From a virus: a stretch of 29,985 bases of DNA. The position numbers and the translations under genes were made by a program. Below are positions 1-29,985 of this stretch, piece by piece. How positions within the stretch are numbered: the first letter of the stretch is position 1; every line of letters begins with the position of its first letter. Under the pieces are notes generated by a model. The model did not search any database. It was not told the DNA's origin and saw only the letters and a list, made by a program, of their open reading frames with translations. The stretch spans positions 1-29,985 of IMG/VR virus record IMGVR_UViG_3300002052_000039; one strand, 5' to 3'.

Positions 1-19
1 AATCAGTCTTTAACCCTCT

Positions 20-57
20 CGGTGCCTCTTTAACGTGGGGCACCGTTTGGGTTTTAT
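20..57 (+). terminator. Probable rho-independent terminator
   Basis: A 7-bp perfect stem (CGGTGCC at 20-26 with GGCACCG at 39-45) is followed by a T-rich stretch (TTTGGGTTTTATT). The interrupted T run makes it an imperfect but plausible intrinsic terminator for a gene lying upstream of the window. The next gene starts at 92, so some read-through is likely. Confidence 0.6.
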
Positions 58-78
58 TAAATTTTATTAACCCCACGT
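33..78 (+). promoter_or_regulatory. Alternative pairing that competes with the terminator
   Basis: ACGTGGGG at 33-40 is the exact reverse complement of CCCCACGT at 71-78. This 8-bp pairing uses bases 39-40 of the terminator stem, so the two structures exclude each other in part, and it ends just before the ribosome binding site GGAGG at 79-83. An attenuator-like switch is possible; this is inference from base pairing only. Confidence 0.3.
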
Positions 79-91
79 GGAGGAATTTCAA

Positions 92-280
92 ATGGTACAA
101 TTAACAGTAGATGAGGCTTTGAAGAATATTGATATTATTGTTGCTAATACCAGAATGAATCGGCAAGAACACGATGCGTTGCGGCAGTCAGTAATGTTGG
201 TTGCAAACAGATGTAAGCGAGCAGATGATTTGGAAAAAGAAAAACAGGCTGGAAAAGAAGCAAAGAAAGAGGTTGAGTAA
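92..280 (+). CDS. Small charged protein of unknown function
   Basis: A 62-residue protein of unknown function. The ATG at 92 is preferred over the in-frame GTG at 77 because GGAGG (79-83) sits 8 bases before the ATG and would lie inside the gene if the GTG were used. The sequence is mostly alpha-helical in character, and the last third is rich in Lys, Glu and Ala (KEKQAGKEAKKEVE), suggesting a soluble helix or coiled coil. No signal peptide or membrane segment is seen. Its stop codon overlaps the next start (TAATG), so translation of the two is probably coupled. It lies among virion genes and could be a small structural or scaffolding-type accessory, but nothing in the sequence proves this. 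Confidence 0.7.
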   Translation: MVQLTVDEALKNIDIIVANTRMNRQEHDALRQSVMLVANRCKRADDLEKEKQAGKEAKKEVE

Positions 281-393
281 TGGCGATAGATTATGATAAT
301 TTAGTTCCTAATTATACAATTGAAACAGCACTTCTAAATGGTGATATTGACGACATGACGACACAATGCGTAATGAAGTGTTTATCCGTTTGA
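280..393 (+). CDS. Very short ORF coupled to its neighbours
   Basis: A 37-residue reading frame that starts in a TAATG overlap with the gene before and runs 28 bases into the next gene in another frame. The peptide begins MAIDYDNLVPNYTIE and is acidic. No family is recognised. The tight start overlap supports translation. It may be a separate micro-protein, a coupling ORF that feeds ribosomes into the PAS gene, or the true N-terminus of the PAS protein joined by a -1 shift between 351 and 393, the stretch open in both frames. I see no canonical slippery heptamer there. Confidence 0.45.
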   Translation: MAIDYDNLVPNYTIETALLNGDIDDMTTQCVMKCLSV

Positions 394-731
394 TGATAGT
401 TATTCAAGCGATGGTAAACCAAAAGCCAGTTTTAGTGACTACTACAGAACCTAATAGAGTTGTGCTTGGAGCAAATCAAGAATTTGTTGATTATTTGGGA
501 TATTCAGTTGAGGAATTAAAAGAGCTATCAGGTGAAGTTATTTTTGATGAACGTGACCAGGAAATGATACAAGCAATTGGGGAAAATAATTTAAGTGGCC
601 CATATATTGTTCGTATAGTGAAGAAAAACACAAACAAAAAATTCGTCAAAGTTCAAAGTCTTTCTATTAACGCTGATACTATTGGGTGGAGATTTATAAT
701 ATTCACTGAAGTAGATGTATCTCTTGGTTAA
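366..731 (+). CDS. PAS-domain protein
   Basis: A 121-residue protein that is almost entirely one PAS-like sensor fold. Residues 32-54 (VLGANQEFVDYLGYSVEELK and flanking) match the typical 'N-x-x-F-x-x-x-x-G-Y-s-x-E-E-L' helix-strand signature, and residues about 83-117 form the closing strands (RIVKKN, KFVKVQSLSI, WRFIIFTEVD). There is no kinase, cyclase or DNA-binding partner domain. PAS domains normally bind small ligands or cofactors, or mediate protein contacts; no cofactor-binding residue can be assigned by eye. The gene sits between small virion-region genes and the head-tail adaptor gene in the same direction, which is an odd place for a sensor domain. The start at 366 has no strong ribosome site and probably relies on coupling with the preceding ORF. 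Fold assignment is fairly sure; role is unknown. Confidence 0.65.
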   Translation: MRNEVFIRLMIVIQAMVNQKPVLVTTTEPNRVVLGANQEFVDYLGYSVEELKELSGEVIFDERDQEMIQAIGENNLSGPYIVRIVKKNTNKKFVKVQSLSINADTIGWRFIIFTEVDVSLG

Positions 732-753
732 TAAATAAGAAAGAAGGTAATTG

Positions 754-2031
754 ATGGCAGAATCAACTTCTAATTATAGTTTCTATGATTTAATACTTCG
801 AGTGGCTGAAGCGGCTGGTGTGGCTTATTATGGCAACGCTGGCAGTGAAAGAGCCTCCATCCCAATTGATGCACACGATTTAGCCAAATGTCGGCGATGT
901 GTTAATGATGGTATCAAGCAATTTATCTCCGATGCTCCGCCGACTGGTTGGCGTTGGATGAACCGTATAATGCAAGTGACATTTGGCACAGTTGAAACTA
1001 CAGGTACAGTTGATAGCGGTGATGCCACATCTTTAATTGATGCTACTTTAGCCGATACTTATGATACTGATGATGAGATTGTCGGTTATTATGTATATGA
1101 CCAGACACAAGAAATTTATGCTGCAATAACAGCATATACGGCTGCAACTGGTGATATTACAGTAGCAGCTTGGTTGGATTATAATGGCGATTCAAGTAGC
1201 CTGACACCATCAGCGGGTGATGCTTTTTCAATCACCGATGTTTTAACAGTCAATGGCGACAAACACCGATACCCATTATCACAAGATTTTATGGGTGAAT
1301 ATACTGGCAAAATTACTTATGCCAGAGATTCAGGTCGGGGACATATTATTGACTGGGACAGTGAAGGCTTTGTCCGATTTCAGGGTGAAGTATCTCTTAC
1401 TTCCGGCTATCCAACTCACGCAGCAGTTCGTCCCTGGGGCACACGGCGGTGGGAATTAGTTGTTGACCCATCACCATCTGCCGCCGATACAGTGGAATTT
1501 CCGTATAAAATCGGTTTTGATAAATTGCGAATCGAGGGCGGCATTGCAACGGCGGCGGCAGCAACATCAATCACTATCGGAGCGTTGGCAAATCTTTATC
1601 CCGATGATTATTTCGTTGGCTGGATTGGTTATATATCAGCCGGAACAGGTCGAGGCAGCTACGCAGTGATAACAGATTACACCGGTAATTCAGGTAAATT
1701 TGATGTGGCCGATTGGTTAAAATCAACAGGTGCGGCTGGTGGAATTGATCCTGTTGCAAACAGTAGTGCTTATTTTGAGCCAGTTGCTAATAAACATCCC
1801 GCTGGTATGCAGTTTGATATGGCAATTATGTCAGCCTGTTTAATGCAGGCCGAATTGCAATTTGAAAGTTTGCAGCTTGATTATTCACCATCACAAAAAT
1901 ATATGGAGCGGGATTTACCGGCTGCGTATCGAATTGATGCTGGTTCAGCACCGAGAAAGTTGGGAATTATGCAACCCGGATGGAGGAAAGTAGTACATAG
2001 AAGAACATGGACAGATGTGGAGTATGAATAA
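754..2031 (+). CDS. Putative head-tail adaptor / tail tube protein
   Basis: A 425-residue protein. ATG at 754 is chosen over the adjacent TTG at 751 because AAGAAGG (740-746) is then 7 bases away. The N-terminus (residues 8-70) has the helical pattern seen in podovirus adaptor proteins, with a 'LAKCRRCVNDGIKQFI' helix followed by a Trp-rich turn (GWRWMNR). The C-terminus (345-390) is again helical. Two inserted beta modules, residues about 84-141 and 263-323, resemble each other. By family resemblance it would sit under the portal and connect head to tail. The family call rests on pattern and on position just before the tail nozzle gene, so it should be taken as probable rather than certain. 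An unusual feature is the repeated module, which may decorate the outside of the connector. Confidence 0.6.
   Translation: MAESTSNYSFYDLILRVAEAAGVAYYGNAGSERASIPIDAHDLAKCRRCVNDGIKQFISDAPPTGWRWMNRIMQVTFGTVETTGTVDSGDATSLIDATLADTYDTDDEIVGYYVYDQTQEIYAAITAYTAATGDITVAAWLDYNGDSSSLTPSAGDAFSITDVLTVNGDKHRYPLSQDFMGEYTGKITYARDSGRGHIIDWDSEGFVRFQGEVSLTSGYPTHAAVRPWGTRRWELVVDPSPSAADTVEFPYKIGFDKLRIEGGIATAAAATSITIGALANLYPDDYFVGWIGYISAGTGRGSYAVITDYTGNSGKFDVADWLKSTGAAGGIDPVANSSAYFEPVANKHPAGMQFDMAIMSACLMQAELQFESLQLDYSPSQKYMERDLPAAYRIDAGSAPRKLGIMQPGWRKVVHRRTWTDVEYE
1003..1176 (+). repeat. Adaptor beta module, copy 1
   Basis: Encodes residues about 84-141 of the adaptor. Shares with copy 2 the pattern 'ATS-I/L ... 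ALA(D/N)-x-Y-x-x-DD ... VG ... A-I-T-x-YT-x-x-x-G ... V-A-x-WL'. The similarity is at protein level; the DNA has diverged. Confidence 0.6.
1540..1722 (+). repeat. Adaptor beta module, copy 2
   Basis: Encodes residues about 263-323 of the adaptor and matches copy 1 (for example YAVITDYTGNSG against YAAITAYTAATG, and VADWL against VAAWL). Such modules recur in many phage tail proteins. Confidence 0.6.
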
Positions 2032-2046
2032 TTATTAACAATTTGA

Positions 2047-2066
2047 ACGGAGCAACTCCGCTCCGT
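2047..2066 (+). promoter_or_regulatory. Small hairpin before the lectin-like gene
   Basis: ACGGAG (2047-2052) pairs with CTCCGT (2061-2066); an alternative 5-bp stem CGGAG/CTCCG (2048-2052 with 2056-2060) shares the left arm. No T-run follows, so it is not a terminator. It may protect or process the mRNA of the strongly translated gene that follows (AAGGAG at 2075-2080). Confidence 0.35.
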
Positions 2067-2086
2067 GAAAGAACAAGGAGAAAAAA

Positions 2087-2935
2087 ATGAGTAGAGGTAA
2101 TATAGGTTGGCAATTAGCCAATATGAATGACAATGAACACCTGATTGCTGGCACAGCATCGGGTTACGGTCCAAGTCCTAAAATTTGGTCAAGTTGTCCA
2201 GTGCTTCCGATTATGTTGGACCCGACCAAAGGGTTTGTGTATTTTAATGATTTTGTACATGCTTTTGCAGCCACTGATACAAACAATCAATGTTATGATG
2301 GTTTACTTCATACTGAACGGACGCAGGGAACTATATCAAATGCTCCTGCTGTGCCCGGTGGTGTTATAGTGTTAGATGCTGGTGCTGATACAGTAAATAC
2401 TGGTATAACAGCACAGGCAGTTGGTTGTCAATGTGAGCCAGGAGCAAATACTACAATTTATATGGAATGGCGAGTACTTGTGACTGTAGGTGGTGGTCAA
2501 TGTTTTATGGGTTTATGTTGTGATAGTACAACAGCTCCGGTAGCTTCTGGTGATGCAATTGTAACTAATAAAAATCTTGCTGGATTTTATCGTGATGCTG
2601 GTACGGGTGACACTGATTGGACAGTTGGTGTTTGTGATGCCAGTTCAAGTGAAGAAAGTGATGATGAAGTATCAGGTGCGTCTGAATCAGTTTATGAAAA
2701 GTTTGGTTTGGTTCTTGAAGGCATTGGTGCGGTTAGTGGTTCAAAGGTTACATTTTTCCACAATGGTGAGCCGGTTTATGCAACTCATGATATAAATGAT
2801 ATGCCGTTACTTTTAATGTGCCCGACTTTTCAAGCGGATGCTGATGGCACTGATAGGCCATATATGTATCTTGATTGGCTTCGTGTTGCTGTTCACAATA
2901 CCAGTACTGGTGGACGTGACACAGATGGTTCATAA
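2087..2935 (+). CDS. Virion protein with a concanavalin-like beta fold
   Basis: A 282-residue, beta-rich, acidic protein with no signal peptide. After an N-terminal arm it shows the pattern of phage lectin-like structural proteins: 'GFVYFNDF' near the start of the domain (about residues 50-57), strands such as IYMEWRVLV and KVTFFHNGEPVY, and the closing 'YMYLDWLRVAV' (about 260-270). It is expected to be an abundant head or tail decoration protein, because it has a strong ribosome site (AAGGAG, 2075-2080) and is directly followed by a strong terminator. It is unusually rich in Cys for a virion protein (several Cys between residues 45 and 185). It could instead be a minor capsid protein; a direct HK97-type capsid signature is not visible. 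Confidence 0.55.
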   Translation: MSRGNIGWQLANMNDNEHLIAGTASGYGPSPKIWSSCPVLPIMLDPTKGFVYFNDFVHAFAATDTNNQCYDGLLHTERTQGTISNAPAVPGGVIVLDAGADTVNTGITAQAVGCQCEPGANTTIYMEWRVLVTVGGGQCFMGLCCDSTTAPVASGDAIVTNKNLAGFYRDAGTGDTDWTVGVCDASSSEESDDEVSGASESVYEKFGLVLEGIGAVSGSKVTFFHNGEPVYATHDINDMPLLLMCPTFQADADGTDRPYMYLDWLRVAVHNTSTGGRDTDGS

Positions 2936-2979
2936 TCACTAACAATCTGTGAAGGAGGGGTTGTTAGTATTTTATATCG

Positions 2980-3017
2980 GGGGAGAGATTGAGGATATAG
3001 TCTCTCCCCAATTTTTT
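2980..3017 (+). terminator. Strong rho-independent terminator inside the virion operon
   Basis: A perfect 9-bp stem, GGGGAGAGA (2980-2988) with TCTCTCCCC (3001-3009), a 12-base loop and then AATTTTTT. It lies between the lectin-like gene and the tail nozzle gene, only 12 bases before the next ATG (3029), so there is no room for a normal promoter between them. Downstream tail genes must rely on read-through or on a promoter inside the terminator region. Confidence 0.9.
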
Positions 3018-3028
3018 GGAGCAAGAAA

Positions 3029-3244
3029 ATGGAACTAATGTTCCCACTCAAAGGCTTAAATGTCGGTATCCCTGCATCCAAACAGCCGCAAGGAACTTCC
3101 CGTGATTTAAATAACGTCCGACCATTTTGGGACGGGAAAGCTGTGGGCGGGCAGAGGCCGGGAGTTGATAAAAAATATTCAGAGCAGATTAGTAATGCGT
3201 CTGTTCCGATAGTGGCTATGTGCTCAGTGACTACGGTGGATTGA
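3029..3244 (+). CDS. N-terminal part of the tail nozzle protein
   Basis: A 71-residue reading frame with a good ribosome site (GGAG, 8 bases before the ATG). Its sequence is the typical opening of podovirus tail nozzle (gp12/tail tubular B-like) proteins: 'PLKGLNVGIPASKQPQGTS' then 'DLNNVRPFW...VGGQRPGVDKKYSEQI'. In relatives this continues directly into the beta-propeller that is encoded here by the next gene in another frame. The stop (TGA, 3242-3244) is one base before the next ATG (3246). Either the nozzle is now made of two chains by stop-restart, or a +1 shift at GAT-TGA joins them, or the sequence carries a one-base insertion. See the matching entry for the second part. Confidence 0.65.
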   Translation: MELMFPLKGLNVGIPASKQPQGTSRDLNNVRPFWDGKAVGGQRPGVDKKYSEQISNASVPIVAMCSVTTVD

Positions 3245-3245
3245 T

Positions 3246-5375
3246 ATGGCGACAGTTGTTGATTCATATACTACAGGAATGGATTCTGTGGATGGTATTT
3301 GTGGGGCACTTAATTTAAGAGCACAAACATTTACAGCAAGTCAATCTTATACAATAAATTCTGTTATTTTGAAACTCTATAGATTGGGCACTCCTGGTAC
3401 TTTAACAGTTCGATTAACTACTGTTGATGAATCTACGCCAGTTGAACCAGTTATAGGAAACGTTTTAGCAACTGGCACTTTTAATGCAAATACTGTTACT
3501 GCAGATAGTGCAGGTGAAGAATATACCATAACTTTTACAACATCGGCTGCTCTTACTTCTGGTACGCAATATGCTATTGTATGTGATTGCAGGGATGCGA
3601 GTACTGATTATTGTTATTGGAAAAAAGATACAGCGGGGGCAACATACGCTGGAGGTACGGCAGGCAGTTCGGGTGATTCTGGTTCTAATTGGACAATGTA
3701 CACTGCCACTGATTACTATTTCAAAACAACCAGTAGTAGTGGGGGTTCAGCAAGTGCCCCAGTTGATAAACGCTTTTCAAAACAACTGATTACGGCTTGC
3801 AATAATGAAATCTGGTATGAATCAACATCGGGAACGATGTCTGTACTTTCAGACGCAAGTGACGATATTGACACAACTGCCCCATTGCAGATGTTTGAAT
3901 TATATGAAAAAGTTTTTGTTGTAAACGGCACAAATCTCAAAGTCGCAGATTTTGGCAATACAAAAATTACTACTGCCGATATTAAACCAGAGGGTAAAGT
4001 TATTCCGATTCATGGTGATGTTTTAACATCTTCGGGCGGGGGACAAATGGTTGTTGATTATATTGATGCTTCTGATGGAGCTTGTAATGTTTATGGAAAG
4101 CGAATTACATCAACAACTTTTGCTGATACAGAAACAGTAACAGGTACAAATGCAAATGGAGATATTTCGTTTACATTAAATGCTGATGAAGATGCACCGC
4201 CACACTGGTATGATTGGACAGTTTATGCTGGTAGTGCAACCTTCGGTATAATGCCAACACAAGCAACATTAGGTTGTCCCTGGCGAGGTCGAGCTTGTTT
4301 ATCGGGGGATGAAGATTATCCACATCAAGGTTATCAATCCCGTCAAGAAAATCCTTGGGACTGGAATTATGTTTCTGCCGATGTTCAATCACCAATTGCT
4401 TTTGGTGGTGACCCATCAATACCGGGGCAAGTTGGTGACATTATAGTTGCTCAAATTCCATTTGATCGTGACCATTTAATTTATGGCGGGGCAAGTTCAT
4501 TATGGGTTTTGTCGGGTGATGCGGCGGAAGGTGGAACATTAAATAGTTTTTATGATGAAGGTGGAATTCTTGGAGCTTTGGCTTGGTGTAAAGATAATCG
4601 GAATAATTTATATATAATGTCAACTGTTGGCTTGTTAAAAATCCCACAAGGTTTCGGCCCGCCTGAAAATTTAACTGAGTTTATTTATCCCGATTTTATA
4701 GAAGATTTAGCTTACAACAGTTCAACATATCGAATTGTAATGGGATATGACAGAAAACGGAATGGAATAAAAATTACCAGAGTAACATTAGCATCGGGAG
4801 CAAACACCGGCTGGTGGTGGGATTTAAAAGCTAAAGCACTATTTCCAGAATCTTACGCTTCTACAGAACATGGCATATTTTCGATGTTTCATTATGAAGC
4901 AGTTGACCCTAATTACAACTGTTTGCTACTGGGTTGCAATAATGGTTATATCTACTACGAAAATGGTGATGCAACTGATGATACTCTTGCCGATGATACT
5001 GCCCAGGCAATTGATAGTTATATAACTTTCGGCCCGATTAAATTGGGAGAAGAAAATCGGGAAGGAAAAGTTAATTCATTAGTTGGAATAACTGCTGGGG
5101 GTGGTGCAAATGGAAGTGAGACTGATTCTGATAATGTAACATTTAAGATTTGGACTGAATTATCGGCTGACAAAATTAGTGAAAGATTTAGCACTAATTC
5201 AAATCAAAAAGTATCAGGAACAATTAAAGCCCCCGGACGTTGGCGGGGGAATCAATTTAGGCGGTCGATTCGGGGGATGTTTGCAGGAATTAGGATTGGA
5301 AATAATACAGAGGGAGAAATTTGGGGTTTAGAAAGACTTTTATTGGGAATGAAAAGAGCAGGAAGGATGAAATAA
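3246..5375 (+). CDS. Tail nozzle (tail tubular protein B-like) beta-propeller, with an inserted beta-sandwich
   Basis: A 709-residue beta-rich protein, the main body of the tail nozzle at the tip of a short tail. Residues 1-162 are a separate module of the 'choice-of-anchor' beta-sandwich type (QTFTASQSYTINSVILKLYR, GTPGTLTVRL, SGTQYAIV), ended by a Ser/Gly/Ala linker (163-171). From residue 172 (PVDKRFSKQLITACN) the normal nozzle body begins, with propeller-like strands (MFELYEKVFVVNGTNLKVADF, IYGGASSLWVLSGD, NNLYIMSTVGLLKIP) and a basic C-terminus. The usual nozzle N-terminus is encoded by 3029-3244 in another frame, so the module appears to have been inserted at the joint, and the frame break sits exactly there. 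The ribosome site is weak (GGTGG, 6 bases away), which fits coupled restart. The module could bind a host surface sugar. Confidence 0.65.
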   Translation: MATVVDSYTTGMDSVDGICGALNLRAQTFTASQSYTINSVILKLYRLGTPGTLTVRLTTVDESTPVEPVIGNVLATGTFNANTVTADSAGEEYTITFTTSAALTSGTQYAIVCDCRDASTDYCYWKKDTAGATYAGGTAGSSGDSGSNWTMYTATDYYFKTTSSSGGSASAPVDKRFSKQLITACNNEIWYESTSGTMSVLSDASDDIDTTAPLQMFELYEKVFVVNGTNLKVADFGNTKITTADIKPEGKVIPIHGDVLTSSGGGQMVVDYIDASDGACNVYGKRITSTTFADTETVTGTNANGDISFTLNADEDAPPHWYDWTVYAGSATFGIMPTQATLGCPWRGRACLSGDEDYPHQGYQSRQENPWDWNYVSADVQSPIAFGGDPSIPGQVGDIIVAQIPFDRDHLIYGGASSLWVLSGDAAEGGTLNSFYDEGGILGALAWCKDNRNNLYIMSTVGLLKIPQGFGPPENLTEFIYPDFIEDLAYNSSTYRIVMGYDRKRNGIKITRVTLASGANTGWWWDLKAKALFPESYASTEHGIFSMFHYEAVDPNYNCLLLGCNNGYIYYENGDATDDTLADDTAQAIDSYITFGPIKLGEENREGKVNSLVGITAGGGANGSETDSDNVTFKIWTELSADKISERFSTNSNQKVSGTIKAPGRWRGNQFRRSIRGMFAGIRIGNNTEGEIWGLERLLLGMKRAGRMK

Positions 5376-5376
5376 T

Positions 5377-6243
5377 ATGGCTTCTTATGCACCTTATTCG
5401 GCCTATGGGCCAGAATATTTATTAAAACAACTTCAGGAAAAAGGAACAACCGCATGGTTGCCGGAAAAAGAAACTACTAAACATATTCAAGCGTTGCAAG
5501 AGTTAGGTTATACAGGTATAAGCCGGAAAAAAATATCTCCTACTAAATATATTTTGACAGGAACGCCAACAAAAATTGCAACTGCTGGAACTACTGAAGA
5601 AGGTGCGGTTGGATCAAAAGAATTTACACCGCCAGGAGTAGAGAGTATTACTGGTGAAGGTATTCCAGGAGGTATAGGTGAAACACTTCGTTATTTAGCT
5701 CCTAAATTTGAAGAAGAAGAAACAGGTCGGGAAGAAAGATATAAAGCTGGATTAGGTGATCTTGCACAAATGGCAGGATTATTTGGTCCTGGTTATGGTG
5801 CTGGCTTAGAACATACTGCTTTAACTGGTGCAAAACAATCTTTAATTGGGCGTGGTTTGGGTGGTACAACTCGGCCAATGGCAGTATCGGGGGGGTTAAA
5901 AGCCCATTTTGAAGATTTACGGCGGGGTAAATTAGCCGAGGCTTTAACTCGAATGGCTGAATATCGTAGAACATTTCCTGAAAGTACTGCTACTGCTAAT
6001 GTTTTGGCGGCACTTGCAACAGGTGGTTATGGTCAATTAAGTGCAGCACAACAAATGGAATTAGGGAAACAGCAACAAAGAACGGGTGAATCAATGCTTT
6101 CCTCCCTTTTAGGTGGAATAGCTGGTGGTGCAGGTAGTGGTATTGGTCAAGCAATTGGTGATGTAGCAGGTGGGTTTGTAAGCAATATTTTTAGTGGTGG
6201 TCTTTCAAGTATTGTTGCTCCGGTTTTTGATCTTTTTTCTTAA
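5377..6243 (+). CDS. Putative internal virion / ejection protein
   Basis: A 288-residue protein that starts one base after the nozzle gene stop. The N-terminal half is hydrophilic and rich in Glu, Lys and Thr; the middle (about 145-215) is helical; the C-terminal 46 residues (243-288) are a Gly/Ala/Ile/Ser-rich amphipathic stretch (LLGGIAGGAGSGIG, FSGGLSSIVAPVFDLF) that could insert into or cross a membrane. This layout and its place between nozzle and spike genes fit a small ejection or pilot protein that leaves the virion with the DNA. No enzymatic motif is visible, and no named family is recognised, so the role is inference from composition and neighbours. A tail-assembly accessory is the main alternative. 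Confidence 0.5.
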   Translation: MASYAPYSAYGPEYLLKQLQEKGTTAWLPEKETTKHIQALQELGYTGISRKKISPTKYILTGTPTKIATAGTTEEGAVGSKEFTPPGVESITGEGIPGGIGETLRYLAPKFEEEETGREERYKAGLGDLAQMAGLFGPGYGAGLEHTALTGAKQSLIGRGLGGTTRPMAVSGGLKAHFEDLRRGKLAEALTRMAEYRRTFPESTATANVLAALATGGYGQLSAAQQMELGKQQQRTGESMLSSLLGGIAGGAGSGIGQAIGDVAGGFVSNIFSGGLSSIVAPVFDLFS

Positions 6244-6252
6244 TATATAAAA

Positions 6253-6378
6253 ATGTATCTTCGTGAAGTAAGACCAGATGATTGGGAATCAATTAGAGTA
6301 AATTTCCAACGATTAGGAAGTGCTGTTTTTGGGATGCTGATAAATTACTTATATCAACTGATATTGTATCCTGGATAA
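6253..6378 (+). pseudogene. Frame-shifted N-terminal part of the tail spike gene
   Basis: Starting at ATG 6253, ten bases after the previous stop, this frame encodes MYLREVRPDDWESIRVNF and on to residue 26, then runs into a stop at 6376-6378. Near 6331 a -1 shift (or one base added to the T5 or G3 run at 6326-6333) moves into the frame of the spike gene and gives 'DADKLLISTDIVSW...DGTVTLSGPQDLAT..SPTFADMTLTG', a typical tail fibre N-terminus that joins without a break to the ATG at 6483. So this is most likely the true start of the spike protein. The ribosome site is weak. Possible causes are a real mutation, programmed frameshifting or a homopolymer sequencing error. Confidence 0.6.
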
Positions 6379-6482
6379 CAGGTACAGCACGTCAGGTTAT
6401 AGTTACAGATAATAGTGATGGAACTGTTACTTTATCTGGGCCACAAGACCTTGCTACAGATTCAAGCCCCACATTTGCTGAT

Positions 6483-6590
6483 ATGACTTTGACCGGCACA
6501 TTGAATTGTCGGCAAATCAATCCTGATGCTCACGATACTTATGACATCGGTGAAGTTGGTAGACGGTGGGCTGAAATTTACGTATATAAT
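6483..6590 (+). repeat. Tail spike internal repeat, copy 1
   Basis: Encodes spike residues 1-36, with the core 'RQINPDAHDTYDIGEVGRRW'. It matches copy 2 in protein but not closely in DNA. Confidence 0.7.
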
Positions 6591-8462
6591 ATTGAAGGTG
6601 TGTTAGGGCATTTTGATTATCTCACTCTTGATACCAATCAAGGTGTTACAGGGCTAACAGTATCAGACCATCCAACTTTTGATTATATAAATTTAAGTAC
6701 ATCACAAGGAATTACAGGATTAACTACTACAGATTCACCAACATTTAATAATCTAACTCTTACAGGTACAGCTAATATACGACAATTAAATCCCGATGCC
6801 AATGCTACTTATGATATAGGTGAGGTGGATAGACGTTGGAGAAATCTATATCTCTCTGGTTGTACGATTACAGATGCTGGTATAGAAATTCTTGGTAATA
6901 TTATTATCCCTGATGATGGTTGGATTGGTTCAGTTACTACCGAACAAGCTATTCAGATAGAAGCCGATGGTGATGTTGTTATGACAGGGATGCTTGCAGT
7001 TACTGGTGACATTCAAGTAACTGGAAATATCTTGCTTATGACTGATAGGGGTGGAATCGGTTATAGTGATAATTCCCCGATGATTGTTTTTGATGATGCC
7101 AATAATCGGGTAGAATTTGTTGGTAACATCATGCTGGCCGATGATGCTTCTATTGGAGTTGCAGATGGAACACCAAGTTTTACTTTTGATGATACCACAA
7201 GTAAGATAACATTTACCGGGATACTTTCCAATGGAACAATAAATATATCAAGTTCTGCTATACAGGGAATTTCCCAACTGGCCGGTGAAGATACAGTAAT
7301 AACTCTTGATTCTCCATCTACGGGTGATGCTACTTTTGCGGGTTTGATTACAGCGGCAAATGCAAATTTAAGTACGGGTGAATTAACTTGTGGTAGTATT
7401 AATCGTGCAGCCGATACACTAACACTTGAAATCGGCGGAACAGCAGAAATTTCAATTACATCTACTACTATAACATTAGGTGGTAATTTAATTATTCCTG
7501 ATGGCGGTACTATAGGTTCTGCTTCTGATACGGATGTAATGACTATTGATGCTTCTGGCAATACTACGTTTAGTGTATTTCCAATAACACCATCTGCTGC
7601 ACCTGATGCTGATTATGAGGTTGCTAATAAAAAGTATGTTGATGATAATGCTGGTGGTGGGGCAAGCACATTTGTTGGATTAACTGACACGCCTGCTAAT
7701 TTTACTGGTTCGGCTGGAAAATCTGCCGTAGTAAATTCTGGGGAAACGGCTCTTGAATTTCTTGATAGAGTTAAAATAGAGGATACTACTCGTACTGTAA
7801 ATCTTAATAATAGTATGTCACAAGCAGAATTACAGGCTGCAATAGATGCTATAGGTAGGAATATAAAAACAGGAGTAGTAATTACAGTTCAGTTTGCTGA
7901 TGGTACTTATACTTTGACTGATACTTTAGCTTTTCGAGGATTTTGGGGCGGGGGTAGATTATATATTTATGGAAATACAGGAGAAGCCAATGCTACTGAT
8001 TTGCATACTACACAATCAGTATATTTAGACCACGGGGGTTACAATGGTTATGCTGTGGAAATTAGTGCTTGTCACTTAGATGAAATTAGACTTTATAATC
8101 TTAAAATACGTACTAAATCTGATTCAGGTGACTCTGACCAATGTATTGCTCTTATAAGTAATTTTGGTACACAATTTATAAGATACGGTTATTATTTAGG
8201 GACAAGTGCAACACAAGGGCATGGTCTGAAAGCTTTTGCATGCACTTATGTTCAGCTTAATGAGAATTATGTTAGTAATATAGCAAGAGGAATTTCTGCT
8301 GAAAGAGGAAGTAATCTTTATTCTTATGAAAATGATGATACAGGGACGCGGCCCGCTTGGGGATTAAGTGCCCGTTCAATGGGGTGGATTTATAAAGCAG
8401 GAACACAACCGGCAGGAAGCACAGCAAATGAATTTACAGATACTGGTGGAAGTATTACTTAA
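6483..8462 (+). CDS. Tail spike / tail fibre with beta-helix C-terminus
   Basis: A 659-residue protein from the first in-frame ATG; the coding sense extends upstream to about 6333 in this frame. The N-terminal 350 residues are a fibrous repeat region: two copies of 'LTGT-x-N-x-RQ(I/L)NPDA-x-x-TYDIGEV-x-RRW' (residues 1-36 and 91-126), then strands that repeat 'GNI(I/M)..D..IG...(P)..F(D)D'. From about residue 430 the sequence changes to a right-handed beta-helix of the pectate-lyase-like kind ('ITVQFADGTYTLTDTLAF', 'GGRLYIYGN', 'DEIRLYNLKIRT'). Such spikes bind, and often cut, host surface polysaccharide; the catalytic residues cannot be picked by eye. It is the expected host-recognition protein of this phage. 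No chaperone (peptidase S74) domain is seen at the C-terminus. Confidence 0.75.
   Translation: MTLTGTLNCRQINPDAHDTYDIGEVGRRWAEIYVYNIEGVLGHFDYLTLDTNQGVTGLTVSDHPTFDYINLSTSQGITGLTTTDSPTFNNLTLTGTANIRQLNPDANATYDIGEVDRRWRNLYLSGCTITDAGIEILGNIIIPDDGWIGSVTTEQAIQIEADGDVVMTGMLAVTGDIQVTGNILLMTDRGGIGYSDNSPMIVFDDANNRVEFVGNIMLADDASIGVADGTPSFTFDDTTSKITFTGILSNGTINISSSAIQGISQLAGEDTVITLDSPSTGDATFAGLITAANANLSTGELTCGSINRAADTLTLEIGGTAEISITSTTITLGGNLIIPDGGTIGSASDTDVMTIDASGNTTFSVFPITPSAAPDADYEVANKKYVDDNAGGGASTFVGLTDTPANFTGSAGKSAVVNSGETALEFLDRVKIEDTTRTVNLNNSMSQAELQAAIDAIGRNIKTGVVITVQFADGTYTLTDTLAFRGFWGGGRLYIYGNTGEANATDLHTTQSVYLDHGGYNGYAVEISACHLDEIRLYNLKIRTKSDSGDSDQCIALISNFGTQFIRYGYYLGTSATQGHGLKAFACTYVQLNENYVSNIARGISAERGSNLYSYENDDTGTRPAWGLSARSMGWIYKAGTQPAGSTANEFTDTGGSIT
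6753..6860 (+). repeat. Tail spike internal repeat, copy 2
   Basis: Encodes spike residues 91-126, with the core 'RQLNPDANATYDIGEVDRRW'. Probably a repeated strand-turn unit of the shaft. Confidence 0.7.
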
Positions 8463-8617
8463 AGAATATCAATGAGTTTATTTATTATTTCAGGTTTCTT
8501 TTGTAATTGCTCTTGTAATTGATTTTTAAGCCAGTTGGTTTCAAAAGAGATTTCTGCCAATAACTTTAGAAATTCATCACAATTTTGTGAGTTTAGAGCA
8601 GTTTCTGCTTTTTTCAT
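8459..8617 (-). CDS. Small helical protein, opposite strand to its neighbours
   Basis: A 52-residue frame (MKKAETALNSQNCDEFLKLL...) that is strongly helical and amphipathic, with a Gln/Glu/Leu-rich coiled-coil-like centre. The start at 8617 is favoured over upstream in-frame starts because CAAGG lies 6 bases before it; the open frame itself extends back to 8689. Its stop overlaps the tail spike stop on the other strand. It is the only leftward reading frame of protein-like composition within the virion block. A chance frame in AT-rich DNA is a real alternative. If real, it would be a small accessory gene inserted between spike and ejection genes. Confidence 0.35.
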   Translation of the reverse strand: MKKAETALNSQNCDEFLKLLAEISFETNWLKNQLQEQLQKKPEIINKLIDIL

Positions 8618-8706
8618 TAAGACCTTGATTGAACCAAAGCGTATTAATAGTAGCATATTTTTATATCGCTTTGTTATTATTAAAAACATTATAGGAAATT
8701 ACTATA

Positions 8707-8729
8707 TTTAAGGTGCGAAAAACCTTAAA
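8707..8729 (+). promoter_or_regulatory. 8-bp hairpin in the gap before the coiled-coil gene
   Basis: TTTAAGGT (8707-8714) and ACCTTAAA (8722-8729) form a perfect inverted repeat with a 7-base loop. No T-run follows on either strand, so a protein-binding site or mRNA-stabilising hairpin is more likely than a terminator. Confidence 0.4.
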
Positions 8730-8752
8730 TCGGAAGAATAAAAGGAGAGAAA

Positions 8753-9739
8753 ATGCCGCTTTTAGAACCTCAACAAAGAGCCGGTTGGACTTATTACGGG
8801 GCTGGTGGACAATATGTGAAATCAACACCCCTGCCGATACAGCAGGAAGAAGATTTTAGTGCAGAGGGATTGTTGAATCAACAATACCAGCAACAATTAA
8901 ATCAAATTGAACAAGAAGTTAAGATTGCTCAACAAACTGCCACTTCTAATGCTCGCTATCAAATGGACACACTGAAACAAAAATATCAAATTGAACGGCG
9001 AGAAATAGAAAATATGCGGGGTCCAATTGACAAGAAACGGGAAAAACTCTTAGCTTTGAATACTAAATATGAACTGGCGGCAACAACAATTCGAGGAAAA
9101 ATTCAGCCTGATTTAGATGGTTTGCAAACGCAGCGGCAACAGGCAATACAGCAAATTCAAACTGGTTTACAGAATAAATTACAAGAATTGGCTATAATTG
9201 ATAAACTTGGACAAGAATGGTCTTTAAGTCCAGAAGCCGTGCAACAAAAAAAACTTCAGGCTATTGGTTACAATTTTCCGCTTTCAGCATTTAAACAGGC
9301 AGACCCGCAACAAAGACTAATGGAACTGACAATTTCAATTGCAGCATTGGAGGAGCAGGCAGAAACGGCTACGGGAGAAATACGGAAAAATGTTTTGTCG
9401 CAAATTGAAACATTGCATCAGGAAAGACGGGAAGTAATGTCTCGATTGATCCCTGATTTTTCTGCCCCGATTAAGAGTGCCTCAAAATTAACAGAAGCGA
9501 CAGCAGCAGCGGGAGCAGGAAGAAAGCCGGGAACATTAAATGAGGGGATGCTGCGGGAAAAACAAAAAGCATTAAAAATAGATACAACACAATTTAGAGG
9601 TTTTGCCCCGATATTTAAAGGTGAAGTAATACCAAAGAAAAAAGAAAAAACTATTGAACCAAAATATCAACAAAATAAAAAAACAGGTGAAACAAGAGTT
9701 TCCTACGATGGAGGTAAAACGTGGCAGGTGATTGGGTAG
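8753..9739 (+). CDS. Coiled-coil internal virion protein
   Basis: A 328-residue protein with a strong ribosome site (AAGGAG, 8743-8748). Residues about 40-165 are a long Gln-, Glu- and Lys-rich coiled coil (for example QQQLNQIEQEVKIAQQTA), a second helical stretch lies at 185-235, and the C-terminus ends in 'TRVSYDGGKTWQVIG', a short motif common at the end of phage virion proteins. There is no signal peptide or membrane segment. It overlaps the large ejection-type gene that follows by 19 bases, so the two are probably made in a fixed ratio. By position and composition it resembles the middle internal virion proteins of podoviruses, which form part of the DNA ejection apparatus. No specific family is recognised. 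Confidence 0.55.
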   Translation: MPLLEPQQRAGWTYYGAGGQYVKSTPLPIQQEEDFSAEGLLNQQYQQQLNQIEQEVKIAQQTATSNARYQMDTLKQKYQIERREIENMRGPIDKKREKLLALNTKYELAATTIRGKIQPDLDGLQTQRQQAIQQIQTGLQNKLQELAIIDKLGQEWSLSPEAVQQKKLQAIGYNFPLSAFKQADPQQRLMELTISIAALEEQAETATGEIRKNVLSQIETLHQERREVMSRLIPDFSAPIKSASKLTEATAAAGAGRKPGTLNEGMLREKQKALKIDTTQFRGFAPIFKGEVIPKKKEKTIEPKYQQNKKTGETRVSYDGGKTWQVIG

Positions 9740-12700
9740 ATGCAACTGAAGCAGAAATTTTTCCTGCCGATGATTGGGAAGATGTTTCAGAGAAAAATGT
9801 TTGGGTTGATATTGAACCTCGTGGCCGAATTGCAGAACTCGGCACTGCTACTGCCAGAGGGTTTTTGACACTCGGTGAAGCTGCTGTTGGTGCGGTTGAG
9901 AAAGTTACACCGTTGTTGAAGAAAACTCCGGGCTTTGGTTTGCCGATGCGGGGAATAGAACGGCTTACTGGAAAATCATTTGAAGAAGAACAGGCAGTAG
10001 TGCAGGAAAATATTGCAGCAGCCGCAGAAAAATTACCTCGAACTCGTGCTGGTCTTGGTGGATGGGCATTGAATGTAATCGGGGAAGGAGCACCATATTT
10101 GGCATCAACAGTTGCAAGCGGTGGTTATTCATTGGCATATCCGTTTATGATTGGTTTTGCAGTAGGAGGAGAATCGGCATATAAAGGGGCAATAGCTGAA
10201 GGAGCATCGGAGCGGCAGGCATTATTGGAATACGGGCTTGGGGGTTTAGCTGAAGCTGCTCTTGAAATGTATGGGGTTAGTAAAATACTAAAATTTAAAG
10301 AAGCGGGAAAAGCATCACTTAAAGGACTTGCCCGAAATCTTAGAGGAAAATTATGGAAACAAGCTGTGGGTGATTTGCGAAATATCACTGGCAATGCTTT
10401 AAAAAGTGCTCTTGTTGAAAGTTTAGAAGAAGCCAGTCAAGAGGGAGCAAGTTTAATAATTCCTGCCGCTTTGCGTGGTAGTGTTCCGAGAAGGGCGGAT
10501 GGTTCTGTAGCCTGGGGGTCAATGGTAAAACAAATTGGGGAGGCTGCTGCTGGTGGGGGTTTGCTTGGTTTCTTGGTGCCTGGTGGAATGAATGTGCCGC
10601 ACGGATTAGCTGAAATGGCGGCACCATCAGTTGAAAATATACAAACCGCTGCGAAAAGGATCAGGGAAAGTAATTTGGGGGATGTTGAAAAAGCAAGGTA
10701 TTTAGCAGAATTAGAAGAAATTACAGGGGAAACTCAAGACATTCCAGAATCAACTCGCCGCCGATTAGAAATTGCCAAAAAATTTGAAACTGAATTGATT
10801 GAATATGAAGCTAAACGACCAGAACTTCGGAAAGAAATGAAAGAAGCTATTCATAAAAAGTTTGGCAAGATTGAAGAAGTGCGGAAAGACCTTGAAACCA
10901 AAGACCCGATTATTGCCAGCCGGATTGCAAGAAAAGCAGCAGAAGGTTATGCCCGCTCGATGTTAACTGAGTTTCAGGAAAAATTTAGTCGGGATGAAAT
11001 TACAGAATTAGCTCAATCTATTCGAGAATCAAATTTGCCTACTGGTGATTATTTAACTTTGTCCCGATTTTTTGAAGATTTATTGGCTGATGTCCAACCG
11101 CATAAAAGCGGGATTAAAATGTTTGATAAATTTTTTGGAACAAACATTTTAGAAAAAGGTTTCAGAAAACGCCCGCTAACTAAAACTCAAAAACTATTAC
11201 AAATTGCCCGTGAACCATTTAACTTATTAAAAGCAATGGTCTGTTCCTGCGACTTTTCAGCCGGTGGAATTCAAGCTCTAATGGTCGCACCAAACCATCC
11301 TAAAATCTGGGGACAAGGTGTAGGCAAAGGCTATCGAGCATTTTTTAGTTCTGAATATACACAACTTGCCGAACTGGAAATGAAAACTGATCCCCGATAT
11401 AATTTAATTCAAAAATATGGCCCCAAACTAATTACAGAAATCGGGGGCGGAATAAAAGGTGAGGAATTATTTGTTAGCGAATTAGCCCATCGAATTCCCG
11501 GCATTGGTAAAATGGTGCAGGCTTCTGATAGAGCTTTTGTTACTACTCTAAATAATATCCGTTCAAATCTTTTTTATCAATGGTGCGAACAACATGGAGT
11601 TTCTGATACCATCATTCCACAAAACATTTCAATAGCAGAAATCAAAGAAGTATTAAACCATATTGGAAATCTTACTGGCCGGGCATTGGGAAAGCCCGGT
11701 GGTAAATTTGAAAAATATGCCCCAGAATTAGGTGCAATATTCTGGTCCCCCCGATTGTATCTGGCAACAGCCAGAAGTATGACAGATTGGGCGACCAAAT
11801 CCCACATTCGGAAAGAAGCTGCGGCTGATTTATTACAGGCGTTTGGAATCGGAATGTTGATTTTAGCATTGGCTGATTTGATTCCTGATGTTACTGTCGA
11901 ATTTGATCCCCGATCTTCAGATTTTGCAAAAATCAGAAAAGATAATGCCCGTATTACATTCTTTGGTCAACATACGCAAATGATGCGAGTTGTGGCACAA
12001 ATGGTATTACAGCAGAAAAAAGCCACAGCTACAGGGAGGATTTACCATAAAGACTGGCTGGATACTGCCCTGCGATTTATGCGGGGTAAACTAAGTCCGA
12101 CAGCAACAATCCCGATTGATGTTGCAACCGGTACAACTTTTCTTGGTAAAAAAATGCGGTGGGAACCGGAGTTTATGGAGGAGTATGTTGTTGAAAAAAT
12201 CGCTCCGATGTTTTTGCAAGATGTAGCTGATGCTGTTAGATACCAGGGAGTAGGAACAGCCTTGTGGACTTCACCATTAGCTATTCATGGAATCGGAGCA
12301 CAGATTTATGAGCCAACTGCGGGCAGTGAATCGGCAAGAATTAAAAATCATTATGCCCATCAAATGTACGGCGTTGATTGGGATGAACTTGGCCCGATGG
12401 TTCAGAAGGCAATTAAATTAACCCGACCGGCAATTGAAGCACAGGAAAGAAAAGCCAGGATGGAGCGGGAGAATTTTGATTTTGCAAAGGAAATGTTTGA
12501 GGAACAGAATGAAGCTGCAAGGCGGGTTTACAAAAGTTTGCCCAAAGACGTGCAAAAAGAATTTGATAGGGTTGGAGCGGAAGTAAAAGATTTAAGTCGG
12601 CGGATTGGTTCTAACTGGTATTTAAATCAGGGACGATATAAGCAATACGAAGAAGGTTTGAAGAAATTATTGAAACGGGTTGTGGTTCCACAAGTTAGGA

Positions 12701-12831
12701 TGTCGGGATGGAATAAATTAGATGAAAATACACAGCGGGAAATTTTGAATGCTTTAGTTGACCAATGCAGAAAGCATGTGCGGCAGCAAATAATTTTGAC
12801 AGCCAATATTGAGGATGTAATGAGAAAATGA
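9721..12831 (+). CDS. Large ejection-type virion protein with LPD38-like domain
   Basis: A 1036-residue protein starting at GTG 9721, supported by GGAGG at 9710-9714. The N-terminal third has Ala/Gly-rich hydrophobic stretches (about residues 124-170, YSLAYPFMIGFAVGG) that could contact membrane. Residues about 315-440 are charged helices. Residues about 665-810 match the pattern of the large polyvalent protein domain LPD38: 'FWSPRLYLA', then a hydrophobic helix (GIGMLILALADLI), 'VEFDPRSSDFAKIR', and 'RGKLSPTA'. The C-terminal 200 residues are again charged helix. No lytic transglycosylase active-site pattern is seen, unlike T7 gp16. It is expected to be packaged in the head and ejected ahead of the DNA. 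The LPD38 match is good by eye; the ejection role rests on size, position and hydrophobic segments. Confidence 0.65.
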   Translation: MAGDWVDATEAEIFPADDWEDVSEKNVWVDIEPRGRIAELGTATARGFLTLGEAAVGAVEKVTPLLKKTPGFGLPMRGIERLTGKSFEEEQAVVQENIAAAAEKLPRTRAGLGGWALNVIGEGAPYLASTVASGGYSLAYPFMIGFAVGGESAYKGAIAEGASERQALLEYGLGGLAEAALEMYGVSKILKFKEAGKASLKGLARNLRGKLWKQAVGDLRNITGNALKSALVESLEEASQEGASLIIPAALRGSVPRRADGSVAWGSMVKQIGEAAAGGGLLGFLVPGGMNVPHGLAEMAAPSVENIQTAAKRIRESNLGDVEKARYLAELEEITGETQDIPESTRRRLEIAKKFETELIEYEAKRPELRKEMKEAIHKKFGKIEEVRKDLETKDPIIASRIARKAAEGYARSMLTEFQEKFSRDEITELAQSIRESNLPTGDYLTLSRFFEDLLADVQPHKSGIKMFDKFFGTNILEKGFRKRPLTKTQKLLQIAREPFNLLKAMVCSCDFSAGGIQALMVAPNHPKIWGQGVGKGYRAFFSSEYTQLAELEMKTDPRYNLIQKYGPKLITEIGGGIKGEELFVSELAHRIPGIGKMVQASDRAFVTTLNNIRSNLFYQWCEQHGVSDTIIPQNISIAEIKEVLNHIGNLTGRALGKPGGKFEKYAPELGAIFWSPRLYLATARSMTDWATKSHIRKEAAADLLQAFGIGMLILALADLIPDVTVEFDPRSSDFAKIRKDNARITFFGQHTQMMRVVAQMVLQQKKATATGRIYHKDWLDTALRFMRGKLSPTATIPIDVATGTTFLGKKMRWEPEFMEEYVVEKIAPMFLQDVADAVRYQGVGTALWTSPLAIHGIGAQIYEPTAGSESARIKNHYAHQMYGVDWDELGPMVQKAIKLTRPAIEAQERKARMERENFDFAKEMFEEQNEAARRVYKSLPKDVQKEFDRVGAEVKDLSRRIGSNWYLNQGRYKQYEEGLKKLLKRVVVPQVRMSGWNKLDENTQREILNALVDQCRKHVRQQIILTANIEDVMRK

Positions 12832-13001
12832 ACGAGCAACAAAAAGAAGAATTACTTGTTCGGTTAGATGAACGAGTTGCACGAATAGATAAATGGTGTA
12901 ATAATCACGATGTTCACCATTTTCGATATACTTTAATGGCTTGGGGTGTTGCTTTAGGAGCTATTGTCACTTTGGCTGTTACTTTGATTAAGTTGCTCTA
13001 A
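12828..13001 (+). CDS. Holin-like small membrane protein
   Basis: A 57-residue protein whose ATG overlaps the stop of the large virion gene (ATGA), so it is translationally coupled. Residues 1-33 are charged and helical (KEELLVRLDERVARIDKW), and residues 36-54 are one strong membrane helix (LMAWGVALGAIVTLAVTLI) followed by a single Lys. This layout, a short coiled-coil head with one C-terminal membrane helix, is that of XhlA-type holin-associated proteins. It would be the last gene of the rightward operon. No endolysin is next to it in this window, so the lysis role is inferred. Its last 48 bases overlap the end of a gene on the other strand. Confidence 0.65.
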   Translation: MNEQQKEELLVRLDERVARIDKWCNNHDVHHFRYTLMAWGVALGAIVTLAVTLIKLL

Positions 13002-13283
13002 CATTCTCCCAACATCCTGCCGCAGCCGATAGGCTTGGTGCCAAGTAAATTGAATACTTCCACTATAAAATCCTCGATTTTCTCTCGCAAAATCTACCCA
13101 AGTTGATGTTGTGTTTCTAACAATTTCAATTGGAATCCAACCATATAACCCATCAAGATTCCATAGAATCGGAATTGGGTTTTTTATTATTTCTGATTCT
13201 TCGGTGACATTTAAGTAAAACTCCATATTTTTGCAGCTTATTACCAATAGTTTCTTTCCTTGTATGTTTTTTAATAAACTCAT
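12954..13283 (-). CDS. Unknown 109-residue protein, last gene of the leftward operon
   Basis: A 109-residue protein of unknown function with a strong ribosome site (AAAGGAG, 6-7 bases before the ATG). It has protein-like composition through most of its length (KKLLVISCKNMEFYLNV, LWNLDGLYGWIPIEIV), a Trp/Tyr-rich middle, and a polar Asn/Ser/Gln tail. No signal peptide or membrane segment. Its first 131 bases overlap the HTH gene in another frame, and its last 48 bases overlap the holin-like gene on the opposite strand. The quality of the frame makes it more convincing than the tail of the HTH gene in the shared stretch. Confidence 0.6.
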   Translation of the reverse strand: MSLLKNIQGKKLLVISCKNMEFYLNVTEESEIIKNPIPILWNLDGLYGWIPIEIVRNTTSTWVDFARENRGFYSGSIQFTWHQAYRLRQDVGRMLEQLNQSNSQSDNSS

Positions 13284-13446
13284 CTATTCTCCTTTTTGTT
13301 GTAGCTCGCTTGCCATTTCGGGTTCTAAAACTTTTGATTTCGCCCGATTTTAATAACAAATCTATTTGGCATTTAGTTAAGCTCACACCGGTTTTTTGGA
13401 AAATATAGTTTCGGATTTCGGATTGGTGGAGATAATCAGGAATCAT
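13153..13446 (-). CDS. Small helix-turn-helix DNA-binding protein
   Basis: A 97-residue protein whose start overlaps the previous stop (ATGA). Residues about 8-62 have the layout of an excisionase/MerR-type winged helix: 'QSEIRNYIFQKTG..LTKCQIDLLLKSGEI' followed by a short basic wing (FRTRNGKRATTK) and 'RRIDEFIKKH'. It would bind DNA, perhaps as a regulator. The last ~45 residues are basic and low in hydrophobics, and overlap the following gene in another frame; they may be a tail read for lack of a stop rather than a domain. No partner integrase is in the window, so an excisionase role is not supported. Confidence 0.5.
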   Translation of the reverse strand: MIPDYLHQSEIRNYIFQKTGVSLTKCQIDLLLKSGEIKSFRTRNGKRATTKRRIDEFIKKHTRKETIGNKLQKYGVLLKCHRRIRNNKKPNSDSMES

Positions 13447-13691
13447 TGTACTAATTCTGAAATCTTTTGAGCGTTAAAAACATCTTTAAGTGTAAGCAAA
13501 CATTTTCCACCACGCCCAGTTAATAATTCAATATCACTATTTTCTGTATGTCCCCAATCTGGCCGAGCTTCATCTAATCCATTTAACCAAAAAGCATTTG
13601 CAATATTTATTAAAGGTTTTAATGCTTCTTTAAGTTTTTGTTTTTCAAATTGGAGCCGCTTTATTTCTTTTTCAATTATTTCTATTCCCAT
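13443..13691 (-). CDS. Conserved small phage protein, unknown function
   Basis: An 82-residue protein with a good ribosome site (AGGAG, 8 bases before ATG 13691). A short N-terminal coiled coil (residues 4-25, EKEIKRLQFEKQKLKEAL) leads into a conserved-looking core, 'NGLDEARPDWG' and 'ELLTGRGGKCLLTL', which I recognise as recurring in many phage and prophage hypothetical proteins. Its function is not known. It overlaps the gene before by 20 bases and the HTH gene by 4 bases. Confidence 0.7.
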   Translation of the reverse strand: MGIEIIEKEIKRLQFEKQKLKEALKPLINIANAFWLNGLDEARPDWGHTENSDIELLTGRGGKCLLTLKDVFNAQKISELVQ

Positions 13692-14004
13692 TTTTCAACT
13701 CCTGATATTTCTCTGGATTATCTCCCCGATAAATATCACTTTTTGCAATGTCACCAATCCAATTCTGCCAGGGAATTTCTTTTATTCGAAACCACCGCAA
13801 TTTGAAATTATCGGCAACAATACCAATATTGTAAGTCTTGAATCTACCAGTAATTACAACAATCCAACCCGGTAAATTAGTGGTCGGGAGAGTGTCGAAC
13901 CTCCCGCAACATTCGACACCCCCTGATTCCAATGCGTTTTTGATTACACGGTCGGTGACATTTTTGAATAGCCAGTTGATTAATTGTTGGCGGTGGTGGA
14001 ACAT
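13672..14004 (-). CDS. Unknown phage protein with a GWIVVI-type core
   Basis: A 110-residue protein. The central part (residues 45-105) shows 'PGWIVVITGRFKTYNIGIVAD', 'KEIPWQNWIGD' and 'YRGDNPEKYQELK', a pattern that recurs in small phage proteins of unknown function. It looks like a compact alpha/beta domain with no obvious catalytic residues. There is no clear ribosome site before ATG 14004, and the start overlaps the preceding zinc-motif gene by 25 bases, so coupling is likely. No better start is available downstream. Confidence 0.6.
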   Translation of the reverse strand: MFHHRQQLINWLFKNVTDRVIKNALESGGVECCGRFDTLPTTNLPGWIVVITGRFKTYNIGIVADNFKLRWFRIKEIPWQNWIGDIAKSDIYRGDNPEKYQELKNGNRNN

Positions 14005-14168
14005 TTTATTACTTGTTTACAACAAAAACAAACATCAGGATTAGGAAACCGCTTATCAAATATTAATTTTGCCCGATACCTAATCTGATTTGCTTCCTGT
14101 TTATTTTCAACAGTTTTTGCCCGTTCAAATTCTGCGTGACACCAATTTTTAACTTCTTGGTCTGTCAT
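13980..14168 (-). CDS. Small protein with one CxxC pair
   Basis: A 62-residue protein, charged and helical for residues 1-45 (MTDQEVKNWCHAEFERAK, NQIRYRAKLIFDKRF), then 'DVCFCCKQVIKC', a Cys cluster near the C-terminus that may bind zinc. ATG 14168 is preferred to an upstream in-frame start at 14312, because the upstream stretch lies entirely inside the lipoprotein gene and this ATG follows that gene's stop by one base. Function unknown. Confidence 0.55.
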   Translation of the reverse strand: MTDQEVKNWCHAEFERAKTVENKQEANQIRYRAKLIFDKRFPNPDVCFCCKQVIKCSTTANN

Positions 14169-14169
14169 T

Positions 14170-14607
14170 TTACACCATTTTATTGTTATTATTTTTCTTC
14201 GGCGTGTTAATAAACAATGCTCCAATTGTTCCGCCGAATAATGCAGTAATTGCCATTCCAACAGAACCATTTGGATTGAATAATTTTTGCTGTAATTGTC
14301 GAGCATCGGCAATACTTAATTCAATTCTACCAGTAAGAAAATCATATTTCATATCATCAGAAGCTATACAATCTCTTAATGTTTTTTGAAAATCTGCGTG
14401 CTGATAATCTACATACGCTTTAATCCGTTCAGCGTCAAATACTGTGGTCCAGGGCAAATAACTTGTTGGTTCTTGGCCGGAATATTCAATAACATCCTCA
14501 TTGATGTGGCAAGGTACAACTAAATCCTGTAATCCGGCACAGCCAAAAGTTATTACCAACCCGATTACACAAATCAACATTACTAACGCCTTACCAAACT
14601 TTTTCAT
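14170..14607 (-). CDS. Lipoprotein with C-terminal membrane helix, candidate unimolecular spanin
   Basis: A 145-residue protein with a strong ribosome site (GGAGGGG). Residues 1-22 form a lipoprotein-type signal: basic MKK, hydrophobic ALVMLICVIGLVIT, then FGC with Cys23 as the likely lipidated residue (the -3 and -2 residues T and F are not ideal). Residues 24-110 are a soluble, largely helical part. Residues 114-133 (GSVGMAITALFGGTIGALFI) are a Gly-rich membrane helix followed by a basic tail (KKNNNNK). A lipid anchor at one end and a membrane helix at the other is the layout of u-spanins, which join outer and inner membranes and fuse them at lysis. Alternatives are a surface lipoprotein acting in exclusion or an unknown envelope protein. 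Membrane targeting is likely; the spanin role is inference. Confidence 0.6.
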   Translation of the reverse strand: MKKFGKALVMLICVIGLVITFGCAGLQDLVVPCHINEDVIEYSGQEPTSYLPWTTVFDAERIKAYVDYQHADFQKTLRDCIASDDMKYDFLTGRIELSIADARQLQQKLFNPNGSVGMAITALFGGTIGALFINTPKKNNNNKMV

Positions 14608-14629
14608 TTTTCACCCCTCCAAAATTTTA

Positions 14630-14854
14630 TTAAAAATTAACTGGTTTTATTCCTGGTGAATTTTGCCACCTAAGAACACAACCCATTACACCAACTGAAG
14701 GAATACAATGTGCAACACCATCTTTATCAACAACCCGATGGGTTGTTCCACCTGAACGAAGATACAATGTTACAGGGTTGTTGATACGATAAATACGTCC
14801 GTTCCAATCATATTCCCGCCACATTTCGTGGCTAATATCAAACTCTTTTAACAT
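14630..14854 (-). CDS. Conserved small phage protein, unknown function
   Basis: A 74-residue protein. It has the recurring phage pattern 'HEMWREYDWNGRIYRINNP', 'TLYLRSGGTTHRVVD' and 'GVAHCIPSVGVMGCVLRW', giving a compact beta-rich domain with two conserved-looking Cys. It resembles small phage proteins of unknown function. A GGGA lies 10 bases before the ATG. It sits just upstream of the lipoprotein gene in the same operon. Confidence 0.65.
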   Translation of the reverse strand: MLKEFDISHEMWREYDWNGRIYRINNPVTLYLRSGGTTHRVVDKDGVAHCIPSVGVMGCVLRWQNSPGIKPVNF

Positions 14855-14875
14855 TTTTTTTTTCCCATTTAACCG

Positions 14876-14965
14876 TTACAAACTATTACAAACAATTAAA
14901 ATAAATAAAACAATTAATAAACTACATACAATCAACGCCCACCAATCAATTTGTTTTAAGCTCAT
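14876..14965 (-). CDS. 29-residue membrane micro-protein
   Basis: A very short frame, MSLKQIDWWALIVCSLLIVL and nine more residues, with a strong ribosome site (GGAG and AGGGG 5-10 bases before ATG 14965). Residues 8-26 are one continuous hydrophobic helix with two Trp at its entrance, the typical mark of a small single-pass membrane protein. Its start lies within the last 20 bases of the preceding gene, so the genes are coupled. The nearby lipoprotein makes a lysis role attractive (holin, pinholin or antiholin), but nothing in the sequence proves it. Confidence 0.55.
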   Translation of the reverse strand: MSLKQIDWWALIVCSLLIVLFILIVCNSL

Positions 14966-15116
14966 TCAATCCCCTCTCCAATTCATCATACTGACCTTCT
15001 AATATAGAAAGTTTATCTTCTAACTCTGCTATTTCACTTTCCATTTCACAAACAGGGCACTGCATTCCCATATAAACAATAATACTGTCATTATGTTCAC
15101 AACTATTTAGAATCAT
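14946..15116 (-). CDS. Small CxxC and coiled-coil protein
   Basis: A 56-residue protein: a Cys at position 6, a CPVC knuckle at 20-23 that may bind zinc together with C6 and H8, and a coiled coil from residue 26 to 53 (EIAELEDKLSILEGQYDEL). Zinc knuckle plus coiled coil suggests a dimer that binds another protein or nucleic acid. It overlaps the genes on both sides (14 bases with the gene before, 20 bases with the micro-protein after). No named family recognised. Confidence 0.6.
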   Translation of the reverse strand: MILNSCEHNDSIIVYMGMQCPVCEMESEIAELEDKLSILEGQYDELERGLNELKTN

Positions 15117-15357
15117 TTAATTTTTCCTCCAGAACTTCAGCAATTTTTTGAACTGTTTCCAATAAAACTGCGGTGTGAAAATCTTTTTGAACGGCTTGTA
15201 AATATGCAATAACTAATTCAGGGTGCTTTTCTGCATATTTATTCCCAAAAATACCGTCAATTTCTTCTTCAGCATTTAATAAAATATTTGCCGTATAAAA
15301 TTTAGCTTGTTTAAAAAGATTTTCGGCGTCAGCTTCTACTTTACATTCAAAATTCAT
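15103..15357 (-). CDS. Small acidic helical protein, unknown function
   Basis: An 84-residue protein with a good ribosome site (GGGAGGG, 7 bases before ATG 15357), whose start overlaps the primase-helicase stop (ATGA). It is helical and acidic (NAEEEIDGIFGNKYAEKHPELVIAYLQAVQKD, read here as two helices split at FGNKY), with no Cys pair, signal or membrane segment beyond C5. Coupling to the replication gene suggests a possible accessory role in DNA replication, but this is not shown by the sequence. Confidence 0.65.
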   Translation of the reverse strand: MNFECKVEADAENLFKQAKFYTANILLNAEEEIDGIFGNKYAEKHPELVIAYLQAVQKDFHTAVLLETVQKIAEVLEEKLNDSK

Positions 15358-17630
15358 TTCAACCCTCCCAAATAATGTCTAAAGGCTTCTTGTGTAATTT
15401 CAATTCCCTGATAAACTGCAACTTGTAATCCTTGTTCTCGAATTCTTGTTTTTTGTAAATTCGGAAATGTATTTTTAAACTTCATTCCAAAGGCAATTTT
15501 TGTCATTGGTTTCAGACCATTGTCTTCATACCATACTTTATGCAATTCATATAAATGGTCAAACGCCGCCCAATGTTTTTCTTGTTCTGCGGGTTCATCG
15601 TAAATTCGGCAACAACTATCTATCATTGCTGCTAAAGAATTTGTGAAACTTTTGAAATCTTGAATATGAGTTTTGGAAACAAGCGGCACAGTAAATTCCC
15701 CATTTTTCAAAAGTCGCTTTAATCCTTCTAACGCCCAAATTGCAATTCCCTGTGCTTCTCGGACAAGCCGGTTTTTAAGTGTTCGGTCTGGTTTTTCATA
15801 ACTGTTTTCAAAATATAGCAAATTAAGTCTGCGACCTAATGCCCAGGCTGCATCATCAAATGGCAAAATATCATTCCCCGCATAAGTAATTCGCCAGATA
15901 GGTTTGATCTGAATCGGGTCACGAAATTTTATATCCACTGGCAACCAATCTTGTCCTGTAATACGTTTTAAGCGTTGTAGAATTTTATCAGCTTCAACTT
16001 TTCGAGTAGCTTTGTCCTCCGATATTATAATTGCTTGTTTATGAATAAATGGTTGAAGCCCAAAGCGGTTGCTTAAATCTTCCAAATTTGCTGCCCCACA
16101 TTTATTAGAACCAAGCATTGCATATAAAACATCAGTGGTTGTACTTTTCCCCGATCCTGGTACTCCAAAGAAAAACATAAATTGCTCAAGGTGGTTGCTG
16201 GCTATGAGATTGTAGCCAAACCATTCTTGAAGCAAATCTATACATTCTTGATTTCCATTAAAAATGTCTTCAACAAACCAAAGCCATAAATCGCATTTAG
16301 CATTTGGATTATAATTATATGACAAGGTTGAAGTAATAAATATATCGGGGTTATGTGATTCAAATCTGTTATCATTGACATAATAAATGCCGTTTTTGAA
16401 AACAACTGCCTGTTTAATATCAAACATTTGTTGCTCCTTAATATGAAAGGGTTGATAAATATTTCCGGGGGCTTCAATAAAACACTGCCGACTGACAATG
16501 TGCCGGATGTTTCGGATAAAATATTCATTCACATTTAATGGTCTAATTTCCCGCAATTCGCCAACTTTTGAAACAACAGCTTCCCGTTTTCCGAAAAATT
16601 TATAAAACTCACGCTCCAAAATTTCAATTGCTAATTTTTCATAGCACAAACCTGAATAACGATACCAATCTTTATTGAAATATCGTAATTGAAGTTTCCC
16701 GTTTTTCTTTTGTGTTTCCAACCATTCTAAAGCTAATGGATAGTGTTGTGTGGTTTCAAAAATTCCATCAGCAGTTTTTGTAATCTTATTTTTCTTGATC
16801 CATTTTTCAAATTCATCGACAGTCGGCCCCCAATCCCGCAAATCAGAAAACCCATCGGGCGGCAAAATTTTAATTGTTGATTTGCAAATTGGTTTTAATA
16901 TTTGAAAAGTAGATTCCAGCCCTCGCTGCCCGGCTTCATCATTTTCCCCGATTATAATAACTTTTTGATTTTTGCCTTTAAGGAGTTTAACCAATAAATC
17001 ATTACCACCTTCCGCCGATGGTTTGCCGATTGCAGTATAGCCCAAGTCCATAGCACATAAGACATCAGAAGAACCTTCCACCACGACCAACGGCTTATTT
17101 GAAACTTGCAATGATTCATTTTGCCCACTACTGATAGTTTCTTGAAGTTGGTGCAAGTAACCTGAATTTTGAATATATCTTTTAGCACCTTCTGAGCTTC
17201 TTCCACAGATAACAGCAGATGGATTGTGGACATCATCAGAACTGACGAGACACCAATCATCTTTGTTACAAAGTGGGCAACAAACACCGGCGTTATAACA
17301 TCGGACAAAGTTCGAATACAAATAATTAGGTTTCGTCTTTTTGGCAGTATTACGAAACATGCCGAATTTGTTGATTTCATAAATCAACCCCCGCTTTGAA
17401 CTCTTAATCATAAACTTCTTACCATCCTTGTATCGCCGCTGCAATCCAATTACATTCCCCCGATGGTCACGCTCGGCAAAAATCCAGGCTTGTTCGCCGG
17501 GAAAAAACCCTATCCCCAACTTTTTAATTGATTCAACCGTAACTCCTAAATCTTCGGCAAGACAATCTATCATTGTCGGATAGACATTTTGTTGAAATGT
17601 TATCCATAAATCTTCTAAGTTTTTTGTCAT
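15354..17630 (-). CDS. Primase-helicase (TOPRIM plus SF3/D5-like helicase)
   Basis: A 758-residue replication protein. Residues 105-150 hold a Cys-rich stretch (CCPLC at 117-121, C127, C142) in the place of a primase zinc finger. Residues 179-265 are a TOPRIM domain: LVVVEGSSD with Glu185, then IIIGENDEAGQ with Asp231, although the second motif is END rather than the usual DxD. Residues 440-640 are an SF3/D5-like helicase ATPase: Walker A GVPGSGKST (489-497), Walker B AIIISED (533-539), sensor Asn586, and Arg600-Arg601 as likely arginine finger. The C-terminus (650-758) is a winged-helix-like extension. It would unwind the phage DNA and lay primers for the family A polymerase encoded upstream in the same operon. 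The ribosome site is only moderate (AAGGA, about 10 bases away), and 152 bases without a gene precede it. Confidence 0.88.
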   Translation of the reverse strand: MTKNLEDLWITFQQNVYPTMIDCLAEDLGVTVESIKKLGIGFFPGEQAWIFAERDHRGNVIGLQRRYKDGKKFMIKSSKRGLIYEINKFGMFRNTAKKTKPNYLYSNFVRCYNAGVCCPLCNKDDWCLVSSDDVHNPSAVICGRSSEGAKRYIQNSGYLHQLQETISSGQNESLQVSNKPLVVVEGSSDVLCAMDLGYTAIGKPSAEGGNDLLVKLLKGKNQKVIIIGENDEAGQRGLESTFQILKPICKSTIKILPPDGFSDLRDWGPTVDEFEKWIKKNKITKTADGIFETTQHYPLALEWLETQKKNGKLQLRYFNKDWYRYSGLCYEKLAIEILEREFYKFFGKREAVVSKVGELREIRPLNVNEYFIRNIRHIVSRQCFIEAPGNIYQPFHIKEQQMFDIKQAVVFKNGIYYVNDNRFESHNPDIFITSTLSYNYNPNAKCDLWLWFVEDIFNGNQECIDLLQEWFGYNLIASNHLEQFMFFFGVPGSGKSTTTDVLYAMLGSNKCGAANLEDLSNRFGLQPFIHKQAIIISEDKATRKVEADKILQRLKRITGQDWLPVDIKFRDPIQIKPIWRITYAGNDILPFDDAAWALGRRLNLLYFENSYEKPDRTLKNRLVREAQGIAIWALEGLKRLLKNGEFTVPLVSKTHIQDFKSFTNSLAAMIDSCCRIYDEPAEQEKHWAAFDHLYELHKVWYEDNGLKPMTKIAFGMKFKNTFPNLQKTRIREQGLQVAVYQGIEITQEAFRHYLGGLK

Positions 17631-17782
17631 TTTTTTGCATCCTTGTCCCCCTATTAAAAATTTTCAAAAACCCCACCCATTTCAACGTTTTGCGGCAGGT
17701 TCTCATTTGCACAGGTAGTCAATTGTCACGTGCCAATTTTATCACCCACGAACCGCCCCCTGTGCTGAACATCTACAAATGC
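17631..17782 (-). other. Gap without a convincing gene
   Basis: The longest gene-free gap in the leftward block. The leftward strand has only a 17-codon frame and a frame that runs into the primase gene out of phase. No clear terminator, promoter or repeat is seen, though it may hold a promoter for the primase gene. Confidence 0.4.
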
Positions 17783-19120
17783 TTAATTTGGGCAGGGTTT
17801 GATTGCTGCAATTCTTCTTTTTGCAATTTCACAATATTCTTTTTCTTTTTCAATCCCGATGTAATTGATTCCTAACTCTTTACAGGCCATTGCTGTTGTT
17901 CCCGATCCTAAAAACGGGTCTAAGATAATTTGGTTTTGGCCTGGCATTTTAAGCAGAGTGCAGAGGTATTTCATCAGAGCAAGTGGTTTCACAGTCGGGT
18001 GATTGTTTTTAACTTTTGCAACCCGATTCAATCCAATATGGTCTTGTAAATATTTATCTTCTCCCCGATTTTCTGCTCCCTGTGCCCCACCAGAGCGAGC
18101 CAAAAGTTTTTCTTCAGCCCCATTCATTCCTAAATCACGTTCTTTTCTCGAAGTCTTTGCACAATAAAAAAATCGGGAAGCACCGCCGGAATCAGCATAA
18201 TTACTCGGAGCTTGTGGTTTACAATCTTTTACAAAACCCTCTACTTGATATTCTTTACCCTGATATTTATAGCCACCTTTTTTCTTACCATAACTAATTT
18301 TTCCACTCTGCTCATCCAACATCTTCCCCGCTTCTTCATCCAAAATTAAATTGGCAGGCCAGCGGCCTTGAGAACTATCCCAATTAATAAGATTTTTATT
18401 ATCTGATTGTTTGAATTGACCTTTACTTTTTGGATTTCTAAATTCAGGACTTCTTTTTTGTCCTTTTATTCTTCCCCCATCAATATTCAACCCCGCAACC
18501 CCCCACTTTTCAGCATTATTAACAAATGTACCATCAAGAGGTTTCATCGCAACAATAATGGGTTCCCAAGCGGGTTTTAGAGCAGTGCCGTAACCGTTCC
18601 AGAGTTGGGCGAGGGAAGTGGCAGGGGCAGTTACATCACATTCTTTTTTACCATTTCTTTTTGAATTGCTCCACTGTAAAGATGTTCCTTGATTTTTCGC
18701 ATTGGTAAGAGAATAACCCGGTTGTCCGAGTTTTGTTCCAACAACTTCTCTTTTAGCCCCTACTTTTTTATCAATTGCCTTACTAATATCATGTGACTTC
18801 GGAAACCCCGAACCATAAAGCCACATCATACAATCCCTGATTTCCCACCCCGCATCTTCAATGGCACAAGTCAATCGGTGGAAAGTTCGAGTTCCGCCGA
18901 AGCAGAGAAGGAAGCCGCCGGGTTTGGTGATTCGCAAAAATTCTTTCCAAAAATTAATTCCTGGCAAACCTCTATCCCAATCTTTTCCCATAAACTCTAA
19001 TCCATATGGCGGGTCTGTACAAATTCCACTAATACAATTATTAGGCCAACCAGATGTCACTTTCAAATTATCACCACAAATCACCATGTTTCTCGGCGGT
19101 GGTGGTAAAGGAATGTTCAA
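17783..19120 (-). CDS. DNA adenine/cytosine-N4 methyltransferase, beta-type order
   Basis: A 445-residue methyltransferase acting on DNA at adenine N6 or cytosine N4. The catalytic motif TDPPYG is at residues 35-40, followed by 'FLRITKPGGFLLCFGG'; the S-adenosylmethionine motif DPFLGSGTT is at 401-409 and 'YIGIEKEKEYCEIAKRRI' follows. Catalytic motif before the cofactor motif is the order of beta-class enzymes. The long middle (about 115-370) should recognise the target and contains Gly/Lys-rich stretches. The start is TTG 19120: GGGGGG lies 6 bases before it, a stop lies just upstream in frame, and the resulting N-terminus IPLPPPP matches the start of two other proteins here. No matching restriction enzyme is next to it, so protection of phage DNA from host restriction is the likely role. 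Confidence 0.88.
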   Translation of the reverse strand: MNIPLPPPPRNMVICGDNLKVTSGWPNNCISGICTDPPYGLEFMGKDWDRGLPGINFWKEFLRITKPGGFLLCFGGTRTFHRLTCAIEDAGWEIRDCMMWLYGSGFPKSHDISKAIDKKVGAKREVVGTKLGQPGYSLTNAKNQGTSLQWSNSKRNGKKECDVTAPATSLAQLWNGYGTALKPAWEPIIVAMKPLDGTFVNNAEKWGVAGLNIDGGRIKGQKRSPEFRNPKSKGQFKQSDNKNLINWDSSQGRWPANLILDEEAGKMLDEQSGKISYGKKKGGYKYQGKEYQVEGFVKDCKPQAPSNYADSGGASRFFYCAKTSRKERDLGMNGAEEKLLARSGGAQGAENRGEDKYLQDHIGLNRVAKVKNNHPTVKPLALMKYLCTLLKMPGQNQIILDPFLGSGTTAMACKELGINYIGIEKEKEYCEIAKRRIAAIKPCPN

Positions 19121-19174
19121 AATTTACCCCCCACTATAATAATCCCAACCAAAATGGGCACTCCTTTGCCCATT
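19117..19174 (-). promoter_or_regulatory. Hairpin with ribosome site in its loop, and possible leader peptide
   Basis: On the leftward strand AATGGGCA and TGCCCATT form a perfect 8-bp stem (19153-19174), and the 6-base loop is AAGGAG, an ideal ribosome site. Eight bases later a TTG (19152) opens an 11-codon frame (MVGIIIVGGKF) whose TGA stop overlaps the TTG start of the methyltransferase. The arrangement suggests controlled or coupled translation of that gene. It could also be a weak terminator, as TTTT follows the stem. Confidence 0.4.
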
Positions 19175-19191
19175 CGGGGGAACTGTTATTT

Positions 19192-20094
19192 TTATATAGA
19201 AACTTCTCTTAATTCATCCAAAATAATATTTCTCACCGTCGCCCAACCTTCACCATCAAGAGCTTCTTCGCCGCCTTGTTCCTCGATTGTCTCGATTGTA
19301 TTGAGCCAAGTATCATTAAGCTGGTTAATAGTTACTATTCCTGGTTCAACTAATTGGGTATAGCAATCTTGATAAGCTTCATTTTTCGTGTAGGTATTAG
19401 TTGATGCTTCTGCTGGCTCTGAGGCTTTGGCTGTCGGTACTGGCGGCTTTGCTGGCCTATCCTTTGGCTTTTCCCGCTTTGCAGCTTTTGCTTCTGCTGC
19501 TTTTCCTCGTGCTGCTTTTTCTTCTATTGCAGTTTTCATTACGGCTTTTCTGTCTGTTTCTGGCTCTGATGCAAGGGTTTCAGGTTTTGGAACTGGTGGT
19601 TTGGAAGGAACACTTTTGGGTTTTGGACCACCACTAAGTTTTCGCAGAGCAGCAGCATATTTTGAATCTAACTTTTTAACTTCAGTACCATCAAGTTTTT
19701 GAAGTGAACGCCCTGGTTCTGCATCGGCGGAATCAATCCAAGTGACTTTAAGCCGTGTTTCATTATTATAAGTTGATTCCTCAACACGGAATTGAATCAA
19801 AGTGCCACTGAAATCAACAACAAGACTTTGGAAAGATTCACCCGACCAGTCAAGAGCTTTTTGAATTTGCTTGGCTGTTAGAGTTGGGTTGCCATCACTA
19901 CCAAACAAAACAAAATAACCTGTGATTTCTTTTTCTGCATATTCCGACCAATCAACCCATTGTTGTATATCTTCATCATAATATTCAACGGCCTGTAATT
20001 GTGCTATCCATTGTGGAAATTCATTTTTTGTTTTGCCCATTCCCGAATCAATTGGATAGCCACGAAATGTACCTGTGCGATTAATTTGGCTCAT
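19192..20094 (-). CDS. Putative ssDNA-binding / recombination accessory protein
   Basis: A 300-residue protein with a strong ribosome site (GGAGGAAAA). Residues 1-150 look like one beta-rich, OB-like domain ('GYPIDSGMGKTKNEFPQW', 'YAEKEITGYFVLFG', 'IQFRVEESTYNNETRLKVTWI', then 'KLDSKYAAALRKLSGG'). Residues 155-240 are a disordered linker rich in Pro, Ala, Lys and Glu (SKPPVPKPETL, AAEAKAAKREKPK). The last 60 residues form a separate small acidic helical domain ending DELREVSI. The layout, a domain that can bind single strands plus flexible linker plus acidic end, and its place between recombination genes and the methyltransferase, suggest a single-strand binding protein. This is inference: I recognise the type in phage genomes but not a proven function. 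Confidence 0.5.
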   Translation of the reverse strand: MSQINRTGTFRGYPIDSGMGKTKNEFPQWIAQLQAVEYYDEDIQQWVDWSEYAEKEITGYFVLFGSDGNPTLTAKQIQKALDWSGESFQSLVVDFSGTLIQFRVEESTYNNETRLKVTWIDSADAEPGRSLQKLDGTEVKKLDSKYAAALRKLSGGPKPKSVPSKPPVPKPETLASEPETDRKAVMKTAIEEKAARGKAAEAKAAKREKPKDRPAKPPVPTAKASEPAEASTNTYTKNEAYQDCYTQLVEPGIVTINQLNDTWLNTIETIEEQGGEEALDGEGWATVRNIILDELREVSI

Positions 20095-20126
20095 TAATTT
20101 TCCTCCGCAATTATTGATTTGTTGAT

Positions 20127-20321
20127 TTATTGAACTGTAATTTTTACTTTTACTGGATAAACTTTTTTATTAATTCCTGCAAGCAAATCAGTTACTTTTC
20201 CTACACTTTTTCCAAGAATACATTGACCACCGTCTTCACAATCCCGCATATAAATTGGCCCATTTTTTGTTAATCGAAAACATTCACCAACTTTTATTTT
20301 TGTAAAATCAACTTTCTCCAT
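20127..20321 (-). CDS. Small beta-rich protein, unknown function
   Basis: A 64-residue protein. ATG 20321 is chosen because GGAGG lies 6 bases before it; nine codons upstream an in-frame ATG has no ribosome site. The sequence (VGECFRLTKNGPIYMRDCEDGG) reads as a small beta-barrel-like domain with two Cys, ending VYPVKVKITVQ. Similar 'K-V-G-E-x-F' openings occur in many small phage proteins. It overlaps the SEC-C gene by 14 bases. Function unknown. Confidence 0.65.
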   Translation of the reverse strand: MEKVDFTKIKVGECFRLTKNGPIYMRDCEDGGQCILGKSVGKVTDLLAGINKKVYPVKVKITVQ

Positions 20322-20622
20322 TATTTCCTCCAATTTTTTCAATTTCAATACTATTACATTTCGGGCACATATCTCGACCTGTTATTATTGAAAGTCCAGG
20401 CACATCAAAAGTATGCCCACAATTATTACATTTATAATCTCTCGGAATTAACCCTTGTTTTTTCTGTTCTTCCCTAATTAATTGCACCATTTTCTCATTC
20501 GCAACTCGATTGCAGACTTCTTGTTTTAGAACATCACCATGACAATGTTTTGTTTTTAGTCCAGAATTACAAGGACATAAACTATTCCGAGAAGGTAATT
20601 TATTTTTAGGCACAACTCCCAT
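20308..20622 (-). CDS. SEC-C and zinc-ribbon protein
   Basis: A 104-residue protein with two metal-binding parts. Residues 12-28 (RNSLCPCNSGLKTKHCHGD) are a SEC-C motif, a short zinc-binding segment first known from SecA. Residues 60-95 are a zinc ribbon (YKCNNCGHTFD and DMCPKCNS). The middle is helical. The start ATG 20622 has a good ribosome site (AAGGAG, 8 bases away) that lies inside the end of the HNH gene; the open frame further upstream is a shadow of that gene. A truncated copy of the same N-terminus lies on the other side of the HNH gene (21064-21162). The role is unknown; SEC-C proteins often act as protein-binding adaptors. Confidence 0.75.
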   Translation of the reverse strand: MGVVPKNKLPSRNSLCPCNSGLKTKHCHGDVLKQEVCNRVANEKMVQLIREEQKKQGLIPRDYKCNNCGHTFDVPGLSIITGRDMCPKCNSIEIEKIGGNNGES

Positions 20623-21064
20623 AGGTAAACTCCTTAAAGAATTTTTGTTCTGCTTTTTTACGAGTTGCAAGAGCATCTTTCTTTCTTTTAAAACGACCAA
20701 GATAGACTGATTTTCCATTTATTCCAATTATAGCCATCCATGCTTTTTTATGATAATACACCCCTTTAACACCTTTTCTGTTTTGAAGATTTTGTTGGTG
20801 AGTACATATTCTAAGATTAAACCGTCTATTATTTAATCCATTGTGATCAACATGGTCCCCCTGTCGTTTATCAAACCAACCAAGACCTAAAATTAAACGG
20901 TGCATACGCAAACATTTTTTATATTTAGGTGTAAAATAAATATCACAACAAGCATACCATGTATTTCGTTCCTTGTGTGCATACCATTTATATTGTGATA
21001 CCAACATATAATCTTCATCATCAACTAAAGCATATTTACCTTGTGTTAGTGGAATTCGCTTCAT
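20606..21064 (-). CDS. HNH homing endonuclease with AP2 DNA-binding domain
   Basis: A 152-residue free-standing homing endonuclease. Residues about 50-95 are an HNH domain: 'RMHRLILGL', 'GDHVDHNGLNNRRFNLR' (the HxDHxxxNNR-type core) and 'THQQNLQNR'. Residues 97-148 are an AP2-type DNA-binding domain: 'GVKGVYYHKKAWMAIIGING' then 'YLGRFKRKKDALATRKKAE'. It nicks or cuts DNA at a specific site and spreads its own gene by repair. The start is ATG 21064, with GGAGG about 10 bases before it and an overlap with the stop of the broken SEC-C frame (TGATG). The gene sits between two copies of the SEC-C N-terminus, so it appears to have inserted at that gene. No intron or intein boundaries are seen. Confidence 0.88.
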   Translation of the reverse strand: MKRIPLTQGKYALVDDEDYMLVSQYKWYAHKERNTWYACCDIYFTPKYKKCLRMHRLILGLGWFDKRQGDHVDHNGLNNRRFNLRICTHQQNLQNRKGVKGVYYHKKAWMAIIGINGKSVYLGRFKRKKDALATRKKAEQKFFKEFTYGSCA

Positions 21065-21162
21065 CAAAAAGAATCCTCCATATATTTGAATTTTAATCCT
21101 GAACCACAGGGACAAGGTGAGTTGCGGGGTGGTGACTTGTCGCCTTTAATTTGAACACCCAT
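21064..21162 (-). pseudogene. Truncated SEC-C protein interrupted by the HNH gene
   Basis: A 32-residue frame, MGVQIKGDKSPPRNSPCPCG and twelve more residues (SGLKFKYMEDSF). It carries the same opening and SEC-C motif as the intact protein at 20308-20622 (both begin MGV, then RNS-x-CPC-x-SGLK-x-K), but breaks off where the HNH gene begins. The DNA of the two copies differs at many positions, so this is not a fresh duplication. It is best read as the 5' remnant of the original gene, left when the endonuclease arrived with a replacement copy. Confidence 0.75.
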
Positions 21163-21168
21163 TTTTAA

Positions 21169-21363
21169 TTAACTCATAAACCAAGAACAATCATTATTTT
21201 TGTTAATGTGTTTTGGCTTACGAATAGATTTATACCATTTTCTTAACCAATTTATTTTATATACTTGTTGATTAGTGGGGTGAGAACATTTCCAAACAGG
21301 AGGTTCATACATACCCCCATTATTTTTTAAAAATTTACATTTTTCGCAAAAGATTTGTGTCAT
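21169..21363 (-). CDS. Small four-Cys zinc protein
   Basis: A 64-residue protein with the pattern C6-x2-C9, 'KCSHP' at about 25-29, and 'NDCSWF' near the end, a four-Cys arrangement seen in many small phage proteins of unknown function. The middle is basic and Trp-rich (INWLRKWYKSIRKPKHIN). Its start overlaps the Sak4-like gene stop (TAATG), so the two are coupled. It may bind zinc; the function is unknown. Confidence 0.65.
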   Translation of the reverse strand: MTQIFCEKCKFLKNNGGMYEPPVWKCSHPTNQQVYKINWLRKWYKSIRKPKHINKNNDCSWFMS

Positions 21364-22214
21364 TAATCACCTCCAAATAATAATCGCCAAATACCACTAT
21401 CTGATGGTTCGCTAAACTCCACAACATCAAATTTAGCTGGAATTGTTCTTGATTTTGCAAAAAACGTAGCATCGGGATGAATAAATACTGCCCGATTTTT
21501 TACTGGGGCAGCTTTACCATCTTCAACTGTAAGGTTTGCATAACCAATTCTAAATACGTGATCAGCCCAAGACATATAGGGTATGAGAATAGAATCTTTT
21601 TTATCGTGATAAAGCCCTGGACCTTCCATTACAAAATCTTCAGCCCCGGCTTGTGTCCATTTGACAATTCCACTTTGAGCAATCAAAATAATGTTTTTAC
21701 CTTTTCGCACCTGTTGGTCACAATCGGAAAGAATAAGCCGCATTGTGTCGTGCCAATGGGTATAGCCTTTATGATAGCCATAATCTTCGATATTTTCCGC
21801 CCGTTGCCCACCCTGTTTTTTAATAGTGTCAAACATATAATTTTGAGCAAGGTGTTGAAGTTCAGTAATGTGATCAATTATTATAGTATCAATAGAATCA
21901 AAAATATTAGATTGTAAAACACACCGAACACCAGCAAAAGTTTCAACATTAATACCTAATAATTTTTCACCAGTAATAGGGTGAACTATTTCATCAGCCC
22001 CACCATCAAGTGAAATAAAAGCAGGATTTGGAACAAGAGTACAAAGTGTCGTTTTTCCAATTCCAGTAACACCGTAAACAATAATTTTCTTCCCCCGATT
22101 ATTTGTACCTAAAGTTGTAAGCTGATAACTTTTTGGCCTTACAACTTTAGTGGGCGGCGGAGGTGCTGGTTTTTTAATAGCAGTTTTAGTTTTTGGTATT
22201 GGGGCTTTCGCCAT
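21363..22214 (-). CDS. Sak4-like RecA-fold recombination ATPase
   Basis: A 283-residue P-loop ATPase. The N-terminal 28 residues are a Pro/Lys-rich tail (APIPKTK, KPAPPPPTK). Walker A is GVTGIGKTT (48-56), Walker B is TIIIDHITE (110-117), and 'NIILIAQSG' fits the sensor strand. This matches the Sak4/AAA_24 type of phage single-strand recombination ATPase, which works with an ssDNA-binding protein to anneal or exchange strands. ATG 22214 is preferred to the in-frame ATG two codons earlier because GGAGG is then 9 bases away rather than 3. Neighbours support the role: a Cas4/RecB-like nuclease, an HD protein and the polymerase upstream, and a putative ssDNA-binding protein downstream. Confidence 0.8.
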   Translation of the reverse strand: MAKAPIPKTKTAIKKPAPPPPTKVVRPKSYQLTTLGTNNRGKKIIVYGVTGIGKTTLCTLVPNPAFISLDGGADEIVHPITGEKLLGINVETFAGVRCVLQSNIFDSIDTIIIDHITELQHLAQNYMFDTIKKQGGQRAENIEDYGYHKGYTHWHDTMRLILSDCDQQVRKGKNIILIAQSGIVKWTQAGAEDFVMEGPGLYHDKKDSILIPYMSWADHVFRIGYANLTVEDGKAAPVKNRAVFIHPDATFFAKSRTIPAKFDVVEFSEPSDSGIWRLLFGGD

Positions 22215-22854
22215 TTTCATCTTCCTCCAATTTTTCTTGTTCTAAAGATTTTATTATTTCATCAACTTTCCGACTTGCACAATAATCAGCAAGGTGAATT
22301 AATTGAGCAAATTCTTTTATTTCTGGATTTTCAAGATTGTTTGGTCTAAATTTAGAATCAGTTGTCCAAATACCCATGTGCCCTGCAATACCTGCACAAA
22401 TTCTATAAAAACCGTCATTTTTATCTAAATAAGCTTCACAATCGAAAGAGTTAATTTTGTTTGCTAACGTTACTCCATGAGTACCAGTAACCCCTGATTC
22501 AAGCGAACGACCGTTTGAATCCAGACCTTTGCCATTTTTAATCAAATCGTGTAAAAGAAGTGTAGCAACTATTTCATCTTGAAGTTTTTCTAATTCAAAA
22601 GCTCTTGCTAATTCAATTCCCCAATAAACAGCAAGTTTAACATGTCGCAATAAACCATTTTTACCGAGTGCTAATTGTGGATGATATTTTCCAGTAGTAC
22701 TACAAGGCACCGTCCAGAAATAATCGGGGCAAAATTGTTTAAAAACCTCAATTACAAATTTTTTAATTTTTTTATTTTTAATTAATTTGAATTCATTTTT
22801 AAATATTTTTTCTGCTTTTGATAATGAAGGTGGCGGTAATGGTATTTTTGACAC
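22186..22854 (-). CDS. HD-domain metal-dependent phosphohydrolase
   Basis: A 222-residue protein with an HD fold: His71 (LLRHVKLA), His102-Asp103 (LLLHDLIKNG), His159 (IAGHMGIW) and Asp190 (LADYCASR). This set of metal ligands fits a nucleotidase or other phosphohydrolase. The start is GTG 22854 with GGAGG before it; it gives the N-terminus MSKIPLPPPSLSK, which shares IPLPP with two other proteins in this block. The gene lies between the nuclease and Sak4-like ATPase genes and overlaps the ATPase gene by 29 bases. HD proteins of this kind are often next to phage recombination ATPases; a nucleotide-pool role is likely but its substrate cannot be told. The last ~20 residues are acidic. Confidence 0.78.
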   Translation of the reverse strand: MSKIPLPPPSLSKAEKIFKNEFKLIKNKKIKKFVIEVFKQFCPDYFWTVPCSTTGKYHPQLALGKNGLLRHVKLAVYWGIELARAFELEKLQDEIVATLLLHDLIKNGKGLDSNGRSLESGVTGTHGVTLANKINSFDCEAYLDKNDGFYRICAGIAGHMGIWTTDSKFRPNNLENPEIKEFAQLIHLADYCASRKVDEIIKSLEQEKLEEDENGESPNTKN

Positions 22855-23996
22855 TATCTCTCCTCCGATTTTTTCTTATATTTCTCAAACCCCTCCGGCA
22901 CATCATCCGGCCCAAGCTCTGTTCCTGCATAACAAATATCTTTGAAATCACATTTGAACGGCACTTCACAAGCCCGGTCATTTGAAGTCCACAATTCTTT
23001 TTCTTTTATATATCTCATAATTTGAGCTTGTTTAAACAATTCCTGTTCAAATTTTTCAAGCTGTTCATCAGTACGAGGAATTTCCCGTTGTGCAAAATAA
23101 AAATCGGGGCGTTCTGCGATGTCACTAAGTAATCGGGCACCGAACATTTCAGGGGTTTCAAAATCAAAATCAAAATCACGGACATCAAATTGTTCATCAT
23201 AATATTCGATATGTTCATCTGGAACTTGTATAATATCTTTTTTTACTGGTTTCTTTGGTCTAATCTCCGGCTTCCGCCAAACATCATACCAGGCCCCCTG
23301 AATCAATGAATCATCCCGCATTATTCCAAACTTTTCTAACTTACCCAATATTTGATAAATTCGGGCAGCCCGTAAATAACTGGTAATCTGCGGATCAATT
23401 TTGAGCCGGTCCCAGTATTTTGTACCTTCAATTGTCCAACTTGTACTTTTTCGTTCTTTGAGATAATATAACCCTGTTTCAGTGTCTTGAATAATCCCGT
23501 CTATTTTTCCGACTTCAATAGCTTTTGATAATTTCTTATCAGTCGCAGGGTTGATAATCGGGAGTTCAAACCAAATTTCATTTGCAACTGGTTTAAATCG
23601 TTTGTGATAATCGGGAAAAAGCCAACGATAGCCTGATAAACTATAAAGCACAATTATCCGTTCTGTTTCCCATTCACCATGGGTTTTGTTTTCTGGCACT
23701 TTAGTATAAGTGACATTCAAATATCGCATTACAGCATCCATTAAATCGGAAGGAAGAACTCCTGTACCCTGACATAGATAACAATCAGGTTGTAATTCTT
23801 CTTGTTTGAAACAATCAGGACAGCGACCTTGTGGAATCATTTCAAGAATTTCATGGCAGCGGTGCCAGATTGTACCGATACGGGTTGAATCTTTTTCCTT
23901 GATCGGTTGTAAGCCATATTCTTTCCGATATAAATGCCGTCGAGGACAGGCTTTGAAGTCTTGGATTGTAGAAACACTTAATCTGAGTTCTTGCAT
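22854..23996 (-). CDS. Cas4/RecB-like PD-(D/E)XK nuclease with Fe-S cysteines
   Basis: A 380-residue exonuclease-type protein. 'SVSTIQDFKACPRRHLYR' (8-24) is the typical opening; His45, Asp166 (GKIDGI) and Glu181-x-Lys183 (LKERKST) form the PD-(D/E)XK active site, with Gln203 (DPQITSYL) after it. Cys17 with Cys343, Cys349 and Cys355 has the spacing of the 4Fe-4S cluster of Cas4/AddB nucleases. An extra CPDC (59-62) and CYLC (72-75) pair forms a probable zinc ribbon inserted near the N-terminus. ATG 23996 is chosen because GGGGGAA lies before it; in-frame ATG 24008 and TTG 24014 are alternatives. It would trim DNA ends to give single strands for the Sak4-like ATPase. No CRISPR genes are nearby, so a CRISPR role is unlikely. 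Confidence 0.82.
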   Translation of the reverse strand: MQELRLSVSTIQDFKACPRRHLYRKEYGLQPIKEKDSTRIGTIWHRCHEILEMIPQGRCPDCFKQEELQPDCYLCQGTGVLPSDLMDAVMRYLNVTYTKVPENKTHGEWETERIIVLYSLSGYRWLFPDYHKRFKPVANEIWFELPIINPATDKKLSKAIEVGKIDGIIQDTETGLYYLKERKSTSWTIEGTKYWDRLKIDPQITSYLRAARIYQILGKLEKFGIMRDDSLIQGAWYDVWRKPEIRPKKPVKKDIIQVPDEHIEYYDEQFDVRDFDFDFETPEMFGARLLSDIAERPDFYFAQREIPRTDEQLEKFEQELFKQAQIMRYIKEKELWTSNDRACEVPFKCDFKDICYAGTELGPDDVPEGFEKYKKKSEER

Positions 23997-24187
23997 TGTT
24001 TCCCCCATTTCCAAATTTCAATTGCACAACCAAAACATAAAAATCTAAAACCAAAACTAAAGCATTTATTTTCTAACCCATCAGAAAAATAATGCCAATT
24101 GATGTTAAAAGGAATGGCCCAATCATTGAAATTGCTAAATAGATAAAAAGTATATTCAGGGTTTTCACCCCATTGTTTTTTCATCAT
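23978..24187 (-). CDS. Small aromatic-rich protein, unknown function
   Basis: A 69-residue protein rich in Trp, Phe and Tyr (WAIPFNINWHYFSDG, FSFGFRFLCFGCAIEIW). The C-terminal half is hydrophobic and could touch a membrane, though it lacks a clean single helix. It starts in a 4-base overlap with the gene before (ATGA) and overlaps the nuclease gene by 19 bases. The overlaps support a real gene. No family is recognised. Confidence 0.5.
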   Translation of the reverse strand: MMKKQWGENPEYTFYLFSNFNDWAIPFNINWHYFSDGLENKCFSFGFRFLCFGCAIEIWKWGKQCKNSD

Positions 24188-24369
24188 TTCACCCCCCTAA
24201 ATAATTTTGTTCTTTTGCAATTTTTACAAGTGACTTGTTTTTTGTTGGTTGTCCATTTGACATCGTAATAGCATGTAAGACCACACGACAACCAATTTAA
24301 CCGGCACAGAACATAAACACCATATACAGACCATTTTGGTATAAGATAATGTGTTAGTTTCTTTTTCAT
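24184..24369 (-). CDS. Small basic protein with CxxC motif
   Basis: A 61-residue basic protein. The N-terminal half contains aromatic and Cys residues (WSVYGVYVLCRLNWLSCGLTC), and the C-terminus has 'VTCKNCKRTKLFRG', a likely zinc knuckle. Both ends overlap neighbours by 4 bases (ATGA): the polymerase gene before it and the aromatic-rich gene after it. Probably a small nucleic-acid or protein-binding accessory of the polymerase; function unknown. Confidence 0.6.
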   Translation of the reverse strand: MKKKLTHYLIPKWSVYGVYVLCRLNWLSCGLTCYYDVKWTTNKKQVTCKNCKRTKLFRGVK

Positions 24370-26384
24370 TTTTTATATCTTTCACTTAACTCACCTTCAA
24401 CACTTATAGGTAATCCCTCTGCCCAATCGGGAACAATTTCCATTATTTCAATCATCTGTTGTAAATCCTTTTCAGCACTCGATTTAGGAAGTAAACAAAT
24501 TATCTCATCGTGACTATGAAATAGAATATTGAAATTGTGTTCCTGTAATTGCAACAATGCTTCCCCCAGAATGTCACGAGCTACAGCTTGTACAATATTT
24601 TCTGTAATAGAACCGCCCCATAAGTGGCCCCATCGGTAGAGTAAATCACCTTGTTTGTTGATGCTGGCTTTGGGATAATAAAGACAGCGGCCTGATGGGA
24701 GTTGGATTATTGTAGTGCCATTTTGGTTATAAAAATTTAATATTGGAATTTTAAAAACACCTTTTTTAACCCAAACATCATATCTTTCTTTCGGATATTT
24801 AGTAACAAACTTCCACGCTTTTTCTACTGTTTGCCAGAATTCAGGAATTTTAGAATATCGGGTACGAAGTTTTTTAATAAGTCTATTAATAAAATTCCAG
24901 TCATATTCCCCAGAATCAAAAGCAGGTCGCAAAGCATTATTTGCTCGACAATCACTATAAAGTCGATCCGTCCCCATTCCATAACCAAATCCAAGCATAC
25001 CATCTTTTGCAAACCCACGCTTAAAAGTAAGCATCCGAGCAATGGGTTCAGGATCATTTTCTTTTGGTTTTCGTATTGGTTGATGAAATAATTCTTCAGT
25101 TGCAAATTCTGAATAAAGATCACGACCCTCTCTAAATGCTTGTAATATATCATCCTGTTCCGATAACCAAGCATTTATACGAAATTCAATTTGAGCAAAA
25201 TCACCGATACCAAAAATAAAATCATCAGGGGCACAAAGCATCCCTCGTATATTTCTAATTAATGAATGTGTGCCTGTACCTTTACGCCCACGACCTCCAA
25301 GATTTTGCAGATTAATTCCTTCAGTTCCACCCCAACGTCCCGTATGAGCAGCGTAATAAGTCAGTGGTGCTCCGATTTTACCATTGCGGGTTTTTGCCTG
25401 ATTCATTAAATTTTGAACTCGTTTAATATGTAACGGCCACGAGCTTATTGCTAATCGGGCAGCAGCTAATGCTTGTACTTTTTTATTATGGTGTTCTTCC
25501 AACAAATACCGCATCCCTTCATCTTCACGAGCAAGGGCTGGAATCATTCCATTTTTACCGGGCTTCATTGGCACTTGTTCATTTTCATCAAGATGCTGGT
25601 TCAATAATTCTAAAAAAGATTTATCCCCCGATATTTCCTTTTCACTACAATCAATACCCAGGTCATATAAATCTTTCAAAGGCTTGAGCATTTCCTGTCG
25701 CATTTCTTTCTTGAGTTTTTTTCCAAGTTCTTTATCTATAAGGATTTGTGGTTTCAAAAATAGTTGCAAAGTTTGATTAGCAAGCGGGAGTTCAAGCTGT
25801 GGATTAGTAATCATCAGGAGAAGTTTTTTGAATAGGAAAATTTCGATTTCAATGTCATTTTTGCAATATTCTTCAAGAGCTTGTTGTTGTTCTGGCGTCA
25901 TATTAGCCCAACGCAAGCCCTTGAATTGCTTAGTATCACCTTTTAATGCCGGAGCTTTCCATCGTTTTGCCAGAGCTTCAAGACTGTGTTTGTTGCGGGC
26001 GTCTAAATGACGGCTGAGATCTATAATGTCAACTGTGTATCGGGGCATAATTCCAAAATGTTCTCGAAGAATTAGGGCATCGAATTTAAGGTTTTGACCG
26101 ACAATTGTCAATTCGTGTAAATCTCTTTCACCATAAGTAACTTGTAAAGTATTTAAAGTACTTAATGGAGAAGATGATATAGGTTCTGGTTTTGCAAAAA
26201 ATTTAAGATTATCATTTATAATTTCAAGACCTAATCCCAAAACCTCAAACCTATCATCACACACATATTCCACCATTGACATTTTCTTGAGATTATATTC
26301 ATCATCATAATAAGTTTCAAAATCGAGGACTAAAGCTGTGGTTGGAAAACCGGCAGACTTGAGAACTTCTTGCCATTGGTTCAC
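24366..26384 (-). CDS. Family A DNA polymerase with 3'-5' exonuclease
   Basis: A 672-residue replicative polymerase of the PolA type. Exonuclease motifs: DFETYY (21-26), GQNLKFDAL (96-104) and YCKNDIEIE (173-181). Polymerase motifs: HTGRWGG (347-353), motif A DFAQIEFR (395-402), motif B R456..K460...L464...Y468 (FKRGFAKDGMLGFGYG), and motif C HDE (625-627). There is no 5'-3' exonuclease domain. The residue at the position of E. coli Phe762 is Leu464. The start is GTG 26384 in a GTGA overlap with the gene before; the ribosome site is weak, so translation depends on coupling. It should copy the phage genome together with the primase-helicase encoded downstream in the same operon. Confidence 0.93.
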   Translation of the reverse strand: MNQWQEVLKSAGFPTTALVLDFETYYDDEYNLKKMSMVEYVCDDRFEVLGLGLEIINDNLKFFAKPEPISSSPLSTLNTLQVTYGERDLHELTIVGQNLKFDALILREHFGIMPRYTVDIIDLSRHLDARNKHSLEALAKRWKAPALKGDTKQFKGLRWANMTPEQQQALEEYCKNDIEIEIFLFKKLLLMITNPQLELPLANQTLQLFLKPQILIDKELGKKLKKEMRQEMLKPLKDLYDLGIDCSEKEISGDKSFLELLNQHLDENEQVPMKPGKNGMIPALAREDEGMRYLLEEHHNKKVQALAAARLAISSWPLHIKRVQNLMNQAKTRNGKIGAPLTYYAAHTGRWGGTEGINLQNLGGRGRKGTGTHSLIRNIRGMLCAPDDFIFGIGDFAQIEFRINAWLSEQDDILQAFREGRDLYSEFATEELFHQPIRKPKENDPEPIARMLTFKRGFAKDGMLGFGYGMGTDRLYSDCRANNALRPAFDSGEYDWNFINRLIKKLRTRYSKIPEFWQTVEKAWKFVTKYPKERYDVWVKKGVFKIPILNFYNQNGTTIIQLPSGRCLYYPKASINKQGDLLYRWGHLWGGSITENIVQAVARDILGEALLQLQEHNFNILFHSHDEIICLLPKSSAEKDLQQMIEIMEIVPDWAEGLPISVEGELSERYKK

Positions 26385-26713
26385 TTAAACTCTTTTACCC
26401 CTAAGTTTCGTAAACTTTCTTCTGTTAAATTCCGTATTTGATAAATTGCATCTATCAACCTTGTTCGCACAAGTGACCGAAACATTCTGTATCTTTTTTT
26501 GGAATTAATTCCTTCTTGCATTAAATTTTTCCAAATTTCTTTTTCAGAAAAACTAACATAACTTGCTGTATGTAGATCAATAAACACATTTATTTGGTTA
26601 TGAAAAGTGCGATCAAGAAACGGTTCAATTATATTAAAACCGGCGGGAATATTGAAATTTTTGCAAATAAGATTAAAACATTGAATAAAAGCATCCTCAT
26701 AAATTTTGTTCAC
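26381..26713 (-). CDS. Unknown helical protein coupled to the polymerase
   Basis: A 110-residue protein starting at GTG 26713 in a GTGA overlap, with GGGGGG before it. It is mainly helical, slightly basic, and has two Cys near the N-terminus (IQCFNLICKNF). Overlaps of 4 bases on both sides place it in strict stoichiometric coupling between an unknown IPLPP protein and the DNA polymerase. A polymerase accessory role is possible. No family recognised. Confidence 0.6.
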   Translation of the reverse strand: MNKIYEDAFIQCFNLICKNFNIPAGFNIIEPFLDRTFHNQINVFIDLHTASYVSFSEKEIWKNLMQEGINSKKRYRMFRSLVRTRLIDAIYQIRNLTEESLRNLGVKEFK

Positions 26714-27243
26714 AACCCCCCCAAACTGAATCCTTCCCGCACATTTCCTATAACTTGATATTGATTGAGGCCATTTTTGGTGATTTGTTGCAAAAATTCA
26801 AGATTTTGATTAATGTAAATCGGACTATAAATATCAGTACAATATTTCCAATATTCCTGAATTACATAACTAACCAAAGCAAAAACACATTCCATCTTGC
26901 TTGCAGTTCGAGCAACTGGCCCCGATGATTCATACGGTAATCGGGTGACATCCCCGCCCATTGAACCGGGGTTAATCACGCCGATAAATTGCATTATTAT
27001 TTCCCGATGATTGGCATAAGGTAGGGTTTTTCGTAATTCAAGTAATGTCTGCCTGATTTCCTGATGTAATTTCTTTTTAGTTTGGTACTTTTCAGGATTA
27101 TCAAATTGAATTTTAGATTTTATATTTTTTGGAAGATGGCATTTTTCAAATGCTTCTTTCCGCATTTCATTTGTTACCGCATCAACTTCTTTTTTACCCG
27201 ATTTCTTTGGTGATTCGGGTGGTAATGGAATATTATTTGTCAT
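26710..27243 (-). CDS. Unknown replication-block protein with IPLPP N-terminus
   Basis: A 177-residue protein with a good ribosome site (AAGGAAAAG). It opens with MTNNIPLPPESPKKSGKKE, sharing IPLPP with the methyltransferase and HD proteins. The rest is mainly helical, with 'NPGSMGGDVTRLPYESSGPVARTASKME' (in two parts, a Gly/Pro loop at about 91-105 then a helix) and a Tyr-rich helix (QEYWKYCTDIYSPIYINQN). No catalytic pattern is visible. It is two genes upstream of the polymerase and linked to it by overlaps, so a replisome role is plausible but unproven. Confidence 0.6.
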   Translation of the reverse strand: MTNNIPLPPESPKKSGKKEVDAVTNEMRKEAFEKCHLPKNIKSKIQFDNPEKYQTKKKLHQEIRQTLLELRKTLPYANHREIIMQFIGVINPGSMGGDVTRLPYESSGPVARTASKMECVFALVSYVIQEYWKYCTDIYSPIYINQNLEFLQQITKNGLNQYQVIGNVREGFSLGGL

Positions 27244-27620
27244 TTTCTTTTCCTTATTGGGATACTTTTAATTTGTTCTAAAAACAAAGTAGCATATTTT
27301 TTGCGGGTTTTAGGAAGTTTTGCTCTATCCCATAAGCTAAAATTACTTTTTTTATTTGAATTACAATGACCTATATGTTGAAAAAATGGACAATATTTAC
27401 AAATTCCTATATCACATTTATGTTGTTGTTGGACTTGCTGATTATCATATTCACAAAACCAGCAATCATTTGATGCTGAAAAAATAAAAGTTCTAAAATA
27501 TTTTTCATATTTTTCCCAATCAGGCCAGTCCTCTTTTCTTTTTCCTGTTTTAGCTAACCATTCCCATAACTCAATACAAAGTTCAATTGCTTTTTTTCGT
27601 GTTAGATATTTCTTTTTCAT
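27240..27620 (-). CDS. Cys-rich zinc protein, unknown function
   Basis: A 126-residue basic protein with a strong ribosome site (GGGGG). N-terminal helix 'TRKKAIELCIELWEWLAKTG' and 'WPDWEKY' precede a Cys cluster (CWFCEYD, CDIGICKYCPFF, GHC) that probably holds one or two zinc ions; the C-terminus is 'RAKLPKTRKKYATLFLEQIK'. I recognise this layout from unnamed phage proteins. It overlaps the next gene by 4 bases. A nucleic-acid-binding role would fit but is not proven. Confidence 0.65.
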   Translation of the reverse strand: MKKKYLTRKKAIELCIELWEWLAKTGKRKEDWPDWEKYEKYFRTFIFSASNDCWFCEYDNQQVQQQHKCDIGICKYCPFFQHIGHCNSNKKSNFSLWDRAKLPKTRKKYATLFLEQIKSIPIRKRK

Positions 27621-27623
27621 TTT

Positions 27624-28328
27624 TCAACCCCCATTTTTGAAATTACTTTTATGATATAATTCACCCCGACCGCATGGCATAATAAAATGTTGCGGTACCC
27701 CATCAATAATTACAGCCGCTGCTAAAATTGGCCGTTTCTTTTCATGTCTCCCATAAGCAAATTGCCAGGCATCTACATCAATACCACATCCAACATCCAC
27801 ACCAAAAATACGCCGAAGTGGATTTGCAAGCCATTTAATTCCTGCTGCTGCGTGGCAATGTCCCATTACAACCGGCATTAACATATCTTTCATTACATTG
27901 TAAGCTGGATGAATCCCTCCCCGCCCTGTTCCATGCCAATAATAAACATCATCAATAATATGCTCGTAATCCCAATTCCATTTAGGAGTTTTCCAAACTT
28001 CAGCGTAATTTCGCAAATATTGGGGGGGGATATTAACTGATTCAGCTAATCGAATCACTCTATCATCGTGATTTCCAACACAAATTTTGGCATTTGAAAA
28101 TGCTTTATACCATTTTTTAATAGCCTGTTTAGTTAATTGATATTCATCATCTGGTCCCGGACACATTGGATTATTAGCGTGAAAACTGATAGCTTGATGG
28201 TCGGTTACATCACCAATAAAAACTATTTCATTGCACCGATATTTACATCGGAGGTCTTTGCAAAATTGCAAATAACCTGGATGAGATACAGGTTCATGCA
28301 AATCTCCAATTGCTAACACTCGTGACAT
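27624..28328 (-). CDS. Calcineurin-like metallophosphoesterase
   Basis: A 234-residue enzyme with all the metal-binding motifs of the family: GDLH (8-11), GDVTDH (39-44), GNHD (85-88), His132 (YWHG) and GHCH (156-159). It should remove phosphate from a phosphoester; the substrate (nucleotide, RNA end or protein) cannot be told. The ribosome site GGAGG is 4 bases before ATG 28328. It overlaps the DUF1937 gene by 16 bases. Phages often carry such an enzyme in their nucleotide or DNA-end-repair set, but no ligase is next to it here. Confidence 0.87.
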   Translation of the reverse strand: MSRVLAIGDLHEPVSHPGYLQFCKDLRCKYRCNEIVFIGDVTDHQAISFHANNPMCPGPDDEYQLTKQAIKKWYKAFSNAKICVGNHDDRVIRLAESVNIPPQYLRNYAEVWKTPKWNWDYEHIIDDVYYWHGTGRGGIHPAYNVMKDMLMPVVMGHCHAAAGIKWLANPLRRIFGVDVGCGIDVDAWQFAYGRHEKKRPILAAAVIIDGVPQHFIMPCGRGELYHKSNFKNGG

Positions 28329-28723
28329 TTTACCTCCGCAATAATATCAGAATAAAAAAGAACAGGCAGTCCCCGAACTTCGATTCGTTCTTTTTCAGCC
28401 TGACAACCAGATGATTTTTCCCACCCAGGAGCAAGAATAATTCCCGCCCAATTTGTTTTGTCAATAAATTCATTGTCTAATTGATACCAAAGTTCATGCT
28501 CATGCCGGGCAAGAAATTCGGGACAAGCCCGATGAATCGGGTGTGTGTGTGAAATTGGGGCATAAATATTATAACCCCGAATTAACAATTCCGCTGCTCG
28601 AATATTACAAAGATGGAAATTTGCATCCTCTCCTTCTGGTACAAAATTTCCGTTTTTGTCTTTACAAGTGTAAGGATGGGCAAAATACCATAATCCTCGA
28701 TTAGTGCTTTCTATTATGTTCAT
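28313..28723 (-). CDS. DUF1937 protein (nucleoside deoxyribosyltransferase-like)
   Basis: A 136-residue protein with the DUF1937 layout: 'GLWYFAHPYTCKD' near the N-terminus, 'AAELLIRGYNIYAPISHTHP' in the middle, and 'NWAGIILAPGWEKSSGCQAEKE' then 'GLPVLFYSD' at the end. The fold is that of nucleoside deoxyribosyltransferases, which move a base between deoxyriboses; whether this family keeps that activity is not known. The ribosome site is strong (GGAGGAAAA). It lies with other nucleotide-related genes. The last residues carry two Cys (KCHEC), possibly metal binding. Confidence 0.8.
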   Translation of the reverse strand: MNIIESTNRGLWYFAHPYTCKDKNGNFVPEGEDANFHLCNIRAAELLIRGYNIYAPISHTHPIHRACPEFLARHEHELWYQLDNEFIDKTNWAGIILAPGWEKSSGCQAEKERIEVRGLPVLFYSDIIAEVKCHEC

Positions 28724-28778
28724 TTTTCCTCCGATTTTTTTTCAAAATTTCAAACAAATACCTCATTGTATTAATGGT
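28701..28778 (-). pseudogene. Remnant C-terminus of the diphosphohydrolase-like gene
   Basis: Just after the LAGLIDADG gene this strand reads T-INTMRYLFEILKKNRRK, which matches the end of the diphosphohydrolase-like protein upstream of it (IFNAMAYLYKIEYEKRNSK): N-x-M-x-YL-aromatic-x-I with a basic tail. An in-frame TGA comes directly before it. It looks like the original 3' end of that gene, displaced when the endonuclease inserted. The last 23 bases overlap the DUF1937 gene. Confidence 0.55.
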
Positions 28779-29193
28779 TCATCTTTTTTATCAGTTGATA
28801 AATTCCTTTTTTTGCTTCTATATCTCTTTTTGATATTTCTAAATACTCTAATGCCAATTTTGCTAATCGTTTTTTGGTTTTCAAAAATGGCATTATCCAT
28901 TGAAGAAACAGTTTGCATCTCTGATATTGTAGTATCCATCTATATGAAGTTTTCCATTTGGGATTTTTAGTTTTATGTATATAGAAATAACCACCAAAAG
29001 TACCCCAAAGCCATTTAACTACATTTTCATCAGTCATCTGTAATTGAATATCAAGAGTAAATCTATCATTTGGTCTATTGATGGATTTAGCATTTACTCT
29101 GCAAATTTTTATGCAACCCTCTCCGTCAAACAAACCAGCAACATAGCACAATATATCTTTTGACGGTTTAATTTTTACTATTTCTTTTTTCAT
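28771..29193 (-). CDS. LAGLIDADG homing endonuclease
   Basis: A 140-residue protein with one LAGLIDADG-type motif, 'YVAGLFDGEGCIKI' (about residues 17-30), including the acidic catalytic residue near its end. The rest fits the single-motif (homodimer) type: 'DIQLQMTDENVVKWLWGTFGG', 'YRWILQYQRCKLFLQWIMPFL' (read as helix-strand pairs) and a basic C-terminus. ATG 29193 is chosen because the frame upstream is a shadow of the preceding gene; there is no strong ribosome site, and the start lies 26 bases inside that gene's end. It would cut an endonuclease-free copy of the neighbouring gene and spread by repair. No intron or intein signs are visible. Confidence 0.85.
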   Translation of the reverse strand: MKKEIVKIKPSKDILCYVAGLFDGEGCIKICRVNAKSINRPNDRFTLDIQLQMTDENVVKWLWGTFGGYFYIHKTKNPKWKTSYRWILQYQRCKLFLQWIMPFLKTKKRLAKLALEYLEISKRDIEAKKGIYQLIKKMNH

Positions 29194-29647
29194 ATTCAAT
29201 TTTATAAAGATACGCCATTGCATTAAAAATAATTGCACATATACTATCTTCTAACTCATTTTCTGTTTTAATTTTACGATGCTGCAACCACCAATCTATA
29301 AAATGCCTACATGCGGATTTCATACATATATCAAAATGTTTTTCCCCAAACATATTTTGCCAATTATCAGAATCTCGCAATTGTCCATCTGATTGTGTGC
29401 GGTGTTTATGAAGATATTGAGCATATCGTTGTAAAACTATCGGGGAAAGAAATCCCTCATAATCAAGTTTTCCAATATCAGTATCCCGTGTAGCCCCAGA
29501 ATCAAATTGGCGGGTTTTTGGGTTGGGTTGTTTTGGTTGTTTTGATTGAAAATCCGCACAAGGTAAATTTGCTAATATAGAAACCTTACCTTTTAGACAT
29601 ATACACCCCATTCCTGAATAATTTTCACAATCAATGCACTCAGGCAT
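29168..29647 (-). CDS. dATP/dGTP diphosphohydrolase-like protein with zinc-type N-terminus
   Basis: A 159-residue protein. Residues 1-33 form a Cys cluster (CIDCENYSGMGCICL, then C30) that may bind zinc. Residues 45-155 match the phage family named dATP/dGTP diphosphohydrolase N-terminal (DUF5664): 'RQFDSGATRDTDIGKLDYEG', 'FLSPIVLQRYAQYLHKHR', 'GQLRDSDNWQ', 'ACRHFIDWWLQHR' and 'ICAIIFNAMAYLY'. Members are linked to removal of pyrophosphate from dGTP or dATP, in some phages as the first step toward 2-aminoadenine DNA. No purZ-like gene is in this window, so that pathway cannot be claimed. Its C-terminus has been replaced or copied by the LAGLIDADG gene that follows. Confidence 0.7.
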   Translation of the reverse strand: MPECIDCENYSGMGCICLKGKVSILANLPCADFQSKQPKQPNPKTRQFDSGATRDTDIGKLDYEGFLSPIVLQRYAQYLHKHRTQSDGQLRDSDNWQNMFGEKHFDICMKSACRHFIDWWLQHRKIKTENELEDSICAIIFNAMAYLYKIEYEKRNSKN

Positions 29648-29810
29648 TTTTAATCACCCTCCCATTACGTTTTATTTTCCCCGCTTTTAATAATTCCTTA
29701 TACTTCCGCTCAAATTGTTCAAAAGTAATATGACCAAAAGCCAGTTTCCAACGCAAATTTTCTTCCTCTCTTGTTATACTACTCGGTCTGCGTGTCGATC
29801 CTTTTCCCAT
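29640..29810 (-). CDS. Small basic GKGSTRRP-type phage protein
   Basis: A 56-residue basic protein. It opens 'MGKGSTRRPSSITREEENLR', an opening I recognise from many small phage proteins, followed by 'WKLAFGHITFEQFERKYKEL' and a basic end. The ATG overlaps the stop of the gene before (TAATG), and its stop overlaps the next gene by 8 bases. The basic, helical nature suggests nucleic-acid or protein binding; function unknown. Confidence 0.65.
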   Translation of the reverse strand: MGKGSTRRPSSITREEENLRWKLAFGHITFEQFERKYKELLKAGKIKRNGRVIKNA

Positions 29811-29985
29811 TATTTAGTTCTCACTCTTTTTGAATGTTTCTTTTTATGTTCACTTGGACTAATAAACTCAATATTTCCTGGTTCATAATGCCCATTATTA
29901 TCAATTCGATGTATTTCCAAATCACGAGGATCAATTTGTAATTCATTTATAATATAGTTTTTAAATTCTTTAGCAGATTTGAATT
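29810..29985 (-). CDS. HNH endonuclease, C-terminal part (cut by the window edge)
   Basis: The last 57 codons of a gene that begins beyond the window. The sequence 'LEIHRIDNNGHYEPGNIEFI' followed by 'SPSEHKKKHSKR' is the hallmark end of the HNH fold of free-standing phage endonucleases ('D/HRIDN-x-G-x-YEPGN'). The stop overlaps the next start (TAATG). It is the third homing-endonuclease-type gene in this block. Whether the N-terminus carries a further DNA-binding domain cannot be seen. Confidence 0.8.
   Translation of the reverse strand, partial: FKSAKEFKNYIINELQIDPRDLEIHRIDNNGHYEPGNIEFISPSEHKKKHSKRVRTK

Follow-up and report, generated by a model that had tools for sequence, protein, structure and literature searches.

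MopJ of Caulobacter crescentus, a protein made up of a single PAS domain, binds the kinase DivJ and alters the localisation of DivK and DivL (PMC4432633). In vibriophage VP882, the PAS domain of VqmA senses the host molecule DPO, and the protein, which also carries a DNA-binding domain, drives the lytic switch of this temperate phage (PMC8284805). The gene described here is located at 366-731 on the plus strand of the window, by which we mean the whole stretch of 29,985 nucleotides that was analysed (IMG/VR virus record IMGVR_UViG_3300002052_000039, positions 1 to 29,985). Like MopJ, its predicted product consists of one PAS domain without an output domain. Unlike MopJ, which is chromosomally encoded, 165 amino acids long and a member of PAS_5 (pfam07310), the phage protein belongs to PAS_9, and in a search with E-values up to 10 the PAS_5 model (PF07310) was not listed among its matches. 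MopJ is the closest functional counterpart known, but as the phage protein lies outside the Pfam family of MopJ, the parallel would extend to the working principle only. With VqmA it has in common that a PAS domain from host signalling is borne by a phage, whereas VqmA is equipped with a DNA-binding output and the PAS domain of the window stands alone in a late operon. VqmA is evidence that host PAS sensors are acquired by phages.

Other free-standing PAS folds are found among short LOV proteins (W619_1, PF5-LOV and DsLOV; about 130-170 amino acids), which are among the top fold matches of the phage protein. LOV proteins require a flavin-reactive cysteine, however, and this residue is absent here. 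Three proteins of uncultured Caudovirales annotated as 'PAS domain' (A0A6J5NY05, A0A6J5KZZ3 and A0A6J5QVN9) resemble the phage protein in being short and in having a PAS fold by structure comparison, but they are longer (169-205 amino acids) and share 11-15% identity with it. In a viral structure library, phage proteins annotated as PAS share the fold of our model at 11-17% identity. Phage PAS genes are therefore not unprecedented; phage-borne PAS domains are already known, and the present case is a cargo gene of a phage that encodes a familiar domain. In the open-access papers searched for PAS domains in connection with podoviruses or virions, no description of a lone PAS domain within a late exchange slot was encountered.

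Two proteins of Cellulophaga phages, phi18:3 gp090 and phi19:1 gp108, had been considered as potential precedents for PAS genes in late regions on the basis of their length and of names in a fold search. They were rejected, as neither matches a Pfam PAS model and a profile comparison of gp090 with the PAS protein gave no match. Two mutually related Cellulophaga phage genes (NC_021794, 39102-39620, and NC_021799, 54202-54924; phrog_10199 and phrog_31932) are located near late and lysis genes, and matching protein lengths suggest that they correspond to S0A2B2 and R9ZZL0, two fold hits of PAS-like type, but no PAS match was obtained for them at the sequence level. Neither gene of this pair is marked as detected by MS/MS in virions, unlike several genes of the same clusters.

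The open reading frame at 366-731 comprises 121 codons (112 amino acids if translated from ATG 393) and encodes an acidic protein of 13.8 kDa with a pI of about 5 that contains neither cysteine nor histidine. Residues 23-119 of the 121-amino-acid protein were aligned with the Pfam model PAS_9 at 28.6 bits (E = 1.8e-6), spanning profile positions 5-102 of 103, and the score, which amounted to 28.6-28.9 bits over repeat searches, is above the curated gathering cut-off of 27 bits. Three further Pfam PAS models match the protein below their respective cut-offs, and the same holds for TIGR00229 (NCBIfam, PAS S-box; E = 7e-4). When PF13426 was run against the whole record, a single match above the cut-off was obtained, at 432-722. 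No PAS match was obtained for any of eight controls (the reversed protein and seven shuffles) at E-values up to 10. The length of the open reading frame alone is weak evidence, with an equally long open run in 43 of 2000 shuffles of 92-753; codon use, in contrast, supports the PAS frame with +0.19 bits per codon and does not exceed -0.33 in any of the five others. No catalytic or DNA-binding output domain was found fused to the PAS domain. The original prediction of a single PAS domain with no output domain is borne out, given that PAS_9 exceeds its cut-off, the eight scrambled controls are clean and the alignment covers 23-119 of the 121 residues with no other domain. At the level of sequence, the product of 366-731 is thus confirmed as one complete PAS domain.

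Structure prediction with AlphaFold from the single sequence led to an unusable model (pLDDT 39). When an alignment of 19 PAS sequences was supplied, representing PAS domains of multi-PAS signalling proteins encoded at three bacterial loci (L158-L160), a model with pLDDT 78.8 and pTM 0.67 was obtained that displays the strand and helix order of PAS domains as well as an N-terminal helix; as the alignment itself is composed of PAS domains, the model is not independent evidence for the fold. All matches listed for this model in the PDB are PAS or LOV proteins (Foldseek E of about 1e-5; Z of 12-13 at 2-3 Å by VIA-align), and these comparisons lean on the PAS alignment as well. The sensory motif ANQxFxxYLGYSxEEL is retained in the PAS protein, as is the invariant Asp of the DIT motif (TEVDVSLG). 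The DIT-like DVS is at most 4 residues away from the C-terminus, and judging from its sequence the protein looks as if it had been cut from a sensor exactly at the end of the domain. At the position of the LOV motif GXNCRFLQ the protein reads GANQEFVDY, and the flavin-reactive Cys is missing. Without cysteine, chemistry of the LOV/PYP type is excluded, and without both histidine and cysteine the same is true for His/Cys haem ligation of the FixL or DosP type. Ligand binding is common among PAS domains.

Among recognisable sequences, the phage domain is closest to PAS domains within multi-PAS signalling proteins from Bacteroidetes and cyanobacteria, with about 40% identity over 47-58 residues, and derivation from bacterial sensory PAS proteins would be the best explanation for the phage domain. 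No relatives were detected in single-protein scans of viral contigs, genome contigs and annotated phages, nor in an alignment-based viral scan. PAS_9 was encountered in none of 49 other related virus records, many of them 40-54 kb long and some of them fragments, and it was present in 12 of 14 control genomes. Likewise, no PAS match outside the window was found among the small open reading frames (74 scanned) that occupy the corresponding position in relatives. A search for the same gene at this position in relatives, which had been proposed as a check, therefore turned out negative. Absence from one record is weak evidence; all of these absences together are telling and show that, as far as sequence searches can tell, the PAS gene is rare and optional in this virus group.

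In relatives, the late genes are arranged in the order terminase-like, portal, scaffold-like, presumed capsid, a protein of about 270 amino acids, a slot of small genes, presumed adaptor and nozzle-like. The portal is supported by a match to a PHROG portal family (7e-8), and the names capsid, adaptor and nozzle were assigned by gene order. In the window, the right border of the slot is formed by a conserved late gene at 754-2031 (+), a presumed head-tail adaptor by gene order only, whose product shows 84% amino acid identity to its counterpart in the relative L066 and 50-64% to those in other relatives. This product gave no significant match to Pfam, PHROGs or PDB sequences, so that the label 'head-tail adaptor' is unsupported by any family or PDB sequence match. 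With regard to the claim that the PAS gene lies between virion genes and a head-tail adaptor, gene order indeed places it there, but the name of the adaptor is positional. Further downstream, a presumed tail nozzle-like protein that is conserved in the group is encoded at 3246-5375 (+) and matches weakly a PHROG of unknown function. A search with the 754-2031 gene led to the locus L002 (64% over the first half of the gene); the presumed capsid gene of L002 retrieved 63 loci, the nozzle-like gene 40 and the alignment of the downstream gene 45.

The leader ahead of the slot contains a terminator-like hairpin at 20-45 (+), in which CGGTGCC...GGCACCG is followed by a T-rich stretch (fold z-score of -3.3 for 1-92). 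Positions 13-94 of this leader are identical in 80 of 81 positions to 1-82 of L066, and an exact search with the leader recovered the L066 contig only. Possible roles of the shared leader are those of a conserved terminator or processing site ahead of the tail genes, or of a recombination border. The DNA is AT-rich and contains numerous promoter-like matches. The first gene of the slot, at 92-280 (+), encodes a conserved protein of 62 amino acids and is preceded by the Shine-Dalgarno sequence GGAGG before ATG 92, although the ORF finder lists it from GTG 77. Compared with a profile of its family, in which the sequence itself is included, its product scores 86 bits; it has no confident Pfam or PHROG match. 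The family of about 60 amino acids, characterised by the motif EALxNxDxIVxxxxMxRQEHxALxxS, recurs ahead of the adaptor gene in many relatives (for example L032, L038, L039 and L062).

L066 is the nearest relative of the window, and its downstream late gene is 84% identical at the amino acid and 81% at the nucleotide level. In contrast, its slot is occupied by genes for 130 and 66 amino acids that are unrelated to the slot genes of the window. Identity between both sequences breaks off at the start codon of the first slot gene and returns at the start of the adaptor gene. Across the relatives, the slot contains members of two recurring families (the 62-aa type and one of 125 aa), small proteins of acidic character and genes that resemble endonuclease VII (4 of the 74 scanned slot ORFs), and the region is suggestive of a landing site for mobile genes. 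The family of about 125 amino acids (YPLRxN.S.WLR...GGEIHEEAI.RV) is represented in L066 (66-455), L007, L011, L017, L038, L059, L071, L073, L076, L102, L128, L129 and L130, and its L066 member has no match in Pfam or PHROGs. Endonuclease-VII-like genes between presumed capsid and adaptor were noted in L070, L122, L127 and L133 (loci named from sequences). As the slot of L066 differs and the PAS gene is absent from relatives, this gene would be optional cargo rather than a conserved part of head or neck. Its absence from a close relative between conserved borders identifies it, by comparison of sequences, as an optional cargo gene (moron).

Directly upstream of the PAS gene, an open reading frame for 37 amino acids is located at 280-393 (+), for which codon use is in frame over 280-365. 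Its start is coupled to the preceding gene via a TAATG overlap and its stop overlaps ATG 393 as TGATG (391-395); no Pfam or PHROG match was found for it. Whether the PAS gene starts at ATG 366 or at ATG 393 is uncertain, and no Shine-Dalgarno sequence precedes either codon. Across 366-392, the PAS frame has an advantage of about 7 bits in codon use, which argues for a start at 366, or for a -1 shift near 363-366, rather than for a start at 393. The identity of the PAS domain is unaffected by this choice because its core lies entirely downstream of 393. The upstream frame may be either a tiny gene that hands ribosomes to the PAS gene or the front of a gene that is split by an apparent frameshift near 363-366. 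It is unlikely, though worth weighing, that 280-393 and the PAS frame form one gene of about 150 amino acids whose parts are connected by a -1 frameshift near 363-366, be it programmed or accidental, in which case the protein would possess an N-terminal extension and would not be a lone PAS domain. Both segments are coding-like in their own frames with a switch near 363-366, and the predicted N-terminal helix could run on upstream, but a classical slippery heptamer was not seen, TGATG at 391-395 allows ordinary stop-start coupling, and the fused N-terminus matches neither the 62-aa small-gene family nor the 66-aa protein of L066. Such a single gene would concern the extent of the gene and is compatible with any functional reading. 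A likeness by eye of the joined 37-aa frame and PAS N-terminus to small proteins of L066 and L002 or to the 62-aa family was tested and found to be unsupported.

Regarding function, we tentatively favour, with a probability of roughly 45%, that the PAS gene is cargo of the late operon and that its product, a soluble single PAS domain, would serve PAS signalling proteins of the host as a partner or decoy. This reading is favoured by the PAS_9 match over its cut-off, by the retained sensory motifs and by the exchange of slot contents between conserved borders, and it is supported by the finding that a single-domain PAS protein can act on kinases (MopJ-DivJ). The protein would be made late, alongside the structural genes, and would pair via its N-terminal helix and the face of its sheet with the PAS domains that sensor kinases or cyclases of the host carry; alternatively, it might bind a small ligand used by those host proteins. 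As a result, host signalling would be kept in a condition favourable to the last phase of infection. Among the roles originally put forward, that of a late-expressed modulator of host signalling fits best and is more likely than that of a part of the virus particle. Two observations count against our explanation. The N-terminal helix, which according to the model is the likeliest pairing surface, sits in the part of the protein with the uncertain start, and no second occurrence of the PAS gene was found in the searched records, so that one copy provides no estimate of selection. It seems highly improbable that the single virus-made PAS domain, perhaps as a passenger of the particle that is delivered together with the DNA, hijacks host PAS sensor kinases by mixed pairing, which would amount to a takeover of two-component or cyclic-nucleotide signalling at the protein level. 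Should host signalling indeed be the target of the PAS protein, this would be a minimal example of a phage that influences sensor kinases by a sensor module alone, and the slot would be a place to seek other small host-modulating genes in a little-known virus group. As it stands, the PAS gene is one optional gene with a putative activity.

The gene might instead be a captured fragment of a host sensor that has no selected function and is being lost, which we consider rather unlikely. Its single occurrence, the lack of a Shine-Dalgarno sequence at 366 or 393 and the possible frameshift relative to the upstream frame would be in agreement with such a fate. However, the domain is complete from end to end, its frame is intact and its codon use is phage-like, and the low identity to any bacterial PAS domain found indicates that the capture does not look recent. 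Doubtful, too, is the idea that the phage itself employs the protein to sense a small molecule, with the ligand-bound PAS domain regulating a phage protein, for example so as to time late genes or lysis. In favour of it are the frequent binding of ligands by PAS domains and the sensing of host DPO by the PAS domain of VqmA from VP882 (PMC8284805), but a DNA-binding or catalytic domain is absent, and there is neither a recognisable partner gene in the slot nor a PAS-bearing partner elsewhere in the 30-kb record. The second role offered by the original prediction, that of a PAS fold put to new use in a structural plug or head protein, is improbable, and so is a part of the neck: a position between presumed capsid and presumed adaptor genes is common for virion parts, but a conserved role of this kind is disfavoured because L066, with a downstream late gene that is 84% identical, does without the PAS gene and has unrelated proteins in its slot, a PAS match outside the window occurs in 0 of 74 slot ORFs and 0 of 49 related records, and the sequence is near sensory PAS domains and not near any known connector.

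Elsewhere in the window, a late protein of 1036 amino acids is encoded at 9721-12831 (+) and matches weakly PHROGs of virion RNA polymerase (E = 6e-4) and of tape measure protein; it is probably an internal or ejected virion protein. Homing-endonuclease-like genes are present at 28771-29238 (-) and 20606-21115 (-), with LAGLIDADG_1 above and HNH/AP2 below the respective cut-off.
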